The notes under the pieces are model-generated. The model worked only from the letters and a program-made list of their open reading frames with translations. It did no database searches and was not told the DNA's origin. Below, one piece after another: positions 1 through 64,000 of a DNA stretch of 64,000 nt. A program made the translations under genes and the position numbers. The stretch's first letter is position 1. Each line of letters starts with the position of its first letter. Origin of the DNA: Devosia sp. Root436 (GTDB taxonomy: Bacteria > Pseudomonadota > Alphaproteobacteria > Rhizobiales > Devosiaceae); NCBI RefSeq assembly GCF_001426345.1, contig NZ_LMEM01000001.1, positions 283,700 through 347,699 on the forward strand, given 5' to 3'.

Positions 1-400
1 CGGCGCACAGCGCCCGGGCGGAACGGTCAGGGTCTTCCGGCAGGCGCAGCGCCAGTCCGTCCGGCACGTTGGAGGTGTCGATGCCCGCCGCCGCCATGAT
101 GAGGCCGTGCCGGGTCTCGACGATTTTGGTCACGCCGCCGGGATGGACGCGTTCCGCCACGATGCGGACGGTGTCCTGCGCAATGGCCTTTTCGCGGTCG
201 GCCACCGGCACCTGCATGCCTTCGGCCTTGGAAACGATCTTGCTGGTGATGACGAGAATGTCGCCATGCCGCAGCGCTGCATCGGGATCATCGGCGATCG
301 AAGCTTCTATGGCCGTAGCGATCAGCGCCACGAGATCGTCGCCCGCACCGATCTCCGGCACGCCCGTCACGCCCCAGACTGTATATCGCGGCATTGCCAT
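1..400 (-). CDS. cofE: Coenzyme F420-0:L-glutamate ligase (CofE), 5' part
   Basis: CofE adds glutamate residues to F420-0 to make the deazaflavin cofactor F420. About 133 N-terminal residues are visible before the window edge. They carry family landmarks: the opening [14 protein letters not shown], the block [12 protein letters not shown] near residue 55, and the block [18 protein letters not shown] followed by LPEDPDRSA. Two in-frame ATGs (bases 400 and 394) are possible; 400 is chosen because it lies only 9 bases after the stop of the upstream fgd-like gene, which suggests one transcript. The C-terminal part and any fused CofE nitroreductase-like domain lie outside the window. Pairing with an F420-dependent dehydrogenase supports the call. 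It is homologous by motif; no search was run. Confidence 0.85.
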
Positions 401-409
401 TGCCGTGAC

Positions 410-1426
410 CTAGCTGGCGCTCGCGGCGGGCGCAAGGGACCGCAGTCGCGGCAGGATTTCTCTGGCATAAAGAGCGATGAACCGGCTCTGGTCCTCGCCC
501 GGCGCGTGGAACACCAGGTGATCGAAGCCGTAATCCATGTAGGTCTTGATCGCTGCCACATGCTCATCGGGGTCGCTGGAGACGATCCAGCGCTTGGCGA
601 CACGCTCGATGGGCAATTGCGCCGCCAGCCGCTCCATTTCGGCCGGATCTTCGACCGAATGCTTTTCCTCCGGCGTCAGCGACAGGGCCGCCCAGCCGCG
701 CGTATTGTTCAACGCCAGCTCGGGATCGGGGTCGAACGACACTTTCACCTCGATCATACGCTCGAAGGGCAACCCGGCGCGGTCGGATTCGGCCCGGCCG
801 ATGGCGACGTTGGGCAGCAATTGATCGACATAGAGCTCGGCGCCCTTCCCAGAGGTGCAGATGAAACCGTCGCCGGCCCGGCCGGCATATTTGGCATTGA
901 GCGGGCCGCCGGCAGCCAGGTAGATCGGCACCATCTTGTCGGGCCGGTCATAGATGGTCGCGCTCTGCGTCTGGTAGAATTCGCCCTCGAAGGTGACGCG
1001 TTCCTCGCTCCACAGCTTGCGGATCAGCGTCACCGCCTCGCGCAGCCGCGCGGAGCGTTCCTTGAGCTCGGGCCAGACCATGCCCGTGGAAGGCACTTCG
1101 TTGAGCGACTCGCCGGTGCCGACGCCGAGGATGACGCGTTCGGGAAACATGGCGCCCAGCGTGCCGAAGGCATGCGCGACGACCGACGGATGCAGCCGGA
1201 AAGTCGGCGTCAGCACCGAGGTTCCAACGATGATCTTTTCCGTGCGCGCCAAAGCCGCCGCCATCCAGGCCGGTGCGAAGGGCGCATGGCCATCGGTATG
1301 CTTCCACGGCTGGAAATGATCGCTGATGAACACCGATTCAAACCCGGCCTGTTCCGCCTCGATGGCGAAACGCAGCAGCGTATTGGGGGCGAACTGTTCG
1401 GCAGAAGCCTTGTAACCGAAGCGCAT
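410..1426 (-). CDS. fgd: F420-dependent glucose-6-phosphate dehydrogenase-like LLM-class oxidoreductase
   Basis: A 338-residue luciferase-like (LLM) TIM-barrel oxidoreductase. It resembles actinobacterial Fgd1 along its whole length: [11 protein letters not shown] near the N-terminus, SDHFQPW with the likely catalytic His37 and Trp41, [20 protein letters not shown] with Glu106, the substrate/F420 block [15 protein letters not shown], and [12 protein letters not shown]. These correspond to Fgd1 His40, Trp44 and Glu109 with a three-residue offset. Fgd1 oxidises glucose-6-phosphate and reduces F420. The family (TIGR03557-like) also has members acting on other substrates, so the substrate is inferred. 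It is followed 9 bases later by cofE, so enzyme and cofactor synthesis are probably co-expressed. A palindrome upstream at 1459-1476 may be its operator. Confidence 0.85.
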
Positions 1427-1458
1427 GCCTGACCTCCAATGCTCAGCGGTGGCAATAC

Positions 1459-1476
1459 TTTGACCAAATGGTCAAA
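1459..1476. promoter_or_regulatory. Perfect 18-bp palindromic operator candidate upstream of fgd-cofE
   Basis: The bases TTTGACCAAATGGTCAAA form two 8-base arms around a 2-base centre. The site lies about 33 bp upstream of the fgd start and about 110 bp upstream of the divergent MYG1-family gene. The TTGACC-N4-GGTCAA layout is typical of TetR-family operators. No regulator gene is adjacent, so the binding protein is unknown. Confidence 0.5.
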
Positions 1477-1586
1477 ATTGTCCATCGGATTCGTGCGGAT
1501 GGCCGGAATGCGGTTGAGGTGAGCGCCGGCAACGGCTATCTGGTCACCATGCAGGCGGACCCGCAACGAACAAGGCGCATATCGGC

Positions 1587-2504
1587 ATGATTCCTGACTT
1601 TCTCGTCACCCATTCCGGTGGCTTCCATGCCGATGAGCTGCTGTCCAGCGTGGTGCTGACGCGGCTGTTTCCGCAAGCGAAAATCAAGCGCAGCCGGGCG
1701 CCGGAATGGATCGCGCCGGGCCCGGACCGCATCGTTTACGACGTGGGCGGGTTCTACGATGCCGAAAAGCGGATTTTCGACCACCACCAGCGCGGCGCGC
1801 CAGTGCGCGACGATGGCCAGCCCTATAGCTCTTTCGGGCTGATCTGGAAGCACTATGGCCGGCAATATCTGGCCGCTTCGAATGTTCCAGAAGCGCATAT
1901 TGCCGTGGTGCATGCGTCCTTCGACGCCAAATTCGTGCTGCCGGTCGACCTGATGGACAATGGCGCGCTGAGCCCGTTGGGTCCGCTGGCCGGGCTTATG
2001 CTGCCATCTTTGCTGGAAACGTTGAAGCCGGACTTCGACAATAGCGATCCGGATGCCGAAACCACGGCCTTCCACAATGCGCTGGCCATAGCCCGCAGCT
2101 TCGTCGAAGCCGGCATTGCGCGCAGCGCGGCCAAGCTGCGTGCCGAGACGATCGTGCAGCAGGCTATAGCAGCGACAGGGCAGGGGCGTGTGCTGGAATT
2201 GCCGATGGGCATGCCGTTCCGGCCCGCCATCGTCAAGGCCGGCGCCGATCACCTGCTGTTCGTCGTGCATCCGCGCGACAAGGACTGGTGCCTGACCACC
2301 ATACGCCGTTCCGACGAGGGATTCGAGGCGCGTGCCGACCTGCCGGCGGCCTGGGCCGGCCTGACCAATGGCGAGCTTGAGGCGGCGTCCGGTATCACCG
2401 GCGCCAGCTTCTGCCACAATGGCCGTTTTGTCGCGGCCGCGAAAACCCGCGACGCGGCGCTCGCCATGGCAGAACTGGCCGTTGCCGAGGCTCTGGGCAA
2501 CTGA
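1587..2504 (+). CDS. MYG1 family protein (DHH-like metal-dependent hydrolase/exonuclease family)
   Basis: This 305-residue protein opens with FLVTHSGGFHADELLS, the MYG1 (UPF0160) signature carrying the metal-binding His/Asp residues. It continues with the second metal motif IVYDVGG and IFDHHQRG around residue 70, then SSFGLIWKHYG. Eukaryotic MYG1 is a 3'-5' RNA exonuclease; bacterial members are poorly characterised, so a nuclease role is only inferred. The length is usual for bacterial members. The stop codon overlaps the ATG of the decayed kinase gene downstream (TGATG), so the two were probably once translationally coupled. Confidence 0.85.
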   Translation: MIPDFLVTHSGGFHADELLSSVVLTRLFPQAKIKRSRAPEWIAPGPDRIVYDVGGFYDAEKRIFDHHQRGAPVRDDGQPYSSFGLIWKHYGRQYLAASNVPEAHIAVVHASFDAKFVLPVDLMDNGALSPLGPLAGLMLPSLLETLKPDFDNSDPDAETTAFHNALAIARSFVEAGIARSAAKLRAETIVQQAIAATGQGRVLELPMGMPFRPAIVKAGADHLLFVVHPRDKDWCLTTIRRSDEGFEARADLPAAWAGLTNGELEAASGITGASFCHNGRFVAAAKTRDAALAMAELAVAEALGN

Positions 2505-2920
2505 TGCTGCGCGCGCCGGCAAAGGGATGGGAAGCGCTGGCGCAATGGGGCGCGGTTCGCATTGAACCGCTCGCCGGTGGCGTCGCCAATGATGTGTGGA
2601 GCGTGCGCACCGGCCGGGAGCTTGCAGTTGCCCGCCTCGGCACGCGGAGCGATGCCGCTCTGGCCTGGGAAGCCGCGCTGCTGCAACATCCCGACCGTGC
2701 CGGTGCCGATCCCGACCTTGGACGGCCGGTTGTTCGTCGATCCGGGCGGCATGGGCGCGGCTCGCCGGGCGTCCGGCCTGTGTTGTCCATGGCAATCCCA
2801 CCGATCCCGGCAATATACGCATGACTGTCGATCGGGTCGCCCTGATCGATTGGGACGAGGCGCATGCCGAGGTGGCGGGACCTCGACCTGGTGTTGTCCG
2901 GATCCATTTTAGTTCCATAA
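2504..2920 (+). pseudogene. Decayed aminoglycoside-phosphotransferase-type kinase remnant
   Basis: Pieces of one small-molecule kinase are split over three frames. The first frame starts at 2504 and holds a nucleotide-binding beginning (IEPLAGGVANDVWSVR, then VARLGTRSDAALAWEAALLQ). A second frame near 2690-2760 continues with PVPIPTLDGRLFVD. A third near 2785-2865 holds the catalytic and metal-binding end, VVHGNPTDPGNIRMT and VALIDWDEAH, which resemble the HGD-x4-N and IDW motifs of the APH/choline kinase fold. In the first motif the usual HGD is HGN. The central part of the kinase is absent. At least two frameshifts plus an internal deletion are needed, so no functional product is expected. 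The original substrate cannot be told. Confidence 0.75.
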
Positions 2921-2931
2921 TATATATTATG
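2916..2931. promoter_or_regulatory. Perfect 16-bp AT-rich palindrome
   Basis: CATAATATATATTATG reads the same on both strands and stands out in this GC-rich region. It lies at the decayed end of the kinase pseudogene and about 98 bp upstream of mazG. The shape is like operators of GntR-type regulators, but it could equally be an orphan site left after a deletion. No regulator gene is nearby. Confidence 0.35.
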
Positions 2932-3028
2932 CGAATCATGGAATGACGGCCGGGTGGCCGCTGTGGCCTGTCCCCCCCGAGCTGCTAAGCTGGGTGTCCA
3001 CACACGATTCCAACCGACCGAGATATCC

Positions 3029-3838
3029 ATGCAGCCATCGCGTGACATTGCCCGCCTGATCGAAATCATGGCGGCCTTGCGCAATCCTGTCGGCGGGTGC
3101 CCTTGGGACCTGGAGCAGGACTTCTCGACCATCCGGCACTATACGATCGAGGAAGCCTATGAAGTCGCCGACGCCATCGAGCGGCAGGACTTTGCCGATC
3201 TGCGCGAAGAGCTCGGCGATCTGCTGCTGCAGCCGATCTATCACGCGCAGATGGCCAGCGAGGCCGGCCATTTCGATATCGGCGACGTGATCTATGCCAT
3301 CACCGACAAACTGATCCGTCGCCATCCGCATGTCTTCGGCGATGTTGATGCCGGCAGTTCGGCCGCATCCGAGCGGCGCTGGGAGGCCATCAAGGCGCAG
3401 GAACGCGCTGCCAAGGCCGCGCGCAAGGGTGATACGACACCCTCCATTCTTGACGACGTCCCCAATGTTCTCCCCGCTTTGGCCCGCGCCGAAAAGCTCA
3501 CCAAGCGCGCCGCAAAGGTCGGCTTCGACTGGCCGGACTTCGCCGCGGTCAAGGCCAAGGTGGATGAAGAGCTCGCCGAAGTCGCCGAAGCGCAGGCCTC
3601 GGGCGATTCGGCTGCCGTGCACGAGGAGATCGGCGATCTGCTGTTTGCCGTCGCCAACCTGGCCCGTCATGCGGGGGTCAATGCCGAGGCGGCATTGCGC
3701 GATGCCAATTTCAAGTTCACCCGGCGCTTCCACCATGTCGAAGCCCGGTGTCGTGAGGAGGGCGTTGACCCGGCCGCCGCGGGTTTGGAGCGGCTGGATG
3801 GCTACTGGAACGAAATCCGCGCTACGGACAAGGGGTAG
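3029..3838 (+). CDS. mazG: Nucleoside triphosphate pyrophosphohydrolase MazG
   Basis: MazG hydrolyses nucleoside triphosphates to monophosphates and pyrophosphate and is thought to clean the nucleotide pool and modulate stress alarmones. The 269-residue protein has the two-domain layout of the long MazG form. The first domain has CPWDLEQDF, the helical EEAYEVADAI and REELGDLLLQ. The second has DEELAEVAEA and HEEIGDLLFAVANLARH, each supplying the EExxE/ExxD metal ligands. An upstream in-frame ATG exists at 2954, but the conserved protein begins at MQPSRDIARLIEIMAALR, so 3029 is chosen. It converges with hflX, the stops being 17 bp apart. Confidence 0.93.
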   Translation: MQPSRDIARLIEIMAALRNPVGGCPWDLEQDFSTIRHYTIEEAYEVADAIERQDFADLREELGDLLLQPIYHAQMASEAGHFDIGDVIYAITDKLIRRHPHVFGDVDAGSSAASERRWEAIKAQERAAKAARKGDTTPSILDDVPNVLPALARAEKLTKRAAKVGFDWPDFAAVKAKVDEELAEVAEAQASGDSAAVHEEIGDLLFAVANLARHAGVNAEAALRDANFKFTRRFHHVEARCREEGVDPAAAGLERLDGYWNEIRATDKG

Positions 3839-3855
3839 CGTCCGCCGCAGTCAGT

Positions 3856-5211
3856 CTAAGCGTCCGAACTCTCGATCCGCCCGTTGAAGCGCTCGAGAAA
3901 CGCCGTCTTGTGCCGCGGTTCAACCCGCACCACGAAGCCCGAGCCCTGCTCGGTCGGCTCGTCCCGCGAGACAATCTCGGAATGGGCATGCAACCAGCCG
4001 ATATCGGCGCCGGCCGTGTGCGGCACATGGACATGGTAGGTCCGGCTTTTCTCGCCCAGCGCCTTTTCCACGGCCAGTTTGATTGTATCGAGCCCCTGCC
4101 CGGTCATAGCCGAGGCTTGCACGACCGCCGCCACCTTGCCGACCGGCACGATGCCGACCACGGCGTCTTCGCTCACGAGGTCGATCTTGTTCCACACTTC
4201 GATGATGGGCGTCGTCTCGGCCGAAACGCCGAGATCGGCCAGCACCTTGAGCACGTCATGCGCCTGCGCCATGTGGTCGGGATTGGCGATGTCGCGGGCA
4301 TGCAGGATCACGTCGGCATCGAGCACTTCCTCCAGCGTGGCGCGGAAGGCGGCCACCAGGTCGGTCGGCAGGTCGGCGACGAAGCCTACCGTGTCGCTCA
4401 GCATGATGTCGCGTCCGTGTGGCAAAGCCAGCTTGCGGACCGTGGTGTCGAGGGTCGCGAAAAGCAGGTCCTTGGCGAACACCCCTGCCCCGGTCAAGGC
4501 ATTGAACAGGCTCGATTTTCCGGCATTGGTATAGCCAACCAGTGCCACGATCGGCGTGCCGTCGCGTTGCTGGCGCTGCTGCGCCCGGGTCTTCTTGACC
4601 TTTTCCAGCCGGTCTTCCAGCAGCACGATGCGATCCATGATCTGGCGGCGATCGCTTTCGATCTGGGTTTCGCCGGGGCCACCCATGAAGCCGGTGCCGC
4701 CACTGCCGCGCTGGCGTTCGAGGTGGGTCCAGGAGCGCACAAGGCGCCCCTTCTGGTAGTTGAGATGGGCAAGCTCGACCTGCAGCACGCCTTCGCGCGT
4801 CGCGGCGCGCTCGCCAAAAATTTCGAGGATCAGCGCCGTGCGGTCGAGAACCTTGGCGCCGGTCTCGGTTTCGAGGTTGCGCTGCTGGATGGCGGTGAGC
4901 GCCGCATCGACCAGCAGCAGGTCGATCTTGTCGGCCTTTACCCGCGCCGCCAGAGCTTCGGTATGGCCGCCGCCGATAAAGGTGGCCGGCTTGATCTCGC
5001 GGACTTTGAAGACCTCGGAAAAGACGATGTCGAGGCGGATGGCCCCGGCCAGCCCCTCGAATTCGGCCTTGCGGGCCTCGATCGAATGGCGGGACAGCTG
5101 GTTGCGCACATCGGGTACGACCAGGCCGGCGCGCGTCGGTTGCGCGCGCTGGTCGATAAACGCCTGCGGGCCGCCTCGCTGGGCGGCCGCGTCGTCGTCA
5201 AATTCGGTCAT
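3856..5211 (-). CDS. hflX: GTPase HflX, ribosome-splitting factor
   Basis: HflX binds the 50S subunit and splits stalled ribosomes using GTP. The protein has 451 residues. An N-terminal HflX domain contains RKAEFEGLAGAI and GGGHTEAL, a glycine-rich linker contains GSGGTGFMGGPGETQIE, and the Obg-type G domain follows. Its P-loop is GYTNAGKSSLFNAL, its G3 motif DTVGFV and its G4 motif NKID. The gene starts 18 bp after the hfq stop, in the classic hfq-hflX order, so co-transcription is very likely. The C-terminal tail is of ordinary length. Confidence 0.96.
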   Translation of the reverse strand: MTEFDDDAAAQRGGPQAFIDQRAQPTRAGLVVPDVRNQLSRHSIEARKAEFEGLAGAIRLDIVFSEVFKVREIKPATFIGGGHTEALAARVKADKIDLLLVDAALTAIQQRNLETETGAKVLDRTALILEIFGERAATREGVLQVELAHLNYQKGRLVRSWTHLERQRGSGGTGFMGGPGETQIESDRRQIMDRIVLLEDRLEKVKKTRAQQRQQRDGTPIVALVGYTNAGKSSLFNALTGAGVFAKDLLFATLDTTVRKLALPHGRDIMLSDTVGFVADLPTDLVAAFRATLEEVLDADVILHARDIANPDHMAQAHDVLKVLADLGVSAETTPIIEVWNKIDLVSEDAVVGIVPVGKVAAVVQASAMTGQGLDTIKLAVEKALGEKSRTYHVHVPHTAGADIGWLHAHSEIVSRDEPTEQGSGFVVRVEPRHKTAFLERFNGRIESSDA

Positions 5212-5229
5212 TGTGGCCTTCTAAAGCGC

Positions 5230-5481
5230 TTAGTCGCTGTCGTGGTTCTGCTCGGGATCGAACAACTGGATCGGCGCACCCGGCATGATGGTCGAGATTG
5301 CGTGCTTATAGACCAGTTGCGACTGCGCATCGCGGCGCAGCAGCAGGCAGAAATTGTCGAACCAGGTAATCACACCCTGCAATTTCACGCCGTTCACCAG
5401 AAAGATCGTGACCGGTACTTTCTGCTTGCGAACGTGATTGAGGAAGGAATCCTGGAGATTTTGTTGTTTTTCGTTCGCCAT
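5230..5481 (-). CDS. hfq: RNA-binding chaperone Hfq
   Basis: Hfq is a hexameric Sm-like protein that pairs small RNAs with mRNAs. The 83-residue protein has Sm1 ([22 protein letters not shown] with KLQG) and Sm2 (the YKHAIST block), including the conserved YKH. It ends with a short acidic tail, as is common in alphaproteobacteria. Longer in-frame starts exist upstream, but [10 protein letters not shown] at 5481 matches the family start and is preceded by a GAGG-like ribosome site. It lies between ntrX and hflX, the standard order in this bacterial group. Confidence 0.97.
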
Positions 5482-5654
5482 AGAGGCCTCTTTTCGCGGC
5501 ATTGCTTGTCGCTGTCGTCGTTGCAACTACCTGCCAGTCCGATGTTGGAACTGCCGCCCAGTCCCCACCGGCATGAATTCAAACACTATGGCACAGATCA
5601 TTTTTGATGCCTACCGCGCCAATTGCATGGCATGTCGGAATTTTCAGCGCATTT

Positions 5655-7037
5655 TCACAGCCCGAGCGACTTGATTTTCCGGTGCAGAGCGCTGCGCTCC
5701 ATGCCGACAAACTCGGCGGTCTTGGAAATGTTGCCGCCAAAACGCTCGATCTGCGCCAGCAGATATTGCCGTTCAAACACCTCGCGGGCGTCGCGCAGCG
5801 GCAGGCTCATCAGGTGCGCCGAGGCGTCGGTGTCGCCCACCGTCGGCAGCACTTCGCCGATATCGGACGGCAGCATGGCCGCGGTGATGACTCCATCCTC
5901 GGGCTGCTGGTCCTTCATCAGGATCAACAGGCGCTCGATGGAGTTGCGCAACTGGCGGGCGTTGCCGGGCCATTCCTGGGCCTGCAAGACGGCGATGGCA
6001 TCGTCGCCCACGGTCATCCGCTGCAGATTGTGCATGCGGCAGACCTGCTCGATGAACACCGCAACCAGCGGCGGCACGTCCTCGCGCCGCTCCTTGAGCG
6101 GCGTCAGCGGCAGCGGCACGATGGACAGCCGGTGGAACAGGTCCGAGCGCAGCTCTCCCGCCTCGATCTGTGCCGCCACGTTCTGCGAGCTCGACGAAAT
6201 GATGCGCACGTCGATCGGCACCGCCTGGGTGCCGCCGACGCGATTGAAGCGGTTTTCCACCAGTGTCCGCAGCAGGGCCGCCTGGGTGGCAGCCGGCAGG
6301 GTCGTTACCTCGGAGAGGTAGAGCGTGCCGCCATGGGCCTTTTCCAGCGCCCCGACCTCGACCTTGAGGATGCCGGTCTTTTCCCGCGCCTCGCGGCCGA
6401 ACAGTACCACCGGCACCTCTTCGGGCGCATAGAGCGAGGCGTTGATCTCGACAAAGGGAGATTCGGCCCGCGGGCTGCGCTGATGGATCAGGCGGGCGAC
6501 GAGGCCCTTGCCTGCCCCGGACGGGCCGGAAATGAAGATTCGCGAATTGGTCGGCGCCGATTTCTCGATGATGCCGCGCACCTGCTGCAAAGCCGGCGAG
6601 GTGCCGACCATATCGGCGCTCTTGGTGGCCGAGCGCTCCTTGAGTTCGGCCACCTCGTTGCGCAGGCGTGTCGCTTCCATCGCCCGCTGGGTGATATGCA
6701 GCAGCCGGTCGATCTTGAACGGCTTCTCGATATAGTCGTAGGCACCGCGGCGAATGGCCGACACCGCCGTCTCCACATTGCCGTGGCCGGATATCATCAC
6801 CACAGGCATGTCCGGGTGCTGGCTCTGGAACACATCGAGCAGTTGCAGTCCGTCGAGCCGCGAGCCCTGCATCCAGATATCCAGGAAGACCAGGCTCGGC
6901 CGCCGCCGGGCGATTTCGTTGAGCCCGCTATCGGCGTCATGGGCCTGCCGCGTCTCGAAGCCCTCGTCCTCGAGGATGCCCGCGATCAGGTCGCGGATGT
7001 CGTCTTCGTCGTCAATGATGAGAATATCGAGTGCCAT
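5655..7037 (-). CDS. ntrX: NtrX-type response regulator with altered sigma-54 ATPase motifs
   Basis: This 460-residue regulator has a receiver domain (acid pocket IIDDEDD at 7-13, phospho-acceptor Asp53 in FLDIW, Lys in EKPF), an AAA+ domain (about 145-385) and a C-terminal Fis-type helix-turn-helix (ISKTAEFVGMERSALHRKIK). It responds to NtrY, encoded immediately upstream; the two overlap as TAATG. The AAA+ domain is unusual. The sigma-54 contact loop GAFTGA is missing and replaced by the stretch after LFGREAREK. Walker A reads GPSGAGKG, and Walker B reads GGTLYLSEV, with Ser where the family has Asp. Loss of GAFTGA is known for alphaproteobacterial NtrX; the Walker B change is less expected. 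It probably acts as a conventional DNA-binding regulator. Confidence 0.93.
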   Translation of the reverse strand: MALDILIIDDEDDIRDLIAGILEDEGFETRQAHDADSGLNEIARRRPSLVFLDIWMQGSRLDGLQLLDVFQSQHPDMPVVMISGHGNVETAVSAIRRGAYDYIEKPFKIDRLLHITQRAMEATRLRNEVAELKERSATKSADMVGTSPALQQVRGIIEKSAPTNSRIFISGPSGAGKGLVARLIHQRSPRAESPFVEINASLYAPEEVPVVLFGREAREKTGILKVEVGALEKAHGGTLYLSEVTTLPAATQAALLRTLVENRFNRVGGTQAVPIDVRIISSSSQNVAAQIEAGELRSDLFHRLSIVPLPLTPLKERREDVPPLVAVFIEQVCRMHNLQRMTVGDDAIAVLQAQEWPGNARQLRNSIERLLILMKDQQPEDGVITAAMLPSDIGEVLPTVGDTDASAHLMSLPLRDAREVFERQYLLAQIERFGGNISKTAEFVGMERSALHRKIKSLGL

Positions 7038-9394
7038 TACTTATGAACTACCGCTGAAATAAGCGGTTCCTCCGGTTGGGCGGCTGCGGGTTCCGAGTGG
7101 CTCGAACCGTCCGCCTCTGAAGATTTGGTGGGGGATTGCAGGGGAAGCGTGAAGGTCACGCAGGCGCCGACGCGGCCGGTGGGGTCGGGTTCGGCGTCGA
7201 TCAGCTCGACGATGCCGCCATGCTGCTCGATGATCTTGGCGACGATGGCGAGACCAAGGCCGGTGCCCTTTTCGCGCGTCGTCATATAGGGCTCCAGCAG
7301 GCGCTGGCGATTATCCTTCGGCCAACCCTTGCCATTGTCGGATACGGCCACGCGGGCGTGATTGCCTTCGAGTTGCGCCTCGACGGTGATTGTCGGAGTC
7401 CAGTCGGACGACATATCAACAGTTTCAAAGGCTTCAACTGCGTTCTTGATCAGATTGGTAAGCGACTGCGCAATCAGTCGGCTGTCGAACCAGGCGTGGA
7501 TTGCCGCTTCGGGCAGGATGGTGTTGATGGTGATTTCGGGCAGCCGCACACTTTCGAGGAACACGGCCTGGCGCACGGTATCGCTGAGGTCGGCGATCTC
7601 GGGCGCCGCCTCGGGCATGCGGGCGAAGGCGGAGAATTCGTCGACCATGCGGCCGATATCGCCCACCTGGCGGACGATGGTATTGATGCACTTGTCGAAG
7701 ACGTCGCGATCATCCTCCAGTCTGGTGCCATAGCGGCGGCGCAGCCGTTCGGCCGAAAGCTGGATGGGGGTCAGCGGGTTCTTGATTTCATGGGCGATGC
7801 GGCGCGCCACATCGGCCCAGGCGCTGGTGCGCTGCGCGGATTCGAGATCGGTGATGTCGTCGAAGGTCAGCACATAGCCCTTGGATTCGGTGATCGAGCC
7901 TTCGCGGGTGAGCTGGACCTGATAGGTGCGGCGGTCGGTTTCGTTGCCGAGCTGGATCTGGTCGCGCACCTGCCCGCGCCGGGCCGAGCGGGCCCGTTCC
8001 AGCGTCGGCGCCAGCAGCGGCATGACCTCCTCGATGGGTTCGCCCATCAGGTCGATTTCGTCGCGGTCGAGCATTTCGCAGGCGCGGGCATTGACCAGCG
8101 TCACGGCGCCAAACGGGTCGAGCCCGATAATGCCGGCCGACACGCCTTCCACCACCGCCTCGGTGAACTGCCGCCGCTTCTCGTTCATCTCGCTGGCCGT
8201 CAGCAGCGCCTCGCGCTGGCTCTTGAGCTGTTCGGTCATGCGGTTGAAGCCGTTGCTGAGGTCGCGCAGGTCGCCCCTGCCCTCCTGCACCGGCACCTGC
8301 ACGTCGAGGTCGCCATTGCTGACGCGGTTGGAGGCGATCATCAGGTTTCGGATCGGATCGACGAAGCGGTTGGCCAGCGCGATGCCGATCCACAGGGCCG
8401 CCAGCAGCAACACCACGGCCAGGCCCACATACATGATGGTGAAGGTGATCTGGAACACCAGCCGGTTGGACGCATATTCGCGGTATTCGGTGATGTTCTC
8501 GTCGGTGAGCTGCATATATTCGAGCACTTCGGCTTCCACCGGCCGGGCCACGAACAGATAGGTATTCTCATAGCCGCGCAGCTTGATGACGGAGCCGACG
8601 AGGTTGATCCGTCCTGGGGCAATGGCGGCGGGTATGCCTTCCACCAACCCTTCGGTAATGCCTTCGGGCAGTTGCGGATAGGCTCCCTGTACGGCGATCT
8701 GCGCCCGCATCAGCGTGTCGCCATCGGCATTGACCAGCGAGGTGAAGGGCAGCGACCGCGTCACCGCCAGAGCTGTCAGGATGCGCTGGAAGCGGTCCTT
8801 GTCCTCATCGAACGTGGCATGAGCCTGTTCCAGTTCCTCGGCCACCCAGATGACATCGTCCCGCAGTACCTGAGCATGTTCGAGCATATAGGAACGGGCC
8901 ACCAGCCGGGAACTCTCCACCATGGCCCTGGTACGCTCGGAGAACCACTGGTCCAACCCCTGATTGAGGGCGATGGTGGCCACGACGGCAACGATGGCGG
9001 CGGGGATCGCGGCAACCAGGGCGAACATGGTCACCATGCGGATTTGCATGCCGGCGCCCGCCTGCCCCTGCATGCGCGCCTGGAACAGCAGCACCGCCTC
9101 GGTCACCACCAGCGCGATGACCAGCAGCACGAGGACGCCGGTGACGATCCAGATCACCGTCCAGACCGTGGTCGAGGGCTCGATATTGGTCGTCCCAGAG
9201 AGAATCAGGAACGAAATCGACGACATCAGCACCGAAGCGAAGACCACCACGAAGCCGAGGATGCGCAGGGACCGGTTGTTGCGTGCCGATGCAAATGGCG
9301 ACCTGATCGGCTTGGCCATATCGCCGGTGACACCCCGCTGGGGCCCCTCATTTGTCGCCGCTACATCACTCATAAATGCCCGAAAGCACTCCAT
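7037..9394 (-). CDS. ntrY: NtrY sensor histidine kinase
   Basis: This membrane sensor kinase phosphorylates NtrX and responds to nitrogen or redox state. About 785 residues are present. Three hydrophobic segments lie near residues 40-65, 75-105 and 120-145. A periplasmic region of about 140 residues follows, then a fourth segment (the ITFTIMYVGLAVVLLLAALW region), a HAMP linker, and a PAS domain (GVSAGIIGLDPFGAVTLVNA). The HisKA box is [16 protein letters not shown]. The ATPase domain has SLTNLIKNAVEAF, DNGKGWP and GTGLGLAIVAKI. Starts at 9394, 9373 and 9319 are all in frame; the first has the best GGAG-like site but it sits close, so the exact N-terminus is uncertain. Confidence 0.93.
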   Translation of the reverse strand: MECFRAFMSDVAATNEGPQRGVTGDMAKPIRSPFASARNNRSLRILGFVVVFASVLMSSISFLILSGTTNIEPSTTVWTVIWIVTGVLVLLVIALVVTEAVLLFQARMQGQAGAGMQIRMVTMFALVAAIPAAIVAVVATIALNQGLDQWFSERTRAMVESSRLVARSYMLEHAQVLRDDVIWVAEELEQAHATFDEDKDRFQRILTALAVTRSLPFTSLVNADGDTLMRAQIAVQGAYPQLPEGITEGLVEGIPAAIAPGRINLVGSVIKLRGYENTYLFVARPVEAEVLEYMQLTDENITEYREYASNRLVFQITFTIMYVGLAVVLLLAALWIGIALANRFVDPIRNLMIASNRVSNGDLDVQVPVQEGRGDLRDLSNGFNRMTEQLKSQREALLTASEMNEKRRQFTEAVVEGVSAGIIGLDPFGAVTLVNARACEMLDRDEIDLMGEPIEEVMPLLAPTLERARSARRGQVRDQIQLGNETDRRTYQVQLTREGSITESKGYVLTFDDITDLESAQRTSAWADVARRIAHEIKNPLTPIQLSAERLRRRYGTRLEDDRDVFDKCINTIVRQVGDIGRMVDEFSAFARMPEAAPEIADLSDTVRQAVFLESVRLPEITINTILPEAAIHAWFDSRLIAQSLTNLIKNAVEAFETVDMSSDWTPTITVEAQLEGNHARVAVSDNGKGWPKDNRQRLLEPYMTTREKGTGLGLAIVAKIIEQHGGIVELIDAEPDPTGRVGACVTFTLPLQSPTKSSEADGSSHSEPAAAQPEEPLISAVVHK

Positions 9395-9600
9395 CTCCGC
9401 CGCATTGAGACAGAGTCTGACCCAATTCGCCTAACCCTTCAAGAGAATTGTTGCTAAAATGTGACACTGACCGCCGGCGCGCCTGTGGCGCGTCAAATCG
9501 CTCCAGTGGAGCGGTTGAGGTCGTGAGGCCCCGAAGCGCTACGCGCAGGGCCCGGAGGCGCCGCAAGCACCCTCCAGCAGGACGCCGTAGGTGGCAGCCC
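9395..9600. other. Intergenic gap splitting ntrBC from ntrYX, with hairpin
   Basis: About 206 bp separate ntrC from ntrY in an otherwise overlapping gene run. The segment 9499-9513 (CGCTCCAGTGGAGCG) is a perfect inverted repeat. The rest is GC-rich with no convincing open frame. It could hold a separate ntrY promoter or an attenuating stem for readthrough from ntrC; nothing decisive is visible. Confidence 0.4.
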
Positions 9601-11049
9601 CTACCCGTTCCGCCGGCTATGCTTTACGATCTCGATGCTGTGCGTGCGGATTTTCTTGCGCAGCGTGTTACGGTTGAGGCCGAGCAGGTCCGCCGCCTTG
9701 ATCTGGTTGCCGCCGCAGGCATTGAGCGCCATGGCGATCAGCGGCGCCTCGACGCGGTCGATGACGCGCTGGTAGAGGCCCGCCGGCGGCAGGTTCGGCT
9801 CATATTCGCGCAGCAACTGCCCGACATGGGTTTCCACCGCCACCGATACATCCACCGGCCCCGCCGTTCCCGGCGCCGTCGGGCGTTCCGCGATGTTGAG
9901 TTCGTTCTGTACGATCTCGGCCGAGATCGATTCGTCGGCATAGAGCGCCGACAGGCGTCGCACCAGGTTTTCCAGCTCGCGGACATTGCCGGGCCAGGAA
10001 TAGTTCTGCATCAGCTTGATGGCTTCGGGCGAGATCGACTTGATCGGTTCGCCTTCGCGCTGCGCCGCCTTGAGGAAATGCGTGGCCAGGTCGCCCACGT
10101 CGTCGACGCGCTCGCGCAATGGCGGCAGGCGGATCGGCACCACGTTGAGACGGTAGTAGAGATCCTCGCGGAACAGGCCCTGCCGGATCATCTGGCTCAG
10201 GTCGCGATGCGTAGCGGCGACGATGCGGACATTGGTCTTGATCGAAGACCGGCCCCCGACCATGGTATATTCTCCTTCCTGCAGCACGCGCAGCAGGCGG
10301 GTCTGGGCATCCATCGGCATGTCGCCGATTTCATCGAGAAACAGCGTGCCGCCCTCGGCCTGCTCAAAACGGCCGGAGCTGCGCGTATTGGCGCCGGTAA
10401 AGGCCCCCTTCTCGTGCCCGAACAGCTCGGCCTCGATCAGGTCGCGCGGGATAGCGGCCATGTTGATGGCCACGAAGGGGCCGTTGCGGCGCTTGCCGAA
10501 GTCGTGCAGCGCCCGCGCCACCAGTTCCTTGCCGGTGCCGCTTTCGCCGGTGATCATGACAGTCAGGTCGGTCTGCATCAGCCGCGCCAACGCACGGTAG
10601 ATGTCCTGCATGGCCGTGGACCGGCCCACCAGCGGCATGGTTTCGCCCGGCTCTTCGGCGCGGCGGTCCGCCGTGGTCGGTTTCTTGGCATCGGCCAGCG
10701 CCCGCGCCACCACCGAAAGCACCTCGGTAATGTCGAAGGGCTTGGGCAGGTATTCATAAGCGCCTACTTCCGAGGCGCGGATGGCGGTCATGAAGGTGTT
10801 CTGCGCGCTCATCACGATCATCGGCAGGTCGGGACGAAGCTTCTTGATCTTGGGCATCACCTCGAAGGCGTTGCCGTCGGGCATGGCGACATCGGTGATG
10901 AGGATATCCCCCTCGCCCCGGCTCACCCAGTTCCACATCGTGGAAATATTGCCGGTGGGGCGAACCTCGTAGCCGGCCCGGGTCAGCGCCTGGTTGAGCA
11001 CCATGCGGATGGCTGCATCGTCGTCGGCGAGCAGGACGACATGGCTCAT
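9601..11049 (-). CDS. ntrC: Nitrogen regulation response regulator NtrC (GlnG)
   Basis: This is the sigma-54 activator that NtrB phosphorylates under nitrogen limitation. The 482-residue protein has a receiver domain (LADDDAA at 7-13, Asp53 in ITDVAMPDG, Lys in PKPFD). The AAA+ domain is intact: Walker [16 protein letters not shown], the sigma-54 loop GAFTGA, Walker [14 protein letters not shown], and arginine finger region [13 protein letters not shown]-terminal Fis helix-turn-helix contains [20 protein letters not shown]. An upstream ATG in the same frame exists, but [11 protein letters not shown] at 11049 is the family start and overlaps the ntrB stop by four bases (ATGA). Confidence 0.96.
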
Positions 11050-12185
11050 TTCGCCGCTTCCTCTTCTGTGATTGCCTGGAACGCCCCGCTCGCAACGGGA
11101 AGGAGAATTCTGAACCTGGTCCGGCCTGGGCGGCTGTCGCAATCGATGACGCCGCCATGGTCGCCGACGATCTTGGCCACCAGCGCCAGCCCGAGGCCCG
11201 AGCCATTGGTCTTGGTGGTGACGAAGGGATCGAACAGGAAGGGCAGGATGTCGGGCGGCACGCCCGGGCCGTTATCTTCGATGACGATTTCGAGCGGCAG
11301 GGAGATGCGCTCGGAAACGCCGGTCACCGCAATGCGAATGCCGGGGCGGAAAGCAGTGGAGAATTTTATCTCCGGTTTCTGAGTTCGCTCAATGGCTTCC
11401 GAGGCATTCTTCACCAGATTAAGGAACACCTGGATGAGCTGATCCCGATTGCCGAAGACCGGTGGCAGCGATGGATCGTATTCTTCCGAGAAGGCAATGC
11501 CGCGCGCCACGCCATTGCGCGCCAGCAGTTTCACCCGGTCCAGCACGACATGGATGTTGATCGGTTCGCGCTCCATGGGGCGCTCGTCGCCGAACACTTC
11601 CACACGGTCGATCAGCCCGACGATACGGTCGGTTTCCTCGCGGATCAGCCGCGCCAGCGGGATTTCGTCGCTGCTGACGGTCTGCTCCAGCAATTGCGCC
11701 GCGCCGCGAATACCCGAAAGCGGATTCTTGATCTCGTGCGCCAGCATGGAGGCAAGGCCGGTCACCGAGCGCGCTGCGCCGCGCGACACCATCTGGCGGT
11801 CGATCTTGTCGGCCATGGTGCGTTCCTGGATCAGCAGGGCCACACGGCCATCGCTGTCGGAAAGCGGGCTGGCGAAGACGTCGGCAATGCGCTCGTCGCC
11901 GAAGCGCGAGGAGCCGATGCGCACACGATATTCGGTCATCGGCGCGCGCCGCGCCGCCACGGTTTCGACGAGGCTGATGATGGGCGAGCCAAAGGCGATG
12001 AGGTCGTCCAGCCGCTGCCGCGTCAATACGCTCAGCGATGCTCCGAAAAACGCCTCGGCCGCATAGTTGACGAAGGCGATCTGGCGATCCTCGCCGCAGA
12101 CGATGATCGGCTGCGGCAGCGCCTGCAACACCGCGGTCGACGGAATGGGGCTGGCGGCCGGGGCGGCGGCCTCGATGGCGCTCAT
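11046..12185 (-). CDS. ntrB: Nitrogen regulation sensor kinase NtrB (GlnL)
   Basis: A cytoplasmic histidine kinase/phosphatase that acts on NtrC and is controlled by PII proteins. The 379-residue protein has no membrane segment. An N-terminal PAS domain ([21 protein letters not shown] region) is followed by the HisKA box [20 protein letters not shown]. The ATPase domain shows [22 protein letters not shown] and [13 protein letters not shown]. The start at MSAIEAAAP (12185) overlaps the dusB stop (ATGA), and its own stop overlaps the ntrC start, so dusB-ntrB-ntrC form a coupled operon. Confidence 0.95.
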
Positions 12186-13183
12186 GCTGCGACCCTGTCT
12201 TCGCTGGAAAAGATGGTGCCGATCTGCCGCAGCACATCGGCCGGTTGATCGTTGTTGAGAAAGGCTTGGCGCGCAGGCTTGTCGAGCACGATGCCTGCCG
12301 CCTCGGCGTACCAGTCGAGATGCTTGCGCGCGGCGCGCAGGCCGACTGCAGTGCCGTATTCGACCAGCATGTCCTCGTAATGCTCGGCCACCAGCGCGGC
12401 CAGAGCATCGCCCTTCGGCGCTACCGGTCCCGCCCACCCAGCCAGCCCTGCCCCGATCTGCGCCACGGCCCACGGCCGCCCCTGCGCCCCGCGCCCGAGC
12501 ATAACCGCTGCGGCGCCGGACTGCTCCAGCGCTTCCCGCGCCGAAACGAGGTCGACAATGTCGCCGTTGACCACGACGGGAACATCAACGGCCTCGACGA
12601 CCGCACGCACCAGCTCCCAGCGGGCGGTGCCCTTGTAGAATTGCTGGCGGGTGCGGCCATGCACCGTGATCATCCGCACGCCGGCATCGACGGCGCGCCG
12701 CGCCATGTCAGGCGCATTGAGGCTGTCATCGTCCCAGCCCAGCCGCATCTTGACCGTCACCGGGAGTGGGGTGGCGCTCACCACGGCATCGATCAGGGTC
12801 ATGGCGTGGTCGGGCACCCGCATCAGCGCCGAGCCGGCATAGCCGTTGGTCACCCGCTTGGCCGGGCAGCCGAAATTGATATCGATGATGTCGGCGCCGG
12901 CGTCATGGGCGATTTTGGCCCCGCGCGTCATCCATTCGGCTTCGCAGCCGGCCAGTTGCACCATATGCGGCAGGCTGCCCGGCTTGCCGAGCTTGCGCGC
13001 CATGTCCTGGTTGCCGACAGCCAGCGCGTTGCTGGCGATCATCTCGGAGACCACCATGCCGGCGCCAAACCGCTCGGCGAGCTTGCGGAATGGGCGATCG
13101 GTAATTCCGGCCATTGGCGCCAGAAAAGCATTGTTGCGAACCGCGTGGTTCCCGATGCTCAACTTGCAGGCAACCTCAGACAC
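12182..13183 (-). CDS. dusB: tRNA-dihydrouridine synthase DusB (NifR3)
   Basis: This FMN enzyme reduces specific uridines in tRNA to dihydrouridine. The 333-residue protein begins its TIM barrel with NAVRNNAFLAPMAGITDRPFR and has the catalytic Cys in FGCPAKRVTNGYAGSALM, the VKMRLGWDD strand, and HGRTRQQFYKG. This is the nifR3 gene that heads the ntrBC operon in many alphaproteobacteria. About 178 bp separate it from the divergent ispDF gene; that gap should hold promoters for both. Confidence 0.96.
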   Translation of the reverse strand: MSEVACKLSIGNHAVRNNAFLAPMAGITDRPFRKLAERFGAGMVVSEMIASNALAVGNQDMARKLGKPGSLPHMVQLAGCEAEWMTRGAKIAHDAGADIIDINFGCPAKRVTNGYAGSALMRVPDHAMTLIDAVVSATPLPVTVKMRLGWDDDSLNAPDMARRAVDAGVRMITVHGRTRQQFYKGTARWELVRAVVEAVDVPVVVNGDIVDLVSAREALEQSGAAAVMLGRGAQGRPWAVAQIGAGLAGWAGPVAPKGDALAALVAEHYEDMLVEYGTAVGLRAARKHLDWYAEAAGIVLDKPARQAFLNNDQPADVLRQIGTIFSSEDRVAA

Positions 13184-13361
13184 AAACTGCCCCAGAAATG
13201 GTCATTTTCAAATGAATGCCTGCACAATAATCAAAATGGCTGGCGGTGCAACACCTTATATGGTGCCTGCGACGGTGCGGCAGCCCTGCACTTGCCGCAT
13301 GCCATGGTGGGCGCTAGACCATTGATATGTGACGGTTTCAAGTCCAGGTTGCCCGGTTTTC

Positions 13362-14552
13362 ATGCGTCAGAAGTCCATCGCCGTCATCGTCGTCGCCGCC
13401 GGGAAGGGTGAACGCGCCAGCGCCGATGGCTCCGCCGACCCCAAGCAGTATCGCCCGGTTGCCGGCTCCCCCGTCCTGGCGCGCACGATCAGGGCTTTTC
13501 TCGACCTGCCCTACGTCACCAGCGTCGTCGCGGTGATCCATGCCGATCACGCTGCCCGCTACGCCGCACTGGGCCTGGCCGATGAGCGGCTGCTGCCTCC
13601 CGTCAGCGGCGGCGCTTCGCGGCAGGCTTCGGTGCTGGAAGGTCTCAAGGCCCTGGCGCCGCATCGGCCCGACCTCGTGCTCATTCAGGACGCCGCGCGG
13701 CCCTTCGCCCCGCCGCAGGTGATCGGCGACGTGGTCGCGGCGCTCGATCAATATGAAGGCGCCCTGCCCGCTCTTGCTGTCACCGACACCATCAAGCGCT
13801 CGCTCGATGGAAGGCAGGTCGCGACCACCGAGGATCGCAGCCAGCTCTTTGCCGCGCAAACTCCGCAGGGCTTCCGCTTCGGCCAGATATTTTCCGCCCA
13901 TATGCGCGCCTCGACCATTCGCCGGCAATTTACCGACGATGCCGAGATTGCCGAATGGGCCGGGTTGCGCGTGGCCATGGTCATGGGCGACCGTGACAAT
14001 ATCAAGATCACCCATCCGGAGGACTTTGCCCGGGCGGAGCGCATCCTGTCTGGAGAGACCATTATGGAAACCCGCATCGGCTCAGGCTTCGATTTCCATC
14101 AGTTCGAGCCGGGCGATGCCGTATGGCTGGGCGGGGTCCGCATTCCACATCATGCCAGGCTCAAGGGGCACTCCGATGCCGACGTGGCCCTGCATGCGCT
14201 CACCGATGCCATTCTCGGCGCCATCGGCGAAGGCGATATCGGCATCCACTTCCCGCCCTCCGACATGCAATGGCGCGGCGTGGCCTCCACCGTCTTCCTC
14301 AAGCATGCCGGCGACCTCGTGGCCAGGGCCGGCGGCCGCATCGTCAATCTCGACGTGACAATCGTCTGCGAAGCGCCGAGGATTGCCGGCCATGTTCCGG
14401 CGATGCAAAGTGTCATCGGCGAGACACTGGGCATCGCGCCGACACGGATCGCCGTCAAGGCGACGACAAGCGAGAGGCTCGGCTTCATCGGGCGGGAGGA
14501 AGGCATGGTGGCCATGGCCAGTGCGAGCGTAGAAATGCCGAGGGTCGATTGA
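13362..14552 (+). CDS. ispDF: Bifunctional IspD/IspF isoprenoid enzyme
   Basis: The fusion performs two MEP-pathway steps: 2-C-methylerythritol 4-phosphate cytidylyltransferase (IspD) and 2-C-methylerythritol 2,4-cyclodiphosphate synthase (IspF). The 396-residue protein has the IspD nucleotide loop IAVIVVAAGKGERA at the N-terminus, IQDAARPF near residue 110, and a linker near residue 235. IspF then follows, with GSGFDFHQFEPGD (metal Asp/His), GHSDADVALHALTDAILGA and GDIGIHFPP. Such fusions are typical of alphaproteobacteria. The start MRQKSIAVIVVAAGKG is chosen over an upstream in-frame ATG at 13329. It overlaps the pncC gene by one base (TGATG). Confidence 0.96.
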   Translation: MRQKSIAVIVVAAGKGERASADGSADPKQYRPVAGSPVLARTIRAFLDLPYVTSVVAVIHADHAARYAALGLADERLLPPVSGGASRQASVLEGLKALAPHRPDLVLIQDAARPFAPPQVIGDVVAALDQYEGALPALAVTDTIKRSLDGRQVATTEDRSQLFAAQTPQGFRFGQIFSAHMRASTIRRQFTDDAEIAEWAGLRVAMVMGDRDNIKITHPEDFARAERILSGETIMETRIGSGFDFHQFEPGDAVWLGGVRIPHHARLKGHSDADVALHALTDAILGAIGEGDIGIHFPPSDMQWRGVASTVFLKHAGDLVARAGGRIVNLDVTIVCEAPRIAGHVPAMQSVIGETLGIAPTRIAVKATTSERLGFIGREEGMVAMASASVEMPRVD

Positions 14553-15064
14553 TGGCAGCCAGGAAGCCGGAAACCACGGCGCCCGATCCGGGCAAGCGGA
14601 TCATCGATATCCTCGCCGAAAAGAAGCAGACCATCGTCACCGCTGAAAGCTGCACCGGCGGCATGGTCGCCTCGGCACTGACGGACATTCCGGGCGCTTC
14701 CGCCGCCGTCTATGGCGGCTATGTCACCTACGCCAACACCGCCAAGTCGCGCATGATCCATGTGCAGGCGCGGCTGATCCGCGATTATGGTGCGGTTTCC
14801 AATCAGGTGGCGCGCGCCATGGCCGACGGCGCCCGCAACACGGCGCGGGCCGACTTCGCCGTTTCGGTCACCGGCATTGCCGGCCCGGATGGCGGCAGCG
14901 AGAAAAAGCCGGTTGGCCTCGTCTATGTCGCCGTGTCGTCGGAACTGGCCACCGTGGTCATCGAACATCGCTTCGGCGATCTGGGCCGCGACGCCATCCG
15001 CAAGGCCAGCGTCCGGGCTGCGCTCGATCTGGTGTTGCAGGTGCTCACCAGCGACAAGGACTAA
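14552..15064 (+). CDS. pncC: CinA C-terminal family nicotinamide-nucleotide amidohydrolase (PncC)
   Basis: PncC deamidates nicotinamide mononucleotide in the NAD salvage cycle. The 170-residue protein is the stand-alone CinA C-terminal domain. It shows VTAESCTGGMVASALTDIPG near residue 30 with the catalytic Ser region, YGGYVTYAN, and SVTGIAGPDGGSEKKPVGLVY. The start at 14552 shares a base with the ispDF stop. The gene converges with the VOC gene, the stops being six bases apart. Confidence 0.9.
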   Translation: MAARKPETTAPDPGKRIIDILAEKKQTIVTAESCTGGMVASALTDIPGASAAVYGGYVTYANTAKSRMIHVQARLIRDYGAVSNQVARAMADGARNTARADFAVSVTGIAGPDGGSEKKPVGLVYVAVSSELATVVIEHRFGDLGRDAIRKASVRAALDLVLQVLTSDKD

Positions 15065-15069
15065 TCGCC

Positions 15070-15435
15070 TCAGGCGCCGACCAGCACGAACACGTTGCCG
15101 TCGGGTGCTTCCATCACCGCGACATGGCCGGATTCCGTAGCAAACGGCTCCCGTATCCAGCTCACGCCCGCATTGCCGCGCAGTTCGGCAAAGGTCGCCT
15201 GCACGTCGTCGACCGCCAGCTCGACCTCGGTGAAGTCGATATCCGGATTATCGCTCAGCACCAGCTCCGAGCTCGCCGTGTCCGGGAATTTCATGCCCAC
15301 CAGCGTCCAGGTCGCACCGTCAGGACGCGGGCGCTCGATGATCCAGCCGCGGCGCAGCCCCAGCGACGCATAGAAGGCCTCAGAGGCGGCGATATCCTTG
15401 GTGGGAATGCAGACACATTCGATTTTGCGGATCAT
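15070..15435 (-). CDS. VOC (glyoxalase/bleomycin-resistance fold) family protein
   Basis: A 121-residue single-domain vicinal-oxygen-chelate protein. It opens with the beta strand IECVCIPTKDIAASEAFYASLGLRRG-type motif, where the conserved D-x3-S-x2-FY seam is visible, and ends with VAVMEAPDGNVFVLVGA, where the Glu/Asp ligand region lies. The fold is shared by glyoxalase I, dioxygenases and resistance proteins, so the substrate cannot be assigned. It follows ratA on the same strand after a 40-bp gap. Confidence 0.75.
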   Translation of the reverse strand: MIRKIECVCIPTKDIAASEAFYASLGLRRGWIIERPRPDGATWTLVGMKFPDTASSELVLSDNPDIDFTEVELAVDDVQATFAELRGNAGVSWIREPFATESGHVAVMEAPDGNVFVLVGA

Positions 15436-15475
15436 GGATCACCCCGATTGAACGTCCCGAACAAATCAGGAACAT

Positions 15476-15919
15476 TCAATCACCATAGCGGCGATCGGCC
15501 TCGTCTGCAAATGCCTGCATGATCTCGTCCTGCTTATTGGCGAAGGCCGGTTCGGCCACTGCCGCGATGAAGGGATTGGAGATTTTGAAGTCGATCTCGA
15601 AGCGCACCCGCGTCCCCATGCCTTCCGGCTCGAAGCGCCACACGCTGTCGAGATAGGCAAAGGGCCCATCCACCGCCTTGGCCGTGATGGTCAGCGCCTC
15701 ATGGTCCAGTGTCACCCGGCTGGTATAGGCCTGGGTGATCGGCCCGAAGAACAGCGTCATCCGGGCCAGCCGCACGTCCGCGCCGGCGGCGGCCGGGTCC
15801 TGGCGGAGCTCCATCGCCTTGCAGTTGGGGATGAAACGCGGATAGTCGCCAAGATCGGCAACGATCTCGAACATGCGCTGCGGCAGATGCGGCACATGCC
15901 GCTCGAAAAAACGCTTCAT
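15476..15919 (-). CDS. RatA/COQ10-like START-domain protein
   Basis: This 147-residue protein has the polyketide cyclase/START fold of the ubiquinone-binding COQ10 family. Visible motifs are FFERHVPHLPQRMFEIVADLGDYPRFIPNC-like opening residues (KRFFERHVPH then DYPRF), and WRFEPEGMGTRVRFEIDFKI. Family members are named either ubiquinone chaperone COQ10 or RatA, which in E. coli was reported to block ribosome subunit joining. With no partner ratB gene here, a quinone-binding role is at least as likely. Its ATG overlaps the lipA stop, so it is coupled to lipoate synthesis, the usual arrangement in alphaproteobacteria. Confidence 0.88.
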   Translation of the reverse strand: MKRFFERHVPHLPQRMFEIVADLGDYPRFIPNCKAMELRQDPAAAGADVRLARMTLFFGPITQAYTSRVTLDHEALTITAKAVDGPFAYLDSVWRFEPEGMGTRVRFEIDFKISNPFIAAVAEPAFANKQDEIMQAFADEADRRYGD

Positions 15920-16872
15920 CAGTGACCGAGCTTTGCCATCCGCGCCGCCTTGAGCCGCGCGAAGTCTTCCCCGGCATGGTGCGACGAACGGGTCAGCGGG
16001 CTCGATGAGACCAGCCCAAAGCCCTTGGCTGTCGCCACCGTGGCATAGGACTTGAACTCGTCCGGTGTGACGAAGCGCTGCAGCGGATAGTGTTTCTTGG
16101 TCGGCTGCAGATACTGCCCGATGGTCAGGAAATCCACATCGGCCGAGCGCAGGTCGTCCATGAGCTGCAGCACTTCGTTTCGCTCCTCGCCGAGACCCAC
16201 CATGATGCCGGACTTGGTGAACATGGTGGGGTCGAGTTCCTTGACCTTCTGCAGCAGCCGGATCGAGTGGAAATAGCGGGCGCCCGGGCGCACCTTGAGA
16301 TATTTCGACGGCACCGTTTCCAGATTGTGGTTGAACACATCCGGCTTGGCCGCCACGACGATTTCCAGCGCGCCTTCCTTGCGCAGGAAGTCCGGCGTCA
16401 GGATTTCGATGGTGGTCCGAGGCGTTGCCGCACGGATGGCCAGGATCACGTCGGCAAAGTGCTGCGCCCCGCCATCCGCCAGGTCGTCACGGTCGACCGA
16501 GGTAATGACGACATGTTCCAGCCCCAGCTTGGCCACGGCCCTGGCGACGTTTTCCGGCTCGTTGGGGTCGAGCGGTCCCGGCAGGCCGGTGCGCACATTG
16601 CAGAAGGCGCAGGCGCGGGTGCAAATCTCGCCCATGATCATCATGGTCGCATGCTTCTTGGACCAGCATTCCCCGATATTGGGGCAGCCGGCTTCCTCGC
16701 ATACCGTCACGAGATTGTTCTCGCGCACGATCTGCTGGGTTTCCTTGTAGACCGCGGAACCCGGCGCCTTGACGCGGATCCAGTCCGGCTTGCGCAACAC
16801 CACGCTGTCGGGCCGGTTGGCCTTTTCCGGGTGGCGTGGCTTCAGTGCCGAATTGTCGATCAGAGTGACCAA
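15919..16872 (-). CDS. lipA: Lipoyl synthase LipA
   Basis: LipA is a radical-SAM enzyme that inserts two sulfurs into octanoyl groups to make lipoyl cofactors on pyruvate dehydrogenase and related complexes. The 317-residue protein has the auxiliary cluster motif [13 protein letters not shown] and the radical-SAM motif CTRACAFC near residue 90, followed by [12 protein letters not shown]. It ends with the conserved RSSYHAGE-type block, here [10 protein letters not shown]. It lies in the same leftward run as pdhA, pdhB, pdhC and lpd, whose products need lipoyl groups. Confidence 0.97.
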
Positions 16873-16887
16873 GGGATGTCCTGACTT

Positions 16888-17145
16888 CTATGCAATCAGC
16901 CGTGCGAGCAGCACGACGATGATGGCGCCGACCGTCGAGGTCACGATCTGGCGCGCCAGATCGTTGCGGATGCCAAGATCGATCCGCAGCGCCGTGAACA
17001 GATACCCTCCCACGAACGAGCCGATCACCCCGCTGATAAGGTAGGTAATCAGCCCGCCGCCTCCGACGATAAGGCTGGCGAGGAAACCCGCCAAGATGCC
17101 GATGCCCAGGAAAACCAGGATCGCACGATTATTGTTGCCACCCAT
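16888..17145 (-). CDS. GlsB/YeaQ/YmgE family small membrane protein (copy 1)
   Basis: An 85-residue protein of three hydrophobic helices rich in glycine: ILVFLGIGILAGFLASLIVGG, the segment with YLISGVIGSFVGGYLF, and TVGAIIVVLLARLIA. This is the transglycosylase-associated (GlsB/YeaQ/YmgE) family, linked to stress responses but of unknown biochemistry. The start MGGNNNRAIL (17145) is preceded by a GGGGG ribosome-site-like run. A second family member lies just upstream at 17253-17510; the two look like diverged duplicates. Confidence 0.85.
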   Translation of the reverse strand: MGGNNNRAILVFLGIGILAGFLASLIVGGGGLITYLISGVIGSFVGGYLFTALRIDLGIRNDLARQIVTSTVGAIIVVLLARLIA

Positions 17146-17252
17146 GGTGAAGCCCCCACCCGTACTTTGCCGTTCCGGTAATGCCATTCTTTGTGCCCTC
17201 TCAAACTCTCCGCGAGATATTGCGTCCCGCCGAGCGTCCTTCAAGCCCTGAA

Positions 17253-17510
17253 CTATCGTGCGATCACTCGCGCGACGGCGATCACTACGATGGCACCGAT
17301 CGTGGCCGTGATGATCTGGCTCACCAGCGCATTGCCTATTGGCAGCGAGATATTGGCCGCCGAGAGCAGCCAGCCGCCCACAAAGGCGCCGATGACGCCG
17401 ACGATCAGATTGCGCAGCAATCCGCCGCCACCTAGCACCAGCCCGGCCAGCCATCCGGCCACCAGCCCGATGCCGAGAAAGATCAGCAGTTCAGTCGTTC
17501 CGACACTCAT
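17253..17510 (-). CDS. GlsB/YeaQ/YmgE family small membrane protein (copy 2)
   Basis: An 85-residue paralogue of the neighbour at 16888-17145 with the same three glycine-rich hydrophobic segments: LIFLGIGLVAGWLAGLVLGG, LIVGVIGAFVGGWLLSA and TATIGAIVVIAVARVIAR. The start MSVGTTEL at 17510 overlaps the stop of the upstream Gfo/Idh/MocA gene (ATGA), arguing for translation coupling. Function is unknown beyond a general stress association of the family. Confidence 0.85.
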   Translation of the reverse strand: MSVGTTELLIFLGIGLVAGWLAGLVLGGGGLLRNLIVGVIGAFVGGWLLSAANISLPIGNALVSQIITATIGAIVVIAVARVIAR

Positions 17511-18547
17511 TGCAGCACCTCCGCGATTTCGACCCATTCGCCGCCGCGCGAAGCCGACAGAATCGTCGCCTGCACCAGGGCCAGGGAATGCAGATTATCC
17601 TCGCCCGAGCTGAAACGGGCGGGAATCGCGCCGGTCTCTATCACCTTGGCGATAGCGGCCAGCGTGCCCGTCCGGTCGGCGAATTCGACCGGCTCCAGCG
17701 GGAAGGCCACGGCCTCTCCGTCGCGTTCGCGCAGGCTCAGCCTGTCCGGCCCGGCCTTGCCCATGAAATGGTCGCGCGAGCTCCAGATGATCTCGCCTTC
17801 CGAGCAGTCCATGGTCCATTCCCCCGACCATGGCGTCACCGGGCCGCTGCTCATCCAACTGCCGCGATAGGAGACGATGGTGCCCTTCTCGAATTCCAGC
17901 GTCGCAACCCCGATGGGATGGTGCCCGAAGGGGCTGGCGGCCGGGTTCCAGGTGCGGCACGACACGCGCTTGGGATTGTCCGACAGCACCATGCGCATCA
18001 GGTCGAAATGGTGGATCGACATATCGGCCAGCAGTGGATCGGGCATGTCCCAATAGCGGTAGCCCTGGCTCGGCGCATGGCGGCGGAAGTCGATGGACAC
18101 CAGGTTCACCGGCCCGAATTTCTGCGCCCCGATCAGTTCGGCCGCCGCAATCGGCGCCGGCTGGAAGCGATAATTCTGGCTCACCATCAGCACGCGGCCA
18201 TTGGCCTTGGCCAGGGCGACCAGTTCCTTGGCCTGCGCGATGGTCGAGGCAAAGGGCTTTTCCACGATGACGTTGAAGCCGAGCTCCAGGCAGCGCTTCA
18301 CCACGGGGTAATGGGCTTCGGTACGCAGGGTGCAGATCGCAAGATCGGCTTCCACCCCCTGCGCCGCCTCATCGAGGCTCAGGAAGCATCGCTTCTCGTC
18401 GATGCCGAGCTCGTCCTGCACGCGCTTGATGGCTTCGGGATTGCTATCCACATAGCCCACCATGTGAATGCTGGGAACTTTGGGGATAACTTCCTTGGTC
18501 CAGCTGAATCCCCAGTGTCCCAGGCCGACTTGGATTGCCTTGACCAT
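17507..18547 (-). CDS. Gfo/Idh/MocA family NAD(P)-dependent oxidoreductase
   Basis: This 346-residue sugar- or inositol-type dehydrogenase has the N-terminal Rossmann motif VGLGHWGFSW, the EKP motif in VIVEKPFAST near residue 97, and MSIHHFDLMRMVL, where the His region supplies the catalytic site. The family oxidises or reduces sugars, cyclitols and their derivatives; the true substrate cannot be read from sequence. No sugar transporter is next to it, so the context gives little help. Confidence 0.85.
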   Translation of the reverse strand: MVKAIQVGLGHWGFSWTKEVIPKVPSIHMVGYVDSNPEAIKRVQDELGIDEKRCFLSLDEAAQGVEADLAICTLRTEAHYPVVKRCLELGFNVIVEKPFASTIAQAKELVALAKANGRVLMVSQNYRFQPAPIAAAELIGAQKFGPVNLVSIDFRRHAPSQGYRYWDMPDPLLADMSIHHFDLMRMVLSDNPKRVSCRTWNPAASPFGHHPIGVATLEFEKGTIVSYRGSWMSSGPVTPWSGEWTMDCSEGEIIWSSRDHFMGKAGPDRLSLRERDGEAVAFPLEPVEFADRTGTLAAIAKVIETGAIPARFSSGEDNLHSLALVQATILSASRGGEWVEIAEVLQ

Positions 18548-18588
18548 GTGGATAACTCCTTGTTTCGCTCCGACCTACCCCACCCACA

Positions 18589-18679
18589 ATGTCATCCCGG
18601 CGAAGGCCGGGATCCATCCTGAGATGGCGCCCACTTACCTAAACCTCAGGATGGGCCCCGGCCTTCGCCGGGGTGACAT
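18589..18679. repeat. REP-like palindromic repeat family A, copy 1
   Basis: The inverted arms ATGTCATCCCGGCGAAGGCC and GGCCTTCGCCGGGGTGACAT flank ATCCATCCTGAG and CTCAGGAT inner arms. It lies between the lpd stop and the Gfo/Idh/MocA start on a shared strand. Further copies are at 45698, 52637 and 60108. Such repeats are widespread in alphaproteobacteria and may fold into stable RNA stems that end transcription or protect mRNA. Confidence 0.85.
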
Positions 18680-18707
18680 CGCGTGAGTGGGCAACGCGGA
18701 GCCAGCC

Positions 18708-20147
18708 TCAAATATTCAGCGCCCGCCCATAAGCGTCCAGCACGCTTTCCTTCATCGTCTCGCTCAGCGTCGGATGTGGGAAAATCGTATGGATCAGCTC
18801 TTCCTCGGTTGTTTCGAGGTTCATCGCCACGACGAAACCCTGGATCAGTTCGGTCACCTCGGCACCCACCATATGGGCGCCCAGCAATTCGCCGGTCTTG
18901 GCATCGAAGATGGTCTTGACCAGCCCATCCGGCTCGCCCAGCGCGATGGCCTTGCCATTGCCGACGAACGGGAACCGCCCCACCTTGATCTCGCGCCCGG
19001 CCTCCTTGGCCTTGGCCTCGGTCAGCCCGACGCTGGCCACCTGCGGCTCGCAATAGGTGCAGCCTGGCACCTTGGTCTTGTCGAGGCCATGGACCTTCAT
19101 GCCGGCGATCTTCTCGACAGTGATGACCGCCTCATGCTCGGCCTTGTGCGCCAGCATCGGCGGGCCGGCCACGTCGCCGATGGCCCAGATGCCATCCACA
19201 TTGGTCTTGCCATAGCCATCGATGACGATGGCCCCGCGCTCGGTCTTCACCCCGAGCGTTTCCAGCCCGAGATTTTCGATATTGCACTGTACGCCGACGG
19301 CCGAAATCAGCTTCTCGCCGGAGATTTGCTGCTTGCTGCCATCCTTGAGCTCGACATGCGCCGTCACGCCGTCCTTGGTCTTTTCGACCTTGGCCACCTT
19401 GGCATCGGTCAGGATCTTGATCCCGCGCTTCTCGAGCCGCTTGCGCGCCAGTCCGGCAATCTCGGCATCTTCCACCGGCATGATCTGCGGAAGCAGCTCG
19501 ATAATCGTCACTTCTGCGCCCATCGAGCGGTAGAAGGAGGCAAATTCCACCCCGATGGCGCCAGAGCCCATCACCACCAGCGATTTGGGCATGGCGGCTG
19601 GCTTCATCGCCTCGAAATAGGTCCAGATCTTGTCGCCATCAGGCTCGATGCCCGGCAGCACGCGCGGGCGCGCGCCGGTAGCGATGATGATGTTCTTGGC
19701 CTTGTACGTCCCCTCACCCAGCGGATTTTTCGGCACGGGACCCTGCGGCTGCATGATGGCCTTCTTGGTCGGCGCGACCTTGACCTCGCCGGGCTTTGTG
19801 ATGACCGCCTCGCCCCAGATGATATCGACCTTGTTCTTCTTCATGAGGAACTGGACGCCATTGTTCATCTGCGCCGCGATGGCGCGCGAGCGCTTCACCA
19901 CGCCGTCGATATCGACGCCGAACTTTTCCACGGTCAGCCCATAATCCTTGGCATGGCTCATATGGCCGTAGATTTCGGCCGAGCGCAGCAGCGCCTTGGT
20001 CGGAATGCAGCCCCAGTTGGAGCAGATACCCGCCATATGCTCGCGCTCGATGATGCCCACCTTCATGCCGAGCTGCGCGCCGCGGATGGCGGCAACATAG
20101 CCGCCGGGGCCGGCGCCGATGACGAGAAGGTCGTATTGGTCAGCCAT
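18708..20147 (-). CDS. lpdA: Dihydrolipoyl dehydrogenase (E3)
   Basis: E3 re-oxidises the lipoyl arms of the 2-oxoacid dehydrogenase complexes using FAD and NAD. The 479-residue protein has the FAD loop DLLVIGAGPGGYVAAIRGAQ, the redox disulfide CSNWGC near residue 42, the NAD loop VVMGSGAIGVEFASFYRSMG, the second FAD motif IWAIGDVAGPPMLAHKAEHE, and the catalytic His-Glu pair in HPTLSE near the C-terminus. The CSNWGC motif has Ser where CLNWGC or CVNWGC is common; both cysteines are kept. It belongs to the pdhABC run, separated from pdhC by a GDSL esterase gene. Confidence 0.95.
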   Translation of the reverse strand: MADQYDLLVIGAGPGGYVAAIRGAQLGMKVGIIEREHMAGICSNWGCIPTKALLRSAEIYGHMSHAKDYGLTVEKFGVDIDGVVKRSRAIAAQMNNGVQFLMKKNKVDIIWGEAVITKPGEVKVAPTKKAIMQPQGPVPKNPLGEGTYKAKNIIIATGARPRVLPGIEPDGDKIWTYFEAMKPAAMPKSLVVMGSGAIGVEFASFYRSMGAEVTIIELLPQIMPVEDAEIAGLARKRLEKRGIKILTDAKVAKVEKTKDGVTAHVELKDGSKQQISGEKLISAVGVQCNIENLGLETLGVKTERGAIVIDGYGKTNVDGIWAIGDVAGPPMLAHKAEHEAVITVEKIAGMKVHGLDKTKVPGCTYCEPQVASVGLTEAKAKEAGREIKVGRFPFVGNGKAIALGEPDGLVKTIFDAKTGELLGAHMVGAEVTELIQGFVVAMNLETTEEELIHTIFPHPTLSETMKESVLDAYGRALNI

Positions 20148-20177
20148 TTGGGCCTCCAGAAAATCTATTGAGCCGGC

Positions 20178-20828
20178 TCACAATGCCAGCATGGATTTGA
20201 CGACCGGCACGAGCCCCTCGCCGATCGCCCGCGTATTGGCCGCGTCGAGATGGATGCCGTCGCGCGGATCGGGTTTGGCGACCGTCGAGGCATCGAAGAA
20301 GCCAGTATTCCACTCTTGCGCGCGGCGCGCATAATGTTGGGCCAGTTCGCCGGCCTGCCGCAGCGCGTGGTCGAGCCCGCCGAAATGCCCCATCATGTCC
20401 GAATTGTCGGTGGCACAGACCAGCGGCGGCGCCACCAACAGGATTTGCGGAACAGGTTCATTGAGCATGGCGAAATGCCCGCGGGTGATCTGCACCAACC
20501 GGCGCATGCCATAGGATGCGGTCAGCGCATTGCCGTTGACGGCAGGCTTGAGATCATTGGTGCCCAGCATGATGATGACCAGGTCGAGCGGTGCGTGGCT
20601 GGCCAGCAGTGTCGGCAGAATGCGCGCGCCATTGCGGTCGGCGTCGGCGGTCCAATCGTCGAATGCCGTGGTCCTGCCACCCAGCCCTTCGGCAATCACC
20701 CGCGCCTTGCTGCCCAGCCCCTGTTCAAGCACGCTCGGCCAGCGGTCCTCATAAGCGTGCCGCGGACCGCCGGACTGCGGATTGGACCCGAAGGTCAGGC
20801 TGTCGCCATAGGCCAGGATGGTTTTCAT
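20178..20828 (-). CDS. SGNH/GDSL-family arylesterase-like hydrolase
   Basis: A 216-residue cytoplasmic serine hydrolase with no signal peptide. The block-I motif is YGDSLTFG (Ser9), the Gly and Asn of blocks II and III are in GLGGRTT and MLGTNDL, and the catalytic Asp-His pair is in DGIHLDAA near residue 195. It is close to arylesterase/acyl-CoA-thioesterase-like GDSL proteins of rhizobia. The substrate is unknown. It is inserted between pdhC and lpdA on the same strand, following a family D repeat. Confidence 0.87.
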   Translation of the reverse strand: MKTILAYGDSLTFGSNPQSGGPRHAYEDRWPSVLEQGLGSKARVIAEGLGGRTTAFDDWTADADRNGARILPTLLASHAPLDLVIIMLGTNDLKPAVNGNALTASYGMRRLVQITRGHFAMLNEPVPQILLVAPPLVCATDNSDMMGHFGGLDHALRQAGELAQHYARRAQEWNTGFFDASTVAKPDPRDGIHLDAANTRAIGEGLVPVVKSMLAL

Positions 20829-20840
20829 GCGGCGCGCCTC

Positions 20841-20903
20841 ACAAAGCGTTTCCAGGAAAAGTGGGTACCGGTTTTTCCGGTTCGGAAACGCGACTAAAGA
20901 AAC
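20841..20903. repeat. Rhizobial palindromic repeat (family D)
   Basis: AAGCGTTTCCAGG and its mate CGGAAACGCGAC enclose GTGGGTACCGGTTTTTCCGG. The GTTTCC...GGAAAC arms and the wording AAAAGTGGGTACCGG are typical of short interspersed repeats in rhizobial genomes. It sits between pdhC and the GDSL gene. Confidence 0.7.
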
Positions 20904-20920
20904 CTAGAGCGAAGCTCTAG
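20904..20920 (-). terminator. Hairpin overlapping the pdhC stop codon
   Basis: On the minus strand CTAGAGC-TTC-GCTCTAG is a perfect seven-base stem with a three-base loop, and the pdhC TAG lies inside the stem. The bases that follow (GGTTTCTTTAG) are moderately T-rich. It could attenuate transcription into the esterase and lpd genes or protect the 3' end; it is not a textbook terminator. Confidence 0.35.
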
Positions 20921-22275
20921 GCCAGCATCATTACCGGGTTTTCGATCAGGCCCTTGAACACGCCGAGCACTTCAGCGCCCAACGCACCATCGACGGCGCG
21001 GTGGTCACACGACAGCGTGCAACTCATGAACTGGCCGATCTTGATCTCGCCCTTGTCGGCATAGACCCGTTCCTCACCCACGCCGACCGCCAGGATCGTG
21101 CCATGCGGCGGGTTGATGACAGCGCCGAATTCCTTGATGCCGAACATGCCGAGGTTGGACACCGACGAGGCCCCGCCCTGATATTCATGCGGTGCCAACT
21201 TCTTGCCACGCGCCCGCGCCGCCAGATCCTTGACCTCCTCGGAAATTTCCCGAAGCGTCTTGGTCTCGCAGCTCTTGACGACCGGCGTGAACAGCCCGCC
21301 CGGCACGGCCACCGCAACGGCCACGTCGCTGCGCTTGTGATAGAGGATCGAATCCACCGCCCAGGTCGCGTTGGCCAGCGGTACGCGCTGCAGGGCCACG
21401 GCCCAGGCCTTCATCACGAAATCATTGACCGAGAGCTTGTAGTCCGGCTTGCCGTCCTTGCCCTTGGGGGAAGCAGCGTTGATCTGCTCGCGCGCTGCCA
21501 GCAGCGCATCGATCTTGCAGTCCACCGTCAGGTAGAAATGCGGCACGGTCTGCTTGGATTCGGTGAGGCGCGCCGCCACCACCTTGCGCATGCCATCGTT
21601 GGGCACGAGTTCGTAGCTGCCCTCCGGATAGAGCGCCAGCACCTGCGCCTTGGTCATGCCGCCAGCCGGCGCAGCGCCCGCTGGGGTTGCGGAGGCCACA
21701 GCCTTGAGCGGCGCCTTGCCCGACTTGGCCGCTTCCACATCCGACTTCACCACGCGCCCCTTGGGGCCGGAGCCGGAAATGGCCGACACATCGATCCCGG
21801 CTTCCTTGGCGAGGCGACGGGCCAACGGCGAGGCAAACACCTTGCCGCCATCGGTCCTGGCCGGAGCGCTGGTGCCGGTATTGCTGTTGGCGACCTTGTT
21901 CTTGGCCGCGTTCATGTCGGCGGCGGCCACTTTTTCAAAGTCAGCCCGGGCTGTGTCCGGTTTTGCCGGGCCGTCATTGGCCGGAGTCTTGGGTGCTTCC
22001 GCCTTGGGCGCCGCCACGGCATCCAGGCTTTCGCCCTCCTGCAGCAGCACGGCAATCACCGCATTGACCTTCACGCCCTCGGTGCCTTCGGCGACCATGA
22101 TCCTGCCGATCTTGCCCTCGTCCACGGCCTCGACTTCCATCGTGGCCTTGTCGGTCTCGATCTCGGCGATCACGTCACCCGAGGAGACACTGTCGCCTTC
22201 CTTGACGTGCCACTTGGCAAGCTTGCCCTCTTCCATCGTCGGAGAAAGCGCCGGCATGGTGATATCGATTGGCAT
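20917..22275 (-). CDS. pdhC: Pyruvate dehydrogenase E2, dihydrolipoamide acetyltransferase
   Basis: E2 moves the acetyl group from E1 to CoA and forms the core of the complex. The 452-residue protein has one N-terminal lipoyl domain (lipoyl Lys43 in [11 protein letters not shown]), an Ala/Pro/Lys-rich linker, a peripheral-subunit-binding domain ([20 protein letters not shown] near residue 145), and the C-terminal catalytic domain with the active-site [16 protein letters not shown] single lipoyl domain is usual in alphaproteobacteria. It lies 11 bp after pdhB on the same strand. Confidence 0.96.
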
Positions 22276-22286
22276 CCCGGTTCTCC

Positions 22287-23675
22287 TTACGAGCGGTAGG
22301 TCACGGCGTTGACCGCCGCGATCACTTCATCGACGTTCGGCAGCGCCAGCTTTTCGAGGTTGGCGGCATAGGGCATCGGCACGTCCTTGCCGGTGACACG
22401 GATCACCGGGGCGTCGAGATAGTCGAAGGCCTGTTCCATGACGCGGGCCGAGATTTCGGCGCCGATACCGCCCTGCGGCCAGCCCTCTTCCACCGTCACC
22501 AGCCGGCCGGTCTTCTTGACCGATTCGATCACGGTATCGCTGTCCAGCGGGCGCAGCGTGCGCAGGTCGATCAGTTCCACATCGACCCCGGCGGCAACCA
22601 GCTTCTCGGTGGCCTGCGTCGCATAGCGCATGCCCATCGAGAACGAGACGATGGTCACATCGGCGCCTTTGCGGGCAATGCGCGCCTTGCCGATGGGCAG
22701 CAGGAAATCATCGACCTTGGGCACCAGGCCCGTCGAGCCATAGAGGATTTCGTTTTCGAGGAAGACCACCGGATTGGGCGAGCGAATGGCGGCTTTCAGC
22801 AGGCCCTTGGCGTCGGCGGCGCTGTAGGGCGCAATCACCGTCAGGCCGGGCACATGGCTGTACCAGGCCGAATAATCCTGACTGTGCTGCGCGCCGACGC
22901 GGGCGGCGGCGCCATTGGGGCCGCGGAACACCATCGGCGCCTTCACCTGCCCGCCCGACATATAGAGCTGCTTGGCGGCGGAGTTGATGATCTGGTCGAT
23001 GGCCTGCATGGCAAAGTTCCAGGTCATGAATTCGACGATCGGCTTCAGCCCTGCAAAGGCCGCGCCCACTGCCAGACCGGCAAAGCCATGCTCGGTGATC
23101 GGCGTATCGATGATGCGTTCGGGCCCGAATTCCTGCAGCAGGTTCTGGGTGATCTTGTAGGCGCCTTGGTATTCGGCCACTTCCTCGCCCATCACGAACA
23201 CGTCCTTGTCGCGGCGCAGTTCTTCGGCCATGGCCTCGTTCAGCGCCTGGCGCACGGTCATTTCCACCATCTCGACGCCTTCAGGCAGGTCGGGATCGCT
23301 TTGCGCCTCGAATTTCGGTGCGGCCGGCACGGCGGCGGCGGCCGGCGCGTCTTCCGCGGCCTTTTCGGCAGGCACCACCGGCGCTTCGGCCGGTTCCGGC
23401 GCCGTCTTGGCGGCCGGAGCAGCCTCGGCCGTCTCACCTTCCGCCAGTACGAGTGCGATCGGTGTGTTGACCTTCACGCCCTCGGTGCCTTCCTCGACCA
23501 GCAATTCCTTGACCACGCCTTCATCGACCGATTCGACTTCCATCGTCGCCTTGTCGGTCTCGATCTCGGCCAGCACATCGCCGGATTTGACACTGTCGCC
23601 AACTTTGACCAGCCACTTGCTCAGCTTGCCCTCTTCCATGGTAGGCGACAGCGCGGGCATCAGGATTTGGGGCAT
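22287..23675 (-). CDS. pdhB: Pyruvate dehydrogenase E1 beta subunit with N-terminal lipoyl domain
   Basis: With PdhA it decarboxylates pyruvate. The 462-residue protein has an extra lipoyl domain at the N-terminus (lipoyl Lys42 in [11 protein letters not shown]), an Ala/Pro/Glu-rich linker to about residue 115, and then the transketolase-type E1 beta fold: [48 protein letters not shown], and a C-terminal domain with [16 protein letters not shown]. The lipoyl-E1 beta fusion is a known alphaproteobacterial trait. The start [13 protein letters not shown] at 23675 follows one base after the small membrane protein gene. Confidence 0.96.
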
Positions 23676-23676
23676 A

Positions 23677-24075
23677 TCAGCTCTCCAGCATTTTTGGTGC
23701 GCCGGGCATGGTGGCCACGCGGCGAAGGTCGGTATTGAAGGCAAATTCGGCGGGAATGATGCGCGGATCGCTGATGCGTTCAGCGCTGGCGCTGGCCGGA
23801 GCCGGCGCCTGGTTGATTGCCCATCCGCTCAGGATCAGCCCCAGCAGCAGGAAGACCACGAAGGCGATGACAGCGCGCTTGTAGATATTGAGCGGCTGGG
23901 CGGCTGCCGGGCCGGCCTTCTGCTCAAGCTGGCGGAATTTCCACCAGCCCAGCGGCATGAAGCCGGCAAGGTTCTCGCTGACAGGTGCTGCGCGCACCAT
24001 CGCTATGGCCTGCATGACCGCCAGGACCAGCGCGAGAACCGCGAAGAGCAGGATGACACCGAGCAGGATGCTCAT
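23677..24075 (-). CDS. Small two-helix membrane protein embedded in the pdh operon, unknown function
   Basis: A 132-residue protein I do not recognise. A first hydrophobic helix spans about residues 2-28 ([20 protein letters not shown]). A central polar part of about 40 residues has [14 protein letters not shown], and a second helix lies near residues 68-88 ([19 protein letters not shown]). A C-terminal tail, predicted on the same side as the N-terminus if both helices cross, is Pro/Ala/Ser-rich and has no cysteine. It is tightly packed: 8 bp after pdhA and one base before pdhB, so it must be translated with them. A link between the complex and the membrane is possible but only a guess. Confidence 0.75.
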
Positions 24076-24083
24076 CTATCGCC

Positions 24084-25115
24084 TCAGGCGCTGATGGTGA
24101 TGTCGGTCCAGAGTTCGGCGGCATCCGGCTCGGGATCGTTGGTGGCAAAATCGGCGGCTTCGGTGACGATGGCGCGAATGTCGTTCTCGATGGCCTTGAG
24201 CGATTCCTCGGTCTGGGCGCCCGAAGCGATCAGCCTTGCCTTGACCTGCTCGATGGCGTCGCGCTCCTGCCGGTACTTGGTCACTTCGTCCTTGGAGCGG
24301 TACTTCGCCGGGTCGGACATGGAGTGGCCACGATAGCGGTAGGTCAGCATTTCGAGGATGAACGGGCCCTTGCCCGAACGGGCATGCTCGATGGCGCGCC
24401 TGGCCGCGTCATAGACCATTCGCACGTCCATGCCGTCGACCTGCTCGCCCGGAATGTCGAACGAGGCGCCGCGCATGGAGAAATCGGTGGTCGCCGCGGC
24501 GCGCTCGATGGACGTGCCCATGGCGTATTTGTTGTTTTCGATGATGAAGACGACCGGCAGCTTCCACAGCTTGGCCATGTTGAAGGTCTCGTAAACCTGG
24601 CCCTGGTTGGCCGCGCCGTCGCCGAAATAGGCGATGGAGACCGAGCCATCGCCCTTGTATTTGGCGGCGAAGGCCAGCCCTGCCCCCAGCGAAACCTGGG
24701 CGCCGACAATGCCGTTGCCGCCATAGAATTTGTGCTCGTTGCTGAACATGTGCATCGAGCCGCCCTTGCCGCCGCTGAGGCCGCCCTGGCGGCCGGTCAA
24801 CTCGGCCATGACGCCCTTGGGGTCGAGGCCCATGACAAGCATGTGGCCATGGTCGCGATAGCCGGTGATCTGGGCATCCTTGCCCTTCTCACTGGCCATT
24901 GTGATGCCGGTGACCACCGCCTCCTGGCCGATATAAAGGTGGCAGAAGCCGCCGATCAGGCCCATGCCGTACATCTGGCCGGCCTTTTCCTCGAAACGCC
25001 GGATCAGCAGCATTTCGCGATAGGCTTCGAGGTCTTGTTCCGCCGTGAATTGGGGTACGTTGGCAAGTTTTTGGGCTTGCGTCTTGGCCTTGGTGGCCAC
25101 AGCCTTACGCGCCAT
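24084..25115 (-). CDS. pdhA: Pyruvate dehydrogenase E1 alpha subunit
   Basis: The thiamine-diphosphate subunit of the E1 component. The 343-residue protein shows YREMLLIRRFEEKAGQMYGM, the TPP-binding motif GDGAANQGQVYETFNMAKLW with IENNKYAMGTS about 30 residues on, and the phosphorylation-loop-type sequence YRYRGHSMSDPAKYRSKDE. The start MARKAVATKAK (25115) is chosen over an upstream in-frame ATG because the conserved protein begins there with a short Lys/Ala-rich lead. It heads the pdhA-membrane protein-pdhB-pdhC group, about 115 bp downstream of the ftsB-like gene. Confidence 0.96.
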   Translation of the reverse strand: MARKAVATKAKTQAQKLANVPQFTAEQDLEAYREMLLIRRFEEKAGQMYGMGLIGGFCHLYIGQEAVVTGITMASEKGKDAQITGYRDHGHMLVMGLDPKGVMAELTGRQGGLSGGKGGSMHMFSNEHKFYGGNGIVGAQVSLGAGLAFAAKYKGDGSVSIAYFGDGAANQGQVYETFNMAKLWKLPVVFIIENNKYAMGTSIERAAATTDFSMRGASFDIPGEQVDGMDVRMVYDAARRAIEHARSGKGPFILEMLTYRYRGHSMSDPAKYRSKDEVTKYRQERDAIEQVKARLIASGAQTEESLKAIENDIRAIVTEAADFATNDPEPDAAELWTDITISA

Positions 25116-25229
25116 TGGAACGCTCCGCATCGAAATGGATTTGCCGCTTGGCCCGATCTGGCCACACTTGCGCATCATAGTGCAAGCAACGGACGGAAAG
25201 CAATGCTCGCCGCGAACTGCGGATTTAAG

Positions 25230-25628
25230 CTAGAGCGTTGAATCTGCTTGGATAAGCTGAGTTAACTCATCCGTGGCTAATTCTTCAAATTTACCGGAAA
25301 GTGGTTTACCTGAATTGGGGTCGACCATGACGATTATATCGTCCGCATTGGCCATGTTCAGCAGGGCCCGCGCGCGCTCGGTGACGATATCGGGGTCCAG
25401 CCGCCGCGTATCCATCAGCGTGGCGCGGTGCCGATAGACGTCGATCTCTGCCTGTAGCGCCGCCGACCGGGACTTGAGCTGGTCGATATCGAGCAGGATT
25501 TGCGTCCGGTTCTCGATGCCGAACTGTCCGCTGATGGCGGAATAACCGAGATAGGCCTGGAACCCCAGCAACGCCACGGTCAACGCCAGCGGGCGCCAGA
25601 GTGCAGGACGTTTGAGACGGGTGGGCAT
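25230..25628 (-). CDS. ftsB: FtsB/DivIC-like septum formation initiator protein
   Basis: A 132-residue bitopic membrane protein with one helix near residues 12-33 (ALTVALLGFQAYLGYSAISG). A coiled-coil stretch from about residue 40 to 75 (LLDIDQLKSRSAALQAEIDV) and an ARALLNMANADDIIV segment follow, as in FtsB. FtsB joins FtsL and FtsQ in the division complex. Position just upstream of pdhA is the usual alphaproteobacterial location (often after eno). Short divergent proteins like this are hard to name surely, hence the moderate confidence. Confidence 0.8.
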   Translation of the reverse strand: MPTRLKRPALWRPLALTVALLGFQAYLGYSAISGQFGIENRTQILLDIDQLKSRSAALQAEIDVYRHRATLMDTRRLDPDIVTERARALLNMANADDIIVMVDPNSGKPLSGKFEELATDELTQLIQADSTL

Positions 25629-25693
25629 GGGCTAACCGGAACTGAACGCGCCCAATATGCCTGACAAGGGTTTAACGGGTGGTTGCCATCCGG

Positions 25694-25821
25694 GCACGAG
25701 GGCGTGGTTCGAGGCTCGCGAAGAGCTCGCGCCTCACCAGAGGGCTACTGGACACTGAGCTAATAGTAGCCCTCATGGTGAGGCGGGAGCGTGGCGACCC
25801 TCGAACCACGAGGGCGTGGCA
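25694..25821. repeat. Nested palindromic repeat family B, copy 1 (inverted orientation)
   Basis: Outer arms around GTGGTTCGAGG and CCTCGAACCACG enclose inner arms CTCACCAGAGGGCTACT and AGTAGCCCTCATGGTGAG around a short loop. Between outer and inner arms lie unpaired modules: GCTCGCGAAGAGCTCGCG on the left and CGGGAGCGTGGCGACC on the right. Compared with copies 2 and 4 the element is in the reverse orientation. It lies between the Dabb gene and the ftsB-like gene. Confidence 0.85.
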
Positions 25822-25827
25822 CAGAAC

Positions 25828-26118
25828 TCACAACGGCGCGTAATCAATCTCCAGAAACCGCGCCACTTCTGGGATCCAGCGGTCCCGCACGAACGCCACA
25901 TGGTCCTTGTGGTCATTATACCCCGCATAAGCCGCCTGGTCGGCAAACTCCATCGAGAAGCCGAAGGTATAGTCGTTCTTCGCACTCACCTGCCGCAGTT
26001 GCTCGAATTTCTCGACGCCGGGAATTGCCGCCAGCACCCTGGAGTCGCGCAGGAAAGCCCCCTCCTCCGCCGATCCGGCCGCATGCCGGAGCGAAAATAC
26101 CACGGTATGGCGGATCAT
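25828..26118 (-). CDS. Dabb (stress-responsive alpha/beta barrel) family protein
   Basis: A 96-residue dimeric ferredoxin-like barrel protein. It opens with [12 protein letters not shown], the Dabb signature in which the His of the strand is conserved, followed by ALAAIPGVEKFEQLRQV-like spacing and the second strand TFGFSMEFADQAAYAGY, ending VARFLEIDYAPL. Family members range from stress proteins to polyketide cyclases, so the role is unknown. The ATG overlaps the maeB stop by four bases, so the two are co-translated. Confidence 0.88.
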   Translation of the reverse strand: MIRHTVVFSLRHAAGSAEEGAFLRDSRVLAAIPGVEKFEQLRQVSAKNDYTFGFSMEFADQAAYAGYNDHKDHVAFVRDRWIPEVARFLEIDYAPL

Positions 26119-28400
26119 GCCTCGGCCCCGATGGCTTCGGTGGCGGCAATGGCCGCCATGTTGACGATGCCGCGGCTGGTGGTCGACGGCGCCAGGATGT
26201 GGGCCGGCGCGCGCGGTCCCATCAGGATGGGGCCGACGGCCAGGGCGTTGTTCATTTCCTTGAGCAGTGTCATCGAGAGGTTGGCAGCGTCGAGATTGGG
26301 GAAGATCAGCAGGTTGGCTTCGCCGCCCAGCACGCTATCGGGAATGTAGCGCTCCCGCAGCTCCTGGTTCAGCGCCAGGTCGCCCTGCATTTCGCCTTCC
26401 ACGATCATGTCGGGAGCGATGGCTTTGAGCTTGTTGTAGGCCTCGCGCATCTTGAAGGCGCTGTCGCCGTCGCGCGAGCCGAAATTGGAATAGCTCAACA
26501 GCGCCACCTTGGCCTCGATATTGAAGCGCTTGAGGTGGTTGCGCGCCTGCAATGCAATGCCGACGATCTCGTCGGTCGTCGGATCCTGGTTTACATAGGT
26601 ATCGGCCAGGAAAAACGCGCCGCGCGGCATGATCAGCATGGAGAGCGCCGAGACGTCGGTCACCCCGTCCTGCAGGCCGATGATCGAGCGGATGTCGCGG
26701 ACATGCTTGATATAACGGCCCTGGAGCCCGCAGATCATCGCATCGGCCTCGCCGCGCTTTACGGCCAGAGCGCTGATGACCGTAGTATTGGTGCGCACCA
26801 CCTGCCGCGCCGTGTCCGGCGTCACGCCGTTGCGTCCCACCAGCGAGTGGAAGAGACTGACATAGTCGCGGTAGCGCGGATCGTCCTCGGGGTTCACCAC
26901 CTCGAAATCGACGCCGGGCCGCAGGCTCAGGCCGAAGCGCTCGATGCGGGCCTCGATGACCGAAGGGCGGCCGATCAGGATCGGCCGGGCGATGCGCTCT
27001 TCGAGCAGCACCTGGGTCGCGCGCAGCACGCGCTCGTCCTCGCCATCGGCAAAGGCGATCCGCTTCTGCTGCCCCTGCGCCCGCTCGATGATCGGCTTCA
27101 TTACCAGCCCGGAGCGGAACACGAAGCGGTTGAGACTGTCCATATAGGCGTCCCAGTCGGCGATCGGATTCTTGGCCACGCCTGATTCCATTGCCGCCAG
27201 CGCCACGGCCGGCGCAATGCGCAGCATCAGCCGCTGGTCGAACGGGTTGGGAATGATGTGGTCGGGACCGAACACGGCCGGCGCGCCCGAGGGCGACACT
27301 TCCAGCCCCGGTTCATGCGCCAGTTTGGCGATGGCGCGCACCGCCGCCAGCTTCATTTCCTCGTTGATGGTGGTCGCGCCCACGTCAAGCGCGCCGCGGA
27401 AGATGAAAGGAAAGCAGAGGACGTTGTTGACCTGGTTGGGATAGTCGCTCCGCCCGGTGCAGACCATGGCGTCGGGCCGGGTTTCCTTGGCCAGCTCCGG
27501 GGTAATTTCCGGATTCGGATTGGCCAGGGCCAGGATCAGCGGCTTGGGCGCCATCTTCGCCAGCATTTCAGGCTTCAGCGCACCCGCCGCCGACAGCCCA
27601 AGAAAAATATCGGCGCCCTCGATCACTTCGGCCAGCGTCGTCGCGTCGCTGGTGCGGCGGAACTGGCCGCGCCACTTGTCGTTGACGTCGTTGCGCTTGT
27701 GGGTGACGAGGCCATCCTTGTCGGCGACCCAGATGTTTTCGTATTTCGCACCGAGCGCGACGAGAACATTCAGGCAGGCAATGGCCGCGGCCCCTGCCCC
27801 GGAGGCACAAATCTTGACCTCGTCGATCTTCTTGCCCTTGAGTTCCAGCCCGTTGAGCACGGCGGCGCCGACGATGATAGCCGTGCCATGCTGGTCGTCG
27901 TGGAACACCGGGATCGGCATGCGCTCGCGCAGGGTTTCCTCTATCTCGAAGCAGTCGGGCGCGCGGATATCCTCGAGGTTGATGCCGCCAAAGGTCGGCC
28001 AGAGCGGGGCTACCGCGTCGATGAATTTCTGCGGCTCGATCTCGTCGATCTCGAGATCGAACACGTCGATGCCGGCGAATTTCTTGAACAGGACCGCCTT
28101 GCCTTCCATCACCGGCTTGCTGGCCAGCGCTCCGATATTGCCCAGGCCGAGCACGGCCGTTCCGTTGGAAATGACGGCGACCAGGTTTTGTCGGGACGTG
28201 TATCTGGCGACCGTCTCCGGATGCTCCGCGATTTCCTCGCAGGGCGCCGCGACGCCGGGGGAATAGGCCAGTGCCAGGTCGCGCTGGTTACCCAGCGGCT
28301 TGGTGGGCTGGATTTCGAGCTTGCCGGGCTTGGGGAACTCGTGGAAGTGCAGCGCGGCTTCGCGCAGGGCTTTCCGCTGTTCAGTCAAATCGGTCGTCAC
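26115..28400 (-). CDS. maeB: NADP-dependent malic enzyme with phosphotransacetylase-like C-terminal domain
   Basis: Malic enzyme converts malate to pyruvate with NADPH formation. The 761-residue protein is the long MaeB type. A malic enzyme domain (about 1-420) has [28 protein letters not shown], the metal ligands in [23 protein letters not shown]-type sequence (HDDQHGTA) and the nucleotide loop [17 protein letters not shown]-like domain (about 430-761) has [32 protein letters not shown]-type blocks and [13 protein letters not shown]. The PTA half is usually non-catalytic and regulatory. It supplies pyruvate near the pdh genes. Confidence 0.96.
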
Positions 28401-28525
28401 GCAGTCCTCCTCGCCCGCTTCGCGTGATGGCGGGCATCGTTCGGGACAGCGTTGGTGCCACCAATCGCCGCCGATGAAAAGGGACTAAGTCCGGGGAGCG
28501 CTGCAACTAAAGTCGAAGACCCCCG

Positions 28526-30220
28526 TCATGCAGCGCTGGCAACGATGCTCTCGATGCGGCTGCGTGGCGCCGCCGTGGCATGCAATGCCGTCGCCAGTTC
28601 GCGGAAGGCCCCGATCTTGAGGGCCGGCGCGAAGATATAGCCCTGGGCCTGTATGACACCGCGCGCCCGCAGGTAGAGCGCCTGTTCCTCGGTCTCGACG
28701 CCTTCGGCGACGATCTCGCAATCGAGGTCCTTGGCCATGGCGATCAGCCCGTCGAGCACTGGAACCTGGGTGGTGCCGGGCTTGACCATGTCGACGAAAA
28801 TGCGGTCGATCTTGATGATGTCGATGCCCAGCGTGCCCAGATAGGCCAGGTTGGAGTGGCCGGTGCCGGCATCGTCCATGGCGAGCTTGGTGCCCAGCGC
28901 ATGCAGCCCCGCAATGACGCTGTTGGCCACGGCTGAATTGGCCAGCGGGTGGCGTTCGGTGATCTCGAAGACCAGCTGGCGGAAGTTGATCGGTGAATTG
29001 CCGAAAATGGCCTGCACGTCCTCGACGATGCTGTCGTCGCGGAAGTGGCCCTCGAACAGGTTGATCGAGATTTTCAGGTCCGGCATCATCTGGCTGAGAT
29101 CGCTCAGGTCGAACTTGACCTGCTGCATCAGCGACAGGGTCATGGGAATGGCGAGGCCGGTAACCTCCGCATAATCAATGAAGGCGCCGGGCGGCACCAC
29201 CTGCCCGTTCTTCTTTTCCCAGCGGCACAGCACTTCGCAGCCCATCAGCTCGCCGGTACGCAGGTTGATGACAGGCTGGTAGTAGGGCTTGATCTCGCCA
29301 CGCGCGATGGCGCGCTCGAGATCGAAGGCCGGCACGCGCGAGCGCCGCACATAGCCCAGCGACAGCAGCAGCACGATGGCGCTCATGACGCAGGCGATGG
29401 CGGTGAATGCCATGTCGAGGTCGGCATAGGTGGCGCGTGCCATGACGAAGGGAATGGCATATTCGACCTTGAGCGGCAGCTCGCCGGCAAAGCCCTGCGC
29501 ATAGATGAACTCGGCGCTCGATCCGCGCCTGTCGAAGGCATTGGCATCGCCCACCGTCAGGATCGGCGTGCCATTGGTCAGCAGCACGCGCATCATGGCC
29601 GCGCTGGGCAGTCCCTGGGCCAGCCCATCGGCGGTTTGCCCCATCAGCGGCACGAAGGCCGAGACGCGCCGTGTCTGGCCGAAGGTCTGGGTGATCTTGA
29701 GCGCCGGCATGGCCAGGTCGCCATACTGGACCAGGGCGATGGTTTCCGTGTGGCCCGGGATCGGCAGGCTTTCCGATAGCGGCGAGAAGGCCACCGTGCG
29801 GCCGAAAGCGTCGCAATACTGCACGCCGTCGGAATTCTCGACCAGCACCTGCTTCATATTGAGACTGGATTCGAGTTCGCGCTGCACATTGGCGACAAAG
29901 GTCGGCGTGCAGAGCGACGGGCTCTCTGCCAAGATACGGCGCAACGAGGAAATTGCGTCGTTCACGCCGATTTCGATTTGTGAGGAAACGCCGCTAACAT
30001 ATTGCTGGGTGTTAATTTTCTCTCGAACGCGGACATAGCTGTCCAGCAGATAATCCACCGCGATGATGGGTACGAACGCCAGCAGCGCACCCATCAGCGT
30101 CAGGATATGAGAGTATTTGGACTTCAAGATTCGAATCCGAAAACACCAGTCGACACCCAATCGGTACCAACCAGCCTTTAACGGATCATTAACGCTGATT
30201 AACCGATTGCAAATCGGCAT
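28526..30220 (-). CDS. CSS-motif/EAL domain cyclic-di-GMP phosphodiesterase-like membrane protein
   Basis: The 564-residue protein has a hydrophobic helix near residue 40-60 (ILTLMGALLAFVPIIAVDYLL) and a periplasmic part of about 200 residues. That part has two cysteine motifs (SLCTP near 100 and VQYCDAFG near 140) resembling the CSS-motif redox domain. A second helix lies near 270-290, and a cytoplasmic EAL domain begins about residue 305. The signature glutamate is in EVLCRW (about residue 329) rather than EALLRW. Other catalytic landmarks are kept or nearly so: FEITER, DDAGTGHSNL (family DDFGTGYSSL), IKIDR and EGVETEEQ. It is likely a disulfide-sensing c-di-GMP phosphodiesterase or receptor. 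The N-terminal start is uncertain. Confidence 0.85.
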   Translation of the reverse strand: MPICNRLISVNDPLKAGWYRLGVDWCFRIRILKSKYSHILTLMGALLAFVPIIAVDYLLDSYVRVREKINTQQYVSGVSSQIEIGVNDAISSLRRILAESPSLCTPTFVANVQRELESSLNMKQVLVENSDGVQYCDAFGRTVAFSPLSESLPIPGHTETIALVQYGDLAMPALKITQTFGQTRRVSAFVPLMGQTADGLAQGLPSAAMMRVLLTNGTPILTVGDANAFDRRGSSAEFIYAQGFAGELPLKVEYAIPFVMARATYADLDMAFTAIACVMSAIVLLLSLGYVRRSRVPAFDLERAIARGEIKPYYQPVINLRTGELMGCEVLCRWEKKNGQVVPPGAFIDYAEVTGLAIPMTLSLMQQVKFDLSDLSQMMPDLKISINLFEGHFRDDSIVEDVQAIFGNSPINFRQLVFEITERHPLANSAVANSVIAGLHALGTKLAMDDAGTGHSNLAYLGTLGIDIIKIDRIFVDMVKPGTTQVPVLDGLIAMAKDLDCEIVAEGVETEEQALYLRARGVIQAQGYIFAPALKIGAFRELATALHATAAPRSRIESIVASAA

Positions 30221-30228
30221 GGGTAAAT

Positions 30229-30260
30229 GAAAAAAGGCGGCCCGTCGCCGGGGCCGCCTT
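30229..30260 (-). terminator. Rho-independent terminator after aspS
   Basis: Read on the minus strand, GGCGGCCC pairs with GGGCCGCC around a short GC loop and is followed by a run of six T residues. It lies about 27 bp downstream of the aspS stop and just upstream of the EAL gene on the same strand, so it isolates the two. Confidence 0.85.
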
Positions 30261-30287
30261 AACCCTCCCCATGGGAGAGGTGAAGAA

Positions 30288-32078
30288 TTACGACTGCACG
30301 TTGAGCCTGATGCTCAGCTCGCGCAACTGCTTGGCCGAAGCCTGGCTCGGCGCGCCCATCAGCAGGTCTTCGGCCTGCTGGTTCATCGGGAAGGCCGTGA
30401 TTTCGCGCAGGTTCTGCACGCCGCACAGCAGCATCACGATGCGGTCCACGCCGAAGGCCGCGCCGCCATGCGGCGGAGCGCCATACTGGAAGGCGCGGTA
30501 GAGCCCGCCGAACTGCTCCTCGACCTCGTCGCGGCTCTTGCCGGTCAGCTCGAACGCCTTGACCATGGTTTCGGGCAATTGGTTACGGATCGAGCCGGAG
30601 GCGATTTCGTAGCCGTTGCACACCGCGTCATACTGATATGCCTTGATGGTCAGCGGATCCTGGCTGTTCAGCGCGTCGATGCCGCCCTGCGGCATCGAGA
30701 AGGGGTTATGGGCGAAGTCCACGCGCTTTTCTTCCTCGCTCCACTCGTAGAACGGGAAGTCGATGATCCAGCACAGTGCAAACTGCTCGGTATCGACCAC
30801 GCCAAGGTCGGTACCCGCCTTGGTGCGCGCATCGCCGGCAAAGCGATAGAATTTCTCCGGCCGTCCGCAGACGAAGAACACGGCGTCGCCATCGTCGAGC
30901 CCGAGCTGCGCCTTGAGCGCAGCCGTCCGCTCCTCGCCGATATTCTTGGCGATGGGGCCGGAGCCCTGCCCGTCCTTGAAGAAGATATAGCCCAGCCCCG
31001 GCTGGCCTTCGCCCTGCGCCCAGGCATTCATGCGGTCGCAGAAGGCCCGGCCGATCGGCTCGGCCCCAGCCTTGTTCTTGGCCGGAATGGCCCAGACCTC
31101 CACCTTGGGATCGACTTCGATCTGCCCGGCAAACACCTTGAAGCCGGAACCGGCGAAATGCTCGGTCACAGCCTGCATTTCGATCGGGTTGCGCAGGTCC
31201 GGCTTGTCCGAGCCATATTTGCGGATCGCGGTGTCATAGGGAATGCGCGGCCAGTCCTTGGTGACCCGCTTGCCCTCGGCAAACTGCTCGAAGATGGACG
31301 TGATCACCGGCTGCGTGGTGTCCCACACATCTTCCTGCGTCACAAAACTCATTTCCAGGTCGAGCTGGTAGAATTCGCCTGGCAACCGGTCGGCGCGCGG
31401 GTCTTCGTCACGGAAGCAAGGTGCGATCTGGAAATAACGATCGAACCCCGCCACCATCAGCAGCTGCTTATACTGCTGGGGCGCCTGCGGCAGCGCAAAG
31501 AACTTGCCGGGATGAATACGGGAAGGCACCAGGAAATCGCGCGCGCCTTCCGGCGACGACGCCGTCAGGATCGGTGTCGAATATTCGGCAAAGCCCTGTT
31601 CCGCCATGCCTGATCGCATTGCCGCGATGACCTTGGTCCGCTTGACCAGGTTGGCATGCAGCTTTTCGCGGCGCAGGTCGAGGAAGCGGTAACGCAGGCG
31701 CACATCCTCGGGATATTCCTGGTCGCCGAACACCGGCAGCGGCAGCTCCTTGGCGGCCGACAGCACTTCGATCTCGCGGATGAACACTTCAATCGTGCCG
31801 GTGGGCAGGTTCGGGTTCACCGCGGCCCCGTCGCGCAGCTTCACCTCGCCATCGATGCGGATCACCCATTCCGAGCGCACCTTTTCGGCGGCGGCGAAAG
31901 CGGGAGAATCAGGGTCGATGACGGCCTGGGTCACGCCATAGTGGTCGCGCAGGTCGATAAACAGCAGGCCCCCATGGTCGCGGATGCGATGCACCCAGCC
32001 GCTGAGGCGCACGGTCTGCCCGGCTTCCTTGGCGGTGAGGGCCCCGCAGGTATGCGAGCGGTAGCGATGTGTGGTCAT
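30288..32078 (-). CDS. aspS: Aspartyl-tRNA synthetase
   Basis: AspRS charges tRNA-Asp. The 596-residue protein has the N-terminal OB fold ([26 protein letters not shown]), class II motif 2 ([22 protein letters not shown]), a bacterial insertion domain, and motif 3 ([16 protein letters not shown]). The start [12 protein letters not shown] (32078) is chosen over an upstream ATG. Because gatA, gatB and gatC are in the same window, the enzyme could be the non-discriminating type that also makes Asp-tRNA-Asn; deciding that needs a check for asnS in the genome. Confidence 0.96.
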
Positions 32079-32266
32079 GTCGGAACTCTGGGAAAAGGCC
32101 GGAATCTTGGGCGGGAAAAGCGCATGGGAGTCCCCGCTTGTCAAGTTTCACGGGCATTGACGGCGCTGCGGCGCTAACCCTGCCGGAACACTCAACAAAT
32201 CCGGTATGGAGTGGACCTGCTGCACCTGCTAGGAAGAATATTGACGAATTTGAGACGGACGCCGGT

Positions 32267-33436
32267 ATGGACCTGATAGTTTCCACAGACGTACTCGCTG
32301 CTTTCTGCGAGCGCGCTGGCAAGTTTGATTTTGTGACGGTGGATACCGAGTTCCTGCGCGAAACGACCTATTGGCCGAAACTCTGCCTGATCCAGGCTGC
32401 GACCGACGATGAAGCCGTGCTCATCGACCCGCTGGCGCCGGACCTGGATTTGTCGAGCTTCTTCGATCTGCTGGCCAATCCCAACATCACCAAGGTCTTC
32501 CATGCCGCCAGGCAGGATATCGAGATTTTCGTCAAGCTTACCGGCAAGGTGCCGGTCAATATCTTCGATACGCAGATCGCCGCCAGCGTCTGCGGCTTCG
32601 GCGACAGCGTTTCCTACGACAATCTGGTGCGTTCGATCACCAATGTCGAACTCGACAAGTCCTCCCGCTTCACCGATTGGTCGGCCCGCCCGCTGAGCGA
32701 GAAGCAGCGTCTCTATGCGGTGGCCGACGTCACCCATCTGCGCGACATCTACCGTGAATTGCGCAAGCAGGTGGACGCCACCAAGCGCTGGGACTGGGTC
32801 GAGGACGAGTTGGGCGTGCTGCGCAGCATCGATACCTATGTCGTCCAGCCCGAGCAGGCCTGGGAACGGCTCAAGATGAAGATCAACCGCCCGCGCGACC
32901 TGGCGGCCCTCAAGAAGCTCGCCGCCTGGCGCGAAAAGCGCGCGCAGGACAGCGACCAGCCGCGCAGCCGCGTGCTTAAGGACGATGTGCTGTTCGAACT
33001 GGCCATGCAGCGCCCGTTGACCGCCGACGCCTTCGAAAAACTCCGCGCCGTGCCACGCGGCTTTGGCCGCAGCTCGGCCGCGTCGGAGATCATCACGCTG
33101 CTCAAGGACGTGGAGGCGCTCACCAAGGCCGAACTGCCGGCCATGCCCGAACGCTATCGCGGCCCCTCGCCCAAGGGCGCGGTGGGCGATCTCATCCGCG
33201 TTCTGCTCAAGTCCGTCGCCGAACAACACGGCGTCGCCGCCCGCATCCTGGCCACATCAGACGATATCGACGCGCTCGTGCTCGACGACGATGCCGACGT
33301 TCCCGCCCTCAAGGGCTGGCGCCGCAAGCTCTTCGGCGACAAGGCCCTCGACATCAAGCACGGCCGCATCGGCCTCGTCGCCACGCGCAAGGGCGTGCTG
33401 GAATTCGCCGTAAAGGACGCGACGCCGGCGGAGTAG
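32267..33436 (+). CDS. rnd: Ribonuclease D
   Basis: RNase D is a 3'-5' exonuclease that trims tRNA and other RNA ends. The 389-residue protein has the DEDD exonuclease motifs: FVTVDTEFLRETTYW near residue 28 (ExoI), VFHAARQDIEIF near 85 (ExoII), and YAVADVTHL near 155 (ExoIII with the DEDDy Tyr). Two HRDC-like helical domains follow (AWREKRAQDSDQPRSRVLKD block). The start at MDLIVSTDVLAAF is chosen. It is divergent from aspS. Confidence 0.94.
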   Translation: MDLIVSTDVLAAFCERAGKFDFVTVDTEFLRETTYWPKLCLIQAATDDEAVLIDPLAPDLDLSSFFDLLANPNITKVFHAARQDIEIFVKLTGKVPVNIFDTQIAASVCGFGDSVSYDNLVRSITNVELDKSSRFTDWSARPLSEKQRLYAVADVTHLRDIYRELRKQVDATKRWDWVEDELGVLRSIDTYVVQPEQAWERLKMKINRPRDLAALKKLAAWREKRAQDSDQPRSRVLKDDVLFELAMQRPLTADAFEKLRAVPRGFGRSSAASEIITLLKDVEALTKAELPAMPERYRGPSPKGAVGDLIRVLLKSVAEQHGVAARILATSDDIDALVLDDDADVPALKGWRRKLFGDKALDIKHGRIGLVATRKGVLEFAVKDATPAE

Positions 33437-33440
33437 GCGC

Positions 33441-33571
33441 TGCCACGCCCTCGTGGTTCGAGGGTCGCTGCGCTCCCACCTCACCATGAGGGCTACTGTT
33501 AGCGCCGCGTTCAAAGTAGCCCTCATGGTGAGGTGCGCTTCTTCAGCGCCTCGAACCACGAGGGCGTGGCA
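33441..33571. repeat. Nested palindromic repeat family B, copy 2
   Basis: The outer arm GCCACGCCCTCGTGGTTCGA has its mate ending in GAGGGCGTGGCA, and inner arms CTCACCATGAGGGCTACT and AGTAGCCCTCATGGTGAG surround the loop. The left module is GGTCGCTGCGCTCCCA, the right module GCGCTTCTTCAGCG. It fills the gap between rnd and the convergent ppx stop, where it could end transcription from both sides. Confidence 0.85.
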
Positions 33572-33577
33572 ATGCCG

Positions 33578-35113
33578 CTACTCCACCCGCATCGCGGAAT
33601 TCTTGAAACCCGCCACGCCGGCAAACTGGTCCAGTCGGCCCTGCAGATGCTCGCCATCGAGGAACGCCAGGTCACCCGGCAGCACCAGCGACAGAGCGTT
33701 GCCGGCCACCTCGAAGCGGATGCGCGGCAGGATGCCGGGCATGGCCGCGGTCATCGGGTAAGCTACGCGGAACAGCGCCCCGATCAGCCTGGCGCGCGCC
33801 GTCAGGTCGGCCGTTCCGAGCCCCGCCAGCCGCGCCGCCGCCTTGCTCTTGAGCCCGTCATAACGCACCGCCATGACCTGGGCGAGGAACGAGCGGCCGG
33901 GGTGATCCACGCCGGTCATCGAGCCATAGGCCACGGCATCGACGCTTTGCGGCCCGCGATAGTCGGGGTGCGCGCGCCAGCCGATATCGGCCAGGAGGCA
34001 CGCCACGATGCGCAAACGCCGCTGCTCGGGCGTTTCGGCCGTGCCCGAGACATCGAGGAATTGTCCGGTGAACTCCACCAGGTCGCTGGCATGGGCCGGC
34101 GAGCGCGAGCGCAGCACCGATAGCTCCTCGGCGCCCTGGATCAGCGGGTCGATGGCCTGTTCGCGCTTGTCGAGCATGCCGTAGAGATAGCCCTCGCGTA
34201 CGCCCAGGGCAGAGAATACCACATTGGCGAACTGGCCGACCCTGAGCACTTCGGCCAGCACCGCGGCGCCGAAGGGCACCAGCTCGCGCCGCGAGGAACT
34301 GACATGCTCGGCGCCTGCATAGGCCTTGAGCGAAGCGGCGCCGGTGATTTCCTGGCAGAACTGGATCATGTCGTCGGCCGGCACGACATAGTTCTGTACC
34401 ATATGCAGCGGGTAGCCGCGCGCGATCTGGTGGAGCTTGGCCAGCGAGCGCCAGGTGCCGCCGATGGCGGCAAAGGATGCGCCCTTGGCTGCCTTGGGCA
34501 ATGCGGATTTCTGCAGGCGATCGCGCACGATGCCTGCGGCCTGGCCGGGCGAGCCGCCGCTGTCGTCCTGCAGCCGGATGACGCCCAGCTCGAACGATGC
34601 CCCATCGGTATCGCTGCCATCGGTGATGCGCGACAATTCCAGGCTCCCCCCGCCCAGGTCGCCGACGATGCCCGAGAAGCCGGGAATGCCGGCCACCGCG
34701 CCGAGGGCGGCATAATGGGCCTCCTGCTCGCCGCTCAGCACCTGCACCTTGCTGTCCATCAGCGCCTCGACGGCATCGACGAAGTCCTGCCGGTTGGCGG
34801 CATCGCGCACGGCCGAGGTGGCCAGCACATGCACCTTGCCGACCCGCATCATGCGCGCCACGAGGTCAAAGCGCTGGATCGCCCCCAGCGCCTGCTTCAT
34901 GTTGGCCTCGGCCAGCCGGCCGGTCTGGCCCACCCCGCGCCCCAGCGCGCAGGCCGATTTTTCGTTGTAGAGCGGCGTCAGGGCCCGCGCGTGGCGCTCA
35001 TAAACCACCAGGCGCACCGAATTGGACCCGATGTCGAGCACGGCCACGGGCTTGGCGCCCTTGATGCGGCCCTGTGCTGTCGGATCGGCATCGACGCCCC
35101 AGAATTGATTCAA
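33578..35113 (-). CDS. ppx: Exopolyphosphatase (Ppx/GppA family)
   Basis: Cleaves terminal phosphates from polyphosphate or converts pppGpp to ppGpp. The 511-residue protein shows the sugar-kinase-like actin-fold motifs: [16 protein letters not shown] near residue 24, [13 protein letters not shown] near 128, [14 protein letters not shown] near 150, and [14 protein letters not shown] further on. A C-terminal extension of about 190 residues is present, as in rhizobial Ppx. Its ATG overlaps the ppk stop (ATGA), so synthesis and breakdown enzymes of polyphosphate are coupled. Confidence 0.93.
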
Positions 35114-37278
35114 GCCAGGCCCTCTTCACCTTCACCGCTGGCGCTGCCGCGTCCGGACAGCGACGGATTGGTCATGAAGTAGTCATGCGCATTGAAGGGT
35201 TCTTCTCCTTCGGCAATGCGCACGCGATGCGAGCTGCCGTCCGGCAGCACTTCCCAGCTCTGCCGGTTGTCTTTGAGATAGGCAACCAGAATCCGGTCGA
35301 GGATTTGCTTATGCACGGTCTTGTTGAGGATCGGCACCATCACTTCCACTCGTCCGTCGAGGTTCCGGCCCATCAGGTCGGCCGAGGAAATATAGACCTT
35401 GGCGCGCGGGCTCGGCATGGTTTCGCCATTGCCGAAGCAATAGATGCGGCTGTGTTCGAGGAACCGTCCGACCACCGATTTCACCCTGATATTGTCCGAG
35501 AATCCGGGGATTCCCGGCCGCAGGCAGCAGATGCCGCGAACGATGAGGTCGATCTTTACGCCGGCCTGGCTGGCGTCGTAGAGCGCGTCGATGATTTCGG
35601 GGTCCACCAGTGAATTCATCTTGAGCAGGATGCCGGCCGGCTGGCCGTTGCGGGCGAATTCGATTTCCCGCGCGATATTGTCGACCAGCGTCTGCCGCAG
35701 GTTGACCGGCGATACGGCGATGGTTTCGAGCTCGGTCGGCCTTGCATAGCCGGTGATGAAATTGAACACGCGCGCCACGTCGCGGGTGATGGCCGGATCG
35801 ATGGTGAAATAGCTGAGGTCGGTATAGATCTTGGCGGTGATCGGGTGGTAGTTGCCGGTGCCGATATGGCAATAGCTCACCAGCTTGCCCTTTTCCCGCC
35901 GCACCACCTGGCTGAGCTTGGCGTGGGTCTTGAGCTCGATGAAGCCGAACACTACCTGCGCGCCCGCCCGCTCCAGGTCGCGAGCCCAGCGGATATTGGC
36001 CTCTTCGTCGAAGCGCGCCTTGAGTTCCACCAGGCACGTCACCGACTTGCCGGCTTCCGCCGCCAGCACCAGCGCCTTGATGATCGGGCTGTCCGCCGAG
36101 GTGCGATACAGCGTCTGCTTGATGGCCACCACGTCGGGGTCGCGCGCCGCCTGCATCAGGAACTGCGCCACCACGTCGAAACTCTCGAACGGGTGGTGGA
36201 CCAGAATGTCCTTGGCGCGGATAGCGGCGAAGCTGTCGCCGCTATAGTCGCGGATGCGCTCGGGGAAACGGGCATGATAGGGCACGAATTTGAGGTCCGG
36301 CCGGTCCACATCACAGACTTTTCGCGCGTCGGCGAGGCCGAGGAACCCGTGCACTTCGAACACGTCGGCTTCCTTGACGCCGAGCTGTTCGCCGATCTGG
36401 CGCTTGAGCGCCCGCGGCATCGAGCTTTCGATTTCGAGCCGGATCACCTGCCCGCGCCGGCGCTGGCGCAAGGCCGTCTCGAACTCGATCACCAGGTCGG
36501 CGGCTTCGTCGTCGATTTCGATTTCGCTGTCGCGGATGACGCGGAAGGCGCCCGAGCCGACCACTTCATGGCCGGGGAACATCTTGTGGAAGAACAGCTT
36601 GACCAGCGTGTCGATGGTCACGACCTCGCTGCGCCCATCCGAAACCAGCCCCGTCGGCAGGTTGATGAAGCGATCGAGATTGCCGGGGATGCGCACCAGG
36701 GCCGTCAGCGGCAGGTCATTGTCCGGGCGCTTCAGCTCGAAGGCCAGCGCCAGCCCCAGATTGGGGATGAAGGGGAAGGGATGGGCAGGATCGACGGCGA
36801 TCGGCGTCAGCACCGGGAAGATTTCCTCGCGGAACAGTTTTTGCAGGTAGTTCACCTGGTCCGGCGTCAGGTCGTCGGCCTCGTGGATCACCACATTCTG
36901 CGCAAACAGTTCCTCGCGCAGGCTCTGCCAGTGGTCCTGCTGCTCCAGTTGCAGATGCTGGGCGAGCGTGGCGATTTCTTCCATCTGCTCGGCCGGGGTC
37001 AGCCCGTCAGCGCTCTGTTTGCTGAGCCCTGCCCGCATCTGGCCTTTTAGGCCGGCGACGCGGACCATGTAGAATTCGTCGAGATTGTTGGCCGAGATGG
37101 AGACGAAGCGCAGCCGCTCCAGTAGCGGGTGATTGACGTTCCCTGCTTCCTCCAGCACGCGCATGTTGAACTGCAGCCAGCTCACCTCGCGATTGACGAA
37201 GCGCGCCGGGCTCTTGCGCAGCGCCTCTATGTCGGGGACCGAGGCTTCGGTATCGGCGAACTCGCTCAGCTCATTCAT
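35110..37278 (-). CDS. ppk: Polyphosphate kinase 1
   Basis: PPK1 makes polyphosphate from ATP. The 722-residue protein has the N-terminal domain ([20 protein letters not shown]), the head domain ([15 protein letters not shown]), and the two phospholipase-D-like catalytic domains. The first includes [20 protein letters not shown] with a catalytic His; the second includes [13 protein letters not shown]. It starts within the end of hdaA (8-bp overlap) and its stop overlaps the ppx start. Confidence 0.96.
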
Positions 37279-38011
37279 CGTCTTGGTTATCCCAGTCCTG
37301 TTCGTGGCTCGCGCCGCCGCCCGCTATCCGGCGGCGGTCGAGTGCATCGGCGGCGATGCTGCGGGTGATGGCCGTGCCCTTGGCAAGCGCCAGCCGGTCA
37401 ATGAGGTCGGCGAGTATCACCACTTCTTCGGCGGAGCGCTCCATGCGCGCCACCAGGTAGGAGATGATTCTGGGATCGACCTTGACCTGGCGATCCCCGA
37501 ACAGTTTCACGAACATCTGTGACAATTGGATGTCGTCCGTCAGTTCCAGCACATAGGCGGCCGCCCGCCGCGCCCGCGAGCGTACATCATCGGTCGCCAG
37601 CGGCCAGTTCGCAATGTCTTCCCGCGCCGTCAGCAGGATTGGCCGCTGTTCGCGCATCGACTGGTTCAGCAGGTGGAACAGTCCCGCCTCGTCATAATCC
37701 AGCCGGTCCACGTCCTCGACGATAACAGGCACCACGCCGCCCTCGGCCGCCAGCGCCTCGAGATCACCTTTTCCGGCATAGCGCGCGCCGCTGCGGTCGG
37801 CGAAAATCCGCGCCAGATGCGACTTGCCAGACTTGGCAGGGCCGATCAGCAGCGTCACCGGGTCTGGCCAGTGCGGAAAGGCCATGATGCGGCCATGTGC
37901 CAGCGCATTGCCCTCACCCACGAGGAAGTCGCCCTCCCCCTGGGCAGCCGTGTGGCCCAGTTCGAGCGTCAATTGCCCCCTGGGCTCGTCAGGGCTGGCC
38001 GGGAGTGCCAT
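37271..38011 (-). CDS. hdaA: HdaA-like regulatory inactivator of DnaA
   Basis: Hda-type AAA+ proteins stimulate ATP hydrolysis on DnaA and so limit replication starts. This 246-residue protein has an N-terminal QLTLELG stretch that matches the clamp-binding motif of Hda, then the AAA+ module with [15 protein letters not shown] as Walker A and [10 protein letters not shown] as Walker B, and a DnaA-like lid ([19 protein letters not shown]). The DnaA DNA-binding domain is missing, as expected for this family. The start at [14 protein letters not shown] gives a 23-bp overlap with the upstream AI-2E permease gene. The location next to purMN and ppk is the known alphaproteobacterial one. Confidence 0.9.
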
Positions 38012-39080
38012 CGGGGCCACCGTTCTGCCCGAGATAGAGGGTGCTGGCCTTGTACTTGGCCACGCCATAGCGGACCAGCACGCCCACAATGGCGGCCAGC
38101 GGCACGGCCAGCAGCAGCCCGACAAAGCCGAACAGCGCGCCAAAGGCCAGCAGCGCGAACATCAGCCAGACTGGGTTGATGTTGATCGAGCCGCCCACGA
38201 GCTTGGGATAGAGGATATTGCCCTCGATGAACTGCCAGCCCAGGAAAATGGCGCAGACGCCGACCACCATCCAGTAATTGGGCCAGAACTGCACGATGGC
38301 GATGCCGACCGACAGGGCGAAGCCGATGGCGAAGCCGACGAACGGAATAAAGCTGAGCAGCCCGCCGATCAGTCCGACGGCAAGCCCGAAATTGAGCCCG
38401 ATCAGGCTGAGCGCCGTGGCATAATAGGCCGCGTCGATCAGCAGCACACCGCCCTGCCCCCGGATGACGCCGGCCATGGACTTGTCGATATCGCCCAGGA
38501 TCTGGTTGATCTCGGGGCGATGCTCGCGTGGCAGCAGGCCCTGCAGGCCGCGAACCATGCCCTCCCAGTCGAGCAGCAGGTAGAAGGCCACCACCGGGGT
38601 CAGCAGCGTGAAGCCGATGACGCCGGCGCCAGTCAGGCCGATATTGACCAGTTCGGCGGGGATAGTGGCGATGAAACCGAGTGCCTGGGTCGCCATGTCG
38701 TTGATGCCGGCCTGCAATTGCGCGGCGCGCTGCGGGCCCAGCCATTCGTTGATTTCCGGCGACCATTTGGTGATCAGCGCCTGCAGGTCGCTGACATAGC
38801 CGGGCAGCCGCTGGATCAGCCCGATGATCTGCTGGCCGATCAACGGCACGAACATGAAGAACAGGCTGACAAAGATGGTGATGACGCTGAGCAGCACCAC
38901 CGCCGTCGCCCACCCCCGGCTGAATCGCCACTGCTGGAGCTGATTGACCAGCGGGTTGAGCAGATAGGCCAAGGCCGCGCCGACAACGAAGGGTAGCAGG
39001 ATACCGCGGAACAGCCAGAGCAGCAGTACCAGTACGACCAGGAAGGTGGTCCAGATCAGCACTTGATTTCGGAGTGTCAT
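37989..39080 (-). CDS. AI-2E family transporter (PerM-like permease)
   Basis: A 363-residue membrane protein with about eight helices. It shows QVLIWTTFLVVLVLLLWLF and ILLPFVVGAALAYLLNPLV at the N-terminus, then a soluble stretch, then LTPVVAFYLLLDWEGM and GGLLSFIPFVGFAIGFALSV. The AI-2E/PerM family includes exporters and sodium antiporters of unclear substrate. It overlaps hdaA by 23 bp, a layout repeated in many alphaproteobacteria, and is divergent from purM. Confidence 0.9.
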   Translation of the reverse strand: MTLRNQVLIWTTFLVVLVLLLWLFRGILLPFVVGAALAYLLNPLVNQLQQWRFSRGWATAVVLLSVITIFVSLFFMFVPLIGQQIIGLIQRLPGYVSDLQALITKWSPEINEWLGPQRAAQLQAGINDMATQALGFIATIPAELVNIGLTGAGVIGFTLLTPVVAFYLLLDWEGMVRGLQGLLPREHRPEINQILGDIDKSMAGVIRGQGGVLLIDAAYYATALSLIGLNFGLAVGLIGGLLSFIPFVGFAIGFALSVGIAIVQFWPNYWMVVGVCAIFLGWQFIEGNILYPKLVGGSININPVWLMFALLAFGALFGFVGLLLAVPLAAIVGVLVRYGVAKYKASTLYLGQNGGPDGTPGQP

Positions 39081-39214
39081 GGCGCCGGGCGGCCCTTGCG
39101 TCTGGGTGGTGGAGAAGCTATCAGGCCGTCTAGCTTCCGGCTCCGGGCTTGGCAACCGCCTTGGTCTTCCGGTAACGGCTTTGCGCACGCTTTCCCCACA
39201 CGGTCCCGAGGCCA

Positions 39215-40291
39215 ATGTCCGATCCGCAAAACCTGACATCAAACGGTCTTTCATACAAGCAGGCGGGCGTCGACATCGATGCCGGCAATGCACTCGTTGA
39301 AGCCATCAAGCCCGCTGTGCGCTCGACGCGCCGCCCCGGCGCCGATGGCGAGATCGGCGGCTTCGGCGGATTGTTCGACCTCAAGGCGGCCGGGTTCACC
39401 GACCCGGTGCTGGTCGCCGCCAATGACGGCGTCGGCACCAAGCTCAAGATCGCCATCGATACCGGCAACCATGCCACCATTGGGCAGGACCTGGTGGCCA
39501 TGTGTGTCAACGACATCATCGTGCAGGGCGCCGAGCCGCTGTTCTTCCTCGACTATTTCGCCACCGGCAAGCTCGATGTGGAACAGGGTACCGCTATCGT
39601 CTCCGGCATTGCCGAGGGCTGCCGCATTGCCGGTTGCGCCCTGATCGGCGGCGAAACCGCCGAAATGCCGGGCATGTATCACGGCAAGGACTACGATCTG
39701 GCCGGCTTTGCCGTCGGCGCCGCCGAGCGCGGCACCCTCCTGCCCCGCCCCGATATCGCCGAAGGCGACACCCTGGTCGCCATCGCCTCCTCCGGCGTCC
39801 ATTCCAATGGCTATTCGCTGGTTCGCAAGATCGTCGAACTGAGTGGCATCGATTGGTACATGGACGCCCCCTTCGCGCCCGGCCAGTCGCTGTCCGAAGC
39901 CCTGCTCACGCCCACCCGCATCTATGTGAAACCGCTCCTCGCCGCCCTCAAGGCTGGCATCGGCATCAAGGCGCTGGCCCATATCACCGGTGGCGGCTTC
40001 ATCGACAATATTCCGCGCGTGCTGCCCGATCACCTCGCCGCTCACGTCGATCTCAATGCCTTCACCGTGCCCAAGGTCTTCGGCTGGCTCAGCCATGTCG
40101 GCGGCATGAACGAGCGCGAAATGCTGCGCACCTTCAATTGCGGCGTCGGCATGCTGGTGGCCGTCACGCCCGAGGATGCCGAGAAGCTGGTCGATCAGCT
40201 CACCGCAGCGGGCGAAACCGCCGCCATAGTCGGCAAGCTCACTGCCCGCAGCGGCGAGCCGGTTACCTTCCAGGGCCATCTGGCTCTATGA
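39215..40291 (+). CDS. purM: Phosphoribosylformylglycinamidine cyclo-ligase PurM (AIR synthetase)
   Basis: Makes 5-aminoimidazole ribotide in purine synthesis using ATP. The 358-residue protein has [50 protein letters not shown] and [13 protein letters not shown], all typical of PurM. The stop overlaps the purN ATG (ATGA), so the two are coupled, the usual arrangement. It starts 134 bp from the divergent AI-2E permease start. Confidence 0.97.
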
Positions 40292-40878
40292 GCCGCAAGC
40301 GCGTCGCCATCCTGATTTCGGGCCGGGGCTCGAACATGTCGGCGCTGATCGCTGCCGCCAAGGCGTCCGACTACCCGGCCGAAATCGTCGGCGTGCTCTC
40401 CAACCGCGCCGCTGCACCAGGCCTCGCCATCGCCGCGGCCGAGGGTATCGCCACCGCCTCGCTGGCGCAGAGCAAGTTTCCCAGCCGCGACATGTTCGAG
40501 GACGTCATGACCCAGACGCTCGAAAGCTGGAATATCGACATCGTCTGCCTGGCCGGCTTCATGCGCATCCTGGGCGAGGATTTTGTCACCCGCTGGCAGG
40601 GCCGGATGATCAACATCCACCCCTCCCTGCTCCCGCTCTACAAGGGTCTGCACACCCACGAACGCGCGCTGGCCGACGGCGCCAAAGTCCACGGCTGCAC
40701 GGTCCACTTCGTCACGCCCGGCCTCGACGAAGGTGCACCGATAATCCAGGCTGAAGTCCCCGTCCTCCCCGGCGACACGCCCGATACCCTCGCGGCGCGT
40801 GTTCTCGTTGAAGAACATCGGATCTACCCTGAAGCGTTGAGGCTGCTGGCAGAAGGCAAAGCCGCAGTCCATCAGTAG
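40288..40878 (+). CDS. purN: Phosphoribosylglycinamide formyltransferase PurN
   Basis: Transfers a formyl group from 10-formyl-tetrahydrofolate to GAR. The 196-residue protein shows [16 protein letters not shown] at the N-terminus, [13 protein letters not shown], the catalytic Asn-His motif [13 protein letters not shown], and the catalytic Asp region [13 protein letters not shown]. Length and order are ordinary. Confidence 0.97.
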
Positions 40879-40995
40879 ACCTCTTGGCTCACCATGAGGT
40901 CTCCGGCCATCACCGAATTTGATGCGCCCCATCGTCAAAATCGGTTCGACGCGACTCTGCGCCTCCGCTACAACACGGACAAACGGAGAACATTC

Positions 40996-41886
40996 ATGCC
41001 CCTGCGCTATTGGCTGCTTATCATCCTGCTCGGCGCCGTCTGGGGCTGTTCCTTCCTGTTCAACGCCATCCTGATCCGCGAGATCAGCCCGCTTTGGGTT
41101 TCTGCCGGCCGCGTCACCATCGGCGCTGCCATCTGCTGGGTGTATTTCCTGGCCATGCGCAAGACCCTGCCCAATGACTGGCGCATCTATGCCCAGCTGC
41201 TGGTGCTCGGCATCCTCAATTACGCCATTCCCTTCGCGCTCTTCCCCTTTGCGGAACAGACTGTCGCCAGCGGCATTGTCGGGGTCATCAACGGCCTCAC
41301 CCCCATGAGCACGGTCATCGTCTCCCAGCTTTGGCCGGGTGGCGAAAAGGCTACCTGGAACAAGGTGGCCGGCGTCGCCATCGGCTTTGTCGGTGCGGTC
41401 ATACTGGCTTTGCCCGCTTTGGGCGCGGGCGCCTCGGCCCAGGTCATCGGCCTGCTCGCGGCCATGGGTGCCACGCTCTGCTACGCCCTCACGCTCAACT
41501 ATGCCCGCCGTTTCAAGGATGTCGATTCCGCCGCCGTTGCCACCTGTTCGCTGACAGCCGCGGCGCTATTGTCGATCCCGATCGCCCTGCTGTTCAGCGG
41601 CATTCCGGTCATCACCCGCGCCGAGACCTGGGGTGCCCTCTTTGCCATCGGCACCTTCTCTACCAGCGTCAGCTTCCTGCTGGTCTATTGGCTCCTGCCC
41701 CGCGTCGGCGCCACCAATCTGTCGCTCAACACTTTCATCACCCCCATTTCGGCCATCCTGCTCGGCGTCATGGTGCTGCATGAGCGCCTCGAAGCCGCCC
41801 ATCTGGTTGGCATCGTGGTGATTTTCATCGGCCTCATTTTCATGGATGGCAGGCTGGTCCGGCGTCGGAAGCCGGCGGCCGTCTAA
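40996..41886 (+). CDS. EamA/DMT-superfamily transporter
   Basis: A 296-residue membrane protein with about ten helices in two EamA repeats: IILLGAVWGCSFLFNAILIR in the first and LLAAMGATLCYALTLNYARR in the second. It ends VVIFIGLIFMDGRLVRRR. DMT exporters move metabolites such as amino acids; the substrate is not readable. The ATG at 40996 follows a GGAGAA site, which decides this start over an upstream in-frame ATG at 40894. Confidence 0.9.
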   Translation: MPLRYWLLIILLGAVWGCSFLFNAILIREISPLWVSAGRVTIGAAICWVYFLAMRKTLPNDWRIYAQLLVLGILNYAIPFALFPFAEQTVASGIVGVINGLTPMSTVIVSQLWPGGEKATWNKVAGVAIGFVGAVILALPALGAGASAQVIGLLAAMGATLCYALTLNYARRFKDVDSAAVATCSLTAAALLSIPIALLFSGIPVITRAETWGALFAIGTFSTSVSFLLVYWLLPRVGATNLSLNTFITPISAILLGVMVLHERLEAAHLVGIVVIFIGLIFMDGRLVRRRKPAAV

Positions 41887-41976
41887 ACCGCACTGTCACC
41901 CCCCGCGAAAGCGGAAACCTCTGTTCGCAGGGGAACGACAGAACGGCCCGCCCGTTGCTCCACCAAGGAGCGCACA

Positions 41977-42171
41977 ATGAACCAGCCCAGACCCGACATC
42001 GACCCCAGATCGCCCGACGAGATCGTGCCCCAGCCCGAGCCGGCCCAGCCACAACCCATGGATCCGGTGCCGCCCGGCCCAAAGGAGCTGCCGGTCACCC
42101 CGCCGATCGAAAATCCCACACCCATCAATCCCGAGCTCCCGCCCGAGCCGGGGCATGATCCCAATCCCTAA
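41977..42171 (+). CDS. Small proline-rich acidic protein, unknown function
   Basis: This 64-residue protein is made mostly of Pro, Glu, Asp and Gln (PQPEPAQPQPMDPVPPGP; PELPPEPGHDPNP). It has no signal peptide, no helix-forming stretch and no cysteine, so it is likely disordered. It is preceded by AAGGAG spaced 7 bases from the ATG, which supports translation. Its stop overlaps the convergent osmC stop. I do not recognise the family. Confidence 0.6.
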   Translation: MNQPRPDIDPRSPDEIVPQPEPAQPQPMDPVPPGPKELPVTPPIENPTPINPELPPEPGHDPNP

Positions 42172-42566
42172 GCCTGCGTAACGGTCACCGGAAAGCCGCG
42201 CTGCACCGAATTGCCCACGGTAGAGTCGGCGGCTGCACGGCGGATCAGTTCCGCCACGTCGCCCTGCCCCTCGACGCGCACCACCATCTCGGCGCCGGTC
42301 ACCAGCAGCGGACTGCCTGCCAGGGTAATGGTCACGTCCACCGCAATCGTGTCGATGCTGATGCCCATTGTTTCGGCCATATAGCGCAGGTCGTTGCAGA
42401 AGCAGCCGCCGATGGCGAGCGCAATCATCTGCCCGCCATTGAAGCCCAGCCCCATGCCACCGGCCCGGCCTTCCGCCCGGTCGATGATCACGGTATGCCC
42501 GCCGGCCCAGCCCATCGCCGCCTGAGTGTCCGGCACGTTACGCAGCGAAACACTCATGTTCGGCAT
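42168..42566 (-). CDS. OsmC family protein
   Basis: The 132-residue protein has the OsmC fold signature: GGQMIALAIGGCFCNDLRY with two cysteines around residues 55-57, and a C-terminal AAADSTVGNSVQRGFPV. OsmC/Ohr proteins reduce organic hydroperoxides with cysteine thiols; here the second conserved cysteine of Ohr is not evident, so peroxidase activity is uncertain. It follows the gatB stop by 11 bp on the same strand. Confidence 0.8.
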   Translation of the reverse strand: MPNMSVSLRNVPDTQAAMGWAGGHTVIIDRAEGRAGGMGLGFNGGQMIALAIGGCFCNDLRYMAETMGISIDTIAVDVTITLAGSPLLVTGAEMVVRVEGQGDVAELIRRAAADSTVGNSVQRGFPVTVTQA

Positions 42567-42577
42567 GGTCGGCTCCG

Positions 42578-44077
42578 TTACTCGATCCCGAGCTTCTGCT
42601 TCATCAGGTCGCTCAGTGCCTGCGGATTGGCCTTGCCGCCCGAGGCCTTCATGGCCTGGCCGACGAACCAGCCGATCATGGTCGGCTTGGCCTTGACCTT
42701 CTCGACCTGCTCCGGATTGGCGGCGATGATCTCGTCGACGATCTTCTCGATCGCCCCCATATCGGTCACCTGCTTCATGCCGCGGCGCTCGACGATCTCG
42801 GCCGGCTCGCCCTCGGGCTCCTCGGCGATGATCACCTGCAGCAGGTCCTTGGCGCCCTTGGACGAAATCGTCCCCGACGCGACGAGGTCGACAATACCGG
42901 CAATCTGGCTCGGCTTGAGGTGGGTTTCCCACACCGCCAGCCCCTGGCTGTTGGCAAAGGCTGCAACGTCGGCATTGAGCAGGTTGGCCACGGCCTTGCC
43001 GTCACGCTTACCGCCGCCGAAAGCCACGCAGCTCTCATAATAGTCCGCCGTCTCGCGATCCAGCGTCAGCACCATGGCGTCATAGGCGGTCACGCCATAG
43101 TCGCCCACGAAGCGTGCCTTCTTTTCGTCCGGCAATTCCGGCAGGCCCTCCGCCAGCATGGCGATGAACGCATCATCGAATTCCAGCGGCAGCAGGTCCG
43201 GATCGGGGAAGTAGCGATAGTCATGCGCCTCTTCCTTGCTCCGCATCGAGCGCGTCTCGCCCAGCTTGGGGTCGAACAGCCGTGTCTCCTGGTCGATCAC
43301 GCCACCATCTTCCAGGATGTCGATCTGCCGCCGCGCCTCGTATTCGATGGCCTGGCCGGCAAAGCGGATCGAGTTCACGTTCTTGATCTCGCAGCGCGTA
43401 CCGAATTCGCCGCCCGGCTTGCGCACCGAGACGTTGACGTCTGCGCGCATGGAGCCCTGCTCCATATTGCCGTCGCAGGTGCCCAGATAGCGCAGGATGG
43501 TGCGCAGCTTGCCCAGATATTCCTTGGCCTCCTCGGACGAGCGCAGGTCCGGCTTCGACACGATCTCCATCAGCGCCACGCCGGAGCGGTTCAAATCCAC
43601 GAAGCTCATGTTCGGATGCTGGTCATGGATCGACTTGCCGGCATCCTGTTCCAGATGCAGCCGCTCGATGCCGATCTCGATCTGCCCCTCAGGCATGTCG
43701 AGCAGCACCTTGCCCTCGCCCACGATCGGGTCCTTGAACTGGGATATCTGGTAGCCCTGCGGCAGGTCCGGATAGAAGTAGTTCTTCCGGTCGAACACGC
43801 TCCGCTTGTTGATCGCGGCCTTCAGGCCAAGCCCAGTCCGCACCGCCTGGCGCACGCATTCCTCGTTGATCACCGGCAGCATGCCCGGCATGGCCGCATC
43901 CACGAAGCTGACATTGGAATTGGGCGGATTGCCGAACTCCGTGGAAGACCCCGAGAACAGCTTGCTCTCCGATGTCACCTGGGCATGCACTTCCATGCCG
44001 ATGATGACCTCCCAGTCGCCGGTCGAGCCGGCGATGAAGCTCTTGGGATTGGGCGTGCGCGTGTCGATGAGGGTCAA
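42578..44077 (-). CDS. gatB: Aspartyl/glutamyl-tRNA amidotransferase subunit B
   Basis: GatB holds the kinase site and binds mis-charged Glu-tRNA-Gln or Asp-tRNA-Asn. The 499-residue protein has [33 protein letters not shown]-like [34 protein letters not shown] and a C-terminal YqeY-like tail ([19 protein letters not shown]). gatC and gatA are separate at 46.4-49.1 kb, so the three subunits are split over two loci. Confidence 0.96.
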
Positions 44078-44156
44078 TTGAACGTCCTGGGAGGCAAGGC
44101 GAAAGGTAGTATGTGATTACTGGTGTTGCCTCGGCGTTGCAACAGTCACCGGCTTC

Positions 44157-44310
44157 CCTTCTCCCCTCGTGGGAGAAGGTGCCCAAAGGGCGGATGAGGG
44201 GGCTGCAGCGCCATCCACTCGATCCGAAGCATGGGATGACGCAGCACCCCTCACCCTCGAAAATCCTCTGGACGAGGATTTTCTATCCCTCTCCCACAAG
44301 GGAGAAGGGC
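44157..44310. repeat. Palindromic repeat family C (CTTCTCCC/GGGAGAAG arms)
   Basis: CCTTCTCCCCTCGTGGGAGAAGG-type hairpin (GGGAGAAGG arm at 44170-44180) is followed by GGCGGATGAGGGG. Its inverted partner is CCCCTCACCCTC and CTCTCCCACAAGGGAGAAGG at 44250-44310. Partial related arms are near 30262-30285 and 54620-54650. The repeat sits between gatB and an acetyltransferase gene and can fold as paired hairpins. Confidence 0.7.
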
Positions 44311-44316
44311 GCGAGC

Positions 44317-44829
44317 CTAGTCCTCATCCTCGATCTCACCCTCGAATGGGCTCAGTCTTTTCTCCAGATGCACGCTCATGAACGGTTCATGCGCCGCCCG
44401 CCCATCCGGCCGCAGCGCCAATATCCGATAGCCCTGCTTCTCGTAGAACCGAACCGCCCGCACATTGTCGGCCGGTGTTTCGAGCTGTACCCGTTCCGCG
44501 CCTTCGAGCTCCAGCATGCTCTCCATGCGCCGCAGCAGCGTCGAGCCCAGCCCGTGACCCTGCAATTCCGGCATCACGAAAAGAAAGGGAATATAGGCCC
44601 GCCGCGCCGAGCGGGAACACCACGCCACCACGATCCCGTCCACCTCGGCAACGATGATGCGGCTCAGCGTTTCCGCCACCGCCTGCGCCAGCCGGCGCTG
44701 CTCGGCCTGCTTCATGCCCGGTTGCTCGGTCAGCAGCGGAAAAATCCCGCTTTCCCAGGCGCGATAGGCAATATCGGCCAGCCGGCGAGCATCCGATGTC
44801 TCGGCCTTGCGAATGGAAATACCCGCCAT
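44317..44829 (-). CDS. GNAT family N-acetyltransferase
   Basis: A 170-residue acetyltransferase. It has IRKAETSDARRLADIAYRAW at the start, IVVAWCSRSARRAYIPFLFV, and the acetyl-CoA loop MPELQGHGLGSTLLRRMESM near residue 90-107, then VRFYEKQGYRIL. The substrate cannot be predicted. It ends beside the family C repeat, and chorismate mutase precedes it. Confidence 0.87.
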   Translation of the reverse strand: MAGISIRKAETSDARRLADIAYRAWESGIFPLLTEQPGMKQAEQRRLAQAVAETLSRIIVAEVDGIVVAWCSRSARRAYIPFLFVMPELQGHGLGSTLLRRMESMLELEGAERVQLETPADNVRAVRFYEKQGYRILALRPDGRAAHEPFMSVHLEKRLSPFEGEIEDED

Positions 44830-44857
44830 GGTGGCCTCCTTGAGGGACTGATCGCCC

Positions 44858-45205
44858 CTAGCGGCGCCGCGCCGCGATGATGCCCTTCTCGTAGTTGATG
44901 TTCCAGTCGATCAGGGTCCGCCACACAAGTTCGGCCTGATCCTCGTCGAGATCAAGAGCCAAACTGCGGTCGCGGACCTTGGCAATGACGGCCTCGATGC
45001 GGGCGGGGTCGCGCGCTTCATGCGGGTCGGTCTTGATCTGCGCCATGCGCGTCACATAGCGGTGCCGTTCGGCAAACAGGTTGAGCAGCGCATGGTCGAC
45101 GCGGTCGATCTCGATGCGGACGTCGTCCTTGGTTTCGCAGGCTTCGGGCGATTTCGGTGCGGTCACGGCGGGCTTCCAGTCAGTTTTGCTGTTGCTGGTT
45201 TGCAC
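44858..45205 (-). CDS. Chorismate mutase (AroQ type)
   Basis: Converts chorismate to prephenate for phenylalanine and tyrosine. The 115-residue single-domain protein shows the AroQ helix RIEIDRVDHALLNLFAERHRY with the N-terminal Arg, then a Lys-containing loop (AQIKTDPHEARDPAR) and a C-terminal helix RTLIDWNINYEKGIIAARR. The length suits a free-standing enzyme. It lies on the opposite strand from, and about 210 bp from, the yjhX gene. Confidence 0.9.
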   Translation of the reverse strand: MQTSNSKTDWKPAVTAPKSPEACETKDDVRIEIDRVDHALLNLFAERHRYVTRMAQIKTDPHEARDPARIEAVIAKVRDRSLALDLDEDQAELVWRTLIDWNINYEKGIIAARRR

Positions 45206-45298
45206 CGCCCCGGCCGGGATTTCAACCGCCCGTCTTGCGCAATTGGTCTAGGCGGCGCTATCAAACCGTCATGTCTAGTCAGTCCGAGATCGCCTGAA

Positions 45299-45321
45299 GC
45301 CCCGTCCATCCGCGACGGGGC
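45299..45321. terminator. Inverted repeat between chorismate mutase and yjhX
   Basis: GCCCCGTC and GACGGGGC pair around a seven-base loop. It lies in the 211-bp divergent gap with no gene in it. There is no T run, so it may be an operator or stem rather than a terminator. Confidence 0.3.
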
Positions 45322-45416
45322 ATGAATGAACCAGTCGCCCGCCGCGCGTGATGCCGTCGGGAGATTATGTTTGTTCGCGGATCGCTGATCCGCCGCTTAC
45401 AGGCAACTGACTTTCC

Positions 45417-45674
45417 ATGGATATTTCACGAGACGAACAGCGGGTGCTGCACGCCCTGGCTCAGGGTGGCCGCATCGCGCTGCTCAAGACCGAAACCGGC
45501 AAGGTGACCGGCCTTGAATTCTTCAACCGCGACGGCTGGCTGATGAGCAATTGCAGCCTGGTCCTGTTCAGGAAACTCAAGGCCCGCAAGGCCATCAAGT
45601 CATCCGGCGGCCAACCCTACCGCATCACCCGGCGCGGGTTGGAACTGGTGCGGAGCGAGGTGGATAACAGGTAG
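45417..45674 (+). CDS. yjhX: YjhX family protein
   Basis: The 85-residue protein matches the YjhX (UPF0386) family closely: MDISRDEQRVLHALAQGGRI, LVLFRKLKARKAIKS, GQPYRITRRGLELVR and the terminal DNR. E. coli YjhX has been described as a toxin whose partner YjhQ is a GNAT protein. No YjhQ homologue is next to it here; two unrelated-looking GNAT genes are 0.6 and 2.7 kb away. A toxin role is therefore unproven. The gene has its own upstream gap of about 210 bp. Confidence 0.88.
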   Translation: MDISRDEQRVLHALAQGGRIALLKTETGKVTGLEFFNRDGWLMSNCSLVLFRKLKARKAIKSSGGQPYRITRRGLELVRSEVDNR

Positions 45675-45697
45675 CGGCACTCCGCACCCATCCACGG

Positions 45698-45797
45698 TGT
45701 CATTCCGGCGAAGGCCGGAATCCATCCTGAGATGTCTCCACATTCGGTGAGCGTTGATAGACCTCAGGATGGACCCCGGCCTTCGCCGGGGTGACAT
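45698..45797. repeat. REP-like palindromic repeat family A, copy 2
   Basis: Arms TGTCATTCCGGCGAAGGCCG and GGCCTTCGCCGGGGTGACAT surround ATCCATCCTGAGATG and CTCAGGATGG. It lies between yjhX and the convergent small unknown gene at 45837. Confidence 0.85.
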
Positions 45798-45836
45798 CGT
45801 GCACCTTGGGTCCAGCGTGGCCCCACCCTACGTCGT

Positions 45837-46154
45837 CTAGTGCCGCGTAACCTCGCTCAGTGCGGCCGCGATGTGTTCCCATTCACTGCCCACGCTGGCG
45901 GTGGCGCGGCGCTTGCCGGCACGGCGATACCAGTAATCGGCATTGCCCATATCGGCCTCGATCCAGTGCATCAGCGCATGCACCCAGTCGAAAGCCTGCA
46001 CGCCTTCCATGGCCTGGACGATGTTGTGCGCCTGTTCCCATTCGGGACCGACGCGCAGCCCGCCCTTCTTGAGCCACCACAGCGCCTGCAGCGGCTTGCT
46101 CATATCCTTGGGCGGCTCGGACCAGTCGAGCGAAGTGAAGATGTCAGTGGCCAT
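45837..46154 (-). CDS. Conserved-looking small protein of unknown function
   Basis: A 105-residue soluble protein beginning MATDIFTSLDWSEPPKDM. It has many tryptophans and histidines: KPLQALWWLKKGGLRVG, EWEQAHNIVQAMEG, AFDWVHALMHWIEAD, ADYWYRRAGK and EWEHIAAALS. Helices are likely throughout; no membrane segment or metal motif is apparent. I do not recognise the family. The start at 46154 is preceded by AAGGG spaced eight bases; longer in-frame starts at 46220 and 46271 exist. Confidence 0.7.
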   Translation of the reverse strand: MATDIFTSLDWSEPPKDMSKPLQALWWLKKGGLRVGPEWEQAHNIVQAMEGVQAFDWVHALMHWIEADMGNADYWYRRAGKRRATASVGSEWEHIAAALSEVTRH

Positions 46155-46264
46155 CGAAGAAACCCTTGCCGGCCCGGACGCCACGCGTGGCGGCGTCACA
46201 ACCAATTTCAATTTGTGCATTGGGGCCAAATAAGGCGGAATGGTGCGGGGATCAAGTGGGCGCT

Positions 46265-46396
46265 CTGCCACGCCCTCGTGGTTCGAGGCTCGCGAAGAGC
46301 TCCCACCTCACCATGAGGGCTACTGGAAACTCGGTGTATCAACAGCCCTCATGGTGAGGTGCGCTTCTTCAGCGCCTCGAACCACGAGGCGTGGCA
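46265..46396. repeat. Nested palindromic repeat family B, copy 3
   Basis: The outer arm GCCACGCCCTCGTGGTTCGA and its mate CCACGAGGCGTGGCA, which lacks one G, surround inner arms CTCACCATGAGGGCTACT and GCCCTCATGGTGAG. The left module is GGCTCGCGAAGAGCTCCC, the right module GCGCTTCTTCAGCG. It sits between the small unknown gene and the gatA stop. Confidence 0.85.
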
Positions 46397-46401
46397 GGAT
46401 A

Positions 46402-47886
46402 TTACCACCACTGCTTCGGCGCAAAATCCCCACCCGCAGCCTTCTCGATCACCCGGCCCGCCGCGAACAGCGTTTCCTCGTCGAACGGCTTGCCGATGAG
46501 CTGCAATCCGAGCGGCAGGCCCTTGGCATCCTTGCCGGCTGGCACGGCAATGCCCGGCAGGCCGGCCATGTTCACCGTCACGGTGAAGATGTCATTGAGG
46601 TACATCGCCACCGGATCGGCGGCCAGTGCTTCATCGCCCACGCCGAAGGCCGCCGAGGGCGTCGCCGGGGTCAGGATGGCATCGACGCCCGCGTTGAACG
46701 CGTCCTCGAAATCCTTCTTGATCAGCGTGCGGACCTTCTGCGCCTTGACGTAATAGGCGTCGAAATAGCCCGCCGACAGCACATAGGTCCCGATCATGAT
46801 GCGGCGCTTCACCTCGCGGCCGAAACCGGCAGCGCGGGTGAGTTCATACATGTCGGTAATGTCCTTGCCCGAAACGCGCAGGCCATACTTGACGCCGTCA
46901 TAGCGGGCCAGGTTGGACGAGGCCTCGGCCGGCGCCACGATATAATAGGCGGGCAGGGCATACTTGGTATGCGGCAGCGAAATGTCCTTGACCGTGGCAC
47001 CCTCGGCCTTGAGCCATTCGAGCCCCTGGCTCCACAGTTTTTCGATCTCGCCGGGCATCCCGTCCATGCGATATTCGCGGGGCACGCCGATGGTGAGGCC
47101 CTTCACGCCGCGTTCCACCGCGGCGGCAAAGTCCGGTACTGCCAGGTCGACACAGGTCGAATCCTTGGGGTCGAACCCCGACATGGAGGTCATCATGATC
47201 GCCGCATCTTCCACGGTGCGGGCAATCGGCCCGGCCTGGTCGAGCGAGGAGGCGAAGGCCACCACGCCCCAGCGCGAGCAGCGGCCATAGGTCGGCTTGA
47301 TGCCGACTGTGCCGGTAAACGCCGCCGGCTGGCGGATGGAGCCGCCGGTATCGGTGGCCGTCGCACCGGCGCAGAGCCAGGCCGAGACCGCCGCCGCCGA
47401 ACCGCCCGAGGAGCCGCCCGGCACCAGGTTGGCATTGCTGCCTTCGGCCCGGAACGGGCTGACGACGGGGCCGTAATAGCTGGTCTCGTTGGACGAGCCC
47501 ATGGCGAATTCATCCATGTTCAGCTTGCCCAGCATGACGGCGCCGTCGCGCCACAGATTGCTGGTCACGGTCGATTCATATTCCGGCTTGAAGCCGTCTA
47601 GGATGTGGCTGGCCGCCTGGGTATGCACGCCCTTGGTGCCGAACAGGTCCTTGATGCCCAGCGGAATGCCTTCCAGCGTCCCGCCCTGCCCGGCCGCCAG
47701 CTTGGCGTCGCTGGCCCTGGCCATGTCGAGCGCCTGTTCCGGCGTCACCGCCACATAGGCGTTGAGCGCAGGATTGGCCTTCTCGATCGCCGCAAGATAG
47801 GCGCCGGTGAGTTCGGTGGCGGTAAAGCTCTTGGCCTTGAGGCCCTTGCGTGCTTCGGCCAGGCTCAGTTTGGTCAGGTCAGTCAA
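46402..47886 (-). CDS. gatA: Aspartyl/glutamyl-tRNA amidotransferase subunit A
   Basis: GatA is the amidase that frees ammonia from glutamine for the tRNA reaction. The 494-residue protein shows the amidase triad: Lys in [10 protein letters not shown] near residue 77, Ser in [15 protein letters not shown] near 153, and the nucleophile Ser in [11 protein letters not shown] near 178. A C-terminal end typical of GatA follows. It overlaps by 8 bp the preceding secreted-protein gene. Confidence 0.96.
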
Positions 47887-48334
47887 CAGGGATCTCGCTC
47901 AGATTGTCGCAGCGGTGATAGATGGTCGTTCCTGCGGGATAGTCCGATGGTGGCGCGTCGCTATTGGCCAGCGCCAGTATCGTATCGCTGCTGGAAACGA
48001 CACGGATGGAGTCTTCGCCATTTGGCGCGATGGCCATCATGTCTGGATAGAGGTCGCCGGGCATTTCGCACACGGCGTCCACGAAGAGCAGCGGCGTATT
48101 GGGCCGGCTCTTGATGTCATAGAAATTGCAGTGAAATTCCATGGACTGGATGCCACTGGTAAAGCTCAGGCTCAGGAAGTCCATGTCCATCCAGGCATCG
48201 ACGCCCTGCTTTTCCAGCGCCTGGCAGGCGGCGGGGTCGCTGACATAGAGCTTGGTCTGGTCGATAACCATGTCTTCTTGCGCCAGGACGGGCGCGGCGA
48301 GCACGAACAGGCCCGCGATCAGATGCGCCTTCAT
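47879..48334 (-). CDS. Secreted protein of unknown function in the gat cluster
   Basis: A 151-residue protein with a cleavable-looking signal peptide ([19 protein letters not shown]). The mature part is acidic with four cysteines, at AAC, FHC, AVC and HRC, which could form two disulfides in the periplasm. I do not recognise a family. It overlaps the gatA start (8 bp) and the upstream GNAT stop (ATGA), so it is co-translated with a cytoplasmic tRNA enzyme, an odd pairing. Confidence 0.7.
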
Positions 48335-48813
48335 GCGCTTGCCTCCACCGTGAGCGGCAGCTCGAAAAAGGCCGACCACGCGCTGTCGGGATAGTCGAGA
48401 AACGGACCACGGGTAACGAAACCGCTACGCGTATAAAGCCGATGCGCCTCGGCCATGCCGGGTCCGGTGCCCGTTTCCAGCATCAGCACGGGCAAGCCCT
48501 TCCCGCGCGCCAGCGCCACGATAGCCTCCAGCAGCGCCGAACCGATCCGCTTGCCGCGCATATCAGGGTCGGTGAACATGCGCTTCACCTCGCCCAGTTC
48601 CCCCGAATGCACCTTGAGCGCTCCCATGCCCACGGCCTTGCCGGTCTCGTCCCGCGCCACGAACAGCGTCGTGTCGCTGCCGGCCATCTGTTCCACCGTC
48701 ATCTTGAACTGGAATTCCAGCGGCGACAGCGGCAGCAGATGATCGTTAAGCCGGGCGACGAGGCCACGCACATCGTCCTGCAAAGGCGTTTCGATGGCGA
48801 TGGAAACCGCCAT
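48331..48813 (-). CDS. GNAT family N-acetyltransferase
   Basis: A 160-residue acetyltransferase. After VSIAIETPLQDDVRGLVARL it has EVKRMFTDPDMRGKRIGSAL, containing the acetyl-CoA-binding RGKRIG loop, then VLMLETGTGPGMAEAHRLYTRSGF. Such proteins acetylate small molecules or proteins; the target is unknown. Its ATG overlaps the gatC stop by one base, and its stop overlaps the secreted protein's ATG. Confidence 0.87.
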   Translation of the reverse strand: MAVSIAIETPLQDDVRGLVARLNDHLLPLSPLEFQFKMTVEQMAGSDTTLFVARDETGKAVGMGALKVHSGELGEVKRMFTDPDMRGKRIGSALLEAIVALARGKGLPVLMLETGTGPGMAEAHRLYTRSGFVTRGPFLDYPDSAWSAFFELPLTVEASA

Positions 48814-49100
48814 TATTCGATCACCTTGGGCACCATGAAGAAATTATCTTCGGTCAGCGGCGCATTGCTGACGATCTTTTCCGGATAGCCGCCATCGCTG
48901 ATCACATCGTCGCGGCGGCGCAACACCATCGGCGTCACCGAGGTCATCGGCTCGACGCCCTCGACATTGACTTCGGCCAGCTGTTCCACAAAGCCGAGAA
49001 TGGCATTGAGCTCGCTCTGGTAGGCAGCCACTTCGCTCTCTTCGATGCGGATGCGCGCCAGGCGCCCGATGCGCTTTACGGTTGCGGCGTCGACAGACAT
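48813..49100 (-). CDS. gatC: Aspartyl/glutamyl-tRNA amidotransferase subunit C
   Basis: GatC stabilises GatA and GatB in the GatCAB complex. The 95-residue protein shows [34 protein letters not shown] and the [21 protein letters not shown] signature, then [16 protein letters not shown]. It is first in the leftward gatC-GNAT-secreted protein-gatA run. Confidence 0.95.
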
Positions 49101-49188
49101 GGGAAACTCCAGAACAGAACGGCTCGATTTGGGCCGTTATTAGCAACCGTCCGCCACAAAAGACAATGAAAATGGCTGATGGGCCGGA

Positions 49189-49722
49189 TCAGATTTCCAA
49201 TGCCATCCCGGCTTCGAGCGCCACCAGCCCGCTTCCATCCAGCCGATCCCGCAAAGCCGGGATCGCCAAATCGATCGCCGCCTCGTCCCCCGCCAGCGCC
49301 AATAGCCGCGGCGGCGTATCCTCCAGCACACCCTGCCCCAGCGCCGTCAGCCCGGCGCCATCGCCGAACAGCGTCACCACAGCGATTTCCATCCAGCGCC
49401 CGAGAACCGGCACGTCGCCCGCCACCAGCAGCAAGGGCGGCTCACCCACGGCGTCGATCAGCACCGCGCCCGGCCCGGCCGACCAGGCCTCCACCGCCGG
49501 GGGCGCGTCACCCTCGTCCAGCAACCGCGACGGCTTGCGTGGCCTCCACCGCGCTGCATCGGTGGCTTGCAGCTCCGCGCCGAACCCGGCAATCACCACA
49601 TCCGCCCCCGAAACCAACTCCGCCGCATCGATTCCCTCAGGCGCCCCCGCAGCATCCACCACCAGAATCGCACCGCCGATATGAACGCGGATCGTCGTCC
49701 CGCCGAACCAGGTGAGTTTCAT
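49189..49722 (-). CDS. Degenerate metallo-beta-lactamase-like protein lacking the metal motif
   Basis: The 177-residue protein opens with MKLTWFGGTTIRVHIGGAILVVDA, which resembles the first strands of small MBL-fold hydrolases of the UPF0173 type. Where those carry HxHxDH after the first beta sheet, this one has VVIAGFGAEL with no histidine. Later fold-like elements are ADVVIAG, LLLVAGDVP and LGQGVLED. Only one His is clearly visible (in RVHIG). It is probably a non-catalytic relative, or a false likeness. It is divergent from ruvX. Confidence 0.55.
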   Translation of the reverse strand: MKLTWFGGTTIRVHIGGAILVVDAAGAPEGIDAAELVSGADVVIAGFGAELQATDAARWRPRKPSRLLDEGDAPPAVEAWSAGPGAVLIDAVGEPPLLLVAGDVPVLGRWMEIAVVTLFGDGAGLTALGQGVLEDTPPRLLALAGDEAAIDLAIPALRDRLDGSGLVALEAGMALEI

Positions 49723-49771
49723 CCAATGCTTTCCTGTCGCCAAATCCAGCCGCAGCCTATAGGACGAAGCC

Positions 49772-50245
49772 ATGACCGACGAGCCCTCCAGCGACTTCGC
49801 CAATCCTCTCGCCGCCATCCCGGCGACCGGCCGCGTCATGGCGCTCGACCTCGGCACCAAGACCATCGGCGTCGCCATTTCCGACGGCATGCGCTATTCG
49901 GCCACCCCGCTCGAAACCATCAAGCGTACTAAATTCACGCAGGACGCCGAGCGCATTCTCGTGCTGATCGCCGAAAACCAGATCGCCGCCATCATTCTCG
50001 GCCTGCCGCTCAACATGGACGGCTCCGAAGGCCCCCGCGTCCAGTCCACGCGCGCCTTCGCCCGCAACCTGGCGCAGAAGACGGCGCTTCCCATCGCCTT
50101 CTGGGATGAGCGCCTCTCCACCAGCGCGGTCACCCGCATGATGATCGAGGCCGATCTCCGCCGCGACCGCCGCGCCGAAGTCGTCGACAAGCTCGCCGCC
50201 AGCTACATCCTGCAGGGCGCACTCGACCGGCTGCGGCGGGGATAA
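49772..50245 (+). CDS. ruvX: Holliday junction resolvase-like RuvX/YqgF, putative pre-16S rRNA nuclease
   Basis: YqgF-type RNase H-fold nuclease involved in maturing the 5' end of 16S rRNA. The 157-residue protein has [16 protein letters not shown] near residue 23, [16 protein letters not shown] near 73, and the catalytic Glu in [15 protein letters not shown] near 112. Asp in [15 protein letters not shown] completes the set near 140. It is upstream of pyrB with an 80-bp gap. Confidence 0.94.
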
Positions 50246-50324
50246 TCTACGTTAAAAGCGTACGCCCACTTGCCCCTCCCGCTCCCCTCGGCTAGACCGC
50301 AGCAAGTATCAGGGATCGGAGCGC

Positions 50325-51323
50325 ATGGCCCAAGCTCGCGCCAGCAAAAGCACCTCGTCCGCCGCGTCATCCGGCGATTTCCCTCCTTTCAGCCAGAAGC
50401 ACCTGCTCTCCATCGCCGATCTCAAGCAACACGAGATCGTGGATCTGCTCGACCGCGCCGAGCGCATGGTTCCGGTCTCCCGGCAGGAGCGAAAATCGCA
50501 CCCGACTCTGTCGGGCAAGACGCAGATCAACCTCTTCTTCGAGCCTTCTACGCGCACCCAGGGCTCGTTCGAGATCGCCGGCAAGCGTCTCGGCGCGCTG
50601 GTGATGAACATGTCGGTCAAGACCTCCTCGGTCTCCAAGGGCGAAACCCTCGTGGACACCGCCGCCACGCTCAATGCCATGCGCCCCGACGTCATCGTCG
50701 TCCGCCACTCGGCGGCCGGCGCGGTGGAACTGCTCAGCCAGAAGGTCGGCTGCGCCGTCATCAATGCCGGCGACGGCGCCCATGAGCATCCGACCCAGGC
50801 CCTGCTCGATGCGCTCACCATCCGCAACCACAAGGGCCGCATTTCCGGCCTCACCGTCGCCATCTGCGGCGATATCGCCAATTCCCGCGTCGTCCGCTCC
50901 AATCTGCTGCTGCTCGGCGCCCTCAATGTCCGCACCCGCGTCATCGCCCCGCGCAACCTGCTGCCCGCCGGGATCGAACACCTCGCCACCGAGGTCTTCA
51001 CCGACATGCGCGAAGGCCTCAAGGATGCCGACGTGGTGATGATGCTGCGCCTGCAGCATGAGCGCGCCAATGGCCGCATGATCCCCTCGGTCCGCGAATA
51101 TTACCGCTTCTATGGCCTCGACGCCGAAAAGCTCGCCTTCGCCAAACCCGACGCCATCGTCATGCATCCGGGGCCGATGAATCGCGGCGTCGAGATCGAC
51201 CCCGCCATTGCCGACGGCCCCGCCTCGGTCATCACCGACCAGGTGGAAATGGGCGTTGCCGTGCGCATGGCCGTGCTCGATGCGCTCCTCCCGGCCAGGA
51301 ATTCGGAGGGGAACGCAGCATGA
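50325..51323 (+). CDS. pyrB: Aspartate carbamoyltransferase catalytic subunit PyrB
   Basis: Joins carbamoyl phosphate and aspartate in pyrimidine synthesis. The 332-residue protein shows [19 protein letters not shown] (carbamoyl phosphate site near residue 65), [24 protein letters not shown], and the aspartate-site motif [12 protein letters not shown] near 285. The start [12 protein letters not shown] adds a short Ser/Ala-rich lead. It overlaps pyrC' by four bases; the two likely form a complex, as seen for PyrB with inactive dihydroorotase in pseudomonads. Confidence 0.95.
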
Positions 51324-52612
51324 CCCGGCCCCTGCTCATCGAAAATGCCCGCATCGTCAATCCCGCCTCCGGCACCGATAGCAAGGGCGCGGTCCTTATC
51401 GAAAACGGTCTCGTCTCCGACATCGCCCTCGGCGCCCCCATCGGCATCCCCGATGGTGCCGAAGTGATCAATGCCAAGGGCCTCATCCTCGCCCCCGGCC
51501 TCATCGACATGCGCGTTTTCACCGGCGAGCCCGGCAAGGAATATCGCGAAACCCTCGCCTCGGCCGGCGAAGCCGCCGCTGCCGGCGGCGTCACCAGCTT
51601 CGTCATGATGCCCGATACCTCCCCCGTCGTGGACGATGGCGCGCTGGTGGATTTCCTGATCCGCCGCGCCAAGGCGACCAGCAAGGTCAACGTCCTGCCT
51701 GCCGGCGCCATCACCAAGGGCCTTGCCGGCCAGGAGATGACCGAATTCGGCCTGCTCAAGGAAGCCGGCGCCGTCTGCCTCACCGATGGCCGCCAGTCCA
51801 TCCAGTCGTCAGCCCTGCTCCGCACGGTGATGAGCTATGCCGCCAATTACGGCATGACGGTCGTCCACCACGTCTCCGACCAGAGCCTCACCGGCGACGG
51901 CGTGATGAATGAAGGTCTCTTCGCCACCATTCTCGGCCTCAAGGGTATTCCCCGCGAGGCTGAGACCATCCCGCTGGCCCGCGACCTCCAGCTCGCCGCC
52001 CTGACCGGCGCGACATACCACGCCGCCCAGATTTCCTGCGCCGCCTCTGTGGAACTGATGGCAGCGGCCAAGAAGCGTAACAAATCAGTTACGTCAGGCG
52101 TCTCGATCAATAACCTCGCGCTGAACGAAAACGACATCGGCCGCTACCGCACCTTCTTCAAGCTGGGCACGCCCCTGCGCTCCGAGGATGACCGGCAGGC
52201 CGTCATCGAAGGGCTGCGCAGCGGCGCCATCGACACCATCCATTCCGACCACGACCCGCAGGATACCGAGGTCAAGCGCCAGCCCTTCGCCGAAGCCTCC
52301 GATGGCGCCATCGGCCTCGAAACCCTGCTCGCCGCCGCCCTGCGCCTGCATCATTCCGGCGATGTCGCACTCATGACCATTCTCCGCGCCATGACCAGCC
52401 GCCCCGCCGAAATCCTCGGCCTCCCCTCCGGCCGCATCGCCAAGGGCGCACCGGCCGACCTGATCCTGGTCGATCTCGACTACCCCTGGCAGGTCAGCGA
52501 GCGCGACCTCCGCTCCCGGTCCCGCAACACCAGCTTCGAAGGTGCAAGGCTGGGCGGCAAGGTGATGCGGACCATCGTGGGTGGGGAAACGGTGTTCGAG
52601 CACGTCGACTAG
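51320..52612 (+). CDS. pyrC': Dihydroorotase-like protein PyrC', likely non-catalytic
   Basis: A 430-residue amidohydrolase-superfamily protein paired with PyrB. The fold is intact ([43 protein letters not shown]). However, the metal pair HxH normally found in PGLIDxHVHLREPG is replaced by Arg-Val-Phe, and the carboxylated-lysine region and other His ligands are not evident. In pseudomonads such a pseudo-dihydroorotase is needed to assemble active PyrB; the same role is inferred here. A separate active dihydroorotase would be expected elsewhere. Confidence 0.9.
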
Positions 52613-52636
52613 CCCAAATGCCGACCCCCCCCCGCG

Positions 52637-52738
52637 ATGTCATCCCGGCGAAGGCCGGGATCCATCCTGAGGTCTTTCCTCCTGCTGCGATGGCTCAGTC
52701 ATCTCAGGATGGATTCCGGCCTTCGCCGGAATGACACC
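52637..52738. repeat. REP-like palindromic repeat family A, copy 3
   Basis: Arms ATGTCATCCCGGCGAAGGCC and CCGGCCTTCGCCGGAATGAC surround ATCCATCCTGAG and CTCAGGATGG. A further half arm (AAGGCCGGAATGACACCGAG) lies at 52779-52800, so the array is partly duplicated. It fills the gap between pyrC' and plsY. Confidence 0.85.
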
Positions 52739-52869
52739 GTGATTGAGGCCCAGCCTCAATTTGTAAACACTCCCGGCTCAAGGCCGGAATGACACCGAGT
52801 TTGGGAAGCCTCTTGTGGGAACCACCGCGCTGGGGCTATTTTTCCGCACGATTTGAGGGGGACCACCAT

Positions 52870-53478
52870 ATGCCAGCCGACCTGATGCCGCTCCTTTATG
52901 CCATCGTCCTCGGCTATCTCTGCGGCTCCGTTCCCTTCGGCCTGCTGCTGACCCGCGCTGCGGGCCTGGGTGATATTCGCGATATCGGCTCGGGCAATAT
53001 CGGGGCGACCAATGTGCTGCGCACCGGCAATCGCTGGGTCGCCGCCGCGACATTGGTGCTCGATGCCGCCAAGGCCGCCCTGCCGATTCTCGTCGCCCGC
53101 TACTATTGGGGCGAAAACGCCGCCATGCTGGCCGCCATCGGCGCCCTGCTCGGCCACTGTTTTCCGGTCTGGCTCAATTTCAAGGGCGGCAAGGGCGTCT
53201 CGGTGATGATCGGCTCGCTCCTTGCTTTGTCCTGGCCGGTCGGCCTCATCTTTTGCGCGGTCTGGCTGGTCATCGCCTTCGCCCAGAAAATGAGCTCGCT
53301 CGCCGCCCTCACCGCCGCTGCCACCGCGCCCATCTTCGCCTTCGTCGTGGTCAATGAATGGCTCGCGGGTGCGGTCGCCGCCATGGCCATCCTGCTCTTT
53401 TTCCAGCACCGCGAAAACATCGCCCGGCTGATGGCCGGCACCGAGCCCAGGATCGGCTCGGAGAAAAAGGCCTCCTAG
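52870..53478 (+). CDS. plsY: Glycerol-3-phosphate acyltransferase PlsY
   Basis: Moves the acyl group from acyl-phosphate to glycerol-3-phosphate, the first step of phospholipid synthesis. The 202-residue membrane protein has about five helices and the three conserved loops: VLGYLCGSVPFGLLLTR with SGNIGATNVLR, GHCFPVWLNFKGGKGVS, and HRENIARLMAGTEPRIG. The start MPADLMPLL is preceded by GAGGGG, which decides it over an upstream in-frame ATG. dprA begins 2 bp after its stop. Confidence 0.95.
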   Translation: MPADLMPLLYAIVLGYLCGSVPFGLLLTRAAGLGDIRDIGSGNIGATNVLRTGNRWVAAATLVLDAAKAALPILVARYYWGENAAMLAAIGALLGHCFPVWLNFKGGKGVSVMIGSLLALSWPVGLIFCAVWLVIAFAQKMSSLAALTAAATAPIFAFVVVNEWLAGAVAAMAILLFFQHRENIARLMAGTEPRIGSEKKAS

Positions 53479-53480
53479 GC

Positions 53481-54599
53481 TTGGCGCCGCGCCAGGCCGC
53501 CACGCTTACCGACGCGCAGCGTCTCGATTGGCTGCGCCTGCTGCGCACCGACAATGTCGGCCCCGCCACCTTCCGCCAGTTGCTCAACCGCTTCGGCTCG
53601 GCCGATGGCGCGCTCGACGCCCTGCCCGGCCTGCTCAGGCGCACCGGCAAGCCTCTGCGCATGCCTACAAAAGCCGAAGCCGAAGATGAAATAGCCGGCC
53701 TTGCGCGCTATGGCGCCCGCCTCGTCGCCAGCGGCGAAGCGGATTATCCGCCGCTTCTCGCCTATATTCCCGCCGCCCCGCCGCTGGTCACTATGGCCGG
53801 CGGCCAGAACCTTGATTGGCTGCGCACCGTCGCCATTGTCGGCGCTCGCAACGCCTCCGCCGCCGGCATCAAGATGACGCGCCTGCTCGCCGGCGATCTC
53901 GGCGAACGCGGCTATACCGTGGTCTCCGGCCTCGCCCGCGGCATCGACACGGCGGCCCATCGCGCCACGCTCACGACAGGCACCATTGCCGTCCTCGCCG
54001 GTGGCTTCGACAAGATTTATCCCGACGAGAACATCCCGCTCGCCCACGACATTCTCGACAATGGCGGGTGCCTGCTCACCGAAATGCCGCTGGGCTGGGA
54101 ACCGCGCGCCCGCGACTTCCCGAGGCGTAACCGGCTGGTTTCCGGTCTCTCCCTCGGCGTCGTCGTGGTCGAAGCCGCCAGGCGCAGCGGCTCGCTCATC
54201 ACCGCCCGGCTGGCGCTGGAACAGAACCGCGACGTTTTCGCCGTCCCCGGCTCCCCGCTCGATCCGCGTGCCGAAGGCGGCAATGCCCTCATCCAGCAGG
54301 GCGCCCGGCTCATTACCAGCGCGGCGGATATCATCGAAACCCTGGGCAGCGCCGACCCGGCCCGTGGCGCCCTGTTCGACCGCGACTGGGAGCCCGACCT
54401 GCTGCCCGACACGCCGCCGCCCAGCGAAGACGACCGCTCCCGCCTGCTCTCGGCCCTCAGCGCCACGCCCATCGATGTCGATGAACTGGTCCGCCAGTCC
54501 GGTCTCACCGCCTCGTCCATGCAGATGCTGCTGCTCGAACTAGACCTGGCGGGGCAAGTCGAGTGGTCGAGCGGGCAATTGGTGGCGCTGAAGTATTAA
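53481..54599 (+). CDS. dprA: DNA-processing protein DprA (Smf), probable TTG start
   Basis: DprA loads RecA on incoming single-stranded DNA. The 372-residue protein has an N-terminal SAM-like part (RLDWLRLLRTDNVGPATFRQL), the Rossmann core (TVAIVGARNASAAG; VVSGLARGIDTAAHR; NRLVSGLSLGVVVVEA; RSGSLITARLALEQNRDVFAVPGS) and a C-terminal winged helix (IDVDELVRQSGLTASSMQMLL). No ATG gives a sensible N-terminus: the only upstream ATGs lie deep inside plsY. The TTG at 53481, just after the plsY stop, matches the expected length. Confidence 0.88.
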   Translation: MAPRQAATLTDAQRLDWLRLLRTDNVGPATFRQLLNRFGSADGALDALPGLLRRTGKPLRMPTKAEAEDEIAGLARYGARLVASGEADYPPLLAYIPAAPPLVTMAGGQNLDWLRTVAIVGARNASAAGIKMTRLLAGDLGERGYTVVSGLARGIDTAAHRATLTTGTIAVLAGGFDKIYPDENIPLAHDILDNGGCLLTEMPLGWEPRARDFPRRNRLVSGLSLGVVVVEAARRSGSLITARLALEQNRDVFAVPGSPLDPRAEGGNALIQQGARLITSAADIIETLGSADPARGALFDRDWEPDLLPDTPPPSEDDRSRLLSALSATPIDVDELVRQSGLTASSMQMLLLELDLAGQVEWSSGQLVALKY

Positions 54600-54660
54600 G
54601 ATACCCCGTCTTACGCCCTTCGTGAACCTTCTCCCGCAAGGGGAGCAGGAAGTGCTGGCC

Positions 54661-55686
54661 CTACCGCCCGCCCTCAATCTTGCGGCTGCGCTGGTTCATG
54701 CCGCTGGCGCCATAAGGATAGTCGCCGATGGCCGGCCTGCTGACGGCGCTCAGCGTCTCCATCTCCTCGGCAGTCAGCACCAGATCGACCGCGCCCAGAT
54801 TGTCCTGCAACTGTTCGGTCGTCCGCGCACCCAGGATCACCGAGGTCACCGCCGGCTGCGCGGCCACCCAGGCAAGGGCGATTTGCGCCATGCTGACGCC
54901 GCGGGCCCGGGCGGTCTCCTCGAGTGCGCCGATAATGTCCCAGGTGGCCGATTTGGCATTGCGGCCGGCATAGGCTTCCTGGCCACGGTCCGGCCGTTCG
55001 CCCAGTCGCGTGGCGCCTGACGGCATCTGGTCGCGCTTGTATTTGCCGCTCAGCCAGCCGCCACCCAGCGGCGACCACGGCAGCAGGCCGATCCCGGCAT
55101 CCAGCGCCGCCGGCACGATTTCGTGCTCGATATCGCGCACCAGCAGATTGTATTGCGGCTGCAGCGTCACCGGCGGCTGGTAGCCATTGGCTTTGGCCAG
55201 CCATACGGCCTTGGTCATCTGCCAGCCCAGGAAATTGGAAAAGCCGTAATAGGCAATCTTGCCGTTACGAATTGAGTCATCGAGAAAGCGCAGCGTTTCC
55301 TCCAGCGGCGTCAGCGCGTCGAAGGCGTGCATTTGGTAGAGGTCGATGTGGTCTACCCCGAGCCGCTTCAGCGACGCATCCAGCGCCTCGCGCAGGTTCT
55401 TGCGCGACAGGCCAAGATGGTTCGGCCCGTCCCCCATGGGGAACCGCCCCTTGGTGGTGATCACCAGATCGCGCAGCGCCTTGCCCTTGAGCCAGCGCCC
55501 GACGATCTCCTCGGACACGCCGGCGCTGTAGACATTGGCCGTATCGATGAAATTGCCGCCGGCGGCCACATAGTCGTCCATCAGCCGGAACGAGGTCGCT
55601 TCGTCCGCCTCCGCGCCGAAGGTCATGGTGCCGAGGCAGTATTTGGTGACGACGGTGCCGCTATTGCCGAGCTTGCGATAGTCCAT
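54661..55686 (-). CDS. Aldo/keto reductase
   Basis: NADPH-dependent carbonyl reductase of the AKR superfamily. The 341-residue TIM barrel has the catalytic Asp and Tyr in FIDTANVYSAGVSEE, Lys in LVITTKGRF and His in LYQMHAFD, and ends with the cofactor-binding strand VTSVILGARTTEQLQDNL. The start MDYRKLGNSG at 55686 is preceded by GGAGG. The substrate is unknown. It converges with dprA. Confidence 0.92.
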   Translation of the reverse strand: MDYRKLGNSGTVVTKYCLGTMTFGAEADEATSFRLMDDYVAAGGNFIDTANVYSAGVSEEIVGRWLKGKALRDLVITTKGRFPMGDGPNHLGLSRKNLREALDASLKRLGVDHIDLYQMHAFDALTPLEETLRFLDDSIRNGKIAYYGFSNFLGWQMTKAVWLAKANGYQPPVTLQPQYNLLVRDIEHEIVPAALDAGIGLLPWSPLGGGWLSGKYKRDQMPSGATRLGERPDRGQEAYAGRNAKSATWDIIGALEETARARGVSMAQIALAWVAAQPAVTSVILGARTTEQLQDNLGAVDLVLTAEEMETLSAVSRPAIGDYPYGASGMNQRSRKIEGGR

Positions 55687-55961
55687 GTCAAATCCTCCAG
55701 AATGGCCCTGTGCTCCACGGACGGCAGCGCGCGTCGGCGCGGGCCGGTCAATCGGGAGCAATGCAACGAGGGCGTGGCGCAGAACGCGCATCCCCATTCC
55801 TGCATATCTGGTATGGCAGATGCAAGGCGTGGCGGAATCGGGCCAAAAAATCCTCTCTCTAAGAGAGAGCCCGATCGCGGCGCGTTTGCCCGCATTGACA
55901 CGCTGTTCCGGCTTCACCATGTTGCGCCACTTCTTACAAAGCGTTGCGGAACGGGTCATCC

Positions 55962-58556
55962 ATGAAGGTCGTCGTCGTTGAAAGTCCGGCTAAAGCCAAG
56001 ACAATCAACAAATATCTGGGGTCGGGCTACGAGGTCCTGGCCTCCTTCGGCCATGTCCGTGATTTGCCCGCCAAGGATGGCTCGGTGCGTCCCGACGAGG
56101 ACTTCGCCATGTCCTGGGAGGTCGATACTGCCTCCCGCAAGCGCCTTGCCGACATCGCAAACGCCCTCAAGGGCGCCGATGGCCTGATCCTCGCAACCGA
56201 CCCGGATCGCGAAGGCGAAGCCATTTCCTGGCATGTGCTGGATGTGCTGCGCCAGAAGAAGGCCCTCAAGAAGGACACTACCGTCCAGCGCGTGGTGTTC
56301 AACGCCATCACCAAGGACGCCGTCACCACCGCGATGGCCCAGCCGCGCGAAATCGACATGCCGCTGGTCGATGCCTACCTGGCTCGCCGCGCCCTCGATT
56401 ACCTCGTCGGCTTCACCCTCTCGCCCATCCTGTGGCGCAAGCTTCCGGGCTCCCGCTCGGCCGGCCGCGTGCAGTCGGTAGCATTGCGCCTCGTCTCCGA
56501 CCGCGAAGCCGAGATCGAGAAGTTCAAGGCCGACGAATACTGGTCCGTCGAAGCCAAGCTGGCCCAGTCGGGCAAGAGCTTCCTCGCTCGCCTGTTCTCG
56601 GTGGATGGCAAGAAGAGTGACAAGCTCGACATCAAGACCGGCGAGAATGCCGCCGAGCTGAAGAAGCTGATCGAGGCCGGCCAGTTCAACGTGTCATCCG
56701 TCGACAAGAAGCCGACGAAACGCAATCCCTACGCCCCCTTCACCACCTCTTCGCTGCAGCAGGACGCCTCCTCGCGCCTCGGCCTGTCGCCGTCACGCAC
56801 CATGCAGATCGCCCAGCGCCTCTACGAAGACGGCCTCATCACCTATATGCGAACCGACGCCGTGCAGATGGCGCCGGAGGGCATCGCCATGGCCCGCTCG
56901 GTCATCGGCAAATACTTCGGCGAGGAATACCTCCCCGAAAAGGCTCGCATCTACCAGACCAAGGCCAAGAATGCGCAGGAAGCGCACGAAGCCATCCGCC
57001 CCACGGATATGTTCAAGCGCCCCGAACAGCTGAGCATCGATGCCGACCAGGCCAAGCTCTATGGCCTCATCTGGCGCCGCACCCTCGCCAGCCAGATGAA
57101 ATCGGCCGAGATCGACCGCACAACCGTCGATATCGCGGTCAACGTGCCCGGCCGCGCGGTGGAACTGCGTGCAGTCGGCTCCGTCGTCACCTTTCCCGGC
57201 TTCCTCAAGCTTTATGGCGTCGAAGTAAAATCTGACGAAGACACCGACGACGAGGATGACCGCGAATTGCCGCCGCTGGCCGTCGGCGACAAGCCGAGCC
57301 TGCAGCAGGTCGATATCGAGCAGCATTTCACCCAGCCGCCCAGCCGCTATACCGAAGCCAGCCTCATCAAGAAGATGGAAGAGCTCGGCATCGGCCGTCC
57401 CTCGACCTATGCCGCGACCCTCACCACTCTCAAGGACCGCGACTATGTCCGCCTCGAGGGCAAGGCCCTCCATCCCGAGGATCGCGGCCGCATCGTCACC
57501 GCCTTCCTCGAAAACTTCTTCAACCGCTATGTCGAATACGGCTTCACCGCCGGGTTGGAAGAACAGCTCGACGAGATTTCGGCCGGCGAGCTCGACTACA
57601 AGCAGGTACTGCGCGATTTCTGGCGCGATTTCACCGCCGCGACCGAGGAGATCAAGGATCTCCGCGTCTCCGAAGTGCTCGATGCGCTCAACGAGGCCCT
57701 GGCCAGCCGCATCTTCCCGCCCAAGGAAGACGGCTCGGACCCGCGCCGTTGCCCCACCTGCGGCAGCGGTCAGCTGTCGCTGAAACTGGGCAAGTTCGGC
57801 GCCTTTATCGGCTGCTCCAACTATCCCGAATGCAAGCACACGATGCAGCTTTCGGACGCCGCCTCCGGCCAGTCCAGCGAAGCGGCTCCCGGCGACGGCA
57901 TTCTGGGCACCGATCCGGAATCGGGCGAGGAAGTCTTCCTCAAGTCCGGGCGCTTTGGTCCCTATGTGCAGCTCGGCGACGGCAAGGAGCCCAAGCGCTC
58001 ATCCCTGCCCAAGGGGTGGGACGCTGCTGCCATGACGCTGGAATCGGCGATGCGCCTGCTCAAGCTGCCGCGCGAAGTCGGCCTCCATCCGGAAACCGGC
58101 CTGCCCATCTCCGCCGGCATCGGCCGCTACGGCCCCTTCGTGCTGCATGATGGCAAATATGCCAACCTGCCCGAAGTGGAAGAAGTCTTCACCGTCGGCC
58201 TCAACCGCGCCGTCGACCTCATCGCGCAAAAGGCCGCCGGCGGCTTCCAGCGCGCCAGTGCCTCGGCAATCAAGACCTTCGAGCATGACGGCGGGCCCAT
58301 CAAGATCGCCATCGGCCGCTTCGGACCCTACGCCAATCAGGGCAAGGTCTACGCCAACATTCCCAAGGATGCCAAGCCCGAGGATGTAACGCTGGAACAG
58401 GCGGTCGCCCTGATCGCCGCCAAGATCGAAGCGGGCGGCGGCAAGAAGAAGGCCCCGGCAAAGAAGGCAGCCGCCAAGAAACCGGCCGCGAAGAAAGCTC
58501 CGGCGAAAAAGGCAGCACCGAAAAAGACCGTGAAGGCGGAAGACGTTCCGTTCTAG
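55962..58556 (+). CDS. topA: DNA topoisomerase I
   Basis: Relaxes negatively supercoiled DNA by single-strand breaks. The 864-residue protein has a TOPRIM domain (VVVESPAKAKTINKYLG; LATDPDREGEAISWHV), the active Tyr in LITYMRTDAVQM, and SAGRVQSVALRLVSDREAEI. C-terminal parts include one clear four-cysteine zinc motif (CPTCGSGQ and CSNYPECKH) and repeated topoisomerase C-terminal modules (GRFGPYVQLGDG; IGRYGPFVLHDGK). A Lys/Ala/Pro-rich tail ends the protein (KKAPAKKAAAKKP), as in other alphaproteobacterial TopA. The start at MKVVVVESPAK is chosen over MRNGSS at 55944. Confidence 0.97.
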   Translation: MKVVVVESPAKAKTINKYLGSGYEVLASFGHVRDLPAKDGSVRPDEDFAMSWEVDTASRKRLADIANALKGADGLILATDPDREGEAISWHVLDVLRQKKALKKDTTVQRVVFNAITKDAVTTAMAQPREIDMPLVDAYLARRALDYLVGFTLSPILWRKLPGSRSAGRVQSVALRLVSDREAEIEKFKADEYWSVEAKLAQSGKSFLARLFSVDGKKSDKLDIKTGENAAELKKLIEAGQFNVSSVDKKPTKRNPYAPFTTSSLQQDASSRLGLSPSRTMQIAQRLYEDGLITYMRTDAVQMAPEGIAMARSVIGKYFGEEYLPEKARIYQTKAKNAQEAHEAIRPTDMFKRPEQLSIDADQAKLYGLIWRRTLASQMKSAEIDRTTVDIAVNVPGRAVELRAVGSVVTFPGFLKLYGVEVKSDEDTDDEDDRELPPLAVGDKPSLQQVDIEQHFTQPPSRYTEASLIKKMEELGIGRPSTYAATLTTLKDRDYVRLEGKALHPEDRGRIVTAFLENFFNRYVEYGFTAGLEEQLDEISAGELDYKQVLRDFWRDFTAATEEIKDLRVSEVLDALNEALASRIFPPKEDGSDPRRCPTCGSGQLSLKLGKFGAFIGCSNYPECKHTMQLSDAASGQSSEAAPGDGILGTDPESGEEVFLKSGRFGPYVQLGDGKEPKRSSLPKGWDAAAMTLESAMRLLKLPREVGLHPETGLPISAGIGRYGPFVLHDGKYANLPEVEEVFTVGLNRAVDLIAQKAAGGFQRASASAIKTFEHDGGPIKIAIGRFGPYANQGKVYANIPKDAKPEDVTLEQAVALIAAKIEAGGGKKKAPAKKAAAKKPAAKKAPAKKAAPKKTVKAEDVPF

Positions 58557-58582
58557 CCCATCTTTCCCAAAGCACCGTATCG

Positions 58583-58603
58583 CCCTCGGGCTCGACCCGA
58601 GGG
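58583..58603. repeat. Short palindrome family E, copy 1 (possible bidirectional terminator)
   Basis: CCCTCGGGCTCGACCCGAGGG is a near-perfect inverted repeat. It lies between the convergent topA and GIY-YIG stop codons and could end both transcripts, though no T run follows. Confidence 0.5.
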
Positions 58604-58607
58604 CCAC

Positions 58608-58895
58608 TCACCGCGTGATCAGGTGATAGAGATCATCCCATTCGGGATTGTCCTTCTCGATCAGGGCATCCTTCCAGTCCCTGATCCAATGCTTGACGTT
58701 TCGCTCGCGTTGCATTGCGCGATAAATGTCCTGGTGCTCTTCGAAATGCACCAGCAGATGGCAATGATGTTCCTGAGTGAAGCTGGGCACGAACTCGTTT
58801 TTGTGCTGCCATACGCGCCGAACGAGATTTGAAGTCGACCCCACATAGATGGCGCCAAACTTCCTGTTCGCCACAATGTAGACCCAAGCTGCCAT
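58608..58895 (-). CDS. GIY-YIG nuclease family protein (small, stand-alone)
   Basis: A 95-residue stand-alone GIY-YIG domain of the URI/YhbQ kind. The motif is AWVYIVANRKFGAIYVGSTSNLVRRVWQHK, in which the two Tyr and the catalytic Arg of strand-helix 1 are kept, followed by the Glu-containing RAMQRERNVKHWIRDWK block. These small proteins are common in alphaproteobacteria and of unknown role; UvrC and homing endonucleases share the fold. Palindromes of family E flank it on both sides (58583-58603 and 58919-58991). Confidence 0.9.
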   Translation of the reverse strand: MAAWVYIVANRKFGAIYVGSTSNLVRRVWQHKNEFVPSFTQEHHCHLLVHFEEHQDIYRAMQRERNVKHWIRDWKDALIEKDNPEWDDLYHLITR

Positions 58896-58918
58896 AATCC
58901 AGTGGGTGCGGAAACTGG

Positions 58919-58991
58919 TCCTCGGGTCAAGCCCGAGGACGGCCCGTGTGTAGCAACGACCCCGGGACCGCCCTCGGGCTCGACCCGAGGG
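58919..58991. repeat. Family E palindromes, copies 2 and 3
   Basis: TCCTCGGGTCAAGCCCGAGGA (58919-58939) and CCCTCGGGCTCGACCCGAGGG (58971-58991) are two short inverted repeats 31 bp apart, with CGGCCC and CCGGGACCG between them. They lie between the GIY-YIG and dipeptidase genes. Confidence 0.6.
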
Positions 58992-59011
58992 CCATCCGCC
59001 GCAGTCGCCCC

Positions 59012-60052
59012 CTACCCCATGACCCTTTCCACCATCCCCACCCAGTTCCCCAGCGCGATCTTGCGCACCAGTTCCTCCCCATAGCCCTTGTCCAGCAGCG
59101 CCTGCAGCAGCTTCTGCACGCCGGTTACGTCCCCAATAGCCGCCGGCACCATGGCGCCGTCGAAATCGCTGCCCAGCGCCACGCCGTCCTCGCCCAAAGC
59201 CTCTACCAGCGCATCGACATGGCGCACCATCAGCTCGATTTCGGTATCGGCGATGAACCTGCCGTCCGGCCGCAAGAAGCCCACGGCATAGTTGAGCCCC
59301 ACCATGCCCTTGCTCTCGGCAATGGCGGCCAGTTGCCAATCCACCAGGTTGCGGGCATGCGGGGAAATGGCATGCACATTGGAATGGGTCGCCACCAGCG
59401 GGTGGCTGCTGATGGCGGCCACATCGCGGAACCCCGCCGCATTGAGATGGCTGAGGTCGATCATCACCCCCATGCCATTGCACACCCGCACCAGTTCCTT
59501 GCCCGCATCGCTCAGGCCCGGCCCGATATCGGGGTCGGCATCGTGCCGGAACGGCACCCCGGTCCCGAAGGCATTGGCCCGGCTCCACACAATGCCGATG
59601 GAGCGCAGACCGGCCGCATGGAGCACATCCAGCGAGCGGAAGTCGGTATCGATGGCCTCGGCCCCCTCGATATGGAAAATCGCCGCCAGCGTGTCCGCCG
59701 CCATCGCCGCCCGCACGTCCCCAGCGTTGCGGCACAGTGCCAGCGCGCCCGCCCGTTCCAGCCGCAGCAGGATGGAGGCCATGCCGCTGGTCGAAGCCAT
59801 CGCATCGCCCCAGGCCAGCTCCGGCGGCAGGTTGGGGCTGAGCCCGGCACTGCCGCTCACGGCTGCCAGCCCCGTCTTCAGCGGCGGCGGAAACATGGCG
59901 AAAAACCCGCCTTTCATCCCGCCCGCTTTGGCCCGCGGCAGGTCGATATGCCCCGCCGGACTCCCCTCGATGAACCCCCGCTCCTTGTCCGCGCCATCAG
60001 TCTCCAGCAGGCGTAACAGCGTGTCATTGTGGCCGTCGAAAAAGGGAATCAT
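59012..60052 (-). CDS. Membrane dipeptidase family (peptidase M19) hydrolase
   Basis: Zinc peptidase of the renal-dipeptidase family cleaving dipeptides, often with D-residues. The protein has about 346 residues and no signal peptide. It opens with FFDGHNDTLLRL carrying the HxD metal ligands, then FHIEGAEAID with the bridging Glu near residue 114, MIDLSHLN near 195, and VATHSNVHAI near 210. The C-terminal part has VALGSDFDG, the last catalytic Asp region. An alternative start at 60067 is in frame. It is upstream of a family A repeat. Confidence 0.9.
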   Translation of the reverse strand: MIPFFDGHNDTLLRLLETDGADKERGFIEGSPAGHIDLPRAKAGGMKGGFFAMFPPPLKTGLAAVSGSAGLSPNLPPELAWGDAMASTSGMASILLRLERAGALALCRNAGDVRAAMAADTLAAIFHIEGAEAIDTDFRSLDVLHAAGLRSIGIVWSRANAFGTGVPFRHDADPDIGPGLSDAGKELVRVCNGMGVMIDLSHLNAAGFRDVAAISSHPLVATHSNVHAISPHARNLVDWQLAAIAESKGMVGLNYAVGFLRPDGRFIADTEIELMVRHVDALVEALGEDGVALGSDFDGAMVPAAIGDVTGVQKLLQALLDKGYGEELVRKIALGNWVGMVERVMG

Positions 60053-60107
60053 GTGCGGGCAGTCCATGGAATCGTGTGCCGGTCATCTATCGTAGCATCT
60101 AACCACG

Positions 60108-60208
60108 ATGTCATTCCGGCGAAGGCCGGAATCCATCCTGAGATGGCGCCGCGCACAGCAACGGTTGAAAGACCTGGGGATGGATCCCGGCCTTCGCCGG
60201 GATGACAC
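60108..60208. repeat. REP-like palindromic repeat family A, copy 4
   Basis: Arms ATGTCATTCCGGCGAAGGCC and GGCCTTCGCCGGGATGACAC surround ATCCATCCTGAGATG and GGGGATGGATC. It sits in the divergent gap between the dipeptidase and rnr. Confidence 0.85.
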
Positions 60209-60279
60209 TGTGGGTGGTGGTGCTTCAGGCGTCCCCCCCATTTGCCGAACCGCCCGCCATCCCCTACATATCCCCCAAC

Positions 60280-62568
60280 ATGAAAATCGCAAAAACCACC
60301 AAAAAACCCCGCAATACCTCCGGCCCCCGCCGCGTGACATCCCCGCGCGCAGCCGAATTGCCCAGCCGCGAACAGCTGCTCGAAGCCCTGGCCCAGCAAT
60401 CCGACATCAAGGGCAAGCGCGATCTCGCCAAGGTTTTCGGCATCCGCGGCGACATGCGCCGTCCCTTCAAGGCCATGCTGGCCGAGTTGGAGGGTGAAGG
60501 CGTCATCACGCGCACGCGAAAAGCCTTGCGCCGCACCGCCGCCCTGCCCCATGTCACCGTGCTCGATATTCCCGCCGATGCCGATCCCGACGATCTCCAC
60601 GCCTATCCGGCGCAGTGGAACGAGGAGGAAGGCGACAAGCCGCGCGTCACCGTGCTCGGCGGCCGCGACGCCCGCATCGTCCCCGCCCCCGGCGACCGCA
60701 TCCTGGCTCGTATCGATGCCGGCGAAGGCGAGGTGCCACACTACACCGCCAAGGCGATGAAAATCCTCGACAAGCCGCGTCGCGGCCAGATCGGCATTGT
60801 CCGCATGGACGAGGACGGCGCCCGCCTCATCCCGGTCGATCGCAAGCAGAAGGAAATGCGCATCCCGCTCGGCGACCTGCTCGATGCCAGGGATGGTGAT
60901 CTCGTCGAAGTGGAGGTCAAGCTCTCCGGCCGCCTGATGATCCCGCGCGCCAAGGTGACAGCGGTCATCGGCAATCCGGCCTCGGAAGGCGCGGTCAGCC
61001 TCATCGCCATCCACAATCTGGAAATCCCCTACAATTTCCCCGCCTCCGTCATCCGCGAAGCCGAAGAGGCCAGCGAAGCGACCCTCAAAGGCCGCGAAGA
61101 CTGGCGCGATATCCCGCTCATCACCATCGACCCGTCAGACGCCAAGGACCATGACGACGCCGTCTATGCCCAGCCCGATACCGATCCCGCCAATCCCGGC
61201 GGTCACATCGTCTATGTCGCCATCGCCGATGTCGCCGCCTATGTCCGTCCCGGCACCGCGCTTGATCGCGAAGCCTATCTGCGCGGCAATTCGGTCTATT
61301 TCCCCGACCGTGTGGTCCCCATGCTGCCCGAGCGCATTTCCAACGAACTGTGTTCGCTGAAGCAGGGCGAACCGCGAGCCGCCTTGGCCGTGCGCATGGT
61401 CATGGGCGCCGACGGCAAGAAGCGCCGCCACAGTTTCCATCGCGTGCTGATGCGTTCGGCCGCCAAGCTCAGCTACCAGCAGGCCCAGGCCGCCATCGAC
61501 GGCAATGCCGACGACCAGACCGGCCCCCTGCTCGACCCTATCTTGCGCCCGCTCTACGCGGCTTACGACGCCATGGCCACCGCCCGCGACCTCAGGGGCC
61601 CGCTCGATCTCGACCTGCCCGAGCGCAAGATCGTGCTCGACGACAGGGGCATGGTGAAGGATATCCGTATTCCCGAGCGGCTCGACGCCCATCGCCTCAT
61701 CGAGGAAATAATGATCGCCGCCAATGTCGCGGCGGCCGAAACGCTGGAAGAAAAACGCACGCCCCTGCTCTACCGCGTCCATGACGAACCCTCATCGGAG
61801 AAGCTGCAGGCCCTGCGCGACTTCCTGGGGTCGCTGGACATCTCGATCAAGAAGTCTGACGCCGTTCGCGCCAGCGATTTCAACGGCATCCTCAGCCAGG
61901 CCCGCAAGGCCGGCAATGTCGAACAGGTTTCCGAAATGGTCCTCCGCTCACAGGCGCAGGCCGTCTACGACAATGAAAATCTCGGCCATTTCGGCCTCAA
62001 CCTCGATCGCTACGCCCACTTCACCTCGCCCATCCGCCGTTATGCCGACCTCATCGTCCACCGCGCTTTGATCACGGCCCTCGGCCTGGGCGATGACGGT
62101 CTCAGCGAAAACGAAGCCCTGCGCCTGGCAGGCATCGCACAGCACATCTCGGCCACCGAGCGCCGCGCCATGCTGGCCGAGCGTGAAACCGCCGATCGGC
62201 TGCTCGCCCAATTCCTGGCGGCACAGATCGGCGCCCGTTTCGAGGGACGCATTTCCGGCGTCACCCGCTCCGGCCTGTTCGTCCGCCTGCTCGAAACCGG
62301 CGCCGACGGCTTCATCCCCGCCTCCACCCTGGGCGAGGACTATTATCGCTATGTCGAAGACCAGCAGGCGATGATCGGCGATCGCGGCGGCGAGAAATTC
62401 GCCCTGGGCGACCGCGTCACCGTGCGGCTGCTTGAAGCCGCGCCGGTCGCCGGTGCCCTGCGCTTCGAGCTGCTGTCCGAAGGCACGCGCGGCAATCCGT
62501 CATCTGGCCGGCGCGGCCAGAAGCGCCCATCTAGGTCTTACGGTCCCAGGGGCCGCAGAAAGAGGTAA
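60280..62568 (+). CDS. rnr: Ribonuclease R
   Basis: RNase R is a 3'-5' exoribonuclease that degrades structured RNA. The 762-residue protein has an N-terminal helix-turn-helix part (REQLLEALAQQSDIKGKRDLAKVF), cold-shock domains, the RNB catalytic domain (the ITIDPSDAKDHDDAVYA block with its Asp cluster and the RYAHFTSPIRRYADLIVHRAL block), and a C-terminal S1 domain (GARFEGRISGVTRSGLFVRL). The C-terminus is basic (RGQKRPSRSYGPRGRRKR). The start MKIAKTTKKPR at 60280 is chosen over an upstream ATG that begins inside the repeat-containing gap. DUF983 starts 3 bp after its stop. Confidence 0.95.
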   Translation: MKIAKTTKKPRNTSGPRRVTSPRAAELPSREQLLEALAQQSDIKGKRDLAKVFGIRGDMRRPFKAMLAELEGEGVITRTRKALRRTAALPHVTVLDIPADADPDDLHAYPAQWNEEEGDKPRVTVLGGRDARIVPAPGDRILARIDAGEGEVPHYTAKAMKILDKPRRGQIGIVRMDEDGARLIPVDRKQKEMRIPLGDLLDARDGDLVEVEVKLSGRLMIPRAKVTAVIGNPASEGAVSLIAIHNLEIPYNFPASVIREAEEASEATLKGREDWRDIPLITIDPSDAKDHDDAVYAQPDTDPANPGGHIVYVAIADVAAYVRPGTALDREAYLRGNSVYFPDRVVPMLPERISNELCSLKQGEPRAALAVRMVMGADGKKRRHSFHRVLMRSAAKLSYQQAQAAIDGNADDQTGPLLDPILRPLYAAYDAMATARDLRGPLDLDLPERKIVLDDRGMVKDIRIPERLDAHRLIEEIMIAANVAAAETLEEKRTPLLYRVHDEPSSEKLQALRDFLGSLDISIKKSDAVRASDFNGILSQARKAGNVEQVSEMVLRSQAQAVYDNENLGHFGLNLDRYAHFTSPIRRYADLIVHRALITALGLGDDGLSENEALRLAGIAQHISATERRAMLAERETADRLLAQFLAAQIGARFEGRISGVTRSGLFVRLLETGADGFIPASTLGEDYYRYVEDQQAMIGDRGGEKFALGDRVTVRLLEAAPVAGALRFELLSEGTRGNPSSGRRGQKRPSRSYGPRGRRKR

Positions 62569-62571
62569 TAG

Positions 62572-62961
62572 ATGGGTGCGAAAAGTCTTGAGGAGCGCAG
62601 CGTAGCTCAGGCCATGTGGCGCGGCACACTGTGCAAGTGTCCCCATTGCGGCAAGGGCCGCATGTTCCGCGCCTATCTCAAGGTGGCCGACCAGTGCGAA
62701 GCCTGCGGCGAGCAGCTCAATCTGCACCGGGCCGACGACTTCCCGCCCTATATCGCCATCATGATCGTCGGCCATCTGCTGGTCGGGCTCATGCTGCATA
62801 TGGACATGGCCTACCACGTCAATCCGCTGACCTATCTCTACACCATGGTCCCGCTCGGCATCGTCCTGCCGCTGCTTATCCTCCCCTCGGTCAAGGGGTC
62901 TATAGTCGGCCTGCAATGGGCCAACCACATGTATGGGTTCGGTACCGGGCAAGTGGACTAA
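62572..62961 (+). CDS. DUF983 family membrane protein
   Basis: A 129-residue protein with a four-cysteine zinc motif at the N-terminus (CKCPHCGKGRMF and QCEACGEQL) followed by two hydrophobic helices (IAIMIVGHLLVGLMLHMDM; YTMVPLGIVLPLLILPSV). This is the DUF983 family, which has no assigned biochemical role. It follows rnr closely and precedes rpmG, the usual order in rhizobia. Confidence 0.9.
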   Translation: MGAKSLEERSVAQAMWRGTLCKCPHCGKGRMFRAYLKVADQCEACGEQLNLHRADDFPPYIAIMIVGHLLVGLMLHMDMAYHVNPLTYLYTMVPLGIVLPLLILPSVKGSIVGLQWANHMYGFGTGQVD

Positions 62962-62962
62962 C

Positions 62963-63094
62963 TGCCACGCCCTCGTGGTTCGAGGGTCGCTACGCTCCCG
63001 CCTCACCATGAGGGCTACTCTTGGTGCGGTGTTCCAGTAGCCCTCATGGTGAGGTGCGAGTTCTTCGCGAGCCTCGAACCACGAGGGCGTGGCA
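62963..63094. repeat. Nested palindromic repeat family B, copy 4
   Basis: The outer arm GCCACGCCCTCGTGGTTCGA and its mate ending in GAGGGCGTGGCA surround inner arms CTCACCATGAGGGCTACT and AGTAGCCCTCATGGTGAG. The left module is GGTCGCTACGCTCCCG, the right module CGAGTTCTTCGCGAGC, the reverse arrangement of copy 1. It lies between the DUF983 gene and the rpmG promoter region. Confidence 0.85.
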
Positions 63095-63117
63095 CCAATG
63101 TAAGAGTACACTGCGAC

Positions 63118-63146
63118 TTGACTTCCGGACCAAAATCCGTAGGTTG
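63118..63146 (+). promoter_or_regulatory. Candidate sigma-70 promoter of rpmG
   Basis: TTGACT (63118-63123) and a weak -10 TAGGTT (63140-63145) are 16 bp apart, about 60 bp upstream of the rpmG start and just after the family B repeat. The -35 box is good and the -10 box poor. Confidence 0.35.
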
Positions 63147-63204
63147 CGCCCAAATTCCGGCGCCGGGGAATCCGCGGCGCCTTTGTTATTGTGAGGACTG
63201 ACCA

Positions 63205-63372
63205 ATGGCCAAAGCCGCTTCCGTCAAGATCAAGCTCGTGTCGACGGCTGATACTGGCTACTACTACGTCACCAAGAAGAATGCCCGCACCCAGACCGAG
63301 AAGCTCTCGTACAACAAGTACGACCCGGTCGTGCGCAAGCATGTCGAATTCAAGGAAGCCAAGATCAAGTAA
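63205..63372 (+). CDS. rpmG: 50S ribosomal protein L33
   Basis: L33 is a small ribosomal protein of the large subunit. The 55-residue protein has the family residues [19 protein letters not shown], the [19 protein letters not shown] stretch and the C-terminal KEAKIK. It lacks the zinc-binding cysteines, so it is the C-minus form. The start is preceded by GAGGACTGACC. It lies upstream of pleD in the common alphaproteobacterial rpmG-pleD neighbourhood. Confidence 0.96.
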
Positions 63373-63402
63373 TCTGGTCTCTGCTCCCTGCTGAAAAGCG
63401 CG

Positions 63403-63433
63403 AAAGCCCCGCATTGAAAATGCGGGGCTTTTT
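63403..63433 (+). terminator. Rho-independent terminator of rpmG
   Basis: AAAGCCCCGCA pairs with TGCGGGGCTTT around a seven-base loop and runs into TTTT. It lies about 30 bp after the rpmG stop. Confidence 0.92.
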
Positions 63434-63762
63434 GCTGCCCGTTTTCCCGCAGGCGGGCTGTCGGTGCTAACAGTGTGCTAACGAATTCGCGCCATGTGTG
63501 GCGGGCTGTTGGAGCAAGAGTGGCTGGTCCGGAGCGGCATGTCGAAGAGGCCACTCTGTCCGCATCCGGACCAACCGCCCTACGGGACTCAGGAGTTGCG
63601 GCGGACCTGAGAGAAGCCGTAGGGAACCCTCAGCAACTGTCCCAAAATGGGTCACTCGCTGTGTTGGGGCAACCTACCGCTTGCCGGCGAAAACTCAAGG
63701 AATACCAGCGCCTAACGGCTGGTAAAGCTCTGTTAATTATAACAGATAACCCTAACGCGGGT
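63434..63762. other. 329-bp gap between rpmG terminator and pleD with no recognised gene
   Basis: No convincing open frame or RNA gene is visible. A direct repeat GTGCTAAC occurs at 63464-63471 and 63475-63482. The right end (63715-63760) is AT-richer (TTAATTATAACAGATAACCC). The segment could be a remnant or hold 3' regulatory sequence of pleD; nothing more can be supported. Confidence 0.4.
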
Positions 63763-64000
63763 TCAGGCGGCGTCGAACACCACGCGATTCCGCCCCTCGC
63801 GCTTGGCCCGATACAGCGCCACGTCGGCCCGCTTGATCAGCGATTCCGGCGTATCGGCGTCACTCTCGTTGAGTGTCACCCCGGCCGATACCGTCACCGA
63901 TAGCGGCCTTCCGGCATTGACCTCGAAACTGCGCTCGGCAATGGATTGCCGCACCCGCTCGGCCACCAGTTCGGCCTGGCCGTAGTCGGTGTCGGGCATC
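63763..64000 (-). CDS. pleD: PleD-like response regulator/diguanylate cyclase, C-terminal end (partial)
   Basis: The C-terminal 79 residues of a GGDEF domain that runs off the window edge. Visible pieces are PDTDYGQAELVAERVRQSIAE, VTVSAGVTLNESDADTPESL and the closing RADVALYRAKREGRNRVVFD. The GGDEF signature itself is outside the window. Position beside rpmG is where pleD, a c-di-GMP synthase controlling polar development, usually lies in alphaproteobacteria; the name rests on that neighbourhood. Confidence 0.8.
   Translation of the reverse strand, partial: MPDTDYGQAELVAERVRQSIAERSFEVNAGRPLSVTVSAGVTLNESDADTPESLIKRADVALYRAKREGRNRVVFDAA

Follow-up and report, generated by a model that had tools for sequence, protein, structure and literature searches.

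The locus studied here raises the question of why a gene for a small membrane protein lies between the two genes of the E1 component of pyruvate dehydrogenase (PDH). In the window, that is, the whole 64,000-nucleotide stretch of Devosia sp. Root436 DNA that was analyzed, this open reading frame (ORF) is separated from pdhA by 8 nt (24076-24083; the pdhA stop is at 24084) and from the pdhB start codon (ATG, 23673-23675) by a single nucleotide, 23676. An earlier note on this DNA had described a 132-residue frame with 8 and 1 spacer bases, two hydrophobic helices, and a loop, and all of these features were confirmed. The genes concerned are listed below.

24084..25178, minus strand: pdhA, E1 alpha (Pfam E1_dh, E 2e-105)
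23677..24075, minus strand: ORF of the two-helix membrane protein, ATG to TGA, 132 aa
22287..23675, minus strand: pdhB, E1 beta, with an N-terminal lipoyl domain and two transketolase domains (Pfam)
20917..22275, minus strand: E2 acetyltransferase gene, aceF/pdhC (Pfam)
20178..20828, minus strand: GDSL/SGNH hydrolase gene, between E2 and lpd (Pfam)
18708..20147, minus strand: gene that we take, from reading its translation, to be dihydrolipoamide dehydrogenase (lpd)

The enzymes, their order, and the lipoyl domain on E1 beta are those of the standard pdhA-pdhB-E2 operon of the order, from which the window locus differs in having a membrane protein gene in addition, placed between pdhA and pdhB. 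A DivIC-family gene (Pfam) lies upstream of pdhA. The GDSL/SGNH hydrolase gene also follows E2 in most of the longer loci of the genus. On the plus strand, a sub-threshold match to the SAH riboswitch was seen at 25784-25848 (25.9 bits vs a gathering score of 37). A promoter and terminator scan was uninformative.

Predicted structure and family assignment

Hydropathy of the window protein delineates two hydrophobic stretches, residues 1-33 and 61-91, and the 11-residue loop motif pointed out in the earlier note is present. AlphaFold models of low confidence (mean pLDDT 64-65, with 71-76 at residues 1-20 in the region of helix 1) place helices at residues 2-29, 47-54, and 56-88. The protein can be divided into the following regions.

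23989..24072, minus strand: helix 1, residues 2-29, predicted transmembrane (AlphaFold models and hydropathy)
23935..23949, minus strand: GWWKF motif at residues 43-47, within the loop that carries positive charge and is predicted to be cytoplasmic
23812..23910, minus strand: helix 2, residues 56-88, including IYKRAVIAF (alignment, hydropathy, and models)
23731..23811, minus strand: Ala/Pro-rich variable linker, residues 89-115 (linker dN/dS 0.36; alignments)

Residues W44, W45, F47, G55, Y65, and R67 are among those that are invariant in 45 aligned rows from the genus. The net charge of the loop, counted on these genus rows only, is +1 to +6 in all 45, and the tail is neutral on average. According to the positive-inside rule, positively charged loops are cytoplasmic; the positive loop of this protein is therefore placed in the cytoplasm, which would leave both ends outside. 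The alignments also indicate that the Ala/Pro-rich linker is missing from homologues in other families. A sequence search of the PDB returned no relative of solved structure (best E 0.54), and a Foldseek search of the PDB with the weak model gave no fold match (best E 2.8).

The description of the protein as unrecognised was borne out: it matches no Pfam or NCBIfam family above the curated cut-off, and PHROGs and PADLOC gave nothing convincing. For the other members, the best Pfam E value was 0.0013 among 25 of the 27 families listed. The weak best Pfam match of the window protein is PF01292, cytochrome b561 (E 0.003, 17.7 bits vs a cut-off of 30.1), and a match to this family at E up to 1 is found in 15 of 49 members. 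Cytochrome b561 has four helices, in which histidines ligate the heme. Histidine is absent from the helix regions in all genus rows (0/45), and membership was rejected on account of the score below the cut-off, the lack of helix histidines, and the presence of two helices, not four. A phage or defence origin was also set aside, as PHROGs searches with five proteins were uninformative (best E 0.005 and 0.023) and no PADLOC match was obtained; likewise, plasmid carriage received no PLSDB match.

Selection on the hairpin gene

A homologue at E <= 0.001 was found in 60 of 151 genomes (the window's own and 150 relatives), in single copy in each. The window's genus accounts for 58 of these carriers, out of 75 genomes, and the further two are from sister genera. 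Over core residues 2-88, the median pN is 0.11 and the median pS 0.45, with a dN/dS of ~0.16, as calculated from the 72 of 990 pairs with a core identity of 0.75-0.97. Purifying selection acts on the protein core, and a chance ORF is ruled out by this ratio together with the homologues in 60 genomes. Altered copies occur as well: in a genome of 2.0 Mb (G053, locus L026), the hairpin gene contains an in-frame TAG and the pdhB leader element described below is still present, and in locus L057 the gene is only 86 aa long and has no tail.

Position at the pdhA/pdhB junction across the order

The earlier note stated that the E1 alpha and beta genes are normally adjacent, and the alphaproteobacterial order Hyphomicrobiales agrees with this, the pdhA-pdhB gap being 0-108 nt in 71 of 78 sampled loci. 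The sample comprised 60 pdhA places, picked for genus spread from the matches listed, and 18 of 30 automatic loci; the 12 not used represent the own genome and its genus. The seven remaining loci were four from the third family introduced below, two with long gaps in which no ORF of 60 aa lies on the same strand, and one with a 360-aa ORF.

Within the genus, pdhB lies downstream of the hairpin gene in 58 of 58 cases and pdhA upstream in all 57 testable ones, L010 being at a contig end; the ORF and pdhB are 0-1 nt apart in most members. Three further genera of the family have shorter proteins in the same slot (L059, L060, and L073), and divergent homologues outside the genus have 92-99 residues. 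A second family yielded eight clear homologues in 69 genomes (E up to 2.4e-13), each of them between pdhA and pdhB (8/8). One genus of a third family carries a homologue in 7 of 12 genomes, also invariably in the slot (7/7), and one third-family locus (L176/L259) has an in-frame stop in the hairpin gene. Altogether, every full-length homologue located in this order is at the pdhA/pdhB junction (76/76), and genomes with a slot homologue have a single match throughout at the thresholds used. This count leaves aside L099 and L100, which are weak partial matches in long frames with no adjoining pdh, and five weak second-family matches, partial and in long frames, with no pdh in the three examined.

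Homologues from different families are ~24-42% identical. In the two other families, they stop 15-30 nt short of pdhB and have no tail, which makes the core hairpin of ~86-99 residues the conserved unit. Profile comparison connects the second family with the genus (99.1%) and the third with the second (97.0%, with 0/60 block shuffles reaching the score). Compared directly, the genus and the third family gave only 17.5% (0/60 shuffles), and the second family bridges them. The values for L060 and L073 were 95.0% and 97.7%, respectively. For another slot protein, L087, profile comparison found no homology (shuffles 10/60 and 22/60). A two-helix hairpin family, homologous by sequence or profile, occupies the pdhA/pdhB slot.

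Outside the order, profiles run against 385 and 367 genomes of the class (overlapping samples) revealed one full-length relative, in G656 (E 3.6e-5 and 1.3e-6), where it adjoins glmM and thiD. The other matches, at E 7.6e-4 to 0.01, were weak and mostly partial and were set aside. In profile comparison, the G656 protein gave 91.0% and 78.5%, with 0/60 shuffles. A clear homologue is present in 6 of 75 genomes of its family, glmM/thiD adjoin it in two of the six, and no pdh gene was found within ~3.2 kb in any of the six.

The lock to pdh that had been claimed for this gene held in this order, the distribution being the opposite of one in which homologues lie mostly outside pdh operons. A position kept so strictly in three families speaks for a connection with PDH. 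That homologues are always found at pdh holds for the 76 located in this order and fails for the remote relative in another order, whose position away from pdh suggests that the hairpin family is wider and probably extends beyond pdh.

Absence of the gene and other genes at the junction

No match was found in 17 genomes of the genus. In 13 of these, including L084, pdhA and pdhB are 63-103 nt apart; one is truncated at the end of a contig, and three have no detected pdhB. The pdhB match of L084 (G025) is split, one part covering residues 1-109 and the other, a few bases away, residues 111-462; no hairpin ORF was found in this locus. Parsimony on a quick pdhB tree, which left out 7 short rows and the loci without a usable pdhB, requires at least 7 state changes between nine ORF-less genomes and the carriers, and we read these changes as losses of the hairpin gene. 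This repeated absence where pdhA and pdhB stay indicates that E1 works without the hairpin protein, and it argues for an accessory, non-essential role. No residue of PdhA or PdhB tracks the presence of the hairpin gene convincingly (442 tests, 66 rows); the best, PdhB column 28, has V in 5 of 9 ORF-less rows vs 0 of 55 others, with a p value of 1.7e-5 that is uncorrected for ancestry.

The junction also accommodates other genes. In L023 and L025, pdhA and the hairpin gene are separated by a 129-aa ORF (MTGPVDIVESINGVP... in L023) that matches nothing in Pfam. An ORF in a similar position was observed in L019. In L057, an ORF of 284 aa (2846-3700, minus strand), which by reading only we take to be alpha/beta-hydrolase-like, is located between the hairpin gene and pdhB, and the pdhB leader element is missing. 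Further examples at the junction are a 126-aa ORF in L082, from another genus, presumably glyoxalase-like (again by reading only), and a 360-aa ORF in L190.

The protein tail and the pdhB leader

In the window, the end of the hairpin ORF coincides with a conserved part of the pdhB leader.

23676..23724, minus strand: conserved nucleotide element of the pdhB leader, CGCCG-CGT-GGC-CACCAT-GCC-CGGCG, then the Shine-Dalgarno site
23681..23686, minus strand: GGAGAG, resembling a Shine-Dalgarno site for pdhB, 5 nt upstream of the ATG

The element overlaps the last 16 codons of the ORF, stop included. At residues 116-132, pN is 0.11 and pS is 0.15 vs 0.45 in the core, a threefold lower level of synonymous change. 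The codons themselves are conserved: CCC and GAG each occur in 45 of 45 rows at their columns, and at three more columns the Arg (41), Gly (42), and Val (34) residues are each encoded by a single codon. The leader consensus, CGCCG-N3-GGC-loop-GCC-CGGCG followed by CTGGAGAGCTGAT-ATG, is based on an alignment of 56 distinct leaders (without L057, L059, L060, L065, L066, L072, and L084). Most ORF carriers have a loop of 3 or 6 nt between the arms, and ORF-less genomes one of 6-8 nt; the carriers that depart from the consensus are L038/L042, L044, L047, and L058.

The element is retained in nine ORF-less genomes of the genus (L061-L064 and L067-L071), a set that excludes L065, L066, and L072, which have neither the hairpin ORF nor the element, and L084, in which the element is altered. 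Among the nine, identity is 0.79 in the element, 0.43 in the remainder of the gap, and 0.56 at pdhB fourfold sites; that of the element exceeds that of the fourfold sites in 36 of 36 pairs. Short frames of 18-85 codons span the element in ORF-less genomes; their frame, start, and end vary by genome, and in L064 and L068 they still end in LES-stop. Because the element is kept without the ORF and without a common reading frame, the tail RRVA-MPGA-LES is largely pdhB leader. A pure protein motif was rejected in view of the nucleotide constraint and of this persistence. The tight junction and the conserved tail reflect, in part, the pdhB leader element, not a protein partner.

The GC-rich arms of the element could form a hairpin, but the covariation expected of one is not convincing. 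In the aligned leaders, 93.7% of the cells are paired (43/500 shuffles are as high), one of eight pairs has changed on both sides (reached by 72/500 shuffles), and the covariation score, which is not a probability, is 0.030 vs 0.025 (10/500 shuffles). Matched arm changes, CGTCC/GGACG, were noted by eye in L058 and L084; they represent one lineage, and L084 is outside the counted alignment. RNAalifold preferred other pairs over the arm hairpin in the leaders, and the window's own leader folds no better than shuffles (z -0.52). Rfam 15, run over 20000-26200 at E up to 5, gave nothing at the gathering score and no minus-strand match on the element. The element pattern has three matches in the own genome, one of them at pdhB. 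A regulon of the element was set aside, as a reversed control pattern also matches across 61 genomes; in the same scan, a few other pattern strings were each shared by two or three genomes of the genus, so that a second site may exist.

Proposed role and alternative explanations

PDH is commonly depicted as a soluble complex. We propose that the gene may encode a small inner-membrane hairpin of an unnamed family that acts as a PDH E1 accessory at the pdhA/pdhB junction, a proposal whose chances we consider evenly balanced. The hairpin protein would be made from the same mRNA as E1, and its synthesis in step with E1 is plausible. Its cytoplasmic loop, carrying W-W-K/R-F and Y-K-R, might dock on E1 or the PDH complex and act on or modulate it at the membrane; a membrane tether or regulator of PDH, the role raised in the earlier note, is a hypothesis. 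In the genus, the ORF extends into the pdhB leader, so that its last 16 codons also serve as a nucleotide element, presumably cis-acting, which, with its two GC-rich arms and the pdhB Shine-Dalgarno site, probably sets pdhB translation. More tentatively, the hairpin could be a dedicated inner-membrane anchor or regulator of E1 in at least three families of one order, its C-terminal codons merged with the E1-beta leader element in one genus, and thereby tied to E1 beta through both protein and RNA; this we consider possible at best.

Small additional proteins acting on the E1 module (PdhA-PdhB) are known. According to excerpts of the report on PdhI (YneR) of Bacillus subtilis, this E1 inhibitor binds E1 where the active site opens, with inhibition seen in growth tests (PMC10090944). 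The window protein differs in being a membrane hairpin of two helices, with its gene between pdhA and pdhB. A literature search covering titles and abstract openings among the matches listed, a scope outside which most subscription journals fall, returned no membrane protein between pdhA and pdhB.

A different explanation, possible though doubtful in our judgment, is that the membrane protein has an unrelated job and has been inherited along in a tolerant operon junction. The other genes that the junction hosts in places, the frequent absence of the hairpin gene where pdh is kept, and the remote relative at glmM/thiD would all fit this explanation. However, homologues that share as little as ~24-42% identity across families keep the slot in 76 of 76 cases, with a single match each. 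The junction of 0-1 nt in most genus members, and the conserved element and Shine-Dalgarno site inside the tail, could instead suggest a leader ORF, the translation of which sets the E1 alpha:beta ratio through coupling while the protein matters little. To this we assign only a small probability, since selection acts on the core at the level of the protein (dN/dS 0.16), the tail-less homologues of two other families stop 15-30 nt before pdhB, and the element persists without the ORF.

It is also conceivable, but highly improbable, that the protein belongs to a transporter of pyruvate or a metabolite, or to a membrane redox partner, that feeds PDH. A membrane hairpin in a pyruvate-using operon and the sub-threshold cytochrome b561 match (E 0.003) would be in line with such a function; against it, the protein has two helices only, its helix regions lack histidine in 45 of 45 rows, and the window protein belongs to no transporter family above the cut-off.

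Implications

The locus carries a warning that a conserved protein tail can be a nucleotide signal, and careless deletion of the hairpin gene would harm pdhB. A conserved membrane protein whose gene is embedded in the E1 pair would suggest that PDH is placed at the membrane, or controlled there, throughout a bacterial lineage.
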